DNA of 64,000 nt from a virus. The notes beneath the pieces were generated by a model that saw only the letters and a program-made list of their open reading frames with translations, searched no databases and had not been told where the DNA came from. The stretch's first letter is position 1. Every line of letters begins with the position of its first letter. A program made the translations under genes and the position numbers. The stretch spans positions 79,261 to 143,260 of IMG/VR virus record IMGVR_UViG_3300046692_000091; one strand, 5' to 3'. Below are positions 1 through 64,000 of the stretch, one piece after another.

Positions 1-204
1 CTCGATTGCACCATAAGCATCGATATACTCGATAACCGAAACGGTTTCCGCAGCTGGTACATCTTTATACCCTTTCGCTGTCGGTTGTTGTTTCGTCGCT
101 GCTTTAGACGTCATGGCAACGTTGCTATAAGTGTAACCGTGAATACCCCAACCTGCTTTATTCTGGCGGAATGAACCGTCAGTATAAAGAACAATACCAT
201 CCAT
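1..204 (-). CDS. rnh: Ribonuclease HI-like protein (partial, N-terminal part)
   Basis: This minus-strand gene starts with ATG at 204 after an AGAGGA ribosome site and runs off the left edge, leaving 68 codons. It opens with MDGIVLYTDGSF, and a GWGIHGY stretch follows about ten residues later. That is the beta1/beta2 hairpin of RNase HI, in which the Asp of YTDGS is the first catalytic metal ligand. The remaining active-site residues lie outside the window. RNase HI cleaves RNA in RNA:DNA hybrids, and large phages use it for primer removal. It lies just downstream of two membrane-associated genes on the same strand. Confidence 0.75.
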   Translation of the reverse strand, partial: MDGIVLYTDGSFRQNKAGWGIHGYTYSNVAMTSKAATKQQPTAKGYKDVPAAETVSVIEYIDAYGAIE

Positions 205-259
205 TATGACGTCCTCTGAAGTAATAAACTATACTAGATAATTAACCTGGTCAGTCTTT

Positions 260-664
260 TTACTTACAGGACTTTTTCCATTGACGATAAGCTTCGGACA
301 CAACTTCACGTTCCCGATTAGCATAGTCCTCTAAAGCTTTGATATGTGCTACCAAAACTAAATCCTCATCGACTTCAACCTGCGCATTAAGTTCAGGACT
401 ACTGAATACTGGACGCGATGGCATCTCACCAGCGGGTGGTAGAACGAAAGCCGCACATGTTGTATTTGTGGGTTGTACTGGCTTTTTAGTTACTACGCGA
501 GCTGGTCTTTTAGCAGGGGTCTCTTTTATTGTTTTAGTGGGCACTTTGGGTGTGCTGGAGACTTTGCTGTTGTGAGTCTCAGTGATATACACGAAACTCT
601 TTGGCTGATTTAAAACACAGCCGCTACTCATCACAAGTAGCAAGAATAATAGAACATAACGCAT
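260..664 (-). CDS. Putative outer-membrane lipoprotein (o-spanin-like)
   Basis: This 134-aa protein starts at 664 after GGGAG. The N-terminus MRYVLLFLLLVMSSGC is a lipoprotein signal ending in a lipobox-like SSGC, so residue 16 should be lipidated. The mature part begins with a Pro/Lys/Thr-rich segment (about residues 37-68), then a charged, probably helical end. It directly follows a small protein with one membrane segment and a periplasmic-type coil. Membrane protein plus lipoprotein is the arrangement of two-component spanins, which fuse inner and outer membranes at lysis. The function is inferred from architecture and gene order; no sequence match was recognised. Confidence 0.55.
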   Translation of the reverse strand: MRYVLLFLLLVMSSGCVLNQPKSFVYITETHNSKVSSTPKVPTKTIKETPAKRPARVVTKKPVQPTNTTCAAFVLPPAGEMPSRPVFSSPELNAQVEVDEDLVLVAHIKALEDYANREREVVSEAYRQWKKSCK

Positions 665-684
665 GGTGTACTCCCATTGGTATT

Positions 685-972
685 TTACTTGAGAAGTTCA
701 TCTAATCGCCGACGCCGGGCGTCGACATCAGGAGTGCTGTGAGTAGCCTTGAGGTCCTCCAGTTCCCGAACGATTGCATGATTCTCAGCTTTAACAGCAT
801 CCAACTCGGAACCTACCCAGAAGATCGTAGCAAGCATAAGCATGATACAAAACAACATGAAAGTAATGTGCCGGTTTTCCAACAGTACCTCTTTTACTAC
901 GCGTTCACCGAAGATCGCGCGCTTGAGGAACGGCCACAAGGAGAGCAAGGCTTGAGTAGTTAAGGCGACCAT
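685..972 (-). CDS. Small membrane protein with coiled-coil tail (i-spanin-like)
   Basis: This 95-aa protein starts with ATG at 972 after AGAGG. An amphipathic basic N-terminus precedes one hydrophobic segment at about residues 36-53. Next comes a charged heptad-like helix (ELDAVKAENHAIVRELEDL) and a basic end. An anchored protein with a coiled-coil ectodomain just upstream of a lipoprotein gene fits an inner-membrane spanin subunit. Rz proteins are usually longer, so another small membrane role, such as holin accessory, remains possible. Confidence 0.5.
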   Translation of the reverse strand: MVALTTQALLSLWPFLKRAIFGERVVKEVLLENRHITFMLFCIMLMLATIFWVGSELDAVKAENHAIVRELEDLKATHSTPDVDARRRRLDELLK

Positions 973-1012
973 GATAACCTCTAGTCTGTGATCAAAACTA
1001 CGCCTACCCGTT

Positions 1013-1160
1013 AACGCACTATTGGCGTTTCTATCGCAAGACAGCTTTTAAAACGGTAGACAATATTCCCGTGGGGCACCCCCACTCTACCATGACGTTT
1101 ATCGTTAACACAAGCGGGACTATCAATTTTATAGATGGCTTTACCATCGCCCGCTCATGA
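1013..1160 (+). promoter_or_regulatory. Structured leader with successive nested hairpins
   Basis: The 198-bp gap between divergent genes contains several inverted repeats that would fold in the plus-strand transcript. AACGC/GCGTT pair at 1013-1017 and 1025-1029. GGTAGA (1055-1060) pairs with TCTACC (1086-1091) around a GTGGGG-CAC-CCCCAC hairpin (1071-1085). GCGGG (1114-1118) pairs with CCCGC (1150-1154) and encloses CTAT/ATAG and GATGG/CCATC stems, giving a Y-shaped junction. The last helix ends just before the GAGGA ribosome site of the gene at 1171. Pairing was found by eye; no known riboswitch class was recognised. Confidence 0.45.
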
Positions 1161-1170
1161 GGACCGTTAA

Positions 1171-2484
1171 ATGTATAACTTGAAAGGTTTCATTGGATAC
1201 CCTTCCATGGTCAGTAACGTACCTGACCAAGTCGCTAAGTTTGGAGAACTATCCAAGAACAGCTCCACTTACGCAAAAGATGTAACGACCCACACCAGCA
1301 CGCCAGTACCGAATACGGTGTTCTTTTCCTTTCATAGCGTAAGGGATGAAACACCTGTAGATGTTGATTCAGCAACTAAGGACCTGGTCCTCAAGCTGTC
1401 TAAGTATCTATTGGATCAGGCAATCGTTGGTGCGATCACCCAAGACCCACAAGTCGTAAGACAAATGGTGCTGGCTGAATTTGGTCCACTACTGAAAAGC
1501 TTCTCTACTGGTAAGATGCTTACCAACAACACAATCTGGTTACCAGAGTATGTTGTCTTTGAGATGTCTGCGCCAACTGAATCGAACCGTGTACAACTGT
1601 GGTATGCTGACGATAGTTTTTCTGGTCAGTATGATGAATACTTCATTGAGATCATCCACCCACTGATTCCTTACGATGACTTCTTCAAAGATCCATTGAC
1701 CGTGGTCAGTGCATTGAAAGATTACAACTTCGATGAGAAGCTGGAAGAAGCTCATGTCAAGCGTGCACAATACCCGTACACTAACTTGCGTTCGATGACT
1801 TACGATTATGTCCACCCGACTAATTCGGCAATTCGTCAACCAGCTCGTTGGCTTGCATTGCTTTACGGTATTGCGGCAGACAACCAAGACTTTATTAATG
1901 ACAAGATCATTGAAGAACTCTTGGCGAACTCAACCCATACTCGTGAAGAATGGGAAAAGATCTTACCGGATCTGTTCAAGAAGACTGAGTTCATTATCAC
2001 CCCATTCTGGGAGAACTATTCTGTTCCTACCGGTATCTTAGGTGCAGGCTTCTATAGTCCTACCATTGATCCACGGAAAGAACTGCCTCTGCTCCGTCGT
2101 ACTGCTCGTGGTCCAGCTTATAATGATGCATGGGTCAATGCACAATATGAACTGTCGTCCCATACGTACAAGTCGTTGGCATTCGGTGTGTTGGGTAACC
2201 CGCAGAACCGTGAAGGCATCGTGCGCTTCTCTAAGAAGTTCCCTGACTATCTGTTAGTAACTAACGGCACAGCTGATTTTGACCGGGTCGATCCTTTGAC
2301 TACCGGTGAATGGATGATGGTGTTCGCTAAGTTGCTGAAAGAAGCAGAGACGATGGATCGCTACACATCTGTGCCACTCGGTGTTTCCCGTATGATTCGT
2401 GATGGTGTCGTTTACGCCACCGCCATGTTCCAGCGCGTGAACTATCTGGTTGTAACGAAATCGTCTGTAGAAGAGTTCACATAA
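1171..2484 (+). CDS. Probable virion structural protein (437 aa)
   Basis: The gene starts with ATG at 1171 after GAGGA and ends at a UUCG-loop terminator. I recognise no catalytic motif, signal peptide or membrane segment. The protein is rich in aromatic and acidic residues and looks like a folded soluble protein. It opens a plus-strand run of head-type genes (to 8487) whose members carry prohead-protease sites, so a capsid or inner-body role is inferred from position. Its leader is unusually structured. Confidence 0.55.
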   Translation: MYNLKGFIGYPSMVSNVPDQVAKFGELSKNSSTYAKDVTTHTSTPVPNTVFFSFHSVRDETPVDVDSATKDLVLKLSKYLLDQAIVGAITQDPQVVRQMVLAEFGPLLKSFSTGKMLTNNTIWLPEYVVFEMSAPTESNRVQLWYADDSFSGQYDEYFIEIIHPLIPYDDFFKDPLTVVSALKDYNFDEKLEEAHVKRAQYPYTNLRSMTYDYVHPTNSAIRQPARWLALLYGIAADNQDFINDKIIEELLANSTHTREEWEKILPDLFKKTEFIITPFWENYSVPTGILGAGFYSPTIDPRKELPLLRRTARGPAYNDAWVNAQYELSSHTYKSLAFGVLGNPQNREGIVRFSKKFPDYLLVTNGTADFDRVDPLTTGEWMMVFAKLLKEAETMDRYTSVPLGVSRMIRDGVVYATAMFQRVNYLVVTKSSVEEFT

Positions 2485-2488
2485 CAGT

Positions 2489-2504
2489 GGAGCCTTCGGG
2501 CTCC
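2489..2504 (+). terminator. UUCG-loop terminator
   Basis: GGAGCC-TTCG-GGCTCC lies 5 bases after the stop codon at 2484 and is followed by CTCTTATG. CATA occurs upstream at 2480. Confidence 0.8.
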
Positions 2505-2550
2505 TCTTATGCCCAATCAGATGATTCCTTAATTCACAAAAGGCTCCGTC

Positions 2551-3174
2551 ATGGCTAGCGTAATCCCGCAAATCGGAATTAAAGGTCGCTGGGAAGTTAA
2601 GGCTCCTTTCTCAGTTAAACCAGGCCTTCTATATACTCTCGGTGCGATTCGTTCTTTTATCGATATCGAGAACAACGGCGTAAACGTATTTGAAACGTAT
2701 TACGGCTCAATAGCTCTTACTCAAGCACAGTACAATGATGATCGTCGTCAAGGCATCATGTTGTTGACTCTGCTTTCTGATACAGATGCTCCGCTATATA
2801 TCCCGTCGTCATTCGTAACTGCTTTCCCTTCATTGGATTCTGTTGCTTATCACCACTTGGTATTGTCTGCTTCATGTGGCGCATTACCCGTAACAATGTC
2901 ATTGGATTTCTTGGTTACACAAGTAGCTAAGGTTATCTCTGATACCATCGGTGTTACCCCGACCATTAATATCGGTGTGGTACCTTTGTTAAGTGTTGTC
3001 ACTCCTGAACAACATGAAACGAACGAAGCTAGACGAGAGGCGGCAATTTCTAACCGTACGACCGACTACGCTCGTCTCGCTGAAGAACAGCGGAAAAACA
3101 CTTTGCTCTCTCAACGCTTGGCTGTCGCCGAGAGTATCATCAAAAAACTTAAAGACGATGGTCTTATCCCTTAG
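2551..3174 (+). CDS. Probable virion structural protein (207 aa)
   Basis: The gene starts with ATG at 2551 after AAAGGCTCC. The first two thirds look like a compact beta-rich fold. Residues from about 150 onward are highly charged (EARREAAISN, LAEEQRKNTL) and predict a helical coiled-coil C-terminus. It lies between a putative structural gene and the inner-body family, 8 bp before the next gene, and probably shares their late expression. No family was identified from sequence alone. Confidence 0.5.
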   Translation: MASVIPQIGIKGRWEVKAPFSVKPGLLYTLGAIRSFIDIENNGVNVFETYYGSIALTQAQYNDDRRQGIMLLTLLSDTDAPLYIPSSFVTAFPSLDSVAYHHLVLSASCGALPVTMSLDFLVTQVAKVISDTIGVTPTINIGVVPLLSVVTPEQHETNEARREAAISNRTTDYARLAEEQRKNTLLSQRLAVAESIIKKLKDDGLIP

Positions 3175-3182
3175 GAATTTAT

Positions 3183-3740
3183 ATGTCTTATCTCGATTCG
3201 AAGAAACTCAAAGCCATGATGGCTAGCTTGGAAGACAGTGATGGTGTTGCACGTCAAGTAGACGTTACCAATGCTTCCGCTTCTGCAACTAAAGATCATC
3301 CGGAATCACCTACTGCTGAAGCCGATTCTAAAGGCGAAGCTGCTACTGCTGCTGACACTGTAAAGGTTGGTGATGGCGACGGTGTTACTCCAACTATCCA
3401 AGACGCTATCAATGCTGGCGTTCAGGTTGGTGAAGACATCACTAAGATGGAAGAAGCTAAAGCCGCTGTTGAGCACCACATGGGTGAAGTAGCTAACTAC
3501 ATCGACCGCAATGAATCGGTACCACCTTCGTTGGCTGAAGTGATCAAGGTTAGTCTGCAACGCCATGATCGTAAGTTCTTTGCACAAACTGTTCCTGCTC
3601 TGGAAAGCTTTTCGGCTGTTACTGGTCGGATGACTACTTCCATCGATCTGTTGAACCGTCTGAAGAACAGTGTTGGTACAATTGATACCGGTCTTACCGC
3701 TGCCCGTGCACAACTGGCACAGCTTAAAGGAACTAAGTAA
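3183..3740 (+). CDS. Inner-body-type head protein, short paralogue (185 aa)
   Basis: The gene starts at 3183 after TTAGGA and overlaps the next one as TAATG. It shares a layout with the genes at 3740 and 5554: an N-terminal (A/P)S(L/M)E site (ASLE, residues 14-17), an acidic Ala/Glu-rich propeptide, a LAEVIKVSLQRHDRKFF block and a second small-x-E site (PALE, E141). phiKZ inner-body proteins are cut by the prohead protease after S/A/G-x-E, and this pattern matches. After cleavage only about 44 residues would remain, so it may mainly supply a scaffold-like propeptide. Confidence 0.65.
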   Translation: MSYLDSKKLKAMMASLEDSDGVARQVDVTNASASATKDHPESPTAEADSKGEAATAADTVKVGDGDGVTPTIQDAINAGVQVGEDITKMEEAKAAVEHHMGEVANYIDRNESVPPSLAEVIKVSLQRHDRKFFAQTVPALESFSAVTGRMTTSIDLLNRLKNSVGTIDTGLTAARAQLAQLKGTK

Positions 3741-5155
3741 TGGCCAAGATCAAACTCTCTAAGTTACTGCCATCTCTCGAATCTGAAGATGGTGTAGCAA
3801 AACCTGTTGACGTAAAAGAAGAATCTGCTGAACTCGGTAAAGCCGAAGTTCAACAAGTTGCTGATGACGGCTCAGGTAAGGGCGATGTTGCTGAAGCCGC
3901 ATTTGAAGTAGAGGTTGATGGTAAGGACTTTACTGCTATCGATGAAGCTTCTAAACGTCAAGGCGAAGTTATCCATAAACAATTCGAACGTCTACAGGAA
4001 ACTGAATGTTCGTTGGAAGCTTATATCGGTGTACTCCGTGGTGCAAAAGCTACCCGTAGTTCAATCGGTTCTGGCGCAGCTGCAGTTATTAAGTTTGACC
4101 TGGAAGCACGCTATCCAAAGTTCTTCACTGGGTTGATCCCCTCTGTTGAAGCCTATGATGGTGATAAGAGTCTGGTCGTTTCTGAACAACTGGAAAGCAA
4201 CTTGGGTTCTAAACTTAAGGGCGTAGGTAAAGCTATCGGCGCAGCTCTGAAGAAATTCTGGGAATGGGTTAAAGGCATTTATGCTAAGGCTAAAGTATTC
4301 ATTAAGAAACTTATTGATGCTGTGATGGGCGAGAAACAAAAGACGATCTACCTGTTAAAAGTAGAGAAGTCGATCACTACACCTGGCGGTAAACCTAAAG
4401 CACTACCTGCTCCTCCGGCTGGCGTCAAGTCCCGTGCGGCTAACGCGGTGCAACTACTGTTAGCAGATCACAGTAAAAGCGACAAGCCTCCAGCGAAGAA
4501 ACGCACATTACCCGAGACCGTTAAGGTTACAGGTGTAAGTATCTTGGAATCCGTTGAGAACGATCCATGGGGCATCGGTCGTTACGAAAGCACTATCCTG
4601 AATCACATCTACGAGATGTGGATTCCTGTTGCTGAGCGAGCGATTACTAAACTGGAATCCACAGCCGACATCTACAAGTCAGGCAGTGGTCTGGATAAGC
4701 AGATCGAAGAAATTGCCTCTGCACAGAAGGCATGGCCGGCTACATCCGTGATGGGTGGTAACTATGTAGTTACTCGTGAAGGGGATAGCTACAAGATCGT
4801 TATGTCGCAGAAAGACGGTTCAGGTAAATCCCTAGAAGAACTCCGGCTGGAATCGCAAGCTGACATTCGTGATCACCTTGATCGGAACGAAGTTCTGTTG
4901 AGCAACATCGAACGTACCAGTGCTAAATGGGAAAAGATCCAAGAGAAGATTAACAAGCTTGAATCTAAGTTTGATAATGAACTCAAGGTCACCCCAGAAG
5001 CTAAGAATGCATTGACCAAGTATGTTACTCAGATCCTGAGTTCCGATATTGATCGCATCCTGAAGCACGCTGGTGCAGTTGCTGCTAAGCGTAACGACGT
5101 TCTCGATTACATGCTCATGATTCACGCCCAAGGTGGCGTTGAAGATTCAAAGTAA
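3740..5155 (+). CDS. Inner-body-type head protein with protease sites (471 aa)
   Basis: The ATG at 3740 overlaps the preceding stop. An N-terminal PSLE site (residues 11-14) is followed by an acidic propeptide. The block AVIKFDLEARYPKFF leads to PSVE with E137 as the likely scissile residue. The mature part has an amphipathic basic helix (KKFWEWVKGIYAKAKVFIKK) also seen in the paralogues, a Pro/Lys linker near residues 220-255 and a long C-terminal helical region. Such proteins are packaged inside phiKZ-type heads with the DNA. Role inferred from paralogy and site pattern. Confidence 0.65.
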   Translation: MAKIKLSKLLPSLESEDGVAKPVDVKEESAELGKAEVQQVADDGSGKGDVAEAAFEVEVDGKDFTAIDEASKRQGEVIHKQFERLQETECSLEAYIGVLRGAKATRSSIGSGAAAVIKFDLEARYPKFFTGLIPSVEAYDGDKSLVVSEQLESNLGSKLKGVGKAIGAALKKFWEWVKGIYAKAKVFIKKLIDAVMGEKQKTIYLLKVEKSITTPGGKPKALPAPPAGVKSRAANAVQLLLADHSKSDKPPAKKRTLPETVKVTGVSILESVENDPWGIGRYESTILNHIYEMWIPVAERAITKLESTADIYKSGSGLDKQIEEIASAQKAWPATSVMGGNYVVTREGDSYKIVMSQKDGSGKSLEELRLESQADIRDHLDRNEVLLSNIERTSAKWEKIQEKINKLESKFDNELKVTPEAKNALTKYVTQILSSDIDRILKHAGAVAAKRNDVLDYMLMIHAQGGVEDSK

Positions 5156-5205
5156 GCCCATCTACAGAAGCTTATAGTGAAGGTCCGGATAGCACATTTA
5201 CGCAC

Positions 5206-5487
5206 ATGGGTAAAACCTACAGTGTGGATCGTTTACTAGAGGTAACACGGAATACACCGGTAGTTGATTTTCCATTAGACCGTGTCACATGGATGATTGA
5301 CGACGACTACGATGTTAAGCGCATGCGTCAAGCCGACACATCAGTTCCAATTTGTGTTGCCCAGCTTCCTACAGGTGAATGGGTTACGATGGATGGTTAT
5401 CATAGAGTCATCAAAGCGTTCTATGTGGAAAAGCGTAAAACCATCCCCGCTAAGATCGTTACGAAACAACTGTTTAAACAGCTTTAA
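5206..5487 (+). CDS. Small ParB/sulfiredoxin-fold-like protein (93 aa)
   Basis: The sequence VAQLPTGEWVTMDGYHRVIKA, with basic KKQ-type residues after it, resembles the ParB/Srx nucleotide-binding motif (DGxHRxxA). It lacks the HTH and C-terminal domains of a partition protein, so it is a stand-alone domain. The ribosome site before ATG 5206 is weak, the nearest purine run (GAAGG) being over 20 bases away. It sits between two inner-body genes and has its own strong terminator, which suggests an inserted cassette. In phages this fold occurs in small nucleases and kinases; the activity here is unknown. Confidence 0.5.
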   Translation: MGKTYSVDRLLEVTRNTPVVDFPLDRVTWMIDDDYDVKRMRQADTSVPICVAQLPTGEWVTMDGYHRVIKAFYVEKRKTIPAKIVTKQLFKQL

Positions 5488-5498
5488 CTAAATCATTC

Positions 5499-5520
5499 GG
5501 TTGGTACTCAGGTACCAACC
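5499..5520 (+). terminator. Hairpin terminator with 9-bp stem
   Basis: GGTTGGTAC-TCAG-GTACCAACC, followed by TTATG. One of the few hairpins here without a UUCG loop. Confidence 0.75.
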
Positions 5521-5553
5521 TTATGTAACTTTAATCCGCGGAGTAGAACAAAC

Positions 5554-7317
5554 ATGGCTAAGCCAGTAACTAAGAAACCAGCAGTCAAGAAGCCTGCTGT
5601 CAAAAAACGTTTTCAAGATGCAATGGGCTTCCTGGCCTCAATGGAATCTGTAGCTATTGCTGAAGACAAGAATGTATCCGTTGACGCCCCTGTTCAAAAG
5701 GACGTCAAGATCGAAATCACCGACACCGTTAAACCTAACGAAGAAGTTGGTGTTACCGTATCGAACACTCCGACCAAAGAACTGAAGGATACTACTCAGT
5801 CTGGTCAAGCACAAACTCAAGACGTTGGTAAAGTCTCTGTTAAAGAAACTACCGATGCAGGCAATGCTGGTGAAGAAGATGCTGTTACTAATAAGACTCC
5901 TGACGCTGTTAAAGTTGGCGAGAAAGATCTTACCACTGGTGTTGTTTCTAAAGAAGACGCTATCGAAGCGAATGAAACAGAACACCTTGAACCAAAAGAA
6001 GCTGACGACGCAGTAATGAACGTTGAGTCTGCAGTGGAAGAACTTGAATCGAGTGGCATCACTATTGGTTCCGATAGCGCACTGCAGAAAGCTGAATCGG
6101 TTGGTAATGACCTGGAAAACATCTCCAAGGTAGAAGCTGCTCTGGAACAATACCAGACCCTGTTGGTTGGTATGCGTAAGAAAGGTGTTAAGCCCACACC
6201 TGAGCTGGCTCGTGCTATCAAGATTTCTCTGGAATCGCATGACCGCAATTTCTTCCGCCCTATCGTTAGCTCGTTAGAAGACTTCGCTCGTCCTGACACT
6301 CGTCTGGTTGCTAGCCGTGGTTTGGAAGCAGCTATCGGTGACAAGCTGAAAGATCTGGGCGCTGCAGCTGGTAATGCTCTGCAACGTCTGATCGAAATGC
6401 TGATCGATGCTTGGAACCACTTCACTCGTGATACCCCTAAGCTGATCGAAGAACTCGACAAAACCATCAAAGCCGTACAGTCCGCTGAGCTTTCTGCCGG
6501 TGAAAACCTGGCTGTTAAGTCTGCTGGTCGTCTGATGATCAACGGCAACTTTGCTGGTGATTCGGTTGAGGTTGTTACTAACGTCGAGAAGACTGCACAA
6601 CAGCTGTTGGTTGAATGGCCTAACGCTCTGATTAAACTCGTACAGACTATCGAAGCTTCCAGCAAACAAGTAGCTGTGTCTAATGAAGACTCCGCTGGTT
6701 CTAGTCATGGTATCGAAGAAGCAGCACAGAAAGCTCTCGAAGCTACCTTCTCTCAGTTCAAGCAAGTTGATTCTGGTGAGGCTCCATCCTCGATGGGTTC
6801 TTATGAAATCGTAACTCGTTCGCCAATCATGCCTGGTAACAAAGCCATGTTCATTGGTATCGGTTCCGGTACTAGCGCTGCAGAGAACGTTGCCGATAAG
6901 AACTTCATGAAGTTTGAATTCGCTTCTACTGGTGATGCTGAGTCTGGTGATAGCGAAGTTAAGATCCCTTCGAAAGAACGTGCTATCGCTGCACTGAATG
7001 CTATTAAAGGTATCGTTGCTAACCTGATCGGTAAAGATACTTCGATGGGTGCTCTGAAGAACCTAAGTAAGACTATCACATCTGGTAGCCCTACCGCTAA
7101 GGGTGCTGTTCAAGCTGCTCTGATGCAACATCGCATGTTCATGGGTTATCTGACCACTCTGGTTAAATCCTACATTGCTTTCTATAGCCATGTTGCTGCC
7201 GAAAGCTCTGGTAAAGGTGTTGCTGTTCGTGAGAATAGTGCTGCAGCCCATACCGATGGCAAAACCACAGATCGCACCAAAGAAGCAGATGACGAATCTG
7301 TAGTCTCCGTCCAGTAA
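5554..7317 (+). CDS. Inner-body-type head protein, largest paralogue (587 aa)
   Basis: The start at 5554 follows GCGGAG. A basic N-terminus (repeated KKPAVKK) leads to an ASME site (residues 29-32) and a very acidic Thr/Val/Glu-rich propeptide to about residue 195. The conserved block LARAIKISLESHDRNFF precedes SSLE, with E242 as the likely cut site. The mature part shares INGNFAGDSVEVVTN with the matching region of the gene at 7327, so the two are paralogues. Cleavage by the protease encoded at 18398 would release the acidic half during head maturation. Confidence 0.7.
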   Translation: MAKPVTKKPAVKKPAVKKRFQDAMGFLASMESVAIAEDKNVSVDAPVQKDVKIEITDTVKPNEEVGVTVSNTPTKELKDTTQSGQAQTQDVGKVSVKETTDAGNAGEEDAVTNKTPDAVKVGEKDLTTGVVSKEDAIEANETEHLEPKEADDAVMNVESAVEELESSGITIGSDSALQKAESVGNDLENISKVEAALEQYQTLLVGMRKKGVKPTPELARAIKISLESHDRNFFRPIVSSLEDFARPDTRLVASRGLEAAIGDKLKDLGAAAGNALQRLIEMLIDAWNHFTRDTPKLIEELDKTIKAVQSAELSAGENLAVKSAGRLMINGNFAGDSVEVVTNVEKTAQQLLVEWPNALIKLVQTIEASSKQVAVSNEDSAGSSHGIEEAAQKALEATFSQFKQVDSGEAPSSMGSYEIVTRSPIMPGNKAMFIGIGSGTSAAENVADKNFMKFEFASTGDAESGDSEVKIPSKERAIAALNAIKGIVANLIGKDTSMGALKNLSKTITSGSPTAKGAVQAALMQHRMFMGYLTTLVKSYIAFYSHVAAESSGKGVAVRENSAAAHTDGKTTDRTKEADDESVVSVQ

Positions 7318-7326
7318 GGTATTCCC

Positions 7327-8487
7327 ATGGCCGATATCACTCTAACACAGGTTGACGCTGACCTGGCCCGACTGAACCAGTACAATCTGGCTCTCGAAGG
7401 TTTTCGGCGTGTGATGGAAGGTCGGGAAGTTATTACTGGTCCAACGGCGGTCGCAATGCGGATCGCCTTGGAAGATGCTACTGTCGATCAAGATGACGAC
7501 AAAGGCGTTACCGGTAAGGACATCGCGACTGGCTTCAAGAAAGTAATGATCACTGTGAAGAACATTATCCAGTGGCTGTTACGTACCATCGGTAAGTTGG
7601 TTGAGAAACTAGGCTTAGGTATGCAGAAGCTTGGTGCCAAAGGCAAGAAAGTTAAACAAGCTCTTGCCGAGATGCCAGAAGAAGCTCGTGCTGCTGTTGG
7701 CAAAGGCGAAGCTGCTGAACTACCGAAAGAAGTACTGCAACCAGAGATGCTTGCAATTGACGGGCAGTTTGTTGGTAATGATGTTGAAGCAGTAAACAAC
7801 GTTATTAAGATGGGTGCCTGGATCAACAACGATTTCCCTAAGATGTTTGATAAGCTTATGGGTGAAACGGAACGATTGGCTCGTGCTCACATGAAAGATG
7901 ATACGTCAGAAGCTTTCTTTAAAGGTCTTGCTGGTGTTATCAAAAGTGGTGCTTCTAAACCACCAGTTCCATTCAGTTCCGAAAACTTTGCACCTAGTGT
8001 GATGGTTGATGGCGAACACACCAATACCATGCCGCTCATGGGTGACCAAGGTTTAGTATTGCTCAATCCGAATGGCGGTAATGTACTGAACGAAAACAAC
8101 CCAGTCGAAATGCTACGTGGTTGGTTCGTTATCCACTTCGGTGAGTTCAATACCAAACAAACTGGTGTTGAAGATATTCCTGTTGCTGACTTCAATACAA
8201 TCACAAAGCTCTCCGATATGGTGAATGGTTCTATCGATGCACACATCGATGCTGCAGGTGACGTAAGTTCTTTGATCAACAAGCGTATTGGCTCGATCAA
8301 CTCACTGCTAGACGAAATGTCGAAAGGTGGTGGCCCAGGTGCTCAGGGTGAAATCGCTATGGCTCTAGGCGTCATGCTGCAACGATTAACCGAATGTCTT
8401 ACCGCAGTTCAAAGTTGGTACGGTCGCACTCTTAACCAAGAGCTCGGCTATCTCGGTCTTAGTATCGAACACGCTACCAAGCATTAA
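7327..8487 (+). CDS. Inner-body-type head protein, short-propeptide paralogue (386 aa)
   Basis: The start at 7327 follows AAGGT, 9 bp after the previous stop. The N-terminus is only about 49 residues before IALE (E49), with another A-x-E at residues 22-24. After this come the paralogous amphipathic helix (NIIQWLLRTIGKLVEKLG) and the IDGQFVGNDVEAVNN block shared with the 587-aa neighbour. The long acidic propeptide of its relatives is missing. A DNA-associated inner head protein is the best interpretation; no enzymatic motif is visible. Confidence 0.65.
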   Translation: MADITLTQVDADLARLNQYNLALEGFRRVMEGREVITGPTAVAMRIALEDATVDQDDDKGVTGKDIATGFKKVMITVKNIIQWLLRTIGKLVEKLGLGMQKLGAKGKKVKQALAEMPEEARAAVGKGEAAELPKEVLQPEMLAIDGQFVGNDVEAVNNVIKMGAWINNDFPKMFDKLMGETERLARAHMKDDTSEAFFKGLAGVIKSGASKPPVPFSSENFAPSVMVDGEHTNTMPLMGDQGLVLLNPNGGNVLNENNPVEMLRGWFVIHFGEFNTKQTGVEDIPVADFNTITKLSDMVNGSIDAHIDAAGDVSSLINKRIGSINSLLDEMSKGGGPGAQGEIAMALGVMLQRLTECLTAVQSWYGRTLNQELGYLGLSIEHATKH

Positions 8488-8496
8488 CGACATATT

Positions 8497-8518
8497 AGCC
8501 TTCCCGTTGGGGAAGGCT
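8497..8518. terminator. Bidirectional hairpin between convergent genes
   Basis: AGCCTTCCC-GTTG-GGGAAGGCT, with CATATT on the left and TTTATG on the right. It can end both the plus-strand head block and the minus-strand spike operon. Confidence 0.8.
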
Positions 8519-8528
8519 TTATGCTGTC

Positions 8529-8792
8529 TTATGCAAAGCACGTATGTTTGGGGTCACCAGTGGCCTGGTCGTTACATGTAGCACGCATTCCTGCCAATAC
8601 CACGGGAATGCCATTGATTGTAAAGATTGCACTCCCTGTAGGCATTACAGCGCTTGCATGTGAACCACTACCATGTCCTGTTACGGATGCACCCACTGTA
8701 GCAATAGGAATACCATTGATTGTTGCGATGGATTGAGTAGGTTGGATAATACCACCAGCCGTATCAACACCCGCTCTTGAAATACCTGCCAT
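8529..8792 (-). CDS. PAAR-repeat spike tip protein
   Basis: The 87-aa protein contains the repeated INGIPIATVG and INGIPVVLAG hairpins around HGSGSHASAVMPTGSA. Together with H84 and the cysteines near the C-terminus, this is the PAAR cone architecture that sharpens contractile tail spikes (phage, T6SS). Histidine and cysteine side chains normally bind one metal ion at the tip. It starts at 8792 after GGGGTGA, only 3 bp past the stop of the spike gene upstream, so the two are translated together and presumably assemble as needle plus tip. Confidence 0.85.
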   Translation of the reverse strand: MAGISRAGVDTAGGIIQPTQSIATINGIPIATVGASVTGHGSGSHASAVMPTGSAIFTINGIPVVLAGMRATCNDQATGDPKHTCFA

Positions 8793-8795
8793 ATG

Positions 8796-9662
8796 TCACC
8801 CCACGATAGCAAAACCACCAGATGCTTTGATTAGTACCTTACCACCACCGATAGTGATGTCAGGAGCCGCTATGTTGACCGTTGAAGACTTACTGGTAAC
8901 ATTGGTGGTCTGCGTGCTTACCGTGTCAGGAGTGAGCTTGTAGACGGTTCCACCTACGGTTAACGTAATAGATTCCGATGCAAACAATTCGATCGTGTTT
9001 CTTTCGATCTTAATGAACGAGCCATCGGCATTCTTCAGCTGGATTCTATTCTCACGAGATACGATTTCAATCTCATTACCAATATCGTCAGTGATAGTAA
9101 ACTCGCCTTCACCGGTATTGAACTGTTGTGTCCAAGCGTAAGGTTCACTATTGGCTTTGGATGTGCCAATGGTAAAGTGTTTGTCATGTGCTGATACAGC
9201 TAAGTAATAACACGTAGTAAAGTCAATACCACCACCCGCAGGGTTAGGGGAAGCGTTCCAGGTATAGACAACTGATTCTAATGCCCGTAGTTCGTTCTTT
9301 AAGGCCAGTGAGCGCCAATAGTATTTGTCCGAGTCTCCTAGTCGCCACACTTCCACGAGTTCGTTACGACGTATGTCAGGAGGTGTGGCACGGTTGTCCT
9401 CGGAAGGTAACCATTCACATGGAACGGATCGTTCTGCTGTTGTTTTGACTTGATGGGTTGCTCCATCAGTGTCTTGCCATTCTCTCGTGGTTTCTTTAGG
9501 GTCGAATTTAATCTCTCCGTCAGTAGCCATCGCCTTCTCGTTCATAAGAACGTTCAGTGTTTTAGAGTTACGGGGCTTGTTTTCTTTAGATGTGCCGACC
9601 GAAACTAATCGGAACATCGATGCAGCTTGTCCGCTAATTGGTTTATCTTTTGCTTGTTCCAT
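8796..9662 (-). CDS. Central baseplate spike protein (gpV/gp5-C/VgrG-like)
   Basis: This 288-aa protein has an OB-fold-like middle (residues about 60-200). It ends in a repetitive Thr/Ser/Ile-rich segment (TVNIAAPDITIGGGKVLIKA) typical of the triple-stranded beta-helix of gp5/gpV spikes. I chose ATG 9662 because AAGGA lies 7 bases upstream; an in-frame TTG nine codons earlier has no ribosome site. It is followed directly by the PAAR tip gene. It should form the trimeric membrane-piercing needle under the tail tube. No lysozyme domain is fused to it; wall degradation is probably supplied by the transglycosylase protein at 28260. Confidence 0.75.
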   Translation of the reverse strand: MEQAKDKPISGQAASMFRLVSVGTSKENKPRNSKTLNVLMNEKAMATDGEIKFDPKETTREWQDTDGATHQVKTTAERSVPCEWLPSEDNRATPPDIRRNELVEVWRLGDSDKYYWRSLALKNELRALESVVYTWNASPNPAGGGIDFTTCYYLAVSAHDKHFTIGTSKANSEPYAWTQQFNTGEGEFTITDDIGNEIEIVSRENRIQLKNADGSFIKIERNTIELFASESITLTVGGTVYKLTPDTVSTQTTNVTSKSSTVNIAAPDITIGGGKVLIKASGGFAIVG

Positions 9663-9681
9663 TTTGGTATCCTTGAAGATT

Positions 9682-9710
9682 ATACTCAAGTGCCAGATCT
9701 AATGTAGACA
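9682..9710 (+). promoter_or_regulatory. Repeated intergenic element, copy 1 (putative promoter)
   Basis: ATACTC, 8 bases, then GATCTAATGTAGACA. A copy with the same internal spacing lies at 37301-37329, with 24 of 29 positions identical. Both lie 35-40 bases upstream of plus-strand start codons. It differs from the TATATTAC early promoters. Confidence 0.5.
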
Positions 9711-9744
9711 ACGGCGCTAAGAATAAGGAAGGGGGCTTTTTACT

Positions 9745-12237
9745 GTGTATTTACAACTAGTGAAACTAGTGCGCTACAAACGATTGATGCTAAAGAACAT
9801 CCAAAGTTTAGAGTGGACACCAACAAAGAACCTGATGGTGATCATTGGATCGAACGGTAGCGGGAAATCGTCATTGTTAGATGAGCTATCTCCACTTCCA
9901 TCTCATCACACTCAATTTGACAAACCTGGATCTAAAACAGTCCACTGCTTACATCGTGGTTCACGCTATGTATTGCATTCGGATTATGACCATGGTACAG
10001 GTCGTCATTCATTCATCCGTGATGACGTAGAACTAAATGAAGGTGGTACTTATCAAATCCAACTCGATCTCTGCAAACAAGAGTTCGGGATTCAACAAGA
10101 CATCCAGGATCTGATTACAGGGCGCACCAAGTTCTCCCAGCTACCGGTTAACAAACGTCGTGATTGGTTGACACGGGCATCACCAGTAGACCTAGGCTTT
10201 GCTTTTGCCCTGCTATCGAAAGTTAACGAACAAGCTAAAGCACAGAAGAACGTTATCGATCACATGACGAAACGTCTAGCTAACGAAAACATCGATATGT
10301 TGGATGACTCGGAGATCGCACGTCTGCGTCAAGAACGCCAACGTTTGACTGATCGTGTCAATACATTGTTCTTGCATCGTAATCCTGGAGCTAAGCCTTA
10401 CTTTGAAAACGTAGATCAAGCACAAAACATCCTGAAAGACATTTTGTTCCAAGCGCATGTATTGGTTCATGAACATCCACGATTGAATGATAGTGTTCGT
10501 GTTGCTAACAAAGGCGAATATAACCAACTGGTAAACCAACGACTGGCTAACATCCAAGCATCACAAGCAGTTATTGATCGGTTGATTGAAGAACTCGAAA
10601 GCATTCGTCAAACTACCCCATCACAAATGGAAAAGATTTCTCCTGAAGAGATCCAAGAACTAAAAGACCGTTATGCTGAGCACATGAACATTGTTACTGA
10701 ACGTAATGCTGTAGTTCAAGCATACCTCGGTGAGATCCCTTTATGTAAGACTGGCCTGTTCGGTGATCAACAAGCTAAACTCGAAGATGCCTTCGATCGA
10801 GCTTATACTTCGGTTATGTCTATTCCGAATAACGAAGATGGCGAACTGGCTACTAATATTGCACGAGACAAAAAAGAAAAGTTAACTGAGTACAAAACAA
10901 AACTACGTAGCGTTGAAGAGTTCATCTCCGAGACTATGCGCCGAATTGCTACACTGAAAGGTTGTGACCATGTTCAATGCCCTAACTGCCAACATACGTT
11001 CGCACCTGGTGTCGACCCTAAAGATATTCCGCAACTCGAAGAACGTTTGCAAAGAGCGTCTATCGCTGAGACACAATTCCAAAATGAGATTAAGTCCATT
11101 GAGGAATACCTCGAACGTTTTACTGATTACGCTGGATATGTTCAGCAATTTCAGCAGATCGCACGGGACCATAGAGACTTCGCAGATGTTTGGGCGTGGA
11201 TGGTTGCCGATGGAAGACTCTACCGTTCGCCGAGAACTATTGCACAAGCAGTGATTGCCTGGCACTCGGCACAACAAGCAATGATTGAAGCCGAAGTTCA
11301 GATAGAACATGCTAAGCAAATCGAAGCACGTTTGAAGATGATCGAAGCAATTGACTTTGATGCTGCTGGTTATATGTTGAAACGAGCTGCAGATTTGGAA
11401 GCAGAAGTTAACCAAAAATTGTTGTCGCAACAATCAACCCGTAGCGCTATCGAAGAGTATGTTCACTCTGGCAATAATGTGGACATGTATATCGAACGCG
11501 TAAACAAGCTGTTGACTCAATATGAACAATGGCGCGATAAAGCAGAGAAGCATTCCGAGTGGTTGTTAGATCGTGCATTCGAATCTGAGATCGATGCTAC
11601 CCATCAACAACTGGCTACCATGGGTAATCGGTTGCGTGAAGCAGAACGTCGTGATACCGAGATTCGTTTGCTGGAAGATACAGTAGCTGATGCTGCTGAC
11701 GCTCATGGCGATTTGCAGCTATTGGCCAAAGCATTATCTCCTAAGGGTGGTTTGATTGGTCAGTACCTGTTAGGTTTCTTGCAGGGTGTAACGCAGTTGG
11801 TTAATGCGGTGATCAGTGAAGTATGGACTTATCCAATGGAAGTCTTGCCTTCGAAGATGGATCGTGATGATCTGGACTATAAGTTCCCGATGTCTATTTC
11901 TAATGGAGCAGTTGAGCCAGCCGATATTGATATGGGTTCTGACTCCCAACGTGAGATCGTTAACTTCGCATTCCGTATTGCTCTGTTGAAGTTCCTAGGA
12001 TTTGATGACTTCCCTCTAATGCTGGATGAGTTCGGTCGTACCTTCGATGAACAGCATCGCGCTAACTTGATTCCGTTCATTGCGCGCATGATTGAACTGG
12101 GTCAATACCAGCAGATTTTTTATATCAGCCACTATGAGAATACTCATGGTGCTTTTAACCAAGCGGAGATTGTTGTACTCGATCCAACCAACGTAACCGT
12201 CCCTGAGCAATTCAATAAAAATTTGGTGATGACTTGA
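9745..12237 (+). CDS. SbcC/Rad50/gp46-like SMC-type ATPase
   Basis: This 830-aa protein starts with GTG at 9745 after AAGGAAGGGGG. It has a Walker A motif (GSNGSGKSS, residues 35-43) and long coiled-coil arms. A CPNC zinc hook (412-415) sits at the apex, and Walker B LMLDEF (D761/E762) is near the C-terminus. This is the Rad50/SbcC plan. These ATPases act with an Mre11/SbcD nuclease on DNA ends in recombination and repair. No nuclease partner gene lies nearby, unlike the usual sbcDC pair, so it must be elsewhere or come from the host. The gene is alone between the spike operon and an early module. Confidence 0.88.
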   Translation: MYLQLVKLVRYKRLMLKNIQSLEWTPTKNLMVIIGSNGSGKSSLLDELSPLPSHHTQFDKPGSKTVHCLHRGSRYVLHSDYDHGTGRHSFIRDDVELNEGGTYQIQLDLCKQEFGIQQDIQDLITGRTKFSQLPVNKRRDWLTRASPVDLGFAFALLSKVNEQAKAQKNVIDHMTKRLANENIDMLDDSEIARLRQERQRLTDRVNTLFLHRNPGAKPYFENVDQAQNILKDILFQAHVLVHEHPRLNDSVRVANKGEYNQLVNQRLANIQASQAVIDRLIEELESIRQTTPSQMEKISPEEIQELKDRYAEHMNIVTERNAVVQAYLGEIPLCKTGLFGDQQAKLEDAFDRAYTSVMSIPNNEDGELATNIARDKKEKLTEYKTKLRSVEEFISETMRRIATLKGCDHVQCPNCQHTFAPGVDPKDIPQLEERLQRASIAETQFQNEIKSIEEYLERFTDYAGYVQQFQQIARDHRDFADVWAWMVADGRLYRSPRTIAQAVIAWHSAQQAMIEAEVQIEHAKQIEARLKMIEAIDFDAAGYMLKRAADLEAEVNQKLLSQQSTRSAIEEYVHSGNNVDMYIERVNKLLTQYEQWRDKAEKHSEWLLDRAFESEIDATHQQLATMGNRLREAERRDTEIRLLEDTVADAADAHGDLQLLAKALSPKGGLIGQYLLGFLQGVTQLVNAVISEVWTYPMEVLPSKMDRDDLDYKFPMSISNGAVEPADIDMGSDSQREIVNFAFRIALLKFLGFDDFPLMLDEFGRTFDEQHRANLIPFIARMIELGQYQQIFYISHYENTHGAFNQAEIVVLDPTNVTVPEQFNKNLVMT

Positions 12238-12263
12238 TAGTGACAGCTTGTGTAATTGTCGGG

Positions 12264-12281
12264 GGTGGCCTTTGGGTCGCC
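12264..12281 (+). terminator. Hairpin terminator after the SbcC-like gene
   Basis: GGTGGCC-TTTG-GGTCGCC, with two G-U pairs. No U-run follows, so it is weaker than the others. Confidence 0.5.
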
Positions 12282-12320
12282 TACCGGCGGTTGCAAAGAC
12301 TTATGTCTTAATGCATTAAT

Positions 12321-12342
12321 TCTCAGATCTATATTACAACTG
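12321..12342 (+). promoter_or_regulatory. phiKZ-type early promoter
   Basis: TCTATATTACAACTGTGAAT with core TATATTAC at 12330-12337, about 32 bp before the gene at 12369. It matches the AT-rich motif reported for the phiKZ virion RNA polymerase. Confidence 0.8.
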
Positions 12343-12368
12343 TGAATCTAAACCCCTAAAGGACTTTT

Positions 12369-12878
12369 ATGTCTACCACATATTCACTGAAAGCATTTGC
12401 TTCGAGATATTCCTTGACGGTTGAACAATTGTTCGATCGCACCTGGATGCTTTATGACATCACCAAACTGAATATCCGCCATCTCAGTCATCCGATTACG
12501 TTTATCCATGACGGCAATCCAATCCCTGAGTTCTTCGAATATCGTAAGCCGGGCGTTAACGGACATATGGTTCGTGGTTCATTCATGAATCAGGTTCATG
12601 ATTTGACTGTTAATGAACGCGACATTCAAGCTTGGTTCGATGCAGCTCAATCCACCCGTGATCAACGAGCAACGAATACATACAACGCCAGCCATTTGTG
12701 CTGCCATGGACATACTTGGTTCCAGTCTTTCTGGGCTACGAACAAGTCACCGAAAGCTTTGTTGTGCTGGCACATCGTCAACCGTAACCAACAGATCGAA
12801 GACATCAAGAATCCTCCTCCTGTAAAAGAAGCTGAACCTAGTTTCTTCGACAACATCAAGAAAAAGCTTTTCGCTTAA
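12369..12878 (+). CDS. Early protein of unknown function (169 aa)
   Basis: This is the first gene behind the early promoter at 12330 and starts after AAAGGAC. The protein is soluble and rich in His, Trp and Asn in its second half (HLCCHGHTWFQSFW), with a Lys-rich C-terminal tail (FFDNIKKKLF). The clustered CC, H and H residues could bind metal, but no known finger spacing is present. Its position at the head of an early operon suggests an immediate-early host-takeover role; that is inference only. Confidence 0.5.
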   Translation: MSTTYSLKAFASRYSLTVEQLFDRTWMLYDITKLNIRHLSHPITFIHDGNPIPEFFEYRKPGVNGHMVRGSFMNQVHDLTVNERDIQAWFDAAQSTRDQRATNTYNASHLCCHGHTWFQSFWATNKSPKALLCWHIVNRNQQIEDIKNPPPVKEAEPSFFDNIKKKLFA

Positions 12879-12886
12879 GGTATCAA

Positions 12887-13291
12887 ATGGAACGCGATTA
12901 CTTCACCGAAACACTTCCTGAATTCCGTACTCCTCGTGCCAATGCTGGTATTCGGCAGAAGGATGATGTTATCCGTAATGTTACTACCTGGGTCTGTACA
13001 CTCGTTGACTCGATGGATCAGGATAATTGGTTTTTCGCTGTTAAGGTTAAACATACTGGTGGTGAACTGGATGGGAAAGAAGAAGTTCATTTCTTTCTAG
13101 ATGAACGTGATGCATGGTTGTTCCGTGCAAACCGACTGGGCTCTAAGGAAGTGCACTGGGTTTCCTATGAGCGCTATCTGAACATGCAACGCAAAGTAGT
13201 AGAGGAAGGAGAGATCAAAGTAATGGACTTCTCCGAACGTACCCTGTGGGATGGCTACACCCTCCAGGAAATCCGTAATCTAAAAGCGTGA
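12887..13291 (+). CDS. Early protein of unknown function (134 aa)
   Basis: It starts at 12887 after AAGGTATCAA, 8 bp past the previous stop, and is probably co-transcribed from 12330. The protein is soluble, acidic and rich in aromatic residues (DNWFFAVKVKH, VHFFLDERDAWLF). No family is recognised. Confidence 0.5.
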   Translation: MERDYFTETLPEFRTPRANAGIRQKDDVIRNVTTWVCTLVDSMDQDNWFFAVKVKHTGGELDGKEEVHFFLDERDAWLFRANRLGSKEVHWVSYERYLNMQRKVVEEGEIKVMDFSERTLWDGYTLQEIRNLKA

Positions 13292-13298
13292 GGTGGTT

Positions 13299-13514
13299 AT
13301 GTTGACAGGTTATAAAATCGCAGTACTTATGCTGCTTTACTTTGCAGTGTTCTATTTGTTCTTGGTAGACCCATGGCGCCATCTGTTGGTACAGGTTGCA
13401 CGTAAGTACCGCAATCAAGTAGCGTACTGGACGAACATCGTGATGGGTAGTATTCACATCTTGTTCAGCATCTACATCATCGGTTGTGTCATTCACTTTG
13501 TCTGGAACCTGTAA
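13299..13514 (+). CDS. Small membrane protein, two membrane segments (71 aa)
   Basis: ATG 13299 was preferred over an in-frame GTG at 13293 because GAGGTGG then has normal spacing. Hydrophobic stretches at about residues 6-24 and 46-66 flank a basic loop (RKYRNQ), giving a two-pass inner-membrane hairpin. It is the first of four small membrane proteins in this early cluster. The function is unknown. Confidence 0.55.
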   Translation: MLTGYKIAVLMLLYFAVFYLFLVDPWRHLLVQVARKYRNQVAYWTNIVMGSIHILFSIYIIGCVIHFVWNL

Positions 13515-13766
13515 ATGTCGGAACTTGCAAACATCCTAAAGAGCCTTGCAGTGCAAGGGCGTAGTCGGTCTTCGGATAAACTCGCCTTGCTCTGCATTGC
13601 TGCTACTTCTGTTTCTGTAGATAACCCAGAACTGATGAAGAAGCTCAAAACGTTTACAATGGAATGGCGTTCGGTAGAAGGCGAGATCGTGCCATTCATC
13701 CGTACAGAATTCCATGAAGAACTACCGAAGCCAGATGACCGCTCACGCGGTGGTTTCATGGGTTGA
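13515..13766 (+). CDS. Early protein of unknown function (83 aa)
   Basis: The start codon follows the previous stop with no gap, which indicates translational coupling. The protein is soluble and mixed-charge with a predicted helical N-terminus; no motif was recognised. Confidence 0.5.
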   Translation: MSELANILKSLAVQGRSRSSDKLALLCIAATSVSVDNPELMKKLKTFTMEWRSVEGEIVPFIRTEFHEELPKPDDRSRGGFMG

Positions 13767-13775
13767 TTGAAAACT

Positions 13776-13798
13776 TTTAAAGAGCTATATTACTACTG
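13776..13798 (+). promoter_or_regulatory. phiKZ-type early promoter
   Basis: TTTAAAGAGCTATATTACTA with core TATATTAC at 13786-13793. It drives the membrane-protein cluster starting at 13823. Confidence 0.8.
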
Positions 13799-13822
13799 TG
13801 CATATACCAAAAGGATTCACCA

Positions 13823-14047
13823 GTGCTTGAGTTTTATCAATCGCTAGACTGGGTCTTCCAGACCACAATCATCCTGTTCCTGATCTACTTGTTGATCAAG
13901 TGGTTCGGAAAAGTGGTAACTGCATTGTTAGTCGTTATCCATCCACTACTCGGTGGCGTGGTCGGCATAGCAATGATTCTCGAAGCAATAGTCACAGGAC
14001 TCTTTGTCGTGTGGTCTGTAGTTAAACTGCTCATCCTACTTTTGTAA
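13823..14047 (+). CDS. Small membrane protein, two membrane segments (74 aa)
   Basis: It starts with GTG at 13823 after AAAGGA. Hydrophobic runs cover about residues 11-26 and 30-73, with one basic WFGK turn, so most of the protein is membrane-embedded. It sits directly behind its own early promoter. Such tiny early membrane proteins in jumbo phages may act on the host envelope, but there is no direct evidence for that here. Confidence 0.55.
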   Translation: MLEFYQSLDWVFQTTIILFLIYLLIKWFGKVVTALLVVIHPLLGGVVGIAMILEAIVTGLFVVWSVVKLLILLL

Positions 14048-14059
14048 AGGAATTCAATC

Positions 14060-14227
14060 ATGTCGACGATCAAAATTGGTAAAGTCTCGTTTAACCTAAA
14101 AACTGGCAAAGTCAATATCGATCGTCGCACGATCAAGAAAGCCGCCCCATCCTGGCATCACGTTGCATATGTGGCAGCTGGTCTGCTGGCTACAGCTGTA
14201 GTCGCAGATTACATCCGAAACAAATAA
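14060..14227 (+). CDS. Tiny single-pass membrane protein (55 aa)
   Basis: It begins with ATG at 14060 after AAAGGAATTC, 12 bp past the previous stop. A basic soluble N-terminus (KIGKVSFNLKTGKVNIDRRT) precedes one membrane helix at about residues 35-50 (HVAYVAAGLLATAVVADYI). The gene is small but has a good ribosome site and operon context. Confidence 0.6.
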   Translation: MSTIKIGKVSFNLKTGKVNIDRRTIKKAAPSWHHVAYVAAGLLATAVVADYIRNK

Positions 14228-14260
14228 ACTGAATCTCAATAACCCAAATGGAGTAACACC

Positions 14261-14434
14261 ATGAAATTTTCCACCTTCGCTGTTGTAGCTGGTATCGCTG
14301 CAGTTGGTTTCGTAGCGCACCGCTTCCTGACTGGCAGCGAATCGCTTGAAGTTGCAACCCCGGATGAAGCTCTTCCGGAATCCCCAGTGCTGCTTCTGCC
14401 AGCACCGACCACGGTTGAAACTCAGGCAGAGTGA
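14261..14434 (+). CDS. Tiny membrane-anchored protein with Pro/Glu-rich tail (57 aa)
   Basis: It begins with ATG at 14261 after GGAG. Residues 4-23 (STFAVVAGIAAVGFVAHRFL) form an N-terminal membrane anchor or uncleaved signal. The rest is acidic and Pro-rich and presumably periplasmic. It is the last gene before a strong terminator. The function is unknown. Confidence 0.6.
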   Translation: MKFSTFAVVAGIAAVGFVAHRFLTGSESLEVATPDEALPESPVLLLPAPTTVETQAE

Positions 14435-14440
14435 CATACC

Positions 14441-14464
14441 GCCCCCTCCTTTACGGGAGGGGGC
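14441..14464. terminator. Strong GC-rich terminator between convergent genes
   Basis: GCCCCCTCC-TTTACG-GGAGGGGGC, followed by TTCAATTTTC. It sits between the plus-strand early cluster and the minus gene ending at 14481. Confidence 0.85.
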
Positions 14465-14480
14465 AGGTTCAATTTTCTTT

Positions 14481-14936
14481 TTATTCGTCCTGCTCTTGAG
14501 CATCCCGAATCAGCTTCATCCGATCCTGGAATTGGTCAGAAGTTTCGTTAACCAAACCGATGTGTTCTTCACCATCAGCGTGTTCGAAGTTACCCAAGTC
14601 TTCCAGCTTAAGATCTGGTACTCGTCCCGATGGGATAGTGTGAACTTCACCTGGTAGAATAGCAAACGGGTTCTGGTTCTTAGCTTGACGGATGATCTCT
14701 GCCATAGTGCTAAGAAGATCGTTGTTAGACTTGTTACCTTCCTGCTCGATCTGGTTACGTTTAGCCGAGATAGCAGTTTGTGTATGGTCCTTAGTAGCTT
14801 TAAGGATAATATCGATATCGTCTTTATCACATTGAGCGAGACCTTTCGACATCTTCTCGATAACGATTGTTTCCCGGATCTCTTGACCCCAGGCTAATTG
14901 TTCGTCATATGTCATAGCTTGAGCGGCGTGACTCAT
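14481..14936 (-). CDS. Acidic protein of unknown function (151 aa)
   Basis: It starts at 14936 after AAGGAAGC. The protein is mostly helical and charged, with a [14 protein letters not shown]-type coil and an acidic C-terminus ([10 protein letters not shown]). It is an isolated minus-strand gene between two plus-strand early modules. No enzyme or DNA-binding motif was recognised. Confidence 0.5.
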
Positions 14937-14958
14937 GATGTGCTTCCTTATTATTTGC

Positions 14959-14974
14959 GAGTAACCGATTACTC
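14959..14974. repeat. Inverted repeat in divergent intergenic region
   Basis: GAGTAA-CCGA-TTACTC lies between divergent genes, followed by AACAATATACCG. The second stretch only loosely resembles the early promoter core. It could be an operator or a short leader hairpin. Confidence 0.35.
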
Positions 14975-15019
14975 AACTGATTAACAATATACCGTAAACG
15001 GCATTCTGGAGTTCATAAG

Positions 15020-15571
15020 ATGTTCTCGAAGATCATCAATAAATACAGGGCTTGGCGATTAAATTCTAAGCTCGAACAATATGCGGAGATCCTCGAAGAC
15101 ATCGACGGGGCAAACTGCAAACCTGAAGAGTACCCCGTAAAGCTCAAAGAGTTCTGGCGGTTGTTTGACATGTCACTGTTGGATGACCTGGTCATTCGTG
15201 ATGTGATGGGGCATACTGGACAGTTAAGGCATCGTACATTCGCTCAGCTACACCAACTGATGTTGGATGCGAATGATGCTATCGCTAACGAGCAAGACTC
15301 CCGGATTGAATACGTAACTCGAACTGGCATGCTGCATCAAGCAGAAGTCGAGCTAGACAATTACTTCTACGATCCGATCCATGGTCATCTGGGTATTAAA
15401 GATTGCCTGGAGCAACTGCGTCAACTGTTACAAGCCCATTGCGGTATCCTGGAGAACATCGAAGATACGTACGGGCAACGCAAGATGCTACATGTGTACT
15501 ATGACATTTATACGCTGTCAGATCTGATCATTGATATCATTCACGATAAAGGGGAATCCGTATACAACTAG
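15020..15571 (+). CDS. Protein of unknown function (183 aa)
   Basis: It starts at 15020 after GGAG. The protein is all-helical in character, rich in Leu, His and acidic residues, with a basic N-terminus (KIINKYRAWRLNSKL). It has no membrane segment or recognised motif. It lies in a plus-strand module with the internally duplicated protein at 15626. Confidence 0.5.
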   Translation: MFSKIINKYRAWRLNSKLEQYAEILEDIDGANCKPEEYPVKLKEFWRLFDMSLLDDLVIRDVMGHTGQLRHRTFAQLHQLMLDANDAIANEQDSRIEYVTRTGMLHQAEVELDNYFYDPIHGHLGIKDCLEQLRQLLQAHCGILENIEDTYGQRKMLHVYYDIYTLSDLIIDIIHDKGESVYN

Positions 15572-15625
15572 ACAGGTTTTAGCAATACCAAACCCTCTTA
15601 ACATCCACCGTAGGTGAATAGCAAC

Positions 15626-16372
15626 ATGGAATCCGTAAAAGATCTACTGACCGACCCCCTCAAAGGTAAGAATCGTGCCCAAGGCGTATTGTGCTATCTC
15701 TTTCGAGAAGTGCTGCTTTGGCGACGTGTGAATCAGATCGTTTGGAACAAGCGACTGAACGCGTACTTTGAAAAACCACATAACCAAGAAAAGCCAGATA
15801 AAGGGAACTTGAATAAAGCTCTCCTTAATGATGACTTGCCCTGGGCTGGTTTTAAGAAGGCGATGGACTTCCTCTCACCACTTGAAGCTAAGTTGGTGAT
15901 GGATTATACTTGGCGGGATGGCAGTAGCACTTCGTACGAGATCGTGATCGATCCAGCTGGTGATGAGAAGCATCAGTATAAAGACATCTTCACGTATGAA
16001 GGTTGTGACGTATTCAACAAAGCCAAAAAACCGGTATCGACGTTGGCATACCTGTTCCGGCATATCATCGCCCAAGAAGGAATAGATGAAGCCCAATGGG
16101 AACAGTTGTTCACGGACTATGCTGAAAATCCTGTTAATCAAGTTGGGGTTAAGAAATCCGAACTGAATGGCACCATCAGCATGATGAAGCGAGCACTCCT
16201 AGATGGGAAACTCTCGTGGAACGTGTTTAGACGTGGTGTGTTGTTACTGAAGCCACAAAAAGAAGTGTACACCTTGAAGTTGAAGTGGACTACCGACCCA
16301 CACTTGATCAATAGCATGCCCGATCAAGAATGGTCAGCCACTATCGAAGATCCGTACAGCGAGAAAGCGTAA
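15626..16372 (+). CDS. Internally duplicated protein of unknown function (248 aa)
   Basis: ATG 15626 is used (TAGGTGA upstream); an in-frame GTG at 15614 lacks a site. Two homologous halves are visible. Residues about 22-100 (LCYLFREVLL, LPWAGFKKAMDFLSP) align with about 143-229 (LAYLFRHIIA, LSWNVFRRGVLLLKP). The shared pattern is YLFR, then W, Y-x-E/KP, NQ, LN, L-x-W-x-x-F and L-x-P. This implies two copies of an approximately 85-residue domain. No known family was recognised. The stop overlaps the next start as TAATG. Confidence 0.55.
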   Translation: MESVKDLLTDPLKGKNRAQGVLCYLFREVLLWRRVNQIVWNKRLNAYFEKPHNQEKPDKGNLNKALLNDDLPWAGFKKAMDFLSPLEAKLVMDYTWRDGSSTSYEIVIDPAGDEKHQYKDIFTYEGCDVFNKAKKPVSTLAYLFRHIIAQEGIDEAQWEQLFTDYAENPVNQVGVKKSELNGTISMMKRALLDGKLSWNVFRRGVLLLKPQKEVYTLKLKWTTDPHLINSMPDQEWSATIEDPYSEKA

Positions 16373-16755
16373 TGCAGAAAGTTCTGAATCTTAGCACCAT
16401 CTCCCGTGATAACCCATTCTCGGTGGATAACCAAACGCCAAAGCAAACTGCGACAGGTTTGAACTTCCGTACATACCGCGGACTCCGTATGTATCTCATC
16501 ACGGGCTCTCTGGAGCCTGGGTGGCTTCGTGCTGTTTATCCGCATGACTTTGCTGTACTACATCAGAAGCAAGCGGCATACGTGTTCGTACGCGATCTGA
16601 AAGAAATCATGCGTGAAGCACTACAACGAGATATTGCCACTCGCCCAATGGTTGGATTGATTGCTCACCGTAAAACCGAGGTAGTAACGGCAGGTAATAC
16701 ATCCGCTGAATTCGAATGGCGTGATATTGTGACAGAGGTTGTAAAAGGTCTTTAA
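16372..16755 (+). CDS. Protein of unknown function (127 aa)
   Basis: ATG 16372 overlaps the preceding stop (TAATG), favouring it over an in-frame upstream start deep inside the previous gene. The protein is basic and soluble with no recognised motif. It ends at a UUCG terminator and is probably translated together with the duplicated-domain protein before it. Confidence 0.5.
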   Translation: MQKVLNLSTISRDNPFSVDNQTPKQTATGLNFRTYRGLRMYLITGSLEPGWLRAVYPHDFAVLHQKQAAYVFVRDLKEIMREALQRDIATRPMVGLIAHRKTEVVTAGNTSAEFEWRDIVTEVVKGL

Positions 16756-16763
16756 CCCAAACA

Positions 16764-16789
16764 AGTGGCTTCCCTTCGGGGAAGCTGCT
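16764..16789 (+). terminator. UUCG-loop terminator
   Basis: An 11-bp stem, AGTGGCTTCCC-TTCG-GGGAAGCTGCT (two G-U pairs), with TATG immediately after it. Confidence 0.8.
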
Positions 16790-16840
16790 ATGCCAGATCT
16801 TATGATCCTCATATTTTTTTTTTACTTCAAGGTGAGCAAA

Positions 16841-17953
16841 ATGGCCGCAATTGCACTTCCGTCTTTTCTGGGTACCCCCGAAGACGCAACAAAAGTAGTA
16901 GACGCTTATGGAGAAACAAGCTCTGAGCTTCGTACTCAACTCTCCTCAAAGATTACGTCGTTTAGTTCCGGTCTAGGTGGAGTATTCGATAAGACAGTCG
17001 GTATTGCCAAAGGTATCGGCGATAAGCTCCGTACTAATGCCATCGACTTACCTTCCGCTGTACGCCGTGTACAAGGTGCACTGAAGGGTTCTCGATCAGA
17101 CATCCTTAAGATTGCTGGGTCAACTGAAAAGATGATCATGGGCGAGCTTACAGGCTCTGACAAGAACACCAACTATGTTAAGACAGTTACCGACGTTGCC
17201 CGTGGCCTGGAAGTAATGGTGGGCGATGGTAAGCAAGTTATTGATTCATTTAAGAATGGAGGCTATAACCAAGTTAGTGCGATGGTGGGATTTATCTCTG
17301 ACCTAACTAACACACCTAGCCTGAAGCTATTCGATTTAGGTGCAGAAGCAGCTATCTTACGTGGCGTAGTAGAAGAAGTATCAGCATGGGGTATTCCTAG
17401 TCTAGTCGATAAGATCATGAAAGATCAACCTGACCAGACCAAGTATGCGGTAATCAAACGTTCTGCTGATCGTATCTCTTACTCCAGTTCACTGGACGTA
17501 TTGCTGTCGTATGCTAATGTGAGTTCTTCTAAAACAAAGAACGATCCTACATGGGCACCACCTGCGAATTGGGATGGAATTAATCCACCATGGCCACAAG
17601 TATCGGCTTACAATATCGGGGCAGGTGCGCTTAATGCGAATACTCCCGACTTCGCTAATAAGGTATTATCCAACTTTGCTTTCGTTCAAGGTGTAACTGT
17701 TGGGGATTATCCAGCTCAATTGACAAAGCTTGTAGACCTGATGAACAAATTGAAACCAGATTGGTTCTGGACTCATCGTAATGGGCAACCAGTATGGAAC
17801 TTAGGTACACTGGCAACTGCTTCCGAGAATGCGGTAACGTTGTTCCTTACGGCAGATCCTTACCGCGATGCTATTCTGACTGCTCCATTCTATTCACCGA
17901 TGCGTGTAGATGAATTAGTCAATACAATGTACCCCCTGACAACAACCCCATAA
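16841..17953 (+). CDS. Probable virion structural protein (370 aa)
   Basis: ATG 16841 follows AAGGTGAGC; the longer reading frame upstream runs through a T-rich leader and has no site. The N-terminal half is Gly/Lys/Ser-rich and helical (GVFDKTVGIAKGIGDKL), and the C-terminal half is rich in Trp, Pro and Asn. Own terminator, no early promoter, and a TATG motif at the upstream terminator all suggest late expression. Virion protein is an inference; no motif identifies the exact role. Confidence 0.45.
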   Translation: MAAIALPSFLGTPEDATKVVDAYGETSSELRTQLSSKITSFSSGLGGVFDKTVGIAKGIGDKLRTNAIDLPSAVRRVQGALKGSRSDILKIAGSTEKMIMGELTGSDKNTNYVKTVTDVARGLEVMVGDGKQVIDSFKNGGYNQVSAMVGFISDLTNTPSLKLFDLGAEAAILRGVVEEVSAWGIPSLVDKIMKDQPDQTKYAVIKRSADRISYSSSLDVLLSYANVSSSKTKNDPTWAPPANWDGINPPWPQVSAYNIGAGALNANTPDFANKVLSNFAFVQGVTVGDYPAQLTKLVDLMNKLKPDWFWTHRNGQPVWNLGTLATASENAVTLFLTADPYRDAILTAPFYSPMRVDELVNTMYPLTTTP

Positions 17954-17956
17954 ACT

Positions 17957-17974
17957 GCTTCCCTTCGGGGAGGC
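17957..17974 (+). terminator. UUCG-loop terminator
   Basis: GCTTCCC-TTCG-GGGAGGC with CATAAA before it and TTTTATG after it. Confidence 0.8.
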
Positions 17975-17987
17975 TTTTATGTCGTAT

Positions 17988-18018
17988 TTAAATCTTTTAA
18001 ACACCTATATTACAATCG
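17988..18018 (+). promoter_or_regulatory. phiKZ-type early promoter
   Basis: AAATCTTTTAAACACCTATA, then TTACAATCGTGAATC; core TATATTAC at 18006-18013. It lies 32 bp past a terminator and serves the single gene at 18082. Confidence 0.8.
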
Positions 18019-18081
18019 TGAATCCAAGCTTCATTTAACTACTATTACTAATTGATTAATCACCGATACAAGGAGCAACAA

Positions 18082-18348
18082 ATGGCTACGCTGTCTCAAG
18101 TTTCGACCCTGATCCACTCGTTGGTTTCCAAGGAACGTGCGGAAAAAGATTTCTCGTTTGTTGTAGGGTTGAATGAAGTCATATTCAATGCGGCTACTAA
18201 AGTTTTGACCATCATTGACAAAGGTCGTAAAGTACTTATCTACAATCTTAAAACTCGTAAGGGTTCTACCACCCTGAATAGTTACGGTTATGATAGTGTA
18301 GTTACTGTGATCAACGGCATCATGCTGGAACATAAGTTCGTTGCATGA
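18082..18348 (+). CDS. Small early protein of unknown function (88 aa)
   Basis: ATG 18082 follows AAGGAG. This is a monocistronic early unit with its own promoter (18006) and terminator (18358). The protein is basic, with alternating hydrophobic strands and no recognised motif. The leader between promoter and start is about 65 nt, longer than in other early units. Confidence 0.55.
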   Translation: MATLSQVSTLIHSLVSKERAEKDFSFVVGLNEVIFNAATKVLTIIDKGRKVLIYNLKTRKGSTTLNSYGYDSVVTVINGIMLEHKFVA

Positions 18349-18357
18349 CGACATAAT

Positions 18358-18377
18358 GGCTACCCTTCGGGGTAGCC
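18358..18377. terminator. Bidirectional UUCG-loop terminator
   Basis: GGCTACCC-TTCG-GGGTAGCC, preceded by CATAAT and followed by GTATG and a T-run. It separates the plus-strand early unit from the convergent protease operon. Confidence 0.85.
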
Positions 18378-18397
18378 GTATGCTGTATTTTTTTTTG

Positions 18398-19228
18398 TTA
18401 CGACATGTAACGAGGACGACGAGTAGCAGGACGACGTTCCCAACCTAGGTTACGAATCAGGTCAGATACATCGAGATGTGAAGCATTCTCTAAACCGAGA
18501 CGCTTACGTTTCTCAGCTTCATCTTGCAATGCCCACAGTGTAGTGGGATTGATAGTCATCTCTGTTCCAGTAAACGATTCTAGTGCAGGAGAGTTGTGCT
18601 TGCCTGCTACGTAGATACCGCCTTCACCAACGAAGTCCCAAGTAGAGATTTCACGGGTGTACTTAATACCACGCATTACGTCGTCTTGTGTAATCGAACG
18701 TACCGAACAGTAAGTATTGATGTGCGGGTTAGTAATCGAGTCTTCGAATACTTTAGCAAAAGGACCATGAGGTTTAACTTCTGCAATAACGAGTTTGCAA
18801 GGACGACCATTCTCATCTTTGCCATCAACAATAGTCAACGCACGGATGTGAGCACAAACACGATCATCATCGATCTTACGGATACGACCTAGGTATTCCC
18901 GATCGTCCATATAACGTTTGCATTTCTCGCCACCTTTCAGAACCCATTCCCAAGGCTCAGGGTGTTTGAATTCCATGTACAGTACTTGCTTAAGCAAGCG
19001 ACGCATCAATGGGGAGTCAGGTGCAAACATTGATACACCTGATGCGGCATCATAAAACATACCGGCAGAGTTTTGAGTGCCATAAGCACCAACGCAGAGA
19101 GTGTAATACCCATCTGCGTCAGGAGTCAGGATTCCTTTCTTACCACCGGCAGTCAGAAGACTACCGCTAATACGTACTTGGTTACCGGCTTGCTTCTGGA
19201 CACCAAAGTAATCTTGAGCTGTGCTCAT
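18398..19228 (-). CDS. Prohead maturation protease (phiKZ gp175 / T4 gp21-like)
   Basis: The 276-aa protein has the herpesvirus/T4 gp21 protease pattern. A catalytic His lies in VCAHIRALTIV (H127), and a catalytic Ser in TYCSVRSIT (S175) follows a VKPHGP turn, about 48 residues later, close to the spacing I recall for T4. A PALE|SF sequence near residues 215-220 resembles the cleavage sites in the inner-body proteins of this window and could be a self-processing site. It starts at 19228 after AAGGAAC. The position, last in the minus-strand operon with RNA polymerase genes, matches phiKZ. It trims head proteins after S/A/G-x-E. Confidence 0.75.
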   Translation of the reverse strand: MSTAQDYFGVQKQAGNQVRISGSLLTAGGKKGILTPDADGYYTLCVGAYGTQNSAGMFYDAASGVSMFAPDSPLMRRLLKQVLYMEFKHPEPWEWVLKGGEKCKRYMDDREYLGRIRKIDDDRVCAHIRALTIVDGKDENGRPCKLVIAEVKPHGPFAKVFEDSITNPHINTYCSVRSITQDDVMRGIKYTREISTWDFVGEGGIYVAGKHNSPALESFTGTEMTINPTTLWALQDEAEKRKRLGLENASHLDVSDLIRNLGWERRPATRRPRYMS

Positions 19229-19239
19229 AATGGTGTTCC

Positions 19240-19953
19240 TTATGTACGGAGAATTTCTTCAATCAGTTCTACGGATTCGCTAGGGTTAACTACCGCTGTG
19301 TTGATAGCGTCAGCAAAATAAGCACCGTTCAGTCGGCTAGTAGTATCAGAGGTGTTCCAAACTACAGAGCGGAAAGGAATAACTTTAGGTGGATTGGTGA
19401 CAACATCTTCGTGACGATTAAGGATGTGTCGGTACAGTCGAGTCAGGTCATCTTTATCCCGAGCAGTAGTCGAGATAATAAGTTCCAAGATAGCACGTGA
19501 GCCAAGGTTAACACCAGCGTGTAGATTAGCAGTGTCAAACATCTTAGCCATGTCGTAGTAGTTCATGAACCATGGAATGTTTCCTTTAGCAACTAGTTCG
19601 TCGTAAAGGTAATAAGTCAAGGTATCGTTCACTACAAGCTGGTTGTTCACAAACACCACATCACCTGGTTCGAAAGAGAACTCAAAGTAATCGGTACCAC
19701 GAACTGTAACTTTCTTGGTAGAGCTCGGACGAATCTGCATCATGGCGATCGTGTTATCTACACCATAAAAAGCATCATTCACGATGATCGCATAGAACCC
19801 AACGATAAAGACTTCAGAACCTAGGATCGCTAGGTCCTTATTCTGAAATCGTACGGGTACATGGATCTTGCAAGGAGCATCTGTAACAGTGCTCCCATTA
19901 TCCTGAAGATGTAGGTGTTTGAATACACGCTTTGCATCGCGTGTTAATTCCAT
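19240..19953 (-). CDS. Conserved virion-block protein (phiKZ gp176 position, 237 aa)
   Basis: It starts at 19953 after AAGGGGC and lies 11 bp before the protease gene. It looks like a soluble mixed alpha/beta protein (VFIVGFYAIIVNDAFYG, GTDYFEFSFEPGDVVFVNN). No catalytic motif is recognised. By synteny between the protease and RNA polymerase genes it corresponds to the phiKZ gene 176 region, whose product I recall as a conserved structural protein. Confidence 0.5.
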   Translation of the reverse strand: MELTRDAKRVFKHLHLQDNGSTVTDAPCKIHVPVRFQNKDLAILGSEVFIVGFYAIIVNDAFYGVDNTIAMMQIRPSSTKKVTVRGTDYFEFSFEPGDVVFVNNQLVVNDTLTYYLYDELVAKGNIPWFMNYYDMAKMFDTANLHAGVNLGSRAILELIISTTARDKDDLTRLYRHILNRHEDVVTNPPKVIPFRSVVWNTSDTTSRLNGAYFADAINTAVVNPSESVELIEEILRT

Positions 19954-19968
19954 TTGCTGCCCCTTGAT

Positions 19969-20151
19969 CTACTTCTTAATATTAGCTACATCTTTCTCAA
20001 CTTTAGCAAGATCAGTTTTGAATTTCTTCAAAGCTTTAGCATCATCGTCTTCATCGCCGAGATACCATGATTCGCAAATAGTGTCGTAGATCTTTTCTTT
20101 AGCGCCGTTGCCATCAGTAGCCGCTTTCAATACTTCCATGCGGGTAATCAT
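19969..20151 (-). CDS. Small acidic/lysine-rich protein (60 aa)
   Basis: The 60-aa protein has a helical charged C-terminus (ALKKFKTDLAKVEKDVANIKK). Its start at 20151 follows an AAAAGAAG purine run. It lies 15 bp before the gp176-like gene on the same strand. It may be a small structural or accessory protein; the function is unknown. Confidence 0.5.
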   Translation of the reverse strand: MITRMEVLKAATDGNGAKEKIYDTICESWYLGDEDDDAKALKKFKTDLAKVEKDVANIKK

Positions 20152-20194
20152 TGGCTCAACTTCTTTTGGAAAAGCAGTAGCTAAATTACGTACA

Positions 20195-20213
20195 CGGGTT
20201 GACTGGCAACCCG
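20195..20213. terminator. Hairpin between minus-strand genes, with TTTATG on the plus side
   Basis: CGGGTTG-ACTGG-CAACCCG. On the plus strand it is followed by CTTTATG, like the plus-strand terminators, although all genes here are on the minus strand. On the minus strand no U-run follows it. Confidence 0.5.
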
Positions 20214-20237
20214 CTTTATGAATACGTTGATCAAGGG

Positions 20238-21875
20238 TTAGCGCTTTCCCGAATGGGCTTCTGTACTAACATCACCTTCGTCTTCCGATTCTTCATCAGC
20301 AGCATCCAGATCGTCAGCTTCATCAGTCTCTTCGACCAAAGGACCTTCACCAGTAGCGGCATCAGCGATAGCGCCTTCTGCTTCACCACCTGTAGGCTCC
20401 TCTAAGGCTGCTGGAGCTTGTTCAACAACTTCAGGCTTGAACCGTTCGACTTGGATCTGACTGGCTGCCCAGACAGCGTACAGAGAGAACAGTGCGTTAG
20501 TGGACAGCTCACGACGAGAAGCTTCAGGAGCGTCTTGACCAGCTTTATCCATCAGTTGCATGTATTCCCAGTAAGTGGATTCAGGGAAGTAGATACGGCA
20601 GATCAGTTGACCGAATGCAACAAACTCATTGCACAGTTGTTCAGGACGAACAGCACGGATAGCATCAACAACTTTATCACGCAGACCATCTACTTGCATT
20701 TCAGCAAGAGTACCTTGACCAGCTTGTGTAACGAATGCTTCGATCATGTCTTGGCGCCGGGAACGTTCGGCGTTGTCAGTAGCAGCTTGTTGGATCAGTG
20801 GATAGATAGCTTGGAACTTCTGAATGAAGTAAACCTTACGCTCTTCCAGACGGTCCATAGTTTGGCTACCGCTGTTCTCCAGAGCAGAACCCAGGACAGC
20901 GCTCAGGTCACCATTAGCAGCCCGCCATTGTGGTTCAACGTCACCGTTCAGCCATACGACTAGCCGGCGGTTCTCGATAGCGTTAGCAGCTTCAGCACGG
21001 AGTACGAGTACGCCATTACGTTGATCTTCAGCACGACGCTGATAAGCACGCAACAGATAAGCACCCAGCATCTCGTGAAGCATACGCATCACATGGACCC
21101 ATTCTTCGTAGCCTACATTCGTCTCGCCGACTGGTTCACATGGGTTCTCACCCAAATGACCGACCAGGAAGTATGCCAGCAATAGACCATCGATGTTGAA
21201 TGGTGCATTAGTACCAACAACGAAAGAGAGTTCACCAACAGTCAGAGCTTTGTTACGGTTAAACAGATCAGCATAAGTACGGCTGATGATCTCAGGATCT
21301 ACCGACAGCAACCACTCAGTGACTTGTTCACGTTCAGCATGTGGGTTATTGATAGAGACCATTTCGATGATCTGTTCAACACCTTGAGCTGGAAGAATAA
21401 ACGTACGGTATTGTGGCTGTGGGTTTACACTTGCATAGTTCTGCAGATGAGACGTCAGGCGTGGTTCACCATGGAGAGCATTGTAACGGAACACATCAGC
21501 ACGGATGTCAGCAGAAGTAGAAGCTTGTTGACGCTCATTGAAATCCCGTACCATCGAATCGATACCTGGGATAACAACGTTAGCTACGTTGTACTGGATC
21601 TTACCCAGAGCAGCAGCCACCAGACCAACCATGTCTTTGTTATCTTCTTCGACAGTGATAGGTTGTTCTTCGTTCATTTCTTCAAAGTGATCTTCAACAG
21701 CTACCATAAGCTCTTCAGATACTTCTGGACCGGCGGTAGGTTCATCTACAGCGTAGCCGCTAGCGAACTGAGCAATAGGAAACTCAGGATTCGGAACGAC
21801 CAGCACTTGACTGCCTTCAGTCAGTTGTTGTGCAATCAGCTTTACAGACTGCACGGTGTTGGCGATATCAGACAT
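20238..21875 (-). CDS. Virion-block protein (phiKZ gp177 position, 545 aa)
   Basis: ATG 21875 is chosen because AAAGGAAAC lies just upstream; the frame extends 11 codons further without a site. The protein is acidic, with Glu-rich ends (DDLDAADEESEDEGD near the C-terminus) and a helical core. It sits between the polymerase beta-like gene and the gp176-like gene, as gene 177 does in phiKZ. The role is probably structural; no enzyme motif is visible. Confidence 0.55.
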   Translation of the reverse strand: MSDIANTVQSVKLIAQQLTEGSQVLVVPNPEFPIAQFASGYAVDEPTAGPEVSEELMVAVEDHFEEMNEEQPITVEEDNKDMVGLVAAALGKIQYNVANVVIPGIDSMVRDFNERQQASTSADIRADVFRYNALHGEPRLTSHLQNYASVNPQPQYRTFILPAQGVEQIIEMVSINNPHAEREQVTEWLLSVDPEIISRTYADLFNRNKALTVGELSFVVGTNAPFNIDGLLLAYFLVGHLGENPCEPVGETNVGYEEWVHVMRMLHEMLGAYLLRAYQRRAEDQRNGVLVLRAEAANAIENRRLVVWLNGDVEPQWRAANGDLSAVLGSALENSGSQTMDRLEERKVYFIQKFQAIYPLIQQAATDNAERSRRQDMIEAFVTQAGQGTLAEMQVDGLRDKVVDAIRAVRPEQLCNEFVAFGQLICRIYFPESTYWEYMQLMDKAGQDAPEASRRELSTNALFSLYAVWAASQIQVERFKPEVVEQAPAALEEPTGGEAEGAIADAATGEGPLVEETDEADDLDAADEESEDEGDVSTEAHSGKR

Positions 21876-21885
21876 GATGTTTCCT

Positions 21886-22083
21886 TTAGATTGCGAGTTG
21901 TTTAGCAATACGGGCAGCCAGGGCTTCCTGGATGTCTTGCTTAGTTAGGAATACCCCGTTCAATGTGGACGAAGTATGTTCGGTGCCGAGGATGCGCTGA
22001 ATTGCTTCAGCGCCCAGTTCGACAGCGGCAGACAGAATCGAAAGATTCTGCCCGTGTGCGACGTTGTTACTTAGATTTTGCAT
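21886..22083 (-). CDS. Small protein coupled to the RNA polymerase gene (65 aa)
   Basis: I choose ATG 22083, since GAGGAACTGCAA precedes it. It overlaps the 3' end of the beta-like gene by 17 bp, implying translational coupling. The protein is Ala/Leu-rich and helical with no motif. Its tight linkage to the polymerase gene suggests a co-packaged or regulatory partner, but this is speculative. Confidence 0.5.
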   Translation of the reverse strand: MQNLSNNVAHGQNLSILSAAVELGAEAIQRILGTEHTSSTLNGVFLTKQDIQEALAARIAKQLAI

Positions 22084-25000
22084 TTGCAGTTCCTCTGTAG
22101 ACACCTACCAGGTGCTTTGACAATTCAGCAAGAAGGATAGTGGTTGTTCCGATCAGTTTAGGGCTCAGTACCATCCGTTCTTCAACGGAGGTGTTACCGA
22201 AGATCAGGTCGATATCCAAGCCAGATTTAGTCTGGTTAGTCCCACGCATTACACGAGAGAATACAGTTTTCATTTGGTTAGCAACTACACCTTTGTCACC
22301 GACACCACAAGGGATATCATGATCGATGTAAACGTTGATTACCAACGACTGTGGTTCTAGTCCATTACCACGAATGCGATATTCGTGATCGACTTCACCA
22401 GAGAAGTATTCGTGACCGCGAGATTTAGCTTCTGCTTCACGGACTAGGTCCGATGCATAGGCCACCTTGCGAAGACTATCGGTCATCTCATCACGATCAC
22501 CGTGATAGAAACATTCGATCTTAGTTACGTAACCAACGACCTTAGCACGAGGTGCGTAGTTCTGGAGTTTCGCGAGAGTTTCACGCGATACCTCATCAAA
22601 CACTGAGCCGCCACCCGAGTCGGAATCGATAATCGTACATAGAATTGAATCCAAGTCGACGTGTTCCCCAATCTTAACGAGGTTTTCGATCTTCTGGTCA
22701 AACCGTACAGAGATCGATTTGATCTTAGAGGTTTGGGTATTCAACTTAAGTGCACAACTCTCAGAGATAACCGAGCCGTCTTCTAGGGTATCCAAGTTAT
22801 CACTAAATGCAACAACTGTGTTGACACCAGCTTTCCAGATTACTTGTCCTGGAGACATGCGATCAGATTGGAAATACTTTTCGTTGTATGCCAACGTTTG
22901 CCCACGTTTAAATGAATCACCCGCTTTTAGGTCGGAGATGATTGAGTGCGGGTAATGTGTACCTGCAGCAGATCCGTGGATCTTACCCATTTGGTACGAT
23001 GTAGTTTCACCATTAGCATACTCGACAGTAATCCCGTAGTCATCAACGGAAACAACCTTACCGTCGTCTTCCGCCGCAGAAGCAAAGATACTGCTAGTAC
23101 GCTGCGCGACAATTTGTTCATAACCGGTGCGAAGAGGAGTCGGCTCATATCCATCAGCATAAATCCCTTGTTGTTGTTGAATCGAGATGAAGTTAATACG
23201 TTTAGTATCGTCGTTCGTAGTCGCCACACCCAACAGTGCACAAGTAGACAGTTGTCGAGCTGGACCATCGGTAGTAGGATCAAATGGACGAGTGGTACCA
23301 CGCATCGAGTTGAAGTTAGCATCTGGAGTCAAGTAAGCAATAACACCTACGTCGCCAGAGTCAACTGTAGATTCCGAAACTACACCAACGTCAGCTTGAC
23401 CATACACACGGGTACGTGCAACCATCGACGTAGTAGAACGACCACCATCACCACGATAGGTCATGGATTCTTGTTCACGGATGTTAGCCAGCGGGTTGGA
23501 ATCCTCGACTACCATTACGGTTGGATCTTGGGAGATCTTCTTCCATACAGCAGCAGGGTCCATCTGTACTTGAACAGCAGCAGAACCAGTAGCGCTATTG
23601 AAACGCTTCACAGCTTTGTTGAGCTCGTTATAAACAGTACCCGCCATACGTTCGTAACCACGATAACGCATGTAAGCACCATCTACCTCAGAAGGAGACC
23701 AGTCAATCAGCAACATGTCCACAGCACGATACAGCAAGCCGTCAAACGTAGTTGGTTCACCCATCTGTTTCAACAGACCTTCAGTAATCGGGTCCATCCA
23801 AGCAGCGAACAAAGCATCGATCTCTTTAGTGAAGCGAGCAGTCATCCCTGTTTCTAGCAGGAGGCGCTGATACACGTCAGGCTTATCAAAGTCGTAGATC
23901 GAGAAGTTAGGCAACAGCTTAGCATACTTACGCATCCCACCGAGAATCAGCTGAGTGCGATAATCACCACGATCGAATACCAATACTTCATCTTGGAAAG
24001 CCAACACGTAATTGTCGGAAGTCAGAGGAATACGCTCACCACGACGGTGACGGGTAAACTTAGCATTCAGTCGTTTCAGTGTAGCAGTCAAGCCGTACTT
24101 GTAACCCAATACGAAAGCCAGTGGAAGATCTTTCGAACCCACGTTCATGAATGCGCCTTCGAGTGGAGCCTTAGCCTGATCTAAACCTAACAGTTCAACG
24201 ATCGAACCCAGTGGCTCTAGATTGTCGCCTTCTTTAATGAAGAACTGACCAGTCTTGTTAACTAGGATCGGAGTCTTGCCATTGTGTACGCCTACCAGAG
24301 TGTACTGCTTGGTTTCATGCTTAGTAGCATCTACCTTGTACTTGGTCTGGAAGTATTCCACACGGTCATCGTACTTGAAGTACAGGAACATAGGGCCTGA
24401 AGTGAAACCACGGAACGCAGAACCCAGTTGAGTATAGACTCGTGGGAGAGCGTAAGCGGATTGATCTAGCTCAGCGTAGAGTACATGTGTAACACGATCG
24501 TCTTCTGGATCTAGAGCACGTTCACGGATCTGACGGGTAATCCAAGCATCGTAGTTGTGTGCAGCCAAGTGAGAACGGGTAACGAATGTCTTGTTGTAAT
24601 ACGAAGTCATTGCTACTGTATCAGGCTTAACTTTACGGATAGGCAAGTCAGCACGCTGCATGCGCATCCGGTAAGTAACACCGTTAGACATGAATCGACC
24701 ATCGCGGTCAACAACCGGGATACGGAAGTAAACAGTACCAGGTTTACCACGAACAGGCTTCAAAGTAACTTTGTGGATTTCGTAGTGGTTCATTGCATTA
24801 CGCACTTCTTCCACTTCGTAGTTCGTTACCGAAGTACCTTGTTTCTGTACCGATAGTACTGCGTTGATCATGTCCTTATTGCGGAGACCTGACTGATACT
24901 TACGTTGCATTGCTTTTAGCTTAGAACCCAACATGGATTTGTCGAGTACCGTAGGCGAATCAGCAAGCTGTGTATCGGTAGGTAGTTCAAAGTCTTCAGG

Positions 25001-26551
25001 AACATATTCCATCGCTTCTTCAAGCGACTTGTTAGAACCGAATGGATCTTTGATGGTGCGATACGACTGAGCGTCAGTCATTGCTTGTTCGAATGTACGT
25101 GGGGCAATAATACCCAACTTGTACAGATCGTAAGCAGGTTGAGCAACACCGGCTACTATTGGGGCTGCTTCAGCCACCTCAGCAGGGATGGCATCGACTC
25201 GCTGAGTCTCGACCTTAAGCTCCCGTGGCCGATGAGCCAAGTCAGCATCACTTTCAATGTGGAGCTTCGTCGTGAAGAGTTCGGCATCCGGCGGATTATA
25301 AGTTGCTCCATCTTCGGAGAAGTCGAGACTAGGGAGACTAAAGGCCGGGATATCGAGGGCGTCGTCGACGTGTGCACTGTCGACTTGACCATTCTCAGCT
25401 TCTGCTTCACTATCGTCCGATTCTTGTTCCTCGTCCAACTCATCTTTGTGCTTCCCGTTCTCGTCTTCCTCAACATCGATTAATGCCGAGTGATCAATAA
25501 CTGCATTCATGACTTCAGCTTGGTGACTATATTCAGTCATCGCTGTCAACAGCGATAGTACCCGACGTTGCATTACGGCAGGTGGGAAGAAAGCTTCCAT
25601 ACCCAAAGCATCAACAAACGATTCGGTAGCTACTTGGTTAGTCAAACCGTATTCTTGCATGACACGGTGGATATGGTTGAAAGCTGGTTGCTCTGTTTCC
25701 TTAATATCCTCGTAACCTAAGTTGAATACTTCTTTACCGAACATGTCGATGAATTGTTCAACAGAGACTTCTTTCTCCGCATCTTTAGAACCATCACGCC
25801 ATTCGTCCAGCGCACCCATGTTCAAAACAACGAACCGATCACGAGCACGGATCAGGAACCAGATCTTGTTGTACATATCCGGTTGAACAACATCCATCAA
25901 GGACTGTTGACGGAATGGACCTAACCAACGATACAGATCCCAGATAGAGAACTGTTGCGGTGTGGTAAAAGTCTCCAGCATGGTTTGGTTCTGATTATCT
26001 GCCATCCGTTTAAAGGAAGCGAGGTCAGGCATGTTCTCTGGGAGATGGATCTCTACAAACTGTTCCCAACCGAAACGACGGTGTGAAGCTGCAACGTTCT
26101 GCCAGAAAGTACGCTGGTTGTTAGACCAACGCAAGTACTGTGCTTTGAAGTTGTTCTGATAGATCCACTGAGGGTCTAGCAGATTGTAGTTGAACGTCAT
26201 GACATTGAGAGGGTTGATTGACAACGCCTCATCTTTAGTCAAAGGTTTGAAGAATGCATTCTGTTGACGGAACTCTGCCATCAGCTTAGTGGAAGTCAGT
26301 GCACTCTTACGAGGGTTACCTTCAGTAGATACCAGATGAGCCACGTGTTCAATGTAGACCTTGCCCGTCACGTTGTTAAACAACGGATCAGATTGGCTAG
26401 GTCCACGAACAGCAGTGTTAGGATCAGAGAAGTGAACTACGGAACGATGAGGCAGAAACAGTTTGTTCAGTAGATGTAGCTTGGGGCTTTGAAGTTTACC
26501 TTGTTCGAAAACAGTATACTGCTTCCGAAACTGTTCAATTGCTAAGCGCAT
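22067..26551 (-). CDS. Virion RNA polymerase beta-like subunit (phiKZ gp178-like)
   Basis: This 1494-aa protein starts at 26551 after AAGGA. Two beta-subunit landmarks are visible. NPLANIREQ (N1019) followed by a GDGGRS and GDVGVIAYL stretch corresponds to the NPLSE...GPGGL...NIGL region. GVGDKGVVANQ (about 1418) corresponds to the C-terminal GDK motif. A GRFMSNGVTYR segment resembles the N-terminal half. Both parts of beta are thus in one chain. An acidic, low-complexity insert lies at about residues 350-410. In phiKZ this polymerase is packaged in the virion and transcribes early genes from TATATTAC promoters, which occur in this window. Confidence 0.88.
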   Translation of the reverse strand: MRLAIEQFRKQYTVFEQGKLQSPKLHLLNKLFLPHRSVVHFSDPNTAVRGPSQSDPLFNNVTGKVYIEHVAHLVSTEGNPRKSALTSTKLMAEFRQQNAFFKPLTKDEALSINPLNVMTFNYNLLDPQWIYQNNFKAQYLRWSNNQRTFWQNVAASHRRFGWEQFVEIHLPENMPDLASFKRMADNQNQTMLETFTTPQQFSIWDLYRWLGPFRQQSLMDVVQPDMYNKIWFLIRARDRFVVLNMGALDEWRDGSKDAEKEVSVEQFIDMFGKEVFNLGYEDIKETEQPAFNHIHRVMQEYGLTNQVATESFVDALGMEAFFPPAVMQRRVLSLLTAMTEYSHQAEVMNAVIDHSALIDVEEDENGKHKDELDEEQESDDSEAEAENGQVDSAHVDDALDIPAFSLPSLDFSEDGATYNPPDAELFTTKLHIESDADLAHRPRELKVETQRVDAIPAEVAEAAPIVAGVAQPAYDLYKLGIIAPRTFEQAMTDAQSYRTIKDPFGSNKSLEEAMEYVPEDFELPTDTQLADSPTVLDKSMLGSKLKAMQRKYQSGLRNKDMINAVLSVQKQGTSVTNYEVEEVRNAMNHYEIHKVTLKPVRGKPGTVYFRIPVVDRDGRFMSNGVTYRMRMQRADLPIRKVKPDTVAMTSYYNKTFVTRSHLAAHNYDAWITRQIRERALDPEDDRVTHVLYAELDQSAYALPRVYTQLGSAFRGFTSGPMFLYFKYDDRVEYFQTKYKVDATKHETKQYTLVGVHNGKTPILVNKTGQFFIKEGDNLEPLGSIVELLGLDQAKAPLEGAFMNVGSKDLPLAFVLGYKYGLTATLKRLNAKFTRHRRGERIPLTSDNYVLAFQDEVLVFDRGDYRTQLILGGMRKYAKLLPNFSIYDFDKPDVYQRLLLETGMTARFTKEIDALFAAWMDPITEGLLKQMGEPTTFDGLLYRAVDMLLIDWSPSEVDGAYMRYRGYERMAGTVYNELNKAVKRFNSATGSAAVQVQMDPAAVWKKISQDPTVMVVEDSNPLANIREQESMTYRGDGGRSTTSMVARTRVYGQADVGVVSESTVDSGDVGVIAYLTPDANFNSMRGTTRPFDPTTDGPARQLSTCALLGVATTNDDTKRINFISIQQQQGIYADGYEPTPLRTGYEQIVAQRTSSIFASAAEDDGKVVSVDDYGITVEYANGETTSYQMGKIHGSAAGTHYPHSIISDLKAGDSFKRGQTLAYNEKYFQSDRMSPGQVIWKAGVNTVVAFSDNLDTLEDGSVISESCALKLNTQTSKIKSISVRFDQKIENLVKIGEHVDLDSILCTIIDSDSGGGSVFDEVSRETLAKLQNYAPRAKVVGYVTKIECFYHGDRDEMTDSLRKVAYASDLVREAEAKSRGHEYFSGEVDHEYRIRGNGLEPQSLVINVYIDHDIPCGVGDKGVVANQMKTVFSRVMRGTNQTKSGLDIDLIFGNTSVEERMVLSPKLIGTTTILLAELSKHLVGVYRGTANAKSK

Positions 26552-26553
26552 GT

Positions 26554-28206
26554 TTAAGTCCTTGGTTTTGGATCGCCAGTCATATACCGGAGTACCAGGT
26601 TAACGGTGTGAATGGTTGAACTAAAGGCTAGACCACCGGTAGCATTCATATAAGCAATGCGTGAACGGAAGAAGTTATCCATTTCGATAATAGACTCTTT
26701 ACCATAAACAATGTTCACAGATACAGTGTCACCGTCGAAGTCAGCGCCAAGTGGTGCCAGGATCGAAGGAGATACGGAAGTAGAGTCGTGCCATTGTGCT
26801 ACCTTACCCACTTCCAACATCGGGTATTCGAGAGCAGTAGGCCCATTAGGATCTCGTTGGAAATCTTGACCGAGTGGATAGCGAAGTTCACCAGTCACCG
26901 TAGTCTTCACGTAGATAGACACCGGGATGGAACTGTTGTAGTTCTCTACGGGATATCGAGTTACGAATCCACGCAGTTTGTACCACATATTTAATCCGCT
27001 CAGGTAGATAAGCTCAGCGTATGTAATAGGCCGCGCCCACTTCTGATCGAAACCAGCAGGGATATCGTTGATGTCTCGAATGATCCGATAGTTCTTCTTA
27101 TCATCCAAATATACCAAAGCGAGATAGTGATCAGCAATTTCAATAGCACGGGAACGCTTCTCGATAACTTCAAGTTCGTTCATCACACGTTCTAAGCCCT
27201 GAGGGGTAGACCATGTATCCATGTCATCAACTGTGACGTCAACCCACTCACGTACGAGTGTCTTCTTGTTAACCAGTTCTACCCGGTTAGACATCGTATC
27301 AAAGATATCCCCGATTACCGACATCCGCATGCCGTAGATTGTCTTAGGAGCAGCACCACGACTAGCTTGGTGTAGACCAATCACACAGTCTTTAAACTTA
27401 GGACGGTTAGGTTCACCCAAGTCAGCTGCGTTAGTATCCATCGACGAGATAACGTTACGAGTACCGTTGAACACACGACGGGATGCCCACTTGGCTTGTA
27501 CATAACCAGACTTACCAGAGATCAGTTTCTCATAGTGGTCGTAGATCTCTTGTACCTTAAGTTGCATTGCCACACGCCGCCGATCATACATCGACAGATC
27601 GGCATTAGGGCCGAAGAACTCTGGGATACCGGTAGACTGTTGCAGCAGTACACGATAGATATCATTGATCTCATCGTATTCGATTCGACCATCTGGGTTA
27701 GGCTCTGCATCACGGTAGCCAGCAGGGATAACCAACATGGCATCCATAGTAGACCGGTCACGGTTCTCATTAACCAATTTCAAACGAACCCGACGAATGT
27801 CAGAATCCGTTTCCTTAAACTGTACACGCTTCCAATTGTCGAAGAAGAATGTATAACCTGTTTGCCCATCCAGTTCTGATGCCTTAACAAAGTCTTTAGT
27901 TTCTTCATCGAATACGGCATAAGCACGACCGAGCAAGATTTCTTCATAGAAGCCTTTCAGCTTCAGGATATTGCGATACACAAGAGGATGGATTACAGGG
28001 AGACCCAATTTGATGTAACCGAAGTTACTCTCCCGTTCGTGACTGCCTGGCCGTCCGAAGATAGAAACGGAGAACAAGCCTTCTTCATGGAAGTTGCCCC
28101 CACTGCCCACGAAGATCTCGTGTGAGGTTACTCGGCCTAGTTTGCCGAGCATATTTCTGTCTGGGATTAGCAGAGCAATATTGAAAGGTAATAACGCCTT
28201 TTTCAT
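26554..28206 (-). CDS. Virion RNA polymerase beta'-like N-terminal subunit (phiKZ gp180-like)
   Basis: The 550-aa protein carries LGADFDGDTVSVN near its C-terminus (DFDGD at 489-493). This is the universal active-site loop of beta' whose three Asp residues hold catalytic Mg2+. The chain stops about 60 residues later, so the trigger loop and the rest of beta' must be encoded elsewhere, as in split phiKZ polymerases. ATG 28206 follows AAAGGACC; the longer frame has no site. It is 2 bp upstream of the beta-like gene, giving coordinated synthesis of both subunits. Confidence 0.88.
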   Translation of the reverse strand: MKKALLPFNIALLIPDRNMLGKLGRVTSHEIFVGSGGNFHEEGLFSVSIFGRPGSHERESNFGYIKLGLPVIHPLVYRNILKLKGFYEEILLGRAYAVFDEETKDFVKASELDGQTGYTFFFDNWKRVQFKETDSDIRRVRLKLVNENRDRSTMDAMLVIPAGYRDAEPNPDGRIEYDEINDIYRVLLQQSTGIPEFFGPNADLSMYDRRRVAMQLKVQEIYDHYEKLISGKSGYVQAKWASRRVFNGTRNVISSMDTNAADLGEPNRPKFKDCVIGLHQASRGAAPKTIYGMRMSVIGDIFDTMSNRVELVNKKTLVREWVDVTVDDMDTWSTPQGLERVMNELEVIEKRSRAIEIADHYLALVYLDDKKNYRIIRDINDIPAGFDQKWARPITYAELIYLSGLNMWYKLRGFVTRYPVENYNSSIPVSIYVKTTVTGELRYPLGQDFQRDPNGPTALEYPMLEVGKVAQWHDSTSVSPSILAPLGADFDGDTVSVNIVYGKESIIEMDNFFRSRIAYMNATGGLAFSSTIHTVNLVLRYMTGDPKPRT

Positions 28207-28259
28207 CTTTCGGGTCCTTTTGGGGTTAACGATATGAAGTTCATGTCTGGAGTTTGACC
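28207..28259. promoter_or_regulatory. 53-bp divergent intergenic region
   Basis: It separates the minus-strand polymerase operon from the plus-strand transglycosylase gene and must contain both late promoters. GATATGAAG and TCATGTC are present; a TATG lies at about 28233 on the plus strand. Assignment is tentative. Confidence 0.3.
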
Positions 28260-31200
28260 ATGGCAAGCAATAAAACAAAATTAGCAGAAGCTAGTAATAA
28301 GTCAGCATTTGATTTTGATGATGACTTTGGTAGCTTTGATGATGATCCGATTACGGGTAGCAAGAAGTCACCCGTCCAGCAATTCATGGCTGGTTTTAAA
28401 GATGGCATCATCGATCCAAGTAAAAATAAAAGTCTGTTAAAAGCATTTTTAACAAACGGCGCCCCTAAAGGTTATGATCGCTTATTCGGCATGTATGACC
28501 AAGCGAAGCAATCCGCAGGTTCTTTGAAAGATCACTTGGAGAAAACTAACCCAGGTGATTTGCAGTATCTTTTCAAACGAGCAGAATCTTTCTTGCCGTC
28601 AATGAAAGGGAAGATGTCCGAGACGACGTATGATCGTATCAACACGGCACTATCCAATAAGGCTGAACAGTACAAATATCAAATCGAAGCCAACCAAGAC
28701 CAAGGTCGTTTAGCTATTCGGAAACAGAAGACCGAAGACGAAGCAACGATCAAGCAAGGCTTAGGTGATGACTTACGTAGCGCAGTTGACCAAGGTACGG
28801 TAGTACAACGTAGTTTGTTCAACATGGGTCAAGAAGCCGACCAACGTCGCTGGGACCTCGAACGTATTGAACGTGGCCTACGTGACCAAGTTGATAACAA
28901 ATATCAACAGAACGTAGCACGAGGGCTTGCACAGCTAGTTGACGCCGGTACACGCACTGCGTCGTACATGGAACAAGTTGATTACGACTTTAAACGTAAA
29001 GGCTTGGAATTACAGTTCCGGTCTTATCAAGCGTTGCGTGATATTTCCAAGATGACTGAAGCTTCTCTGCAAATGCAGAACAAAGCTTTCCAAGCATTAG
29101 TACGTAACACCGGTTTGCCTGATCACCTCAAGTCTTCTATGAAAGATCTCGTTGGGATGAACATGCGTCAAGGCATGGCCTCAGCTGGTAGCTCGATGGT
29201 GGGTAAAACCCTATCTGGCTTCTTAGGTAACTATGGCAGCAACGTACAGAACCGCGTTAACCAAAAAGCATCAGGTGCACTGTCGGGTATTGTCCAAGGT
29301 CTACAAGCTGGCGACTCGATGAGCGGTATGTGGGACCAACGTTACAACCTAGCTGGTAACTTAGCAGCCGATGGTGTTCACAGCTTAGCCCGTAATACAG
29401 TTGCTCCAATCTTGGGTCGTATGGCCCGCCCTGCTATGACCCGGTTGTCTAATAAACACGGTAAAGGCAAGCATAACCAAGTCGGCTATATGGCTGACAA
29501 CATGCCTGCTATGATGCAGGAGTTTGTGAACAACTATCAGAATGGACATGGTGCTAAAGGCGTGTTGCAAGACATGTTGCGTCCATTTACTCCGCAGTTT
29601 GGTTTAGATACAGCAACCAAGTCGGGCAGCTATCAAACAATTGGCCAGCACACAGCCTTCAACCAATTGTCTCAGCGTTCCCTGACCGAGATCCTCCCAG
29701 GATTCCAGGCCCGTATCTTACGTGAACTGCGTATGATCCGTAGTGGTAAAGATGATGTCCCTCTGGAAGTCTTTGATATTACCAAAGGTATCTTCACTAC
29801 ATCAAAGAATGCCAAAGAAGCTATCAAGGATCGTATCGTATCGAAAGGTACCACGAAGATGGTATCGGGTCAGATCTCTGAAACCCTGGACCATATCGAC
29901 AAAGATGGTAAGCTGTCTACCGGCGCCCGTAAAGCACTGAGTGAACGTCTGTTGCGCGATGCTTCTTCTAACAAACGTTTCGACCCAATGAAGTACGGTA
30001 CGAAATACGGTTATAAAGAAGGGACCTCTAAGGATACTCTGAAAGAACTGGAAGAATTCTTCAAAGGTCAGTTCGAGCGCGATGAGAAAGGTAAGTTTGC
30101 AGATACTGCAGCTAACCATGAGAAACGTAAAGGTATGTCGGATAAGTTCCTAGACATCCGTAACGTATCCCGTGATCCTGCTCAAGAGATTCACCGGTTA
30201 ATCGAAGCAGGTGATACTGGCCAACTTCGTGAATTGGGTATCGTGACTACCGAGCAAGGCGTTGATCGAATCAACTATCCGATGCTTTGGCAGATGATGT
30301 CTTCCGATGTCAGTATGAAACACGCTGGCGCTGGTGCGAACTATCATGATGCTGCTGGTGATTCAGGCGATAAGAACTTTGTCGGTCCACAGTTCCCAGG
30401 TGCTTTCTCTGCTCGTGCCCAGAATGGTGCGATTAAGTTCATGGAAGGTGGTGGTGCTAAACGCCTTAAAGATGGGGCTAAACGTGCTGGTGCAGGCGCT
30501 AGAGATCTCATGGACCAGTTCAAAGCTGATCCAGGCCAGTTCATGCGTGACCAGTACAACCAGGGTACTACAGCAGTTAAAGGACGTGTAGAAAATCTCC
30601 GTTCGTCAGCTACTGCTGCCATGGATGCCGGGAAGGCAGGTGGTCTACCGGCTATCATGGAACACTTCTCTGCTCAAGAGAAACTGGACTTTGCTAAAGC
30701 CTTGCTGAACAACGTGATTGATAAAGAGCCTCCAGCAATGAAGGAAGCTCGGTTGCAAATGGCTCAGGCTATTATCAACTCGATCTCATCCGGTAAAGAA
30801 GCTGGTCAAAAGATGCTTGCATCTGAGACAGGACAGAAAGCTATTGCCGCTGGTAATAATGTCTTAGCTATCGGCAACGATAAGATGACCCAGATCAAGC
30901 AGTCTGAGGCCATGGGTGTTGTCGATCTTAAACTTGAGGGTGCTAACGATACGCTTATTAAAGCTATCGACATCATGCAAGGCAAGTTGATCGACGTTAA
31001 CACTGGTAAGATTATTCAGAAAGCTTCTGACATTACCGGCGAAGTTCGTAACCACCTGAACCAACAAGTAGCATCAGCTGAAGAAGTAGCTCGTGGATTG
31101 TTTGATAACCGCGGCCAACTGATGGCGCAAGCTAAGTCTAAACTCGATGCAGTGCAGAAGGTTATTGCTGCCCATGCACAGAAAGGCGTAGACACAGCTA

Positions 31201-34200
31201 AAGCTAAGATGGATGACATGAAAGACTGGTGCTTGGAAGGATCAGATAAAGTCATCATCAAAGCACGTGATCTAATTGAAGGTAATATCATCGACGAAGA
31301 AACTGGGCAACCTATCTACTCGTTGGATGATATTAAAGGTAATATTACTGACCAATACGGTTTGTTGATCGCTACTGCTCAAGAACTGGGTCGTGGTCTG
31401 CGCTCTACCGATAATGCCAAATTCGATATGGCTAGCGTTAAGTCGAAAGCTTCTAAGATGGCCTCTCAGCTCTGGCGTGGGAATACCACACAGAACATCT
31501 TTGCTGGTATGAAGATGGCGGGCAAGATTGCATTCATGTTGGCGCGTAATACAGCTGCTCGAATCATGGGTGACCGTGATGCTTATCTTCCAGGTAAGAC
31601 TAAGCCGGTCCTTACAGTTGAGAAACTGAAAGAAGGCCAGTACCTAGACAAAGACCAAAAGGTTATCAAGTCCTTTAGCGATATCAATGGTCCTGTGTTT
31701 GATGCGGAAACTGGTGAACCTATCCTAGATAAAGACGAATTGAAAGATCTCGTTGAGTCGACAGGTAAGAAGCACAAGATCGCTAAGAACCGTGGATTGA
31801 TGCGACGTGCTTTTAAAGCTACGGTCGGTAAAGCGGCTAAGGGTTACTGGAACCTTACGAAGAAGTACTACGGTGCTTTGGGTCGTGAGATTGGTAACGA
31901 TGCACATGCCTTGGCTAAGACTGTCCTCGCCCCAATTGGTTCTTTCTCTAAACGCCAACTTGCTAATCTCTCTACTACTGACCAAGTGTTGGTACAGATT
32001 CGTGATGCTATCCGTGAAACCGTACCGAAGAAAAATCGGAAGGGTAGCTGGATGGATAAGAACGAACAGAAGACAGCTGACGAGAAGAAGAGTGATGCTA
32101 AGGAAGAAGGCGAACGTAAGGAATCCAAAAGCCTCTTCAGCAAAATGTCTACGGCCTTAGGTGGCCTATGGGACAAGATGCGCGGTAAGAAGGAAGAGCC
32201 AGAGGAAGAAGAAAGCAGTTTGCTGGATGACGCATCTAGTGCAGTAAGCACAGCTACTGATGCTAAAGACTTAGCCAAAGGTGCAGGTGGCAGACTGAAG
32301 CGTTGGGGTAAGAAAATCGGTGGTGGCCGTATCGGTAAGATGGGCGCACGTATTGCTGGATCTCGTGCTGGGCAGATCGGTGGGCAAATGTTGGGTCGTG
32401 TCGCTGCGACAGCTGGTGGCCAATTGGTACGTAGTGGTTTGATGATGGCGGGTTCTGCATTAGCTACCTTGGTATCTGCCCCCGTATTGATCGGTGTTGC
32501 TGCCGTAGCTGCTGTTGGTATTGCGGGTTACTTTACTTACAAGTATTTCGCTGGTGTTAAAGGCGAGTTCATGTCAGTTCGTATGCTGCAGTACGGTATC
32601 ACTTCTACTCGTCAACGTCACAAGATCCTAGAGCTTGAGAAACTCTTCGAGAAGTCTGCTGTACGTGGTGCTGAACCTAAACTCAACGTTCGCGGTGATG
32701 ATGGTAAAGAGATCATGAACATCATGGGCTTTGGAGCGGAGGATGAAGCTGCTATCCATCGGTTTGCACGCTGGGTTGACCTGCGTATGAAACCAGTATT
32801 CATTACCTGGATGAAGGCGATGAACACCATCGGTAAGATGGAAGTTCCATTGAGCGACATCGAAGACAAAGTTGACGATAAACTTAAAGGTACTCTGGTT
32901 AAAGAGATTACCCTACCTTACGGTGAAGGTTCTCCATTCGCAATGCGTGATAACCCATTTGGGGATGATGAAGCTCTGGATGATACTACGGCTGAAACTC
33001 AGGAGCGGATTAAAACACTTTCCGAGAAGTACAAAGTCGATGGTACTAAAGACGCCGAAAAAGACAAGCTCCCAGGTGAGAAACCTAAAGCCACTGCAGA
33101 AGCCTCTAACAATAAAGAAGGTGCAGCTCTAGTTGGCGCTACAGCAGCCGCTGCCGCTAAGACAGCAGTTGATGAGGCTAAGGCTATCGGTAAAGCTTCT
33201 AATGAAGGTAAAGCCGAAGCTGCTAAATCTGTGTCTCAACGTGTCAATGAGATGGCTAAAGTAGCTGGTGTTGGTGCAGCTGCTGGTGGCGCAATGTTGT
33301 TGGTTGGCCCTGTACCTATCGCTGGTTCTGAACTTGCAGCCTTGGATTCTATTCGTGCCCGTGCCTACGGTATGGAAACATTGAACAAGAATCAGATGGA
33401 GGCCTTGATCGCAATGGAAACCCGTGTAGACCTTCAGTCTAAAACGGACCAATCTGGTCAAGTCAAATTCAATGGAGACATGGAGAAGTTCGTTACTGGT
33501 GCTGGTGGCCTGTTCGGTATGAACACCGCCGACCATGGTCCTGATCGAGTTAAGTTTGTTCACTGGTTCATGGATCGTTTCTTACCAGTCTGCGAAACCT
33601 TCTTGACCCGTGCTCGTACTGTCTATAAAGGCAAGCCTGCTAATGCGGCCACTGGTATTAAACTAGGTGATCAAGTTAGTGTAGCTAATGCGATCATGGG
33701 TGCAGTAAGTCCTAATGGTACCGGTGTTTGGTCTAGCCCTTCTATCTTCGAGGTGAAAGGTAAACTAGAAGACCTGAAAGGGTTGGCTGATATCGACATG
33801 GCTTATCTCCAGAAGCAAGCTGATGCAGTGATGGCATCTCCGACTCAATCGGCGGGTGCACAAGCTCAAGGTGCACAAGAGGCAGCTGGCGGTAAATCTT
33901 TCCTTGGTAGTATCGGTGATAAGATCGGGAGCGCTTTCCAAGGTGCTAAGGATGCTGTAAGTGGCGCTGTTGTTGGTGCAGGTAAAGCTTTGGGTGGTGC
34001 AGTCTCCACGCTCCGCGATTGGAAACAATCTGCTGCTCGTGAAATCTCAGCTGTAGCAGTTAATGCTTACGGTGCGGCATCTGAAGCTGTGACTGGTCAG
34101 TCGTATGGCTACGTGTCTGGTGGTAATGGTGGCTCATGGGAACAAGTTCCAATGCCTACATCGAAAGATGCTAAGGGTGCTCGGAAATCCATGGAAGTTG

Positions 34201-35264
34201 TTGCTGCAATGACAGGTGTGCCGGTTGAGTACCTGATGATCTTCTGTGCAATGGAGTCTAACTTCGATTGGACAGCTAAAGCTGGTGCTGGTGGTTCTGC
34301 TACCGGTTGGTTCCAGTTCATCAACTCGACTTGGGATTGGATGGTTTCACTGAACGGTGCCAAGTATGGCTTCCCTCCAGATATGGGTCGTCGTCTACGC
34401 CTCGATCCACGGATGAACGCACTGATGGGTGCCGAGTACATGAAGTACTCGATGGGTGTGATTAAGAAGGGTACAGGTAAAGATCCTTCCGATATCGATT
34501 TGTATATCGCACACTTCATGGGTCCTGGTACCGCTGTTAAGTGGATCAACATGGATAAGACCACGATTGGTTCTTCAGCTTTCCCTAAAGAAGCTGCGGC
34601 CAACCCATCCGTCTTTAAAGACAGTGGTGGTCGTCCACGTACATTGGCTCAGATCGAGAAATCGTTTGATGACCGAATGGCTAAGTTCCGTGCTATTGCA
34701 ACTGCCGGTACTGCCGGTGGGGCAGCTGTTCCTCTGAAGGTAGAGGATGTTGAGAAACAAGCAGCTGAGGCAAAAGCTAAGGAAGTAGAAGCAGCCGCTA
34801 AGAAGGATGAGAAGTTCATTCCTGGTGTATCTGCAATGCCTGGTGGTCCTTCAGCTACTGGTTCTACTCCAACCAATACTGGAACGGGTGGTCCAACCGC
34901 TCCTGCTGCTGCCAGCGCTGCAACTCAAGCTCCGGCTGGTGCATCTACTGTACCAGTTGGTGTGATGGCACCTGCGGCAGCTCCGACCACTGAGGCGGCT
35001 CCTGCCGAAGTCAATCCTGGTGCCCAAGCCGCGCAAGCTGCTTCACTAGCGAAAGACCAACAGCGTGCGCAACAAGTTCAACAGTCGACTCAAAACGACA
35101 CAGCTATCATGAGTGTTCAACAACAACAACTTACCACTCAGAAAGAAATGTTGGAGGTTCTAAAGCAACTCGCTTCGAACCAAGGTGCTGGTGCCCAGGG
35201 CAATAATATGCCCAAGCAACAGACCCGTGCCGCTAATAAAGCTCCATGGCCTGTGAATGTCTAA
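28260..35264 (+). CDS. Giant tail protein with lytic transglycosylase domain (phiKZ gp181-like)
   Basis: This 2334-aa protein starts with ATG 28260 after TGGAG. It has a long helical Gln/Lys/Ala-rich N-terminal half. A Gly/Ala-rich hydrophobic segment lies near residues 1390-1430 and another near 1665-1690. A goose-type/SLT lytic transglycosylase domain spans about residues 1975-2120. The domain shows CAMESNFDW with catalytic E1999, then [10 protein letters not shown] and [13 protein letters not shown]. The last 200 residues are Ala/Pro/Thr and Gln rich. In phiKZ the counterpart is a tail-borne peptidoglycan hydrolase. It cuts the wall at infection; the hydrophobic segments could insert into the membrane like tape-measure proteins. 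Confidence 0.88.
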
Positions 35265-35271
35265 AACTAGG

Positions 35272-35289
35272 GCTCACCTTCGGGTGGGC
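35272..35289 (+). terminator. UUCG-loop terminator
   Basis: GCTCACC-TTCG-GGTGGGC followed by TTTATTTTG (no TATG). It lies 8 bp after the transglycosylase stop. Confidence 0.75.
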
Positions 35290-35313
35290 TTTATTTTGTC
35301 TAAAGGTCCCAAT

Positions 35314-37293
35314 ATGGCAACTCCAACAGTTGATACACCAGTATGGCTACGTCAAGCATTTCTATTACCCACGTCACAAAACCAAGTGTCGTATGGTTCT
35401 GAAACACGTCGTCGTTTTGCGAACTCCGCAGCCTTCAAATTTACAAACACGACACCCGGTGGTAACTTCACCATCAACAACTTACCACAGTATACCCGTC
35501 ATGCCGATATTCGTCAGCCTGGCCGCGGTCGCCAAGCTAAGAATAAACGTCTTGGTATGGGCCGCTACTATTCAGAAGCACATGATGACTTGGCACAGAA
35601 ATTGCACATGTCGTTTGGTGTTCCACGATTCTCTAGTTGGGCATCGTTCTTTACAAACTTCTACGATCGATCTGCTGCTAGTTTTGCCAACTCAGGTAAG
35701 ACTACAGACATGTGGTATCAACTCGGTAACACATTAGCATTCGTTGTATCGTTACCAGTTCAGCCATTCATCATCGGGATTACAGCTGTATCTAAAGTTC
35801 TATCGTTCTTGTCGAAGTCGTCCCCATCTAAATGGTTCTACTTCAAACCAACCATGCACGCTTATTGGTCTGCTGTTAACACATTAGCAAACGAATTTGC
35901 TATTAACATGGGCTTGCAACCTCGCCTATATACTGACCCTGATACACAGGGCCAAATGGCTGATCCGGGTCAGACCATCACTGTTAAGGACATGGAACAT
36001 TTCTCTACAATGATGCCTGGGTTGTTCTCCCCGAAAGGCGGAGTGGATGTAATGTCATTAGCTGGTCGGGCTCAACGTAAGGCAGATGAATCCAAGAAAG
36101 CCTGGGAAGCAATGGCTGAGAAAGCCAGGAACATTGAAGATCTTAAAGCTGGTCTAGCTGCACAGATGGGTAAGTACCAACGTGACCCAAATAAAGATGT
36201 CTCCACTCGCGAATACTTCATGGAATATCTGAAGAACGATCCAGTGGGTGACTCGGCTATTATTGACGCTGAGAAATTTACAGAGTGGGGGGATCTGTCT
36301 AAAGTAATGTCCTTTATTACGGGGGCACAACGAGACGGTATGCAGTTCGTAACTCTGCGTGCAGACTTTAATGGTGAACAATCTGAATCCTTTACATCGT
36401 CTACTGCATCGGTTGGTATTGCACAGACAATGAACACTAAGGTAACAGAAGGTCGTACTGCACAATTCAACTTCATGGATGGTAACATTACTGAATTGAC
36501 TGGTGCTGCATTCGGTGCTATTAAGCAAGTTGTTAACGGTGCACTAGACATGGTTAACTTGTCTGGTCTAGCAACCCTAGCCGGTTCTGCTTTCGTTGAC
36601 GTACCAGAGTACTGGGAATCTTCAGTAGCATCTCTACCAACAGCCTCTTACACGATTCCTTTGGTATGTGCACACGGTAACAAGATGTCTCGATTCTTGA
36701 ACATCTATCTACCATTAGCTATGATCCTACCAATGGCCTTACCACGTTCTGCTGGTCGTGCTGCTTATACCTCACCATTCATTTGTCAGTTATTCCACCA
36801 AGGTCGTAACCAGAAGCAACTAGCGATTGTCGATTCGTTGACTATTCGCCGTGGTACTGGCCACGTAGGTTGGAACGCTGATAACGAGATGTTGAACTGT
36901 GAAGTACAGATCTCTGTGAAAGACTTATCTAAGATCATGCACATTCCACTGAAGGCAGGTTTTGCTTCTGCTAGTTGGTTGGGTACAGCTGCACGTGGTG
37001 CTGCTGCAACAGCTGCTGAGTTAGTGGGTGAGAAAACTCTGGATACAACAATTGCATTGACTAACGGTGCTGTGTGGGATGAACAGTCATTGTTCAACGA
37101 CTATACTGCTACGCTGACATCGCAGGCTTGGTCTGACTTCTATTACGCTGGGAAACGTTTGAACCTGAACATTGCTAAACAAGTCCAAGCATTCCAATCA
37201 TGGCGTAGTCTGTCTAACTTCCAGGCATGGGTATTAGACGGTGACATCGCTCGTACAGCTGCTGCCTTCGCACAATCGACTTCCAGATTCTAG
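35314..37293 (+). CDS. Virion structural protein (phiKZ gp182 position, 659 aa)
   Basis: ATG 35314 follows AAAGGTCC; the frame extends 19 codons upstream through the terminator and is not used. The protein has hydrophobic stretches near residues 140-175 ([26 protein letters not shown]) and 480-500 ([13 protein letters not shown]). A Trp/Ala-rich C-terminal part follows. It sits after the gp181-like gene, as in phiKZ. A virion role, possibly tail-associated, is inferred from synteny. Confidence 0.55.
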
Positions 37294-37300
37294 TGAAGAA

Positions 37301-37329
37301 ATACTCCAGGGTGTGATCTAATGTAGACA
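37301..37329 (+). promoter_or_regulatory. Repeated intergenic element, copy 2 (putative promoter)
   Basis: ATACTC, 8 bases, then GATCTAATGTAGACA; identical layout to 9682-9710. It lies 38 bp before the start at 37368. Confidence 0.5.
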
Positions 37330-37367
37330 CTTCCGTGTCATTTCGAAAATACAACTGGAGATTCACC

Positions 37368-37769
37368 ATGAGCATCATTCAAAAAATCGGCTTTGCACTG
37401 ATCGGCGCTACCACCCTGGCAGAAATCAAGAAAGATGTAGTTGAACTGACTACCCGTACTGTCCTTGTTACCGAAGGCCTGAAATCTTTCTGGGAGCGCA
37501 CTACCAGTTCCCAACGTGAAGACTTCATTGCTACTGAACTGTTCAATGCTGGTCGTATCCGTCAAGTCCAAGCTGCTCTCTTGGTGCAGCTAGTCGGCGG
37601 CGAAGGTCCAGCTTTTACCATCACCGATGCTGCACGCAAAGCTGAAGAAACCGGTGAAGGCTTCATGAAGAAGAAAGCAGCTGTTCTGAAAGTCGTCAAA
37701 GAACTCGGTCTGAGCAAGTCGGCTAGCCAGCTGGCAATCGAATTGGCTGTCCAGTTGAGCAAAGACTAA
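37368..37769 (+). CDS. Helical protein of unknown function (133 aa)
   Basis: ATG 37368 follows CTGGAG; a frame extension to 37335 crosses the putative promoter element and is not used. The protein is basic, alanine-rich and probably all-helical. Codon use is smooth and GC-rich, as in highly expressed genes of this phage. It is a single-gene unit between the repeated 29-nt element and a UUCG terminator, which may indicate a separate expression class. The role is unknown. Confidence 0.5.
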   Translation: MSIIQKIGFALIGATTLAEIKKDVVELTTRTVLVTEGLKSFWERTTSSQREDFIATELFNAGRIRQVQAALLVQLVGGEGPAFTITDAARKAEETGEGFMKKKAAVLKVVKELGLSKSASQLAIELAVQLSKD

Positions 37770-37776
37770 ACATAGT

Positions 37777-37796
37777 GGCTATCCTTCGGGATAGCC
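37777..37796 (+). terminator. UUCG-loop terminator
   Basis: GGCTATCC-TTCG-GGATAGCC flanked by CATAGT and TTTATG. Confidence 0.85.
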
Positions 37797-37821
37797 TTTA
37801 TGATGTGATAAGGAGAATTAC

Positions 37822-38100
37822 ATGAAACGATCAATGTCACGATGGCTTAGTTCTAATGAGCAAGTTCATTATGTAGAAGAAGAAATACAGGAACTGGTAG
37901 ATAAGCCACTAGATCCTCAAGCAGCCCGGATTCATATAGACGATGCACCAATAGCTAAAGGTGGAATGCGTACATTAATCTCTACCGCTGATCTCCCTAA
38001 GAATCCTAAAGAGGGCGAAGGATATCAAGTACGGGATGCTTACTGGACATGGACGAATGGCCGGTGGATGACACTGCAGGGATTGTATGGACATCAATGA
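37822..38100 (+). CDS. Protein of unknown function (92 aa)
   Basis: It starts at 37822 after AAGGAG. The second half (GEGYQVRDAYWTWTNGRWMTLQG) resembles the short Trp-rich 'description' modules seen in phage fibre and coat-associated proteins. Its TATG-linked terminator upstream and lack of an early promoter suggest late expression. It may be a small virion accessory; evidence is weak. Confidence 0.45.
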   Translation: MKRSMSRWLSSNEQVHYVEEEIQELVDKPLDPQAARIHIDDAPIAKGGMRTLISTADLPKNPKEGEGYQVRDAYWTWTNGRWMTLQGLYGHQ

Positions 38101-38116
38101 TTCCCTTCGGGGAATC
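38099..38116 (+). terminator. UUCG-loop terminator overlapping the stop codon
   Basis: GATTCCC-TTCG-GGGAATC, then TTTTATG. Its first two bases are part of the TGA stop. Confidence 0.8.
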
Positions 38117-38135
38117 TTTTATGCCGTCACTCCAA

Positions 38136-38164
38136 AATATTTCAAATCTATATTACTACATTGA
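38136..38164 (+). promoter_or_regulatory. phiKZ-type early promoter
   Basis: TTTCAAATCTATATTACTAC with core TATATTAC at 38149-38156; it serves the genes from 38191. Confidence 0.8.
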
Positions 38165-38190
38165 ATCTATCCAGCCAAAAAGAGTTTGTT

Positions 38191-39021
38191 ATGCAAATTG
38201 ATACCCATACCCTGAAACGCATGTTCACTTCGGTTATGCAAGGTCGCCCTATTGGCCATGTCAATGGTTCCGTCATCCAACACGAGACTTATTACAATGG
38301 ACATGAGACACGTTACTCGCTCCGCTGTGTAGAACCGGCACTGGGTAATAAACTACAATGGCAAGTGTGGATGATTGGTGATCGTAAACCGACTGCCGAT
38401 GACATCAAACTCACTTGTAAGAACCGTTCGTTCGATACGTCTCAACTACGTGAACATGATGGCATGTGGTTCTTCGATCCAAATGCTGTAATTGTGTCAT
38501 CCCCAGCGGAGCAACTGAATAACAATGTTGTCCGGGGTGCTTTCGGTGGCGTACAGCTCGGCGGCTTTTATCAACAACCGATGTTTAACCAACCTGGCCC
38601 TAATTTCTATGGCCCGAGTGACTATGGTACCTACCCACGTCAACCACAAATGCCTTGGTTCAATCCTGCACAACAACCAGGTATGGATCAAGTCGGTAGT
38701 GCTTCCCGTAGTGCGATGTTCGTTGGCAATGCAATAGATCGTGCTAAGGTGATGCGTACCACTTTGCTGACTCGTTTCGGTGCAGTGGAAACTAGTCGTC
38801 TCACCAGTGCCATGCTTCAAGAAATCACGAATACCGATAAGTGGATGCTTAACGAAGAAGACAATGAAGTGTACTTCACCTTCTATGGTGACCCTCAGTT
38901 CGATTCGGCCCGTGACCGAGTTATTGCAATGAAACTACTTTGCAATGTCCTGGAATCACATGGGTACATTATCCATAGAAAAGATGTTGAAGTGTTTAAC
39001 ATTACTGTTCGTCTGCCTTAA
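38191..39021 (+). CDS. Early protein with Pro/Gln/Asn-rich linker (276 aa)
   Basis: ATG 38191 follows AAAGAG. Two folded parts flank a low-complexity Gly/Gln/Pro/Tyr/Asn-rich linker at about residues 118-170. The C-terminal part has alternating charged and hydrophobic segments (DNEVYFTFYGDPQF). It is the first gene of an early operon. The two-domain-plus-linker plan could suit a protein-binding adaptor, but no family is recognised. Confidence 0.5.
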   Translation: MQIDTHTLKRMFTSVMQGRPIGHVNGSVIQHETYYNGHETRYSLRCVEPALGNKLQWQVWMIGDRKPTADDIKLTCKNRSFDTSQLREHDGMWFFDPNAVIVSSPAEQLNNNVVRGAFGGVQLGGFYQQPMFNQPGPNFYGPSDYGTYPRQPQMPWFNPAQQPGMDQVGSASRSAMFVGNAIDRAKVMRTTLLTRFGAVETSRLTSAMLQEITNTDKWMLNEEDNEVYFTFYGDPQFDSARDRVIAMKLLCNVLESHGYIIHRKDVEVFNITVRLP

Positions 39022-39030
39022 GGAATCAAC

Positions 39031-39534
39031 ATGCGTATCTCTGCACCCATGCAAATGAAACCACATAAAGAATACGACCTGGAAGTTCAGGCTGTACTCG
39101 ATGCGAACATCGGTGATTGCCAAGAACGTTATCGGCGCGCAGTGTGGTTGACCCAGCTTCTGACCATCTGCCATCTGGGCGATGTAGTAATTAGCAAAGA
39201 GCGTCAGTTCAAACAACTTGTGTGTCGTGAATTTGGTTCTGCTCCTGTGATTCAAACTCACGGTATTCGTTCAACCGGGCAGCTGTGGACATCTGTCGAG
39301 TTTGACGAAGTAGTTGTTGGTATCAATCGGGGTTTTACTGTCGGTATCGATGAGCTCGGTTCAATCTACGGGATGCATGGCTATCGAGTTGGTATTGACG
39401 TGATCACTACTCCATTTGGCGTGATGATGCAAAACACCAATCAACTTACTACTCCAAAGTGGTTCGACAATGTAACCAAGATCGGTGAAGAATTAGGGTT
39501 GCCTTACACTCCCCGTCCAGCAAAAGCAGTGTAA
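39031..39534 (+). CDS. Early protein of unknown function (167 aa)
   Basis: It starts at 39031 after AAGGAATC, 9 bp past the previous gene, probably in the same early operon. The protein is a soluble alpha/beta protein with no visible catalytic motif. The next early promoter begins just after its stop. Confidence 0.5.
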   Translation: MRISAPMQMKPHKEYDLEVQAVLDANIGDCQERYRRAVWLTQLLTICHLGDVVISKERQFKQLVCREFGSAPVIQTHGIRSTGQLWTSVEFDEVVVGINRGFTVGIDELGSIYGMHGYRVGIDVITTPFGVMMQNTNQLTTPKWFDNVTKIGEELGLPYTPRPAKAV

Positions 39535-39537
39535 TAA

Positions 39538-39562
39538 AACTCAGATCTATATTACTGTATTG
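39538..39562 (+). promoter_or_regulatory. phiKZ-type early promoter
   Basis: CTCAGATCTATATTACTGTA with core TATATTAC at 39548-39555. The first 14 bases match the promoter at 12330. No terminator precedes it, so transcription from 38149 may read through. Confidence 0.8.
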
Positions 39563-39597
39563 CAATACCATCAATAACTGAAAAGGAAATACCTGTA

Positions 39598-40020
39598 ATG
39601 ACCGACGTATCCAAAATCAATGCTGCTACTTACTCCGAAAAGAATGGCCTGGGCGAGAAGATTACTCTGGCTGATAATGGGATCTATTCCATCCCATTGG
39701 ATCTGGCGCAAGTATTGGTTCTCGACCCACTGAATGTATCTGCGGAAACATTCAAGAAGATCGAAACTGGTTTCCGTGATCTGGCTGGTGGCGTTCTGTA
39801 TACCACTGGTAACCTGGCTGTAGATCATTTCAAAAAGAATGCTGATGCTCAAGAGATCGGCTTCAACTATCAGCAAGGCTCGATGACCACCGTTAGCGGT
39901 ATCTTCAACCGTGATGCAAAAGACCACACCGTCCTGGCTGTCGAAACCAAATACAAGAGCGCTGACATGAAGCGCGTCCTGTCTTATCTCGGCGATGAAT
40001 TCGGCAACATCAACTCGTAA
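39598..40020 (+). CDS. Early protein of unknown function (140 aa)
   Basis: It starts at 39598 after AAGGAAATACC. The codons are strongly biased to those of the highly expressed genes here (GGC, CTG, AAG). The protein is soluble with an N-terminal helical and central beta region. It is first in a long cluster of small early genes with overlapping starts. The function is unknown. Confidence 0.5.
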   Translation: MTDVSKINAATYSEKNGLGEKITLADNGIYSIPLDLAQVLVLDPLNVSAETFKKIETGFRDLAGGVLYTTGNLAVDHFKKNADAQEIGFNYQQGSMTTVSGIFNRDAKDHTVLAVETKYKSADMKRVLSYLGDEFGNINS

Positions 40021-40028
40021 GGTTTAAA

Positions 40029-40454
40029 ATGAAATTACCAGATATCGGTGGTATGGAACGGGCTAGGGCATGGGCGTGGATTCAACACACTCTTAAACAA
40101 GAACAAAACCAATTGCCTCCAGGTCACGGTATCTGGTTCAACTGGTATCATTATACCGAAGAGAAGCGCCATTACATTTGCTGTCCTGTTAACTACAAGA
40201 TCAAAGGCTTTGGTGGCGGCACTGATGACGAACTTCGCAAGAAGCAACTCGATGCATCTCGCCGATTCCACCAACGTGGATTTATTGCAGTTCGTGTAAG
40301 TGGGCCGGTCGTTAATAGTCCACAAGCTCGGGCAGCAAAGAAACGAGAAGCTGAGTTTTGGGAACAAAACCAACGCAATCTAGATGCAGAGTGGAAAGCT
40401 AACTGTAAACGTGAAGGCTTTCGTATCCTAACACCGGAAGAAATCGATTTTTGA
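40029..40454 (+). CDS. Basic early protein of unknown function (141 aa)
   Basis: It starts at 40029, 8 bp after the previous stop. It is rich in Trp, Arg and Lys (ERARAWAWIQHTLKQ) with a helical, charged C-terminus. A central CCPVNYKIKGFGGGTDDELRKK segment has no known match. It may bind nucleic acid by charge; that is inference. Confidence 0.5.
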   Translation: MKLPDIGGMERARAWAWIQHTLKQEQNQLPPGHGIWFNWYHYTEEKRHYICCPVNYKIKGFGGGTDDELRKKQLDASRRFHQRGFIAVRVSGPVVNSPQARAAKKREAEFWEQNQRNLDAEWKANCKREGFRILTPEEIDF

Positions 40455-40467
40455 TTAAGAGGCAGTA

Positions 40468-40632
40468 ATGGGTGGTGATGGAAAGCTGTTTGAAGTAAAC
40501 GAATACTCGATGATCTGCTCGTGTCAATATGACACACCTGCCTATACCAAGGCTCGTGAGCTGTGGGATCGTGTCCGTAAGTCGACTACCCTTGAATCTA
40601 TTCTCGTGATGAAAAAGGAAGAACAAAAATGA
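40468..40632 (+). CDS. Mini-protein family member 1 (54 aa)
   Basis: It begins with ATG at 40468 after AAGAGGC. The C-terminal half (YTKARELWDRVRKSTTLESILVMKK) has the same helix-then-strand pattern as the next two genes. The stop overlaps the next start (ATGA). Confidence 0.55.
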   Translation: MGGDGKLFEVNEYSMICSCQYDTPAYTKARELWDRVRKSTTLESILVMKKEEQK

Positions 40633-40796
40633 GCTACCGCACACCGTACCTGATGACAGACAAATTCGGTAGCATCCTCTGCAATGACCTGGGTGCACCA
40701 ATCCATATGCGCGAAGCTGCGGCTCAGCGTTTGGAAAACCGCATGGCTCGTGGTACTGTTCAAGCCGTTACTGTCATGAAACGGAAGGTTATCTAA
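40629..40796 (+). CDS. Mini-protein family member 2 (55 aa)
   Basis: The ATG lies within the previous stop (ATGA) and its own stop overlaps the next start (TAATG). The sequence MREAAAQRLENRMARGTVQA, then VTVMKRKV, aligns with the C-terminal half of the neighbour at 40796. Confidence 0.55.
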   Translation: MSYRTPYLMTDKFGSILCNDLGAPIHMREAAAQRLENRMARGTVQAVTVMKRKVI

Positions 40797-41032
40797 TGTC
40801 CGAGTACGCACCAATTCTCGAATCAGATATCCTGGAAAGTGTATTCATGGTCGACGGTGAATGGACCGTGCTGGGTGGGTTTACTCCTGGCGCAATGAAA
40901 GCAGCTGACCGTTTGTCTGATCGTATTGATCATGGCAATATCGTAAAGGTTCAGGTGAAGCGCCGCACGGTTATTACAGCAAAGGAAGTATTCGATGCAA
41001 TCCCTGAGCTTACAAGCCAAAGCGTACCGTGA
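40796..41032 (+). CDS. Mini-protein family member 3 (78 aa)
   Basis: ATG 40796 overlaps the preceding stop. Residues around KAADRLSDRIDHGNIVKVQV, then KRRTV, match members 1 and 2. The N-terminal part is acidic and unique. The next gene starts inside its 3' end. Confidence 0.55.
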   Translation: MSEYAPILESDILESVFMVDGEWTVLGGFTPGAMKAADRLSDRIDHGNIVKVQVKRRTVITAKEVFDAIPELTSQSVP

Positions 41033-41420
41033 CAAACTGCTGCATGTGCCTGACATTATGGATAAGATCTATTATCGGGCACGACGGCAGCAAGCAATGC
41101 AACGGCGTCGCTCTGTAGGCATTAAGAAAGTTGTGGTCAGTCATAAGGCCCAACCTCTTTATGCTTGGTCAGTTTATATCCATGACAACAAAGGAGAACA
41201 TGATGGCTTTCATGTAGAAGGTCGTCATCCCTTGAAGCGTCTGTATGGCAACATCTACACTGCTTCGTTTGAGGTTCCTCGCGGGGGACCAGTCGAACTC
41301 ATCGTACATTGGAATGGCGGGCACGTGATGCTCGCTTGTCCTGGTCGTCCTTGGAAAGTCCATGCGCAAATCGGAAAGTACCATCCAGAAGAAATGGAAG
41401 GAGCTGGAGCAACCATCTGA
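40995..41420 (+). CDS. Basic early protein of unknown function (141 aa)
   Basis: ATG 40995 follows AAAGGAAG and overlaps the preceding gene by 38 bp in another frame. The N-terminal third is very basic (YYRARRQQAMQRRRSVGIKK), followed by a beta-rich part with His/Trp/Gly residues. It could bind nucleic acid; no family is recognised. Long coding overlaps on both sides mark this as a compressed early cluster. Confidence 0.5.
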   Translation: MQSLSLQAKAYRDKLLHVPDIMDKIYYRARRQQAMQRRRSVGIKKVVVSHKAQPLYAWSVYIHDNKGEHDGFHVEGRHPLKRLYGNIYTASFEVPRGGPVELIVHWNGGHVMLACPGRPWKVHAQIGKYHPEEMEGAGATI

Positions 41421-41820
41421 CGAAGAGAAAGTAATCCGCCGCTCACTAGTTAAGCTGCGTGATTACCTACGCTCTCAGTCTCGTAGTCCCACTGGTGTGT
41501 TGTCTAAAACAACTACCGTTGATGGCAACCGTTTGTTGGCACGTATTACAAAACTTGGTTGGATGTCTGTTGAATTCTACGCCAAGAAGACAGCGTACTT
41601 CGTAAAGTTAATCGATGGTAAAGTCGATAAGCTAGAGTTCAAGTTTCTGCCGGGTAATCGGGCACGTGAAGATCTGCATCAAATGGAGATCGTCACTGCT
41701 TTGAAAGAAGCTTTCAAACTACATCACCCGACATACAACGTGAAGTCAAAAACCACAGCTCCGTCCACAATGGCAAAACGTCTCTTGCCATCTGGTTACT
41801 CAGCAACAATCAATAGTTAA
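41362..41820 (+). CDS. Early protein, tandem paralogue A (152 aa)
   Basis: ATG 41362 (GGAAAG upstream) overlaps the previous gene by 59 bp. The body (LVKLRDYLRSQSRSPTG, then a TVDGNRLLARI strand and LHQMEIVTALKEAFKLHHPTY) aligns with the next gene. The shared plan is helix, basic loop, beta sheet and helix. It has a lysine-rich N-terminus. The function is unknown. Confidence 0.5.
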   Translation: MRKSESTIQKKWKELEQPSDEEKVIRRSLVKLRDYLRSQSRSPTGVLSKTTTVDGNRLLARITKLGWMSVEFYAKKTAYFVKLIDGKVDKLEFKFLPGNRAREDLHQMEIVTALKEAFKLHHPTYNVKSKTTAPSTMAKRLLPSGYSATINS

Positions 41821-41830
41821 GGAAAGCTCC

Positions 41831-42259
41831 ATGAGTTCTCGTGAAAACCTGGCGGTAGAAAAGCTTCTGTTGAAACTGCGTCATCACTTGTGGCGTGTAA
41901 GTAAGAGCAAAAGTGGCAACGTTACCCGTAACCTGACTATTGATGGTCGGGTATACAAAATCAAAGTAACTGGTGCGGGTTCTGTCAATGTCGAGATCAC
42001 CCTCGGTAGCACTGTGATCTACGCCGTGTGGAATGGTCGCGACAGCCTGGTGTACGGTGGGAGCGAACGGATACGTGATCTCCGTGGTGAACGGTCGGCT
42101 GTTTCCAAACGTATCGATGACACGGTCGTACTGCTGTTGCTGCGTACCAACATCAAACGTGCTTTCCCCGACTACAACAAAGCTTCCGTCGCATACGTCA
42201 AACCCAATACCAAGAAAGGTCGTCACCGTATGTTGTTCGGTGAGGCTGTGTCTTACTGA
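41831..42259 (+). CDS. Early protein, tandem paralogue B (142 aa)
   Basis: It starts at 41831 after AAGGAAAG. LLKLRHHLWRVSKSKSGN, then TIDGRVYKIKV and LLRTNIKRAFPDYN, match paralogue A in order and spacing. The two arose by tandem duplication. It is basic overall, with a possible nucleic-acid surface. It is the last gene before the terminator at 42306. Confidence 0.5.
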   Translation: MSSRENLAVEKLLLKLRHHLWRVSKSKSGNVTRNLTIDGRVYKIKVTGAGSVNVEITLGSTVIYAVWNGRDSLVYGGSERIRDLRGERSAVSKRIDDTVVLLLLRTNIKRAFPDYNKASVAYVKPNTKKGRHRMLFGEAVSY

Positions 42260-42305
42260 TAAAGAAATACCTGTTCTGATAATAGAATAGGAACACTGCT
42301 GTAAA

Positions 42306-42330
42306 GTACGGGTCCTTCGGGACCCAGTAC
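42306..42330 (+). terminator. UUCG-loop terminator
   Basis: GTAC-GGGTCC-TTCG-GGACCC-A-GTAC, followed by CCAATTCTTTTTT. Confidence 0.85.
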
Positions 42331-42362
42331 CCAATTCTTTTTTATTCAAGAGGTTGTATCTA

Positions 42363-43400
42363 ATGTCTCAAGCTGTTCAGTTCGTAGCTCCATTCGCAGT
42401 TCTCGAAGGTGATGAAGGTACCGGTAAAGGTACCGTCGCTAAGCTGGTCTGCGGTAAGCTCGCTGCTAAAGGTATCCAACATATTCACACCCGTGAACCA
42501 GGTGGTACTCCGCTCGGTGAATTGATCCGTGAACAACTGTTGCTGAAGCGTGACGAACCACTCGAAAAAGTTACTCACATTCTGTTGCATCAAGCTTACC
42601 GTAAAGAGCATATCGAAAAGGTTATCATGCCTGCTCTGCAATCCGGTGTAGTAGTTGTCTGTGAACGTTTCTTCATGTCTACCCTGGCACTCAACATCAT
42701 GCCGTACATGGAAACGAACCAAGAACTGTACCAACTGTTCATGGATACCATGCCGCACATCGCTGGTGGTATCATCGAACCTGTAACATTCCTGCTCGAT
42801 ATCGAAGATGACGAAGTTCGTAAACTGCGTCTGGTTGGTCGCCACCTCGATGCATACGAATCCCGTACTCCAGAAGAACTGGCTGCTACTTCCGCTGCAT
42901 ACAAAATGTTTCAGAAGCACCCAGCTACTGTAACCCTGGATGCTACCAAATCACCAGAAGAACTGGCTGACCACATCGTTGCTCAGATCGAAGCTCAACT
43001 GGAGCTCTCCAAGAAACAGGCTATCGAGTTCGCTGAACAAGAAGCTCGTGTCGGTGAAGAACCTGTTGCTGAAGTTCCTGCTGAACTGGCTGTCCTGGAA
43101 CCACAAGAAGAGGCTAAGCCTTTCGATCTGGTCCAAGCAGTAGAAGGCTTCCTGGCTGAGAACTTGGTTCCTGCTCTGTTCAACCATGACGCAGAACAAG
43201 TTGCTAAGCATCTGCCACTCGCTCGTAGCTACATCCTGTCGATCTACAACCAAGTACAAGACCCAGCTGTCTTCGAAGGTCATAGCCGTCAACAACTTCG
43301 TACCAACATGCACAGCATCTTCCACTACGGTCATCAAATGGACCTGCTCCGTGAGAAGCTGGAAAACCCTACCCCAGCCGCTGAAGCCGCTGCCGAATAA
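42363..43400 (+). CDS. tmk: Thymidylate kinase-like protein with C-terminal extension (phiKZ gp188-like)
   Basis: ATG 42363 follows AAGAGG, giving 345 aa. The P-loop is GDEGTGKGT (16-24), followed by TREPGGTPLGE, the TMPK signature, and VVVCERFFMSTLALN where most enzymes have DR(Y/F). The Asp of that motif is Glu here (E101), and Ser/Thr at the end of the P-loop is shifted by a Gly. About 130 residues follow the kinase fold: an acidic linker (about 220-255) and a helical domain. TMPK makes dTDP from dTMP for phage DNA synthesis. Altered residues leave full activity uncertain. Confidence 0.8.
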   Translation: MSQAVQFVAPFAVLEGDEGTGKGTVAKLVCGKLAAKGIQHIHTREPGGTPLGELIREQLLLKRDEPLEKVTHILLHQAYRKEHIEKVIMPALQSGVVVVCERFFMSTLALNIMPYMETNQELYQLFMDTMPHIAGGIIEPVTFLLDIEDDEVRKLRLVGRHLDAYESRTPEELAATSAAYKMFQKHPATVTLDATKSPEELADHIVAQIEAQLELSKKQAIEFAEQEARVGEEPVAEVPAELAVLEPQEEAKPFDLVQAVEGFLAENLVPALFNHDAEQVAKHLPLARSYILSIYNQVQDPAVFEGHSRQQLRTNMHSIFHYGHQMDLLREKLENPTPAAEAAAE

Positions 43401-43413
43401 CTAAGGAACCTCA

Positions 43414-43665
43414 ATGCAAGTCAGTAAGAAAACGATTGCTGTACCGCTCACCGATAACGATGATCTGAACACATTGATCGGTCGTACGTTCAGCACTACA
43501 AAGAACGGCCAAGAAACTCGGGTCACTCTGGAAAAAGTTAAACGTCGTGATGTTTACCTGTCTTACACCAAGTCAGAACGTCAGGACAAGTTCACCGAGA
43601 CCCAAGCTAAGTTCCGTAAGTACTACTGCTTGATAAAGACCGATAAGGTTGTCAGCGAAGTGTAA
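43414..43665 (+). CDS. Small basic protein of unknown function (83 aa)
   Basis: It starts at 43414 after AAGGAAC, 13 bp past tmk, and ends before a terminator. It is basic and beta-rich with no motif. It probably forms an operon with the kinase. Confidence 0.5.
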   Translation: MQVSKKTIAVPLTDNDDLNTLIGRTFSTTKNGQETRVTLEKVKRRDVYLSYTKSERQDKFTETQAKFRKYYCLIKTDKVVSEV

Positions 43666-43670
43666 ACATA

Positions 43671-43692
43671 AAGCCTCCCTTCGGGGAGGCTT
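43671..43692 (+). terminator. UUCG-loop terminator
   Basis: AAGCCTCCC-TTCG-GGGAGGCTT, preceded by CATA and followed by TATTCC. Confidence 0.85.
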
Positions 43693-43711
43693 TATTCCGT
43701 TAGGAGTTACA

Positions 43712-43969
43712 ATGGTAGTTCGTGAATTCAAAAAGGATGAATGGATAGATGACAAGCCTCGCACATTGCAAGTCTTTTCCGTCACCAAAGATTTTGTTAC
43801 CTTCCAGTCAAAGTATCCTATCTCAGCTGGGATGTTGCAATGGTTTACGGATAGTGGTTGGGAACTCCATGTCCCACCGGTATCAACTTCCCCCTCTTAT
43901 CGAGATTGGAATGTGATGTTCATTTTCACATTTAAAAGAATTCCTCAGGATAAACCCCATGCCTCTTAA
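43712..43969 (+). CDS. Small protein of unknown function (85 aa)
   Basis: ATG 43712 follows AGGAG; the longer frame passes through the terminator. It contains several Trp/Phe residues and Lys patches. It overlaps the next gene by 11 bp. The function is unknown. Confidence 0.5.
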   Translation: MVVREFKKDEWIDDKPRTLQVFSVTKDFVTFQSKYPISAGMLQWFTDSGWELHVPPVSTSPSYRDWNVMFIFTFKRIPQDKPHAS

Positions 43970-44360
43970 ATGTACACCTGTCCAACAGCTTTACATAAGT
44001 GTTCTAGATGCTTTCAATAAGCGTCTGCTAGACAACGAAAACATCAGTTACTTCATTACTGATCGGGGCTATAAGTTTACCTCCGATTTAGATCGCCGCT
44101 TTATCTCCGTATCCCCTGCCACTAAGAGTGGCCATGTGGTATTCGAATTTGGTGATAGTGAAGTCAGTTGGGTGCACAACGTACTTTGTGTTTGGGGTAT
44201 CGACACAACAGCTGAATCGATTGCTAGCAGAATGCATAGTTGGTTCTTCCAGGATGATGGGTTCATGTTTAACGTTCCAGTAAACGGTGAGTTACCCGCA
44301 CACTCGGTTAGTCGTCTAAAGGGGATGCATTCCCGTGGTCCAGTTAAGGGGTCAATGTGA
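43959..44360 (+). CDS. Protein of unknown function (133 aa)
   Basis: It starts at 43959 after CAGGATAAA, overlapping the previous gene, and its stop overlaps the next GTG start. It is a soluble alpha/beta protein with no membrane segment or recognised motif. Linked translation with the secreted protein at 44357 suggests a shared process. Confidence 0.5.
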   Translation: MPLKCTPVQQLYISVLDAFNKRLLDNENISYFITDRGYKFTSDLDRRFISVSPATKSGHVVFEFGDSEVSWVHNVLCVWGIDTTAESIASRMHSWFFQDDGFMFNVPVNGELPAHSVSRLKGMHSRGPVKGSM

Positions 44361-45037
44361 ATCCTGTTCGTATTGTAATCGCTTTGTTCATGTTGATGTT
44401 TGCCTGGACAGTACAAGCAACTGAGCCGCTGCGTTATGTGGGGGTTCCAGTATTCTACTCGAAGTTTGTACCAAAGATTGCACCATGTACATTTAACCCA
44501 GGATCTAGTTATGGTTTCTGTGGTTGGATGTTATACCCGGAAGAGGGTGAGGTTGGTGTAGCTACTATAGACAACAAAGTAAAGGAAGCGTTCTTCATTC
44601 GCCTTTATGATGAAGTTGTTTGTGTGGATTCTGTCTGCGCAACTAACTATGGTGAACCCCGTGGTGAGATCGACAGTAAAGGAACATCGTATTGGTACGT
44701 ACCAAAAGGTTTCTATTTAACTAAATTAGCAGGGGCAATCAATGCTGTCAAATATGGTAATGGTCCACTGGCTGACAAATACCCCATCAGGGCCGTTAAG
44801 ATTCTCCCTGAGTATGATGACATGCCCGACGGTAAGTATGTACCGGAAGATGAAGATAGCCTCTCATACGACGTCTGGTGTAATGTCGCCAACGAATGTA
44901 GTTACATGGGTCGAGTGATGCCTTTCGCAGACCTTCGGAAATATGTACCCCCTCGCATGACCCTATACTGCGATAACCGCTTCTGCTTTAATGAAGACCA
45001 GCGTGTTGCTGGCATCAATCCAAAATCGACTCTCTAG
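44357..45037 (+). CDS. Secreted cysteine-rich protein (226 aa)
   Basis: It starts with GTG at 44357, overlapping the previous stop, after AAGGGG. Residues 1-21 (NPVRIVIALFMLMFAWTVQA) form a clear Sec signal with an AxA-like cleavage site before TEPL. The mature part has cysteines in close pairs: CTFN..FCGW, VCVDSVC, CNVANEC, YCDNRFC. Eight cysteines suggest four disulphides formed in the periplasm. A phage-encoded exported disulphide protein could modify the envelope or block superinfection; the function is not identified. Confidence 0.6.
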   Translation: MNPVRIVIALFMLMFAWTVQATEPLRYVGVPVFYSKFVPKIAPCTFNPGSSYGFCGWMLYPEEGEVGVATIDNKVKEAFFIRLYDEVVCVDSVCATNYGEPRGEIDSKGTSYWYVPKGFYLTKLAGAINAVKYGNGPLADKYPIRAVKILPEYDDMPDGKYVPEDEDSLSYDVWCNVANECSYMGRVMPFADLRKYVPPRMTLYCDNRFCFNEDQRVAGINPKSTL

Positions 45038-45046
45038 AGAACCAAC

Positions 45047-45394
45047 ATGGACGCCCTGCTCGCCATTGCCCCGTATTTCGAACTTTTCTTTCTGCTGTGT
45101 ATTGGTCATGCTCTTACTGACTTTGCTTTAATGAGTCAGTGGATGCGTGAGGACACAGATAACCATCCCTACAGTTTTGCTTTACCTGCACACAGTTTGA
45201 TCAGTGCATTGCCGGTGTACGTGGTAACAGGGTCCGTAGTTCTCGCGTTGGCAGAAACGATCAGTCACTTCGTAATCGATTGGATGGCTCTCAGTGGGCG
45301 TATCGATGGATGGCAGAATCAATTACTGTTGATCAGTACCAAGGTTATTTGGGTTGGACTGCTTGCTTTAGAACTTCCATTCCTAATGGAATAA
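45047..45394 (+). CDS. DUF3307-like membrane protein (115 aa)
   Basis: It starts at 45047, 9 bp after the secreted protein gene. Three to four hydrophobic segments are visible. The pattern GHALTDFALMSQWM, later AHSLISALPVY and ETISHFVIDW, matches DUF3307, whose members have H-x2-(A/T)DF, a central His and H-x3-D motifs in membrane helices. The biochemical role of the family is not known to me. Pairing with an exported Cys-rich protein hints at envelope action. Confidence 0.65.
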   Translation: MDALLAIAPYFELFFLLCIGHALTDFALMSQWMREDTDNHPYSFALPAHSLISALPVYVVTGSVVLALAETISHFVIDWMALSGRIDGWQNQLLLISTKVIWVGLLALELPFLME

Positions 45395-45401
45395 ACATAA
45401 G

Positions 45402-45417
45402 CCTCCCTTCGGGGAGG
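45402..45417 (+). terminator. UUCG-loop terminator
   Basis: CCTCCC-TTCG-GGGAGG, preceded by CATAAG and followed by TATTATG. Confidence 0.85.
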
Positions 45418-45439
45418 TATTATGCTATTTCTTTTATTC

Positions 45440-45470
45440 AAACCTTTTATAAGGCTATATTACTTTCCTG
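45440..45470 (+). promoter_or_regulatory. phiKZ-type early promoter
   Basis: ACCTTTTATAAGGCTATATT, then ACTTTC; core TATATTAC at 45456-45463. Confidence 0.8.
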
Positions 45471-45501
45471 ACAATCAGTCAAAAAAGCTAAGGAGCTTCA
45501 C

Positions 45502-45840
45502 ATGAGTTTTGTTAAAACCAGCGTTACCCTGGCAATCGGTGCCGTGCTCGGCGTAGCACTAAAATACGCCAAAGATTTCAATGATGGTCGTAAGACTGTC
45601 ACCCATCATAGTGCGAGATATCGCGCTATGTTGGAAGCCTCCCTACCGGGCTTAAGGGTAGATGCAGATCTTGACGGCGGTGACGCTGCTAAGATCTGGG
45701 AGCAGGGCGTCTCCTCGATTGTCTTCGGACAATTTTTCGGGGAGGCGGATGCAACCCGTTATCCGATCTGGGTTAAAGATCGGATTGGTGAAGAGCTTGA
45801 GGCTCTTTATCACGAATTCAAAGTTTACAAGCCAGCATAA
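45502..45840 (+). CDS. Early protein with N-terminal membrane anchor (112 aa)
   Basis: It starts at 45502 after AAGGAG. Residues 4-20 (VKTSVTLAIGAVLGVAL) are a hydrophobic anchor or signal-like segment; a soluble acidic domain follows. It is a single-gene early unit with its own promoter and terminator. The function is unknown. Confidence 0.55.
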   Translation: MSFVKTSVTLAIGAVLGVALKYAKDFNDGRKTVTHHSARYRAMLEASLPGLRVDADLDGGDAAKIWEQGVSSIVFGQFFGEADATRYPIWVKDRIGEELEALYHEFKVYKPA

Positions 45841-45846
45841 ATAACT

Positions 45847-45866
45847 GCCTACCCTTCGGGGTAGGC
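45847..45866 (+). terminator. UUCG-loop terminator
   Basis: GCCTACCC-TTCG-GGGTAGGC, then TTCATCC and a run of 12 T. Confidence 0.85.
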
Positions 45867-45947
45867 TTCATCCTTATTTTTTTTTTTGTTCGCTATTCAT
45901 GTTCAATCCCATGTAGCATATAAGAAACCCCATTAAAGGAGGGGGTC

Positions 45948-46430
45948 ATGGTTATCACGCACAATACCGTTGCAGAGATCGATGAGCAAACGCTTACCGG
46001 TTTGCCAATTGGATATTACGGAAAAGCAGATGACTTAACTGCTATTCCGCGGATGCTGGGCGATTGGAACATTCGCACTATTGGGGATACACGTTGCCCA
46101 GGTACTGGGTACATTGTCTCTGTGCCATCAAATGCCAGAACTCGTGTTATCTACATAGAGGGGCGGATAACGTGGCTTAAAGCGCTAGGGTTTACACAGG
46201 AGCTTGCTGTACGTTATATCCGTGCCAGTATGGTAGTGAGTCGAAAGTGGGATCACGAAGTAGCATTGTTTGTTTTGAACAACATCAAAATAGATGAGTT
46301 TGTGTTAGACCTAATGTTGTATAGCAACAACCCTAAAAAGGTTGGTGAGCAACATGACATCTATACACGAAGCCCTCGTGGGAAAGTGTTAGCGGGATGT
46401 CAGATCCTGAAAAACATTATATCACTATAA
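45948..46430 (+). CDS. Protein of unknown function (160 aa)
   Basis: It starts at 45948 after the strong site AAAGGAGGGGG. It has a beta-rich N-terminal half (PGTGYIVSVPSNARTRVIYI) and a helical second half. No early-promoter core lies just upstream. No motif was recognised; base composition is slightly more AT-rich than its neighbours. Confidence 0.5.
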   Translation: MVITHNTVAEIDEQTLTGLPIGYYGKADDLTAIPRMLGDWNIRTIGDTRCPGTGYIVSVPSNARTRVIYIEGRITWLKALGFTQELAVRYIRASMVVSRKWDHEVALFVLNNIKIDEFVLDLMLYSNNPKKVGEQHDIYTRSPRGKVLAGCQILKNIISL

Positions 46431-46434
46431 ATAG

Positions 46435-46452
46435 GTCTCCCTTCGGGGAGGC
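46435..46452 (+). terminator. UUCG-loop terminator
   Basis: GTCTCCC-TTCG-GGGAGGC followed by TTTATTTTG. An AT-rich stretch (46460-46500) precedes the next gene without a clear promoter core. Confidence 0.8.
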
Positions 46453-46503
46453 TTTATTTTGCCTCCTTATTAATATGATCAATATTTTATCAAGAGAATA
46501 TAA

Positions 46504-46938
46504 ATGGCCAACCACTTCATAGATTGCGAATTTGAAGACTCCACTCGTACGCTATTGTCACTCGCTATTGTAAGCGAATGCGGACAACGCGAGTTTTACG
46601 AAGTTCTACCTTATTCGCAGACACAAGAACAATGGGTATGTGAAAACGTAATCCCTATCTTGCAGAAAGCACCAATCACATATGAACAGTTCCAGGCTAA
46701 ACTGGAAACATACATGCACCAATTCCCTGGCATGACCATCATCGCAGATCACATCAATGACATAGCGTATTTCTCCCGCGCTCTAGATAAAGGCATGGGT
46801 AAACGAATTCGCATACAGCCATTGATAATGATTGTTGATGATGAACTGTCCGCTAAGAAATCCAAGATTCTTCACAATGCTCTCTTCGATGCTCGGGCTA
46901 TCCGCGATAGTTTCTTGCAGCGAGAGGGTCTGATGTAA
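46504..46938 (+). CDS. DEDDh 3'-5' exonuclease (RNase T / Rv2179c-like)
   Basis: It starts at 46504 after AAGAGAA. All five DEDDh residues are recognisable: FIDCEFED (D7, E9), IIADHINDI (D82) and HNALFDARAI (H124, D129). At 144 aa it is a minimal single-domain exonuclease, closer to the short Rv2179c-like group than to DnaQ. It removes 3' nucleotides from RNA or DNA using two metal ions. In a large phage it could degrade host or phage RNA or trim DNA ends; the substrate cannot be read from sequence. Confidence 0.75.
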   Translation: MANHFIDCEFEDSTRTLLSLAIVSECGQREFYEVLPYSQTQEQWVCENVIPILQKAPITYEQFQAKLETYMHQFPGMTIIADHINDIAYFSRALDKGMGKRIRIQPLIMIVDDELSAKKSKILHNALFDARAIRDSFLQREGLM

Positions 46939-46957
46939 CACCTACTGGAAGTATCAC

Positions 46958-47611
46958 ATGTCTAAAAATTTTAACCGTATGACTTCACGCCCTAACCGAA
47001 AGAATCGTCCTGAGACTCTTTTGCGTTTGCTGATGTCTACATCGTATCCACATTCTACTCTGGCTGATTTGATGTTTGCCTTCTCTCGTCATTCTGGTCC
47101 CAAAGACCAGGAAGAAGAAGATGGTATTGCTGATGAGATGACCGCTGTTGAACGTCAATTCGGTATGACTGACTTTATCCGTACTGTTGAAGTATTGCGT
47201 AATAAAGACCAAGTCACTATCGTTATCCGTACTCTGGATTTCGATCCTAGTGTTCGTGAGATCATCGACAACAATCAAACCCACATCGAACTAGCTCGTG
47301 TTGCATTCTATCTACCTTCGGCTGATACACAACTGACCGATCTAGATGCTTTAGCGGAACTGTTGATTACTATGTTCCGTAAGGCACAGCAAGACAATAT
47401 CCGCACTGACCGGAAGTGGCGACTGCGTCAACGTCCTACCGCTAATGGTAATGCTAAGCTAGGGAATGCAGAAGTACCTGCCGTAGAAGAGTCTATTGAT
47501 CACCGTACAGCCGTAGCTCTGCTGACTGCCTCCCTAAGCAAGCAACGGTTCCATGTAGTGTTGACACATAACACTATTCTGTTGTTCGACCAACAGCGCA
47601 GTTTGAAATGA
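46958..47611 (+). CDS. Protein of unknown function (217 aa)
   Basis: It starts at 46958 after CTGGAAG, 19 bp past the exonuclease gene, and probably shares its transcript. It has a basic N-terminus (RMTSRPNRKNRPE) and a mixed alpha/beta body. A basic loop (DRKWRLRQRPTANG) suggests a nucleic-acid contact. No family was recognised. Confidence 0.5.
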   Translation: MSKNFNRMTSRPNRKNRPETLLRLLMSTSYPHSTLADLMFAFSRHSGPKDQEEEDGIADEMTAVERQFGMTDFIRTVEVLRNKDQVTIVIRTLDFDPSVREIIDNNQTHIELARVAFYLPSADTQLTDLDALAELLITMFRKAQQDNIRTDRKWRLRQRPTANGNAKLGNAEVPAVEESIDHRTAVALLTASLSKQRFHVVLTHNTILLFDQQRSLK

Positions 47612-47618
47612 CATAAAC

Positions 47619-47639
47619 GCCTCTCCCTGAAGGAGAGGC
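47619..47639. terminator. Bidirectional terminator between convergent genes
   Basis: GCCTCTCC-CTGAA-GGAGAGGC, with CATAAA on the left and AATATG on the right, between plus-strand gene 46958 and the minus-strand fibre block. Confidence 0.85.
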
Positions 47640-47648
47640 AATATGCCG

Positions 47649-49580
47649 TTAACCTAAAGCGGTACTCGCAGCACCAATAATCCAGTGGTTAGCTGCAGGG
47701 CGAGTATTGTTAATTCCTCGACCTAAACCAAACAACTGATTCGCTTTCTGTGAATGCAATGTCCAAACCATCTTCAGATCATCCCACCAATAAACATCAT
47801 TAGTGCTAGCTACAATAGCTGCTATTCCTTTAGTTGGGTTGGCAGGTTTTGCTGCAGTCCAATCCGCTGGAGTTGTTGCTACCCACAATGAACAATCTGC
47901 CAAAACAGTCTTTGTAAAGGGTAACCGCATTTTCCCCATGTTGCGCCACCAATGATTCGGTGAGCTAACATTTCGTTCCGGCGCATTTGCGAACATTGAG
48001 TTAGCATACCGCAATAGGTCTGCTAGAATCAATACATCCGTAAATCCAGTGTAATCAGGAGCGCTGCGGAGTGCTTTAATGAATTGTGGGATACTACCAG
48101 AAGCAGCAGTGATTGCAGTCAAGTCAGTGGCCGTAATGGTCGTAGTTACTTTAAACTCGAATGGTTCTCGAACAAAGAAACCCACAGTGTCATTATTAGC
48201 TATTGGCATGCTCTGGATATTGCCACCACTAAACAACTGATAAACCGTGTTATCATTCGTGTAAGCAAAGTGTCCCTGTAGGACATCATTACGGATGATA
48301 TCGCCCGTCATGGTTAGAGAGCTGTTACTGCTGTTTTTGATCGTGTAGTCAAATGCACGCCGAATCGTATTAGTTGCCGGTGTTAGCAAATGACTCATGC
48401 CATCATACATTTTAATATCTGATGGATCGATGATAATGAACTTCATTGGCTTGGTGATAATCTCACCAGTTTCCATCTGCACCAGTACGTTAACCCGGTA
48501 AGTACCTGCGGTGTTCATTGTTGCTACGTAAGGCTGTGTAGGATCTACTTGATCGTTTGGATAAAGATCAGGGATGATTAATGATTCTGAACCACCGGCA
48601 TAGATGAAATCTGAGTCGGCTAAGTTAGCCAGCAGTGGGTGATCTTCTGGAGGGCCAGGTAAACCAATTTGACGACGGATCTCGCCTACTTGTACAGGTG
48701 ATCGGTCAACGTTACCAGAAAAGTAGGCCCCAAAGTACTTGGCAACTTTTGTAGCATCATGAGTAAAGATACCGTCTCGTGCAACCGCATCCGCAATACT
48801 GGTGTAGTTATCAGTACTATGGTCGGTAATAATGATCACACCATTACCAGCAATACGGTAAGCGGAAAGATCAGAAGCCATTCGTTCAGTGATGTTTGAA
48901 CCACCGACCAATAGACCAGCCGACGACATAAACAACACGAGTGCAAATTGATCGAAGTACGAATACGCTAAGTCTAATGTACCTCCACCATTTGTGGTCA
49001 TGTCGTAGTAAGTTGGGATATGCCCAGTCACACGACAAACGGCATCAAATGAATCACGGAAACCGTATTTATCCCCATCGACATGTTGGCCAGCAGCTGG
49101 GTTATAGTGCGAGGCTACGACGTTGTAGTTCGCATCACGTAAACAGTTGTTTACGATAAGAACCTTCTTATTACCTGCAGCTACCTTCCGTGGGTTAGAA
49201 CAGAAGTTGAAAGCGTTTGCCAGATACTTGGATGCTGCAGTCAATGCTGCGAATGTAGCGGGTGGTGTAGTAGGCCATACCCCTGGGGTGGACTGCAATT
49301 GAATGTTGTAGAACTTAGGAAAGCCCCCATCATAAACTACGTTGCCTTTACCATCCTGCGTAACCGCCATGAAAGGCCGCTGTACTTGCGGCCCAGATGG
49401 ATCAGCTGCACCATTGGTGATCTTAGTTGATCCGACGTCATACGCCAAAATCTCAGAAAGAATTGGAGCACGATCATCACGAGTGACGATCGCTTTCCGG
49501 ACACCTACTGGGAACGTGACTGTAACGGTTCTTGCCCCTTGGTACCAGCCCGGTTCTAGAGACGTAATTATATCCGCCAT
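47649..49580 (-). CDS. Large fibre/appendage-like virion protein (643 aa)
   Basis: It starts at 49580 after GAAGTGAG. It is rich in Thr, Asn, Gly and Asp with beta-strand periodicity. A central region contains short Rossmann-like strands (KKVLIVNNCLRD, GNGVIIITDHSTDNY) and Trp-rich C-terminal modules (NDVYWWDDLKMVWTLHS). It is last of five adjacent minus-strand genes with fibre character. A tail-fibre or decorating role is inferred; no receptor-binding domain is identified. Confidence 0.5.
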   Translation of the reverse strand: MADIITSLEPGWYQGARTVTVTFPVGVRKAIVTRDDRAPILSEILAYDVGSTKITNGAADPSGPQVQRPFMAVTQDGKGNVVYDGGFPKFYNIQLQSTPGVWPTTPPATFAALTAASKYLANAFNFCSNPRKVAAGNKKVLIVNNCLRDANYNVVASHYNPAAGQHVDGDKYGFRDSFDAVCRVTGHIPTYYDMTTNGGGTLDLAYSYFDQFALVLFMSSAGLLVGGSNITERMASDLSAYRIAGNGVIIITDHSTDNYTSIADAVARDGIFTHDATKVAKYFGAYFSGNVDRSPVQVGEIRRQIGLPGPPEDHPLLANLADSDFIYAGGSESLIIPDLYPNDQVDPTQPYVATMNTAGTYRVNVLVQMETGEIITKPMKFIIIDPSDIKMYDGMSHLLTPATNTIRRAFDYTIKNSSNSSLTMTGDIIRNDVLQGHFAYTNDNTVYQLFSGGNIQSMPIANNDTVGFFVREPFEFKVTTTITATDLTAITAASGSIPQFIKALRSAPDYTGFTDVLILADLLRYANSMFANAPERNVSSPNHWWRNMGKMRLPFTKTVLADCSLWVATTPADWTAAKPANPTKGIAAIVASTNDVYWWDDLKMVWTLHSQKANQLFGLGRGINNTRPAANHWIIGAASTALG

Positions 49581-49588
49581 GTTTTAAC

Positions 49589-49951
49589 TCACTTCAAGAC
49601 AGGTTCAGTGATACGGGCATGATAAGTCACAGCTGCACTGTGGTTATTACGAATAGTAATCTTACCATCAGCAGCTATTGCAAAGTCTAATACAGCTGTT
49701 GCTTGTACGACAGGTGGATTAGGGGTAACGAATGGATCGACCATCCGTAGTTCAACACCTACTGAATAGATATAATGCGTAGTAGCGTTATAACCGATAA
49801 TACCAGGTGCATCATAAACAACTGAGTTATTTGCTGGGACAGAACCGGTGATGTAGCGGAAACGTCCGCCAGCGCCAACTCCACCCGCCTCGATTTTTGC
49901 AAACCAGTTATTGATCTCAGCGATCATTTGGTCTTTTGTCATTGCAGCCAT
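49589..49951 (-). CDS. Small fibre-module protein (120 aa)
   Basis: It starts at 49951, 8 bp before the next gene. The N-terminal helix MAAMTKDQMIAEINNWFAKI resembles the first helix of its upstream neighbours, followed by a beta-rich Asn/Thr/Val domain. Its start lies in a short inverted repeat (AAGGGATTCCCT). Probably one subunit of a multi-protein fibre. Confidence 0.5.
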   Translation of the reverse strand: MAAMTKDQMIAEINNWFAKIEAGGVGAGGRFRYITGSVPANNSVVYDAPGIIGYNATTHYIYSVGVELRMVDPFVTPNPPVVQATAVLDFAIAADGKITIRNNHSAAVTYHARITEPVLK

Positions 49952-49974
49952 TAGGGAATCCCTTAATAATACCG

Positions 49975-50409
49975 TTACCCGATCAAGGTTAATCCGGTGG
50001 TCATGAATCGTTTGAATTCACCGTACTTGTCTGTGGTCCACACATAAGCATTCCATGGACTATAGTAGACACGTGTTTGGCGAACCCATGAGTAGTAGTT
50101 TGTGGGTGATGCTGTCCATGTATTCGTCCCTTGGTCATATGTGTGGATCTGTAACGATGTTCCATCGACTACATAGATACCTGCACGCGCAACATCGCCC
50201 ACAACAGCAGCTTTAGCACCAGCTAATTCTGTTGGGGTAGTTGCGATCTGCATGTAGGGAACCATGTAGTCATTATAAAAGGAGAATGTACCTTCCGAGT
50301 TATCGAAGTACAAACCATTACCTGTATTACCGCCTGTTTTGGTAAACAGATTAATGATCTTATTAAAGAAGTTACCGATCTCTGTTACCATAGATGCTTT
50401 AGTAGCCAT
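49975..50409 (-). CDS. Small fibre-module protein (144 aa)
   Basis: It starts at 50409 after GAGGT. It has an N-terminal helix (MVTEIGNFFNKIINLFTK), then Gly/Tyr/Trp-rich beta segments including DVARAGIYVVDGTSLQIHTY, a short strand module common in phage fibre proteins. It is part of the five-gene fibre-like block. Confidence 0.5.
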   Translation of the reverse strand: MATKASMVTEIGNFFNKIINLFTKTGGNTGNGLYFDNSEGTFSFYNDYMVPYMQIATTPTELAGAKAAVVGDVARAGIYVVDGTSLQIHTYDQGTNTWTASPTNYYSWVRQTRVYYSPWNAYVWTTDKYGEFKRFMTTGLTLIG

Positions 50410-50417
50410 GTCATACC

Positions 50418-50813
50418 TCAGGTACTCGGGGTGGTAGTATTAACGTGATAACAAACGAAAGAATCAGCAAAGTAATATACCAGGCCATTGTTACGCCCTA
50501 TCACCAACGAGTTGATTCTTAGAAACGCTTTTCCCCCAGTGTAAGCACTAGATACCCAGCTTCCGGATGCCTTAGTCCAATACGTAGAGGTACGGACATC
50601 TAAGAAGTCAACCGTACCGGCTTGCAACGTGGTAACTTCAGCATTCGATGTAGCTAGGTTATAGATTGACATTGGCATGCCAGCTATAAACTGCATACCA
50701 CTGGCATTTGTTGTGCCCACCACTAATGTAGTACTGGTAGGAATAGCTAATAGCCGATCCGTGATCTTCTTCAGTGTGCCAGTCATGCTGGTGACGAATT
50801 CTGTTAGCGTCAT
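50418..50813 (-). CDS. Small fibre-module protein (131 aa)
   Basis: It starts at 50813, 2 bp after the neighbouring stop. The N-terminal helix TLTEFVTSMTGTLKKITDRL is followed by a Thr/Ser/Val-rich beta region, then a WTKASGSWVSS turn that matches the C-terminal module of the 350-aa neighbour. It is probably an assembly partner in the same appendage. Confidence 0.5.
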   Translation of the reverse strand: MTLTEFVTSMTGTLKKITDRLLAIPTSTTLVVGTTNASGMQFIAGMPMSIYNLATSNAEVTTLQAGTVDFLDVRTSTYWTKASGSWVSSAYTGGKAFLRINSLVIGRNNGLVYYFADSFVCYHVNTTTPST

Positions 50814-50815
50814 GA

Positions 50816-51868
50816 TTATAACCTGTACAGTTTAGTAGTTGAGTCCATGTAGAAGAACTTACCAGTTGTTGTATTTTGGTGAGTCCATTCTGGAACCAAC
50901 AGGTCGCTAGCAATCAACGATGCTTTAGTGCCAGTGAACTTGGTCCAGGTACCTGCCGAATATGTCCACTTAGACCAGTCTCGAACATCGACAATAGGTA
51001 GTCTGTTATCAGGGCGTTGAAATACCTTCCATGTCGCATTTTGTTGAGACATAGCGCTATAACCGAATGACTGCGGCCCACGGAACACAGCTAGTTCTGG
51101 GTCAGCACTAAGATCAATAATAACCTTAGCTGCTGGTACATATACCGAACTACCTACCTGAGACGTCTCAACGGTAATGATATCTTTCACACGGGTAATT
51201 TTCACGCGACAACCAAGTGGCTGTAGCGACCATCCGCCATTCCCATTATTTGCTGCTGGGCCTGTAGCCACCACACCATTCATCCAGGTCAATCCACCCA
51301 GTACTTGGGCAACATTGTAGCGGCCAGTATCGAAACCATTATAGTCTTTGTCGATGATCATTGGGGCACGACCATTGCCTCCACGCATTACTGACAACGT
51401 GTGTGTTGTCCCATCCGTTGGGTCTAGTGCATAAGCGATAATCAGACCTACGAAATCATCGTCACCATTATTAGACGAAAGCTGTGCTTCGAATACATAG
51501 TCCTCGTATTTCTCCGGGGAGACAAAACCCACAACAGATGCAGAGTTTACCGCGCATGAGATACTATCGGTACCTGAATCATAAGTCCATGAATCTAATT
51601 CGGCTGGGTTAAATGTATCGGTGTAAGTAAGACCACCCCGACTGATCCGCTTCCACCATTTAAAAACACTTTGGAAAGATTCTGTCACACCTTTCTGAGT
51701 AGCCAGTTCACTATCGTTCTCAACAATAGAACTTTGCATGAACGCCGAACGCCCACTGAATTTCCCATCGGCAGTAGTTACCAGTAGATTGTTCTTCTGG
51801 TTTACAGGTACAGTCAGTCTATCTTTTACTTCGGTGGTGAAATTGGCAATGTCTGTTTGGTAAGTCAT
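50816..51868 (-). CDS. Fibre-like protein with lectin-type beta domain (350 aa)
   Basis: It starts at 51868 after AAGGAC. An N-terminal helix (DIANFTTEVKDRLTV) leads to an approximately 200-residue beta-sandwich-like domain containing NNGDDDFVGLIIAYALDP, a pattern found in concanavalin/LamG-type domains. A Trp-rich module (WTYSAGTWTKF, then GKFFYMDSTTKLYRL) ends the protein. Probable carbohydrate- or surface-binding fibre subunit. Confidence 0.55.
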   Translation of the reverse strand: MTYQTDIANFTTEVKDRLTVPVNQKNNLLVTTADGKFSGRSAFMQSSIVENDSELATQKGVTESFQSVFKWWKRISRGGLTYTDTFNPAELDSWTYDSGTDSISCAVNSASVVGFVSPEKYEDYVFEAQLSSNNGDDDFVGLIIAYALDPTDGTTHTLSVMRGGNGRAPMIIDKDYNGFDTGRYNVAQVLGGLTWMNGVVATGPAANNGNGGWSLQPLGCRVKITRVKDIITVETSQVGSSVYVPAAKVIIDLSADPELAVFRGPQSFGYSAMSQQNATWKVFQRPDNRLPIVDVRDWSKWTYSAGTWTKFTGTKASLIASDLLVPEWTHQNTTTGKFFYMDSTTKLYRL

Positions 51869-51877
51869 GTAAAGTCC

Positions 51878-53995
51878 TTACCGCATCCATCCTGGAACGC
51901 GGTTGATTAGTTTGGGGAATTCGAATTGCTTACGATCAACATCTAAATCGAATTGTTCGAAAGCTTTTTGGAGAGTACCCATCATCAGACGATGTTCGTC
52001 AAACTCTTCTGGGTGTTCTTTGGAGAAGGATTCAAATGCTTCCTTCTGTTCAAACGGTGACTTGATACCTGTGATCTCTTCTACCATGGATTGTGACCAT
52101 GCCAGGATGTCTGCGGAACGAGTAGAGATGTTAGGCGCATCGCCTGTGTCGAGGACAGCAGTGAATACCACGGTTTGTGAATCTTGTCCGATACGGTAGA
52201 TACGTGCGATCGCCTGTTCCAGAATATAGCTACGGAAAGGAGAGTTCAGAATCAACATCGTGTCTGCCATGGTCAAACGCACAGCGGTTGCTAGGGAGGC
52301 ATAAGTAGCCAAGAGCGGGTTGAGTTTAGGTTCCTTATCAAAACGAGCCACAATAGATGCCAGTTCGTTAGAGGTCTTACCGTAGACTGCAATCGGAGTC
52401 ATACCAAGTTTGCGTACATGTACGTCTGATACTTCGAGGGCTTCCACGAAAGAAGTAAACATGATGGTCTTCTTTTCAGTTGACTCAACAATACCTACCC
52501 AGTCTACATGCGGAACCATTGCAACGTGGCACTCAATACGTTTACCACCCAAGATACGACCTAGTGTCTCACCTTGGATCTTCAGCATCGGATATTTAAT
52601 GGCCGACTTAACATCTCGGAATTCGTGAATCATTGACTGTGGTAGTGACGGACCGAATAGTGCCTTCTCGTATTTGTTGGTAGCCTTAATCTCTTCGCCA
52701 GTAAAGCGTGGATCAGGGTTAGCAATAACGATCTTCAGTACACGTCGATATTCATTGTAAGCAGCAATCTGATCTTTGGTACGCAGTTGTGATTCATGGA
52801 TGCGTAAGTATTCCGCCCACTTCTTATCGTCCGCAGGCTTCCGTTCTTTATAGAACTTAACTCGTTCGCGAATGAATGCCTCCATCACAACCTTAATAGC
52901 TTCCAACGTAAAGTCGTTACCATTGGGTACCTGGATCTTGTATGGTTTCATGATCGGTGGCTTGAGACCAGTATCTTCTTCAGTCTTAGCGATAAAGAAG
53001 GACATGAAACCCATTCGATGACGGATGATGTCTAAGCCCTTGCCACCTTCCTTACCAAAGATGAGTCGGAAGCGTGCTTCTACTTCCGCAGTAAACAATG
53101 GGTCAGCAACAGACATCAATGTAATAAGTTCAGCACCTAATGCTTTCACCGGTGTACCGGAAGCTAGAACGTTATCCTGGGAACCCAGTGCCTTCACACA
53201 AGCGATGTAAAGTTGCGTCTGTAGGGATTTGCCATCGTTCATGTTGTGGCATTCATCTAAAGCCGTGAAGATCCGTTTACCTTTGAATACACCAGACTGG
53301 ATAATGTCTAAAAAGTTCGATAGCCACTGATAGTGAACGATGATGATTCGTTCTCCTTTATAGGGCTGTCCAGATGAAGACGACCAAACGGATTGCTTCT
53401 TCTTATACATCTCATCCATGGACGGAACCCAGACCGTGTCTACAGCTCTCTTCTCACAGAAGAAGACCATGTGGTCCGCATTCAACATCTCACCGATAGC
53501 GGTACACATGTACGTCTTCCCGACGCCTGGCTCCGCGTGCAGCAAGTCACCAACTAATCCCCACTGGTCCAATCGAGTATTGTAGGATTTGAAGTAATCC
53601 ATTTGTTTTGGGTTAGCAGTGAACTTTAAGTTATCCAGGTTACCGAAGTCTAAACGACCAGCAGCTGATGGATCAGGTTTAGCAAAGGCTTTACCTACCC
53701 ATGTGGATTCCAGCATAGCGGCACGAATAGCAGCAGCTGTCTTCACTGAGATATAACGGGATCGGTATTGCATCACACTATCGAGAATATAAAGGAAGTC
53801 AGGAGCAAAGAACTTATAGAACCTTAACTCTGTTCCGGAAGCATGGTTAAAAATGTTAGCCGCGATCCGCGTAGTTTTCCAATGCTTGGAGATATCCCGA
53901 ACGAGATGGTTTCCGTTGATACCGGAAATGATGATTTCATTGCCCTGTTCTTTGACAGTAACGACGCCCATCAAACGTCTGAAATAGCTTTGCAT
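51878..53995 (-). CDS. SNF2/SF2-type helicase
   Basis: It is 705 aa and starts at 53995 after AAGGGT. Walker A is HAEPGVGKT (K160), motif II is LDECHN (DECH, 247-250), and the motif VI region reads QAIARIYRIGQDSQT, where the RIGQ element is typical of SNF2 proteins. These ATPases track along duplex DNA and displace or remodel bound proteins. It heads the minus-strand operon that continues with fibre-like genes, so it may be made late. I recall a similar helicase in phiKZ. Confidence 0.82.
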   Translation of the reverse strand: MQSYFRRLMGVVTVKEQGNEIIISGINGNHLVRDISKHWKTTRIAANIFNHASGTELRFYKFFAPDFLYILDSVMQYRSRYISVKTAAAIRAAMLESTWVGKAFAKPDPSAAGRLDFGNLDNLKFTANPKQMDYFKSYNTRLDQWGLVGDLLHAEPGVGKTYMCTAIGEMLNADHMVFFCEKRAVDTVWVPSMDEMYKKKQSVWSSSSGQPYKGERIIIVHYQWLSNFLDIIQSGVFKGKRIFTALDECHNMNDGKSLQTQLYIACVKALGSQDNVLASGTPVKALGAELITLMSVADPLFTAEVEARFRLIFGKEGGKGLDIIRHRMGFMSFFIAKTEEDTGLKPPIMKPYKIQVPNGNDFTLEAIKVVMEAFIRERVKFYKERKPADDKKWAEYLRIHESQLRTKDQIAAYNEYRRVLKIVIANPDPRFTGEEIKATNKYEKALFGPSLPQSMIHEFRDVKSAIKYPMLKIQGETLGRILGGKRIECHVAMVPHVDWVGIVESTEKKTIMFTSFVEALEVSDVHVRKLGMTPIAVYGKTSNELASIVARFDKEPKLNPLLATYASLATAVRLTMADTMLILNSPFRSYILEQAIARIYRIGQDSQTVVFTAVLDTGDAPNISTRSADILAWSQSMVEEITGIKSPFEQKEAFESFSKEHPEEFDEHRLMMGTLQKAFEQFDLDVDRKQFEFPKLINRVPGWMR

Positions 53996-54039
53996 GGTTG
54001 TACCCTTGTTCTTTATTAAAAGTCATAAGATTAGCCTTC
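53996..54039. other. Short spacer upstream of helicase
   Basis: AT-rich (CCTTGTTCTTTATTAAAAGT), with CATAAG on the plus strand (TATG on the minus strand), a possible late promoter for the helicase operon. Confidence 0.3.
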
Positions 54040-54230
54040 GAGGAAATAAATACTTTGTGCGTGATAATATAGACGAGGATACGTGCGGAATGCACATATC
54101 ACGAGGAGGTGATCCAGTCGTTAATCCCAACCAGGTGAGTCACCAACTATGACTGTGAAGTCACAGAGACCTAACTACGAGCCTTGTCTACTTCAGACCT
54201 CTAATGGCCACCTGCGGGTTGGCCTTTATG
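54040..54230 (+). ncRNA. Candidate structured noncoding RNA with 16S 3'-end complementarity
   Basis: No reading frame with a spaced start fits, yet the segment ends in a plus-strand terminator. CGTGATA (54060-54066) pairs with TATCACG (54097-54103), enclosing GTGC/GCAC. Next comes AGGAGGTGATCCAG (54104-54117), the exact complement of the Pseudomonas-type 16S rRNA 3' end. Two wobbles extend it to 18 bp (54121). A TGACT-GTGA-AGTCA hairpin with a GNRA loop follows (54150-54163), then the terminator. The nearest ATG is 38 nt past the Shine-Dalgarno-like part, too far for initiation. Promoter not located; transcription is inferred. Confidence 0.45.
54206..54224 (+). terminator. Terminator of the candidate RNA
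   Basis: GGCCACC-TGC-GGGTTGGCC (one bulge), followed by TTTATG. No coding gene ends before it on this strand, which is why an RNA gene is suspected. Confidence 0.65.
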
Positions 54231-54237
54231 TCCTTAC

Positions 54238-54270
54238 TCCATGAAATCTTAAATCTATATTATCGTAGTG
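54238..54270 (+). promoter_or_regulatory. phiKZ-type early promoter (variant core)
   Basis: CCATGAAATCTTAAATCTAT, then ATTATCGTAGTG; core TATATTAT at 54256-54263. Nearly identical over 30 bases to the promoter at 63919. Confidence 0.8.
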
Positions 54271-54290
54271 TCCCCCAATAGGAAAACAAA

Positions 54291-54755
54291 ATGTCTCATT
54301 CCGGTATGACCCAAGAACAATCTGATATTTACAAAGAACGCCTGACTGTTACTATTCCCAATGATAAAGTTGGTACAGTTAAGTTCGGTGTTGACAATGT
54401 CGATGATGTTGTCCGTGAACCATTCCCTGCTAAGTTCCATGTGCTGGACTCGGTAGACTTCATTACCTACGACCAAGTCCTGAAAGCATTCACTGACGAA
54501 GCAACCTTCTTCGGCCTGCAGTGTGTAATGCAACTGACCGGTGAGAACCAGCGGTATGTTGGTCCGGTTGACTTAGATGAAGGTGATGGTACGGTTAATG
54601 GGATCATCGTTACCCTGCCCGGTATTATCGATCCAGCTGAAGCATTCAGTCTGTACACCGAAGTACAGAAAGCTGGTCACTACATGGCTCCTGCCAGACG
54701 CTTTGGTCAGGGTGGTTGTTCATTCACCGTCTTCAAGCTTATCCCAAAGGTATAA
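54291..54755 (+). CDS. Early protein of unknown function (154 aa)
   Basis: This is the first gene behind the early promoter at 54256, with a short leader (AATAGGAAAACAAA). The protein is acidic and soluble, with beta-rich segments (DGTVNGIIVTLPGIIDP). It is co-transcribed with the gene at 54758. The function is unknown. Confidence 0.5.
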   Translation: MSHSGMTQEQSDIYKERLTVTIPNDKVGTVKFGVDNVDDVVREPFPAKFHVLDSVDFITYDQVLKAFTDEATFFGLQCVMQLTGENQRYVGPVDLDEGDGTVNGIIVTLPGIIDPAEAFSLYTEVQKAGHYMAPARRFGQGGCSFTVFKLIPKV

Positions 54756-54757
54756 CT

Positions 54758-55333
54758 GTGGCTAAGAAACAACCTCCTGTATTGGTACGTATCACATTCG
54801 AATCGGACAAAGGTGATTTGGTTTGTGATAACGTTATCTTCAAGTCTGTCCCTCTGCTGCCGGGTATGCAGAAGTATTGCCACCTGGAAAAGAAAGGCAA
54901 TCAATGGCTGTTGCTCCATACTGAGGGGCTGTTGTTCGAATCAGACCCAGTGGGTGGCGAAATCATAATCTCTCGTGATTCCACCGAGAGGGTTTATCGT
55001 CCGATCATGATCCTGGATGATGGTCGTCCATTGGTTGTTACGCGTTACACCGTGATGACACCACTCACCAAGAATGCTGCTTATTACTTGGATGAACTGG
55101 ATGACCATACATTCCGTATTTACCACACCACTACTTTCTTCGAAGACAAATGGACTAGCCCTAAAGAGAAAGAAGATTGGCACCGTAGCATGAATAAAAT
55201 TCGACTGGAAGTTATTACAAGTATGACGAAACCGATTCCTGTTGTAGAAGAACAACCACGTGGTCCTTCCACTATTCTGCAACGGATACGTAAAGATCGC
55301 GAAGAAGAGCTATTGCTCGATGATACTATCTAA
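54758..55333 (+). CDS. Early protein of unknown function (191 aa)
   Basis: It starts with GTG at 54758 after AAAGG, two bases past the previous stop; the in-frame extension inside the previous gene is ignored. The first two thirds are beta-rich, and the C-terminus is charged and helical (ILQRIRKDREEELLLDD). No motif was recognised. Confidence 0.5.
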   Translation: MAKKQPPVLVRITFESDKGDLVCDNVIFKSVPLLPGMQKYCHLEKKGNQWLLLHTEGLLFESDPVGGEIIISRDSTERVYRPIMILDDGRPLVVTRYTVMTPLTKNAAYYLDELDDHTFRIYHTTTFFEDKWTSPKEKEDWHRSMNKIRLEVITSMTKPIPVVEEQPRGPSTILQRIRKDREEELLLDDTI

Positions 55334-55403
55334 GGAATAACAATGCCCGTATATGAACAAGTGTGGATACGATTTTATATTGTTAACCCTTGGAGGGTAA
55401 ATC

Positions 55404-55574
55404 ATGTCAAAGTCGTACCGCACCTGCTATTTCCGCGATCAGAAAGATCTCTGGACCCCGCGCCCAATGCGCTTCTGGCCTTCGAATAAATGGTCGAAAG
55501 TTAAATGCCATCGGATCGAACGGGCACAAGAACTCCAGTTGATCTACAAAGAACTGCAAGAGTTGCATCGCTAG
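55404..55574 (+). CDS. Small basic protein (56 aa)
   Basis: ATG 55404 follows TTGGAGG and the gene ends directly in a UUCG terminator. The protein is rich in Arg, Lys and Trp (KDLWTPRPMRFWPSNKWSK), with a helical tail. It is basic enough to contact nucleic acid. TATATTG about 30 bp upstream is a weak promoter-like stretch. Confidence 0.55.
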   Translation: MSKSYRTCYFRDQKDLWTPRPMRFWPSNKWSKVKCHRIERAQELQLIYKELQELHR

Positions 55575-55589
55575 TCCTTCGGGACTAGC
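55570..55589 (+). terminator. UUCG-loop terminator overlapping the stop codon
   Basis: GCTAGTCC-TTCG-GGACTAGC, then TTTATTTCC. The TAG stop lies within the stem. Confidence 0.85.
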
Positions 55590-55612
55590 TTTATTTCCCA
55601 ATAGGAGTTTTC

Positions 55613-56734
55613 ATGTTATTCAAGATGGGCGAAACTTTCATGCACACTGTTACTGTACTGCGTTTCGAAGATGGTTCAATGTCCATCGATCGCGCTACGT
55701 GTCATGAAGCGGAACAAATCGCAAAGTGGTTTGCTGATGGCACGTTGTCGTTCGATGAAATGAAGCAGATGTTCATGATCAACAGTACTGGTTACAATCT
55801 GAAACTGGGTACAAACATCAATATTACCTACATTACCTGGTACCAACAGAACAATACTCCGTTCTTCGGATATCGTGAAGTTGGTGAAGGTAAAGGCTTT
55901 ACTTCGATGTACCATCCGTCCAGTGGTAACTACGTGTTGTCTGGCGGTAAACTGTATCATCAAGGGCAGCGTAAATGTGACCACCGTTATGAAGAGTGGG
56001 TACTGAAGAATCTTGCTCGATTCCCTCACCCGGATTCCGATCCATCTATCCCAGAAGAACTGGAAGTAGCGCCCGATGAGCAACTAATCCTTACTGTGAA
56101 GATGGATGGTGCAGATACCCGCAAGTGGCCTTCGTTCATGCCTAATGGCGTATACAGCAAAGAACTACACGAAGCAAACTGCCGTGAACTGCAAGAGATA
56201 TATCCTGAGGCAGTGAGACCGTTACCTATGTTAAATGAAAACGTTATCCGTGAACGTGGCAATCGTATCCGTAAGGTACTTGCTGGGTTCGTGGATAGTA
56301 TCATGGGTATCTCCAAGAAATGCCAGGATGATATCACTAGCATCGATGAACAAATGCAAGCAGCACATGCTGTAGCAAATACTCTCGATCCTTCAGCAGT
56401 TGTGAAGAAAGCCATTCGGGAATCTACAGTTCCTGTAATGACTATCCGTGAACGTGTTCGTTCGGCTGATCCACGCGACATCACCGAAAAGGTAGCTGAT
56501 CGTTACCTCGGTATGATTGCAGAAAGCAAGATTTCTTTTGCACATTATCGCAACCCCAATACCGAACTGGATATTATCTTGCGGATGTTGGAAATGCTCC
56601 GTGGTGACAAAACTGTCGAGTTTTATAAGAAAGCTCGTGGATTCAAATTCGTTCAGGAGTCACTGATCGAACTAGGTTACACCACCGTTGAAAAAGAAAA
56701 CTATTTCTTTGATCAGCTGTTAGCAGGTCAATAG
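55613..56734 (+). CDS. Protein of unknown function (373 aa)
   Basis: It starts at 55613 after AGGAG. The N-terminal half is beta-rich with a possible His/Cys cluster (HQGQRKCDHRYEEW). The second half is helical with many charged residues (IRERGNRIRKVL, REVRS-like segments). No catalytic signature was recognised. It has no early-promoter core and follows a terminator, so it may be middle or late. Confidence 0.5.
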   Translation: MLFKMGETFMHTVTVLRFEDGSMSIDRATCHEAEQIAKWFADGTLSFDEMKQMFMINSTGYNLKLGTNINITYITWYQQNNTPFFGYREVGEGKGFTSMYHPSSGNYVLSGGKLYHQGQRKCDHRYEEWVLKNLARFPHPDSDPSIPEELEVAPDEQLILTVKMDGADTRKWPSFMPNGVYSKELHEANCRELQEIYPEAVRPLPMLNENVIRERGNRIRKVLAGFVDSIMGISKKCQDDITSIDEQMQAAHAVANTLDPSAVVKKAIRESTVPVMTIRERVRSADPRDITEKVADRYLGMIAESKISFAHYRNPNTELDIILRMLEMLRGDKTVEFYKKARGFKFVQESLIELGYTTVEKENYFFDQLLAGQ

Positions 56735-56777
56735 TTTGTAGGATGCATAGGGCATTCTCTAGAAAAGGGAAATAGAT

Positions 56778-57089
56778 ATGGCTGATGATGTTGAACCGCA
56801 TGGCGTAGGTTATCAAGAACTACCCGACGTGGTAACGCCAGAAGGATTCGTTGATCGTTATACGCACCAGTCTGCTTATAATGCGATCATGATGATCGAA
56901 GCTGCTTTGATCAATGCTGTCCCAGAGCCTACTCTTGGTGGCTCGTTCGTAGCAGTCGCATTCAATGCTTTGCCAAATGGCATCGTGGCAGATATCATCA
57001 AACAACGATATCTCGATAGTGGGTGGAAAACTGTTTCCATCACTACTACCAACGCTACAAGCTCTACTATCAAACTCGTCTTCCCTTAG
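56778..57089 (+). CDS. Small protein of unknown function (103 aa)
   Basis: It starts at 56778 after AAAAGGGAA. It is an acidic alpha/beta protein. Its C-terminal part (RYLDSGWKTVSITTTNATSS, then TIKLVFP) resembles the small domains that phages attach to virion or DNA-associated proteins; the role is unknown. The stop overlaps a GTG start of the next gene. Confidence 0.5.
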   Translation: MADDVEPHGVGYQELPDVVTPEGFVDRYTHQSAYNAIMMIEAALINAVPEPTLGGSFVAVAFNALPNGIVADIIKQRYLDSGWKTVSITTTNATSSTIKLVFP

Positions 57090-57736
57090 TGCATCTAGGG
57101 GTAGTGGCGGGAGTTGGTTCTCGTACAGTTCCAGAGTGGGCATTAGAGCTCATGATCCGTTTGGGTCGTACCTATACGGATCTAGGTTATCAAATGTCAT
57201 CAGGGGACGCATGGGACTCGGACCGTGCGTTCCTTTATGGCGCTGCACAGTCACACCGATACCAAGAGATTGGCGCCAGGGTCTTTATCGCTAAAGACGG
57301 AACCAATGGAAGATGGATTAAAGACAATCCCTTCTATACCGATGGATCGAACATAGACCCATCAATTGCAACAACTGCACGCTCTATGGCGATGCTAGCC
57401 CGTGGTGGCTTCTATGGCTTGAATGAGTTCGGGGTTACACTACATACCCGTAACGTCTATCAGATCCATGGCACTGGGTTAGACGAGCTTGTAAGTGCCA
57501 TTTACTTCTATGCCGAACCAGATGGTCGGTTGAAGGTACGCGGCGGAACAAACACGGCAGTACAACTCTGTAAAACAGCTGGTGTACCAATCATTAAGAA
57601 CCTGTATTATCAGGATACTGTGGATGAAATAACTGAATGGCTTAATACCCATGAGTTAGATTACCCCTACTGTGATATTGATTGGCATCAAATACACAAA
57701 CCCAATGATCCCCGTTTAAAGGAATTCGAAGAATGA
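57089..57736 (+). CDS. SLOG/DprA-like Rossmann-fold protein (215 aa)
   Basis: The probable start is GTG 57089, overlapping the previous stop (TAGTG); an upstream extension would read through the preceding gene. The N-terminal signature VVAGVGSRTVPEW, followed by LGYQMSSGDAWDSDRAFLYGA, is the SLOG/DprA pattern (GSR, then SGxAxGxDxA). SLOG proteins bind nucleotides or single-stranded DNA; bacterial DprA loads RecA. At 215 aa this is a single-domain form, common in jumbo phages. It overlaps the next gene by 4 bp (ATGA). Confidence 0.72.
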   Translation: MHLGVVAGVGSRTVPEWALELMIRLGRTYTDLGYQMSSGDAWDSDRAFLYGAAQSHRYQEIGARVFIAKDGTNGRWIKDNPFYTDGSNIDPSIATTARSMAMLARGGFYGLNEFGVTLHTRNVYQIHGTGLDELVSAIYFYAEPDGRLKVRGGTNTAVQLCKTAGVPIIKNLYYQDTVDEITEWLNTHELDYPYCDIDWHQIHKPNDPRLKEFEE

Positions 57737-58434
57737 CACTGTGGCAACGTATCAAAAGCTGGTTCGGTTTCAAACCAAAAGCTGTTCCTTCCAAGTTCGG
57801 TAGCAGCTACGATTTCAATGATGACCACTACATTGAAGAAGTTAATCAAGGTCGCCCTTCCTTGAGTGAAGTGAAAGCGAACGATCTTCCGTACCCTGCA
57901 TCGGTACGTGGTATCCGCAATGCTTCAACCAAAGAGAAGAATGGGGTATTCATCAAAGACGGTATCCTGTCTGCAGGTTCTCAGCGTGATAACTTCGCTG
58001 ATGTACAACCAGTTCGCCGATCCACTCCTACCCCAGCACAAGCCTCTCGTCCGACCCCCGTTCGCTCTTATGGCGAATCTGAGTGTGACCATAACTACAG
58101 TGCCCGCATTGGTGGTGTTACTACATCCTCCCTTCGTTCAGATGGTAGCTTCGTAGATGGCATGCTGACCGGCTACCTAGTTGGTGAAGCTTTGGAGGCT
58201 GTTGGTGATTTGATCTCCGGTGACCGTTCTGATGGTTTCACCGAAACTCGTTCTGCTCCAGAACCTACACCTGTATGGCAAGAGCCAGCGCCAATCGCCG
58301 CCCCTGTTTCTTCCAGTAGTTGGAATGATAGTGGTTCTACTAACTGGGGTGGTGGTAATTCCAGCACGATCGATGGTGGCAGCAACTGGATCAGCGATGT
58401 CGCTGAATCTGCAAGTTCTATCTTCTCCGATTGA
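57733..58434 (+). CDS. Low-complexity Ser/Pro/Gly-rich protein (233 aa)
   Basis: ATG 57733 overlaps the SLOG-like gene. The short N-terminal basic amphipathic helix (LWQRIKSWFGFKPK) could bind membranes or nucleic acid. The rest is mostly disordered, with Pro/Thr runs (STPTPAQASRPTPVRS), a GGG/SS-rich C-terminus and one hydrophobic helix near 155-175. No fold is recognised. Confidence 0.5.
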   Translation: MTLWQRIKSWFGFKPKAVPSKFGSSYDFNDDHYIEEVNQGRPSLSEVKANDLPYPASVRGIRNASTKEKNGVFIKDGILSAGSQRDNFADVQPVRRSTPTPAQASRPTPVRSYGESECDHNYSARIGGVTTSSLRSDGSFVDGMLTGYLVGEALEAVGDLISGDRSDGFTETRSAPEPTPVWQEPAPIAAPVSSSSWNDSGSTNWGGGNSSTIDGGSNWISDVAESASSIFSD

Positions 58435-58441
58435 GGTGGCA

Positions 58442-58618
58442 ATGAACAGAGGTTTCCGTAGACTGTACTCTAGTTTACATCGAACCGACCGTAAGCGATC
58501 TGCACGACATACTGAGCTGGCGCCAAGCCAGCTTATGTCTGAGATACCCGGTTGGTGGAAATGCACAACAATCAAACCACTGGAAGAACTAGATGCCCCA
58601 ACTCGAAACGCTGCGTGA
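58442..58618 (+). CDS. Small basic protein (58 aa)
   Basis: ATG 58442 follows GAGGTGG. It is Arg/His-rich (RGFRRLYSSLHRTDRKRSAR) with a WW pair. It overlaps the next gene by 26 bp in another frame. The function is unknown. Confidence 0.5.
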   Translation: MNRGFRRLYSSLHRTDRKRSARHTELAPSQLMSEIPGWWKCTTIKPLEELDAPTRNAA

Positions 58619-59330
58619 AATGTGTGAGATAATGAAGAGCATGGCGCAGCCGGTGCGGCACCATCCGGTCGTCATTGCTTCTCCACCACTATTATTCATG
58701 CGCAATGATGATGGCACATATACCAGAAACGAACGTGGTCACTTGGTGATGGACCAGCTAGCTACTTACAAGCAAAATAGACCTGTAGCAAAAGACTATT
58801 CGTTAGAGTCGGTACTGAAGGAAGATCAGACTTTTACCGATTACATGAAATGTTTGACGGATATGCCTTTTGAACCAACACCTCGTCGTCAGATAAAAAT
58901 GATGTGGAGACGCTCTCCATGGGAATCTGCTAAATGGCAAGGATTCCAGTGGGGTGGACGGACTAATGCTTCCGCTACAGAACACGCATTGCGTCGTGCG
59001 ATTCAGAAGACCATCCCTAAAGCTCCAGTGTACACGCCACAGATGAAACGTGATTGGAGCTGGCGCGGTAAAAGCCGTGTTATCTCTAATCTTTGCTATG
59101 AACTGTTCGGTACGGGTATCTATTCAGGCCGGTGCGGAGCTCAAGTTATTCAACAGGATATTATCAATGATCGGTTTCGGATTGACCCTGTACGACTATC
59201 CACCCAACTTACCAGTGCGTACGCCCAGCTGCCTCTCGACGGACGCTTTACATTGCCTTATGAAACGCTTGAGAGCTTTTACGTCACAAAGCAAAGTGGT
59301 GTTTATACTTCCACGGGCCATTGGGATTGA
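58593..59330 (+). CDS. Protein of unknown function (245 aa)
   Basis: It starts at 58593 after GGAAG, overlapping the previous gene. It is rich in Arg, Trp and Gln (KMMWRRSPWESAKWQGFQWGG), with a helical N-terminus. No catalytic signature is recognised. It lies upstream of the dCTP deaminase gene; shared transcription is likely, but a functional link is not shown. Confidence 0.5.
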   Translation: MPQLETLREMCEIMKSMAQPVRHHPVVIASPPLLFMRNDDGTYTRNERGHLVMDQLATYKQNRPVAKDYSLESVLKEDQTFTDYMKCLTDMPFEPTPRRQIKMMWRRSPWESAKWQGFQWGGRTNASATEHALRRAIQKTIPKAPVYTPQMKRDWSWRGKSRVISNLCYELFGTGIYSGRCGAQVIQQDIINDRFRIDPVRLSTQLTSAYAQLPLDGRFTLPYETLESFYVTKQSGVYTSTGHWD

Positions 59331-59380
59331 TGAAAGTACTGGCCGTCCCAATGTAATATCTAACCAAGAGATTTTTAAGC

Positions 59381-60007
59381 ATGTCAGTTCTATCAGACAA
59401 AACTATTCGGCGTCTCAGCGAAGAAGCGAAAGTGCCGATGATTCAACCTTTCTTTGGTCGTTCAGTAAAGACACTGAACGGAAAGAAAGTGGCAAGCTAC
59501 GGATTGTCCACGGGCGGGTACGACATCCGAGCAGCGAGAGAGTTCAAGGTCTTCAAGCCTATCAAATACACCCTCTGGGAACGTTTGAAGTTCCTGTTCA
59601 CGGGTAAACCAAAACCAGTCAGTCCACTGAGCTATAAAGAAATCAGTGAAGACATGTTCGATTCGGTTGAAGGTGATTTCGTTGTAGTTCCACCGGGTGG
59701 CTTCTTGCTGGCTCGGAGTATGGAATACGTTAACATGCCACGGGATGTATTGGCTCTGTGTATCGGTAAATCAACCATCGCTCGTGCGGGTTGGAATTGT
59801 CTGTGTACACCAATCGAACCTGAGTGGGATGGATACATCACCCTGGAGTTCCAGAACACTACGGATCGTCCTAACATCTTCTATGCTGGTGAAGGTTGCT
59901 TGCAATTGGTGTTCATGCGTTTGGATGAAGAACCAGAAACTTCCTACCTCGATCGTGGTGGTAAGTACAACAACCAACAAGCTCGTATCGTTTTGCCGCG
60001 TGTGTAA
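59381..60007 (+). CDS. dcd: dCTP deaminase
   Basis: It starts at 59381 after AAGAG; 208 aa. The motifs are GGYDIRAA, GKSTIARAGW (most Dcd enzymes have GRSSLAR, so the Arg is Lys here) and TPIEPEWDGYITLEF, which holds the catalytic Glu region. A C-terminal GGKYNNQQ phosphate-binding tail follows. It converts dCTP to dUTP, feeding dTMP synthesis together with the thymidylate kinase at 42363. An insert of about 20 residues (LWERLKFLFTGKPKPVSPLS) after the first motif is longer than usual. Activity is likely but should be confirmed because of the Lys substitution. Confidence 0.85.
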   Translation: MSVLSDKTIRRLSEEAKVPMIQPFFGRSVKTLNGKKVASYGLSTGGYDIRAAREFKVFKPIKYTLWERLKFLFTGKPKPVSPLSYKEISEDMFDSVEGDFVVVPPGGFLLARSMEYVNMPRDVLALCIGKSTIARAGWNCLCTPIEPEWDGYITLEFQNTTDRPNIFYAGEGCLQLVFMRLDEEPETSYLDRGGKYNNQQARIVLPRV

Positions 60008-60027
60008 AGTGAGCCTTCGGGCTCACT
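60008..60027 (+). terminator. UUCG-loop terminator
   Basis: AGTGAGCC-TTCG-GGCTCACT, followed by CTTTATTTTC. Confidence 0.85.
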
Positions 60028-60051
60028 CTTTATTTTCTTTTTGGAGGTTTC

Positions 60052-60531
60052 ATGGCAGTTATTGTTGTCGATGTTAAAGAAGCATTTGTAATCAATCCGG
60101 AACAGTCGTGGGGTAAAGGCGAAGGGTTTATCGAAGCCCTGCGTGATCATCCTCGGTATAAAGCGATACTGGTGAAGTGCCACCATAAAGAGGTTTCTTT
60201 CTATCGTGATATGATCCGTGATTCGGTAGCGAAAGAAGGCCGTGTCGATCGTATCCTGCAACATTTGGAACGACAAGGAATCGATGTTGTTGTTGTAGAA
60301 CGTGAACCAAAGTTTAACACAGAACGAATCCGTTATATCGGCGGTGGTCGTGAATATTTTTCCGGTCAGGCACAGATCGTTAAAGTAGATGACACTATCG
60401 ATCCTGAGATCGTACAACGTGCACTAGATCATGCTGCTAAACAATCGGGTGATGTCACCTACGAATCAATACTACGTCATCTGTTGGATCTTGGTGTATT
60501 GCAAGGCACTCTAACTAAAATCGAATACTAG
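60052..60531 (+). CDS. Protein of unknown function, paralogue A (159 aa)
   Basis: It starts at 60052 after TTGGAGG. A core of AILVKCHHKE, then RVDRILQHLERQGIDVVVVE, forms a helix-strand unit that matches the next gene. The C-terminal helix (LRHLLDLGVLQGTL) is Leu-rich. It lies directly upstream of paralogue B and DNA ligase, which suggests a shared DNA-metabolism operon; no enzyme motif is visible. Confidence 0.5.
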   Translation: MAVIVVDVKEAFVINPEQSWGKGEGFIEALRDHPRYKAILVKCHHKEVSFYRDMIRDSVAKEGRVDRILQHLERQGIDVVVVEREPKFNTERIRYIGGGREYFSGQAQIVKVDDTIDPEIVQRALDHAAKQSGDVTYESILRHLLDLGVLQGTLTKIEY

Positions 60532-60540
60532 GAATCTCCA

Positions 60541-63579
<3,039 letters not shown>

Positions 63580-63583
63580 TAAA

Positions 63584-63853
63584 ATGGAAATACCTTTACT
63601 TAGCGGTATCCTAAAAAGATACCGTAAACGTAAGTTTGTAAGCAGACTTACACGTCGCCGTGAGACCGTAGTACTTAATGCAGTATCACAAGGCATATAC
63701 TTCAACCAAGAGTCAGAGAAGTTCCTGTGTCCTTGCTGTGACCAACGCATGTGCTATAAGAAGACTAATGGATACCGGATACCAATCATAAAACAGTTCC
63801 AACTGGATTACGATGCGTTGACAGTCCAGATAGCTTCTGTTCGGGCAGAATAA
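63584..63853 (+). CDS. Small zinc-ribbon-like protein (89 aa)
   Basis: It starts at 63584, 4 bp past the previous stop. It has a basic N-terminus (KRYRKRKFVSRLTRRRE) and a CPCCDQRMC cluster (near residues 49-57) that could bind one metal ion. Only the first pair of a classical finger is visible; the second pair is not obvious. It probably binds nucleic acid by charge. It ends at a terminator. Confidence 0.5.
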   Translation: MEIPLLSGILKRYRKRKFVSRLTRRRETVVLNAVSQGIYFNQESEKFLCPCCDQRMCYKKTNGYRIPIIKQFQLDYDALTVQIASVRAE

Positions 63854-63860
63854 GCATAAG

Positions 63861-63880
63861 CTCTCCCTTCGGGGAGAGCA
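63861..63880 (+). terminator. UUCG-loop terminator
   Basis: GCTCTCCC-TTCG-GGGAGAGC with CATAA before it, ACTATG after it and a run of 10 T. Confidence 0.85.
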
Positions 63881-63898
63881 CTATGTTTTTTTTTGTCT

Positions 63899-63932
63899 AC
63901 TCCATGAAATCTTAAATCTATATTACTGTAGT
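63899..63932 (+). promoter_or_regulatory. phiKZ-type early promoter
   Basis: CCATGAAATCTTAAATCTAT, then ATTACTGTAGTGC; core TATATTAC at 63919-63926. It is almost identical to the promoter at 54256. Confidence 0.85.
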
Positions 63933-63958
63933 GCATTAATACCTCAAAAGGAAATATC

Positions 63959-64000
63959 GTGGGTCTTTCCAAACGCTGGCTTGAAAGTAAGATCGAATGG
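63959..64000 (+). CDS. Early gene start (partial)
   Basis: GTG 63959 after AAAAGGAAA opens a frame (GLSKRWLESKIEW) that leaves the right edge. It stands directly behind the early promoter at 63919. Too little is visible for a function. Confidence 0.5.
   Translation, partial: MGLSKRWLESKIEW

Follow-up and report, generated by a model that had tools for sequence, protein, structure and literature searches.

A previously unannotated RNA gene lies between a divergent helicase gene and the next gene downstream in the window, by which we mean the whole 64-kb stretch of viral DNA that was analysed. Its sequence comparisons indicate a conserved, structured non-coding RNA that is present throughout the nucleus-forming phiKZ-like phages of Pseudomonas tested, with the exception of EL and OBP, and that carries a strand complementary to the 3′ end of host 16S rRNA. 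It probably represents the first family of virus-encoded RNAs acting on bacterial ribosomes through pairing with the 16S 3′ tail, which would control or protect 30S subunits across these phages and possibly has a functional analogue in phage Goslar. The features of the locus are collected in Table 1.

Table 1. Features of the RNA gene and its surroundings in the window
Feature	Position	Strand	Remarks
SNF2/DEAD-type helicase (phiKZ gp203 family), divergent neighbour	51878..53995	-	
AT-rich RATANTATAG element, 5′ border	54058..54072	+	same place in all relatives
Structured RNA domain, proposed RNA gene (~125 nt)	54067..54191	+	model R1 110.4 bits; covariation
P1 5′ strand UAGACGAGG, closing stem	54070..54078	+	8/9 P1 pairs with compensatory changes in A5
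P2 hairpin GUGC-loop-GCAC	54083..54095	+	GUGC/GCAC, GCGC/GCGC or GCAC/GUGC in relatives
16S-complementary strand GAGGAGGTGATCCAGTCGT	54103..54121	+	near-invariant in 18-19 phages
P3a 5′ strand AGGU	54133..54136	+	pairs with 54169-54172; 4/4 pairs covary
P3c GNRA hairpin UGACU-GUGA-AGUCA	54150..54163	+	5/5 pairs covary; GNRA loop in most relatives
P3a 3′ strand ACCU	54169..54172	+	covariation in A5
Linker AACUACG, P3 to P1	54173..54179	+	kept in most relatives
P1 3′ strand CCUUGUCUA	54182..54190	+	pairs with 54070-54078
Terminator-like hairpin GGCCACC-TGCG-GGTTGGCC, then TTTATG	54206..54230	+	UUCG version in relatives
Early-promoter-like element TCTATATTAT, for the next gene, outside the RNA	54254..54263	+	TCTATATTAC conserved in relatives
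Hypothetical protein, next gene downstream	54291..54755	+	no Pfam family

The 14 bases that the preliminary description had reported as exactly complementary to the Pseudomonas 16S 3′ end (AGGAGGTGATCCAG, 54104-54117, plus strand) were found as the sole exact copy in the window, and their 13-base core, GGAGGTGATCCAG, occurs once in the full 314.8-kb virus record containing the window. The second-best 16S-complementary site in the window reaches merely 9-10 exact pairs. An exact 14-mer is expected by chance ~5e-4 times in the two strands of 64 kb (0.48 times if up to two mismatches are allowed), and judged by its sequence the complement is not a chance occurrence. The extension to 18 bp with two G-U pairs, also claimed for it, proved slightly too short; the predicted duplex comprises 19 contiguous pairs, of which 16 are Watson-Crick and 3 are G·U. 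The 16S target, GGCTGGATCACCTCCTTA, is found in dozens of Pseudomonas genomes.

Conservation is concentrated in this strand. Across 18 members the core shows 96% identity, compared to 69% for the remainder of the RNA, and in Psa21, D6, and RVTF4 the same interval keeps AGGAGGTGATCCAG unchanged with different flanks, the complement being invariant in this alignment (A1) and the remainder falling to 70-80%. The changes at positions 2-17 of the complement are nearly all A-to-G or C-to-T, so that pairing with a U or G of 16S rRNA is kept. Breaks in the pairing are confined to the edges or to individual members, namely Phabio and L176, in which the complement is shortened or interrupted, and the predicted duplexes with 16S rRNA contain 14-20 pairs across members. 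Within the structured RNA the 16S complement is thus the best-conserved and, to judge from these substitutions, the selected part, as befits an RNA predicted to bind the 16S 3′ end in the antisense sense.

The reach of the complement at its two ends bears on what the RNA could do. In most members it runs past the anti-Shine-Dalgarno sequence into the 3′ strand of helix 45 (1525-1529), a position that we take from E. coli 16S numbering. Pairing there is beyond the need of any initiating mRNA, which could also be expected of a guide for 16S maturation or modification that pairs with the precursor or an immature 30S subunit and alters 3′ trimming or the methylation of h45 by KsgA. However, pairing with the precursor trailer is little or none (0-2 bases), and such a guide is very improbable. 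At the opposite end, the complement extends to the very 3′ end of 16S rRNA in phiKZ, phiPA3, PA1C, L135, and L136, which is in favour of an RNA covering the single-stranded 16S tail of idle 30S subunits against RNase R or anti-Shine-Dalgarno-cutting toxins, thereby keeping ribosomes available to the phage. In vitro, 16S rRNA and the 30S subunit are protected from RNase R by a Shine-Dalgarno oligonucleotide, although this work was on B. subtilis (PMC10901742), and phiKZ already inhibits host RNA decay via Dip (PMC4980113). In the clade of the window, however, pairing ends one base before the 16S 3′ end, and we regard this protective role as unlikely.

The hairpins on either side of the complement that the preliminary description had noted, P2 (which is extendable) and the GNRA hairpin P3c, are both present. 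That picture was nevertheless incomplete, since they are enclosed in a domain closed by the long-range stem P1. The structure tested, consisting of P1, P2, the outer arm P3a, and P3c, contains 22 pairs. When 13 members are aligned by plain MAFFT, without fitting to structure (A3), 15 of the 22 pairs show compensatory changes, 87.9% of the cells are paired, and the covariation is 0.394; sliding the structure by 1-3 columns gives no more than 0.121, and the observed covariation was not attained in any of 500 shuffles. The same 13 members were used to build model R1. An alignment of 19 members fitted to R1, which leans towards the structure by construction (A5), shows compensatory changes in 19 of the 22 pairs and a covariation of 0.586, compared to at most 0.114 for slid versions. 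The final counts are those of A5, which excludes OBP, because alignment A4 and model R2 included a false OBP match, which lies inside the coding genes OBP_254/255. Compensatory changes in excess of the controls argue for a structured non-coding RNA. Folding of the single sequence does not favour the proposed structure (z -0.24), and in unconstrained folding ensembles the unpaired fraction of the complement is only 33-59%.

Model R1 recovers members outside its training set, including PS119XW and PA1C (both 5e-20), Phabio (2e-11), L175 (2.5e-5), DT01 (5e-5), and Noxifer (6e-4), the last at the syntenic location, flanked by the helicase and the gene that follows. L176 gives a weak match (0.17), yet it lies directly upstream of the helicase with the same layout. 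Known members comprise phiKZ, phiPA3, 201phi2-1, Phabio, Noxifer, Psa21, PS119XW/PA1C, DT01, and metagenomic relatives; the RNA is also found in the IMG/VR relatives L130-L136 and in Viktualia. The complement persists even in DT01, L175/L176, and Noxifer, distant members that otherwise retain only the architecture. The distant contigs L175 and L176 carry, upstream of the helicase, an enlarged version with extra long hairpins, and they indicate how much change the RNA framing the complement can undergo. With the phiKZ copy, located between PHIKZ203 and PHIKZ204, as the query, 61 Pseudomonas phage records match, 47 of them over at least 80% of the query, and nearly never is a feature annotated at the RNA. 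Small ORFs have been annotated over it in DT01 (PA10_00263; L404, 229921-230043 minus) and Viktualia (CDS0006; L128, 5522-5611); these, one of which is antisense, are probably spurious gene calls. The original proposal depended on the block and hairpins being kept in close relatives, and they are conserved in all of these. Conservation, compensatory changes, and pairing-preserving substitutions together strongly support its idea that the phage has a non-coding RNA with complementarity to the 3′ end of 16S rRNA; the roles that it put forward, namely titration of the anti-Shine-Dalgarno sequence, altered host translation, or recruitment of 30S subunits, are putative.

Outside this group, the relatives infecting Xanthomonas, Erwinia, Klebsiella, Serratia, Vibrio, and Aeromonas show no convincing match to the models trained on Pseudomonas phages; these negatives are nine genomes from non-Pseudomonas hosts, to which EL and OBP are added. 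Two pattern matches in non-Pseudomonas relatives lie in sequence that reads as coding, and that in EL (L267) is devoid of the surrounding RNA architecture, EL giving no model match. In a scan of viral contigs for GAGGAGGTGATCCAG or GGTGATCCAG..AACTACGG, the matches are probably due to chance, in contigs that differ in size and kind. A search of Rfam 15 returned no family at the gathering threshold, the best weak match being CC2171 with 12.7 bits against the 75 needed, and ARAGORN detected no tRNA or tmRNA in the window. Elsewhere in phiKZ, positions 186396-186717 (L140, 6397-6718 minus), adjoining PHIKZ178/179, match the group I intron family (Rfam RF00028, 92 bits).

The borders of the gene are also conserved. 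The RATANTATAG element is a probable promoter or start region, inferred from its sequence and constant place. At the other border, the terminator proposed earlier is present as a terminator-like hairpin on the plus strand followed by TTTATG; it is not U-rich, because of which it was missed by the standard scan. Roughly a dozen such elements, each a hairpin followed by TTATG, are found across the window, and related phages also have them. In the copies (2507, 8519, 17977, 37798, 38119, 45420, and 54226 on the plus strand; 63859, 45400, 43671, and 18356 on the minus strand), TTATG stands directly after a GC-rich hairpin, the loop of which is often UUCG or CGAA. This element looks like the terminator of this phage group, possibly fused to the TATG late-promoter motif. 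On the side of the helicase, AAGTCATAAGATTAGC (54020-54035) is nearly invariant in relatives; its minus-strand sequence, GCTAATCTTATGACTT, contains TATG, the core of phiKZ late promoters, and it is probably the late promoter of the helicase. The element TCTATATTAT is presumably early-promoter-like, in view of the early promoters of phiKZ. A minus-strand reading, in which the RNA would mimic the 16S tail, was rejected because it is as plus-strand features that the terminator and the loops of GNRA and UUCG type are recognizable, and the same holds for the conserved upstream AT element.

As AGGAGG is a perfect Shine-Dalgarno core, the strand could in principle be an exceptionally strong ribosome binding site for a very small gene or a cis leader of the downstream gene. 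In agreement with the preliminary description, no start codon stands at the normal spacing from this strand, and no start codon or frame after the Shine-Dalgarno-like core is shared among 18 members, which speaks strongly against a translated peptide or a long leader. Moreover, the terminator and the early-promoter-like element stand before the next gene, and the neighbours and orientation vary among phages: in phiPA3 the RNA and the helicase share a strand, and the two are four genes apart in 201phi2-1 and ~28 kb apart in DT01. This variation points to an independent RNA gene rather than a leader tied to one gene, and the explanation by a ribosome binding site or leader, already largely refuted, is hardly tenable.

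We somewhat favour the reading that positions 54067-54191, with the terminator, form a small non-coding RNA gene whose product pairs in trans with the 16S tail and controls 30S initiation; from the sequence data we infer its transcription, 30S binding, and effect on initiation. P1 would close the domain, and P2 and the branched, GNRA-capped P3 arm would frame an antisense strand of 14-19 bases. Its target would be the mature 16S 3′ tail, comprising the anti-Shine-Dalgarno sequence and the lower strand of helix 45, in free or newly made 30S subunits. Such pairing would occupy the Shine-Dalgarno pocket and open the base of h45, by which the RNA could control which subunits can initiate in infection. 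The antisense complement is longer than any Shine-Dalgarno sequence of 33 phiKZ genes, in which the sites have exact matches of 3-7 nt, the strongest being predicted at -8.9 kcal/mol, and clear pairing is found in 22 of the 33. Because phiKZ genes themselves use Shine-Dalgarno sites, a plain shut-off of the host only is unlikely and a simple titration favouring the phage is weakened; blocking the anti-Shine-Dalgarno sequence would hurt phage mRNAs too, which counts against the control of initiation. A stage-specific or sub-stoichiometric action, or the protection of idle subunits, fits better than host-only shut-off.

The conservation of the GNRA arm and the linker outside the antisense strand would also be compatible with a tether, in which 16S pairing recruits the 30S subunit to a phage structure or complex, such as the nucleus surface, with P2 and P3 as protein-binding arms. 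Transcription and translation are separated in nucleus-forming phages (PMC12908238). However, this tether is without a known protein partner, and h45 pairing would impede a 30S subunit meant to work; we consider it quite unlikely.

The RNA is unmentioned in the literature searched, and a prior mention in transcriptome papers on phiKZ or other Pseudomonas phages is possible. In phiKZ, two further non-coding RNA candidates were reported from Grad-seq at 10 min; they derive from the 3′UTR of PHIKZ298 and the 5′UTR of p40 and thus from loci other than the PHIKZ203/PHIKZ204 interval (PMC8545117). Trans-acting antisense sRNAs, including phage-encoded ones, are likewise small and non-coding, with a hairpin-framed antisense strand and then a terminator, but they target mRNA, whereas the proposed target here is the 16S rRNA 3′ tail; a text search of the review found no mention of 16S or the anti-Shine-Dalgarno sequence (PMC12197685). 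phiKZ gp014 and other ribosome-targeting phage factors are likewise proposed to act on host ribosomes, but they are proteins, whereas the factor here is an RNA whose proposed target is the 16S tail in the 30S subunit (PMC10914614). The Shine-Dalgarno sequences of mRNAs pair with the same 16S bases, usually over 3-7 nt in phiKZ and near a start codon, whereas the phage RNA would form 14-19 bp and has no start codon. The archaeal Val-tRF, also a small RNA, inhibits translation and binds to the small ribosomal subunit, as the RNA here may do; unlike the phage RNA, it is a tRNA fragment that binds the decoding site (PMC11009984).

Goslar, a nucleus-forming phage of E. coli, may have an analogue, as judged from its sequence (MK327938, L402; 87361-87372, minus strand), in the intergenic region between Goslar_00077 and Goslar_00076. 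There, AGGAGGTGATCC, whose 12 nt are complementary to the 16S rRNA of E. coli, comes immediately after a hairpin and is succeeded by further hairpins and a terminator-like hairpin with TTTATGCC, with no nearby start codon; blastn finds no relatives of this locus.

phiKZ is the model nucleus-forming phage, and its takeover of translation has so far been studied through proteins. Dozens of sequenced genomes contain a conserved, unannotated RNA with the anti-Shine-Dalgarno sequence as its putative target, which suggests that the giant viruses of Pseudomonas may handle ribosomes with RNA besides proteins. If the inferred action is true, this would be a kind of phage RNA that targets ribosomal RNA itself.
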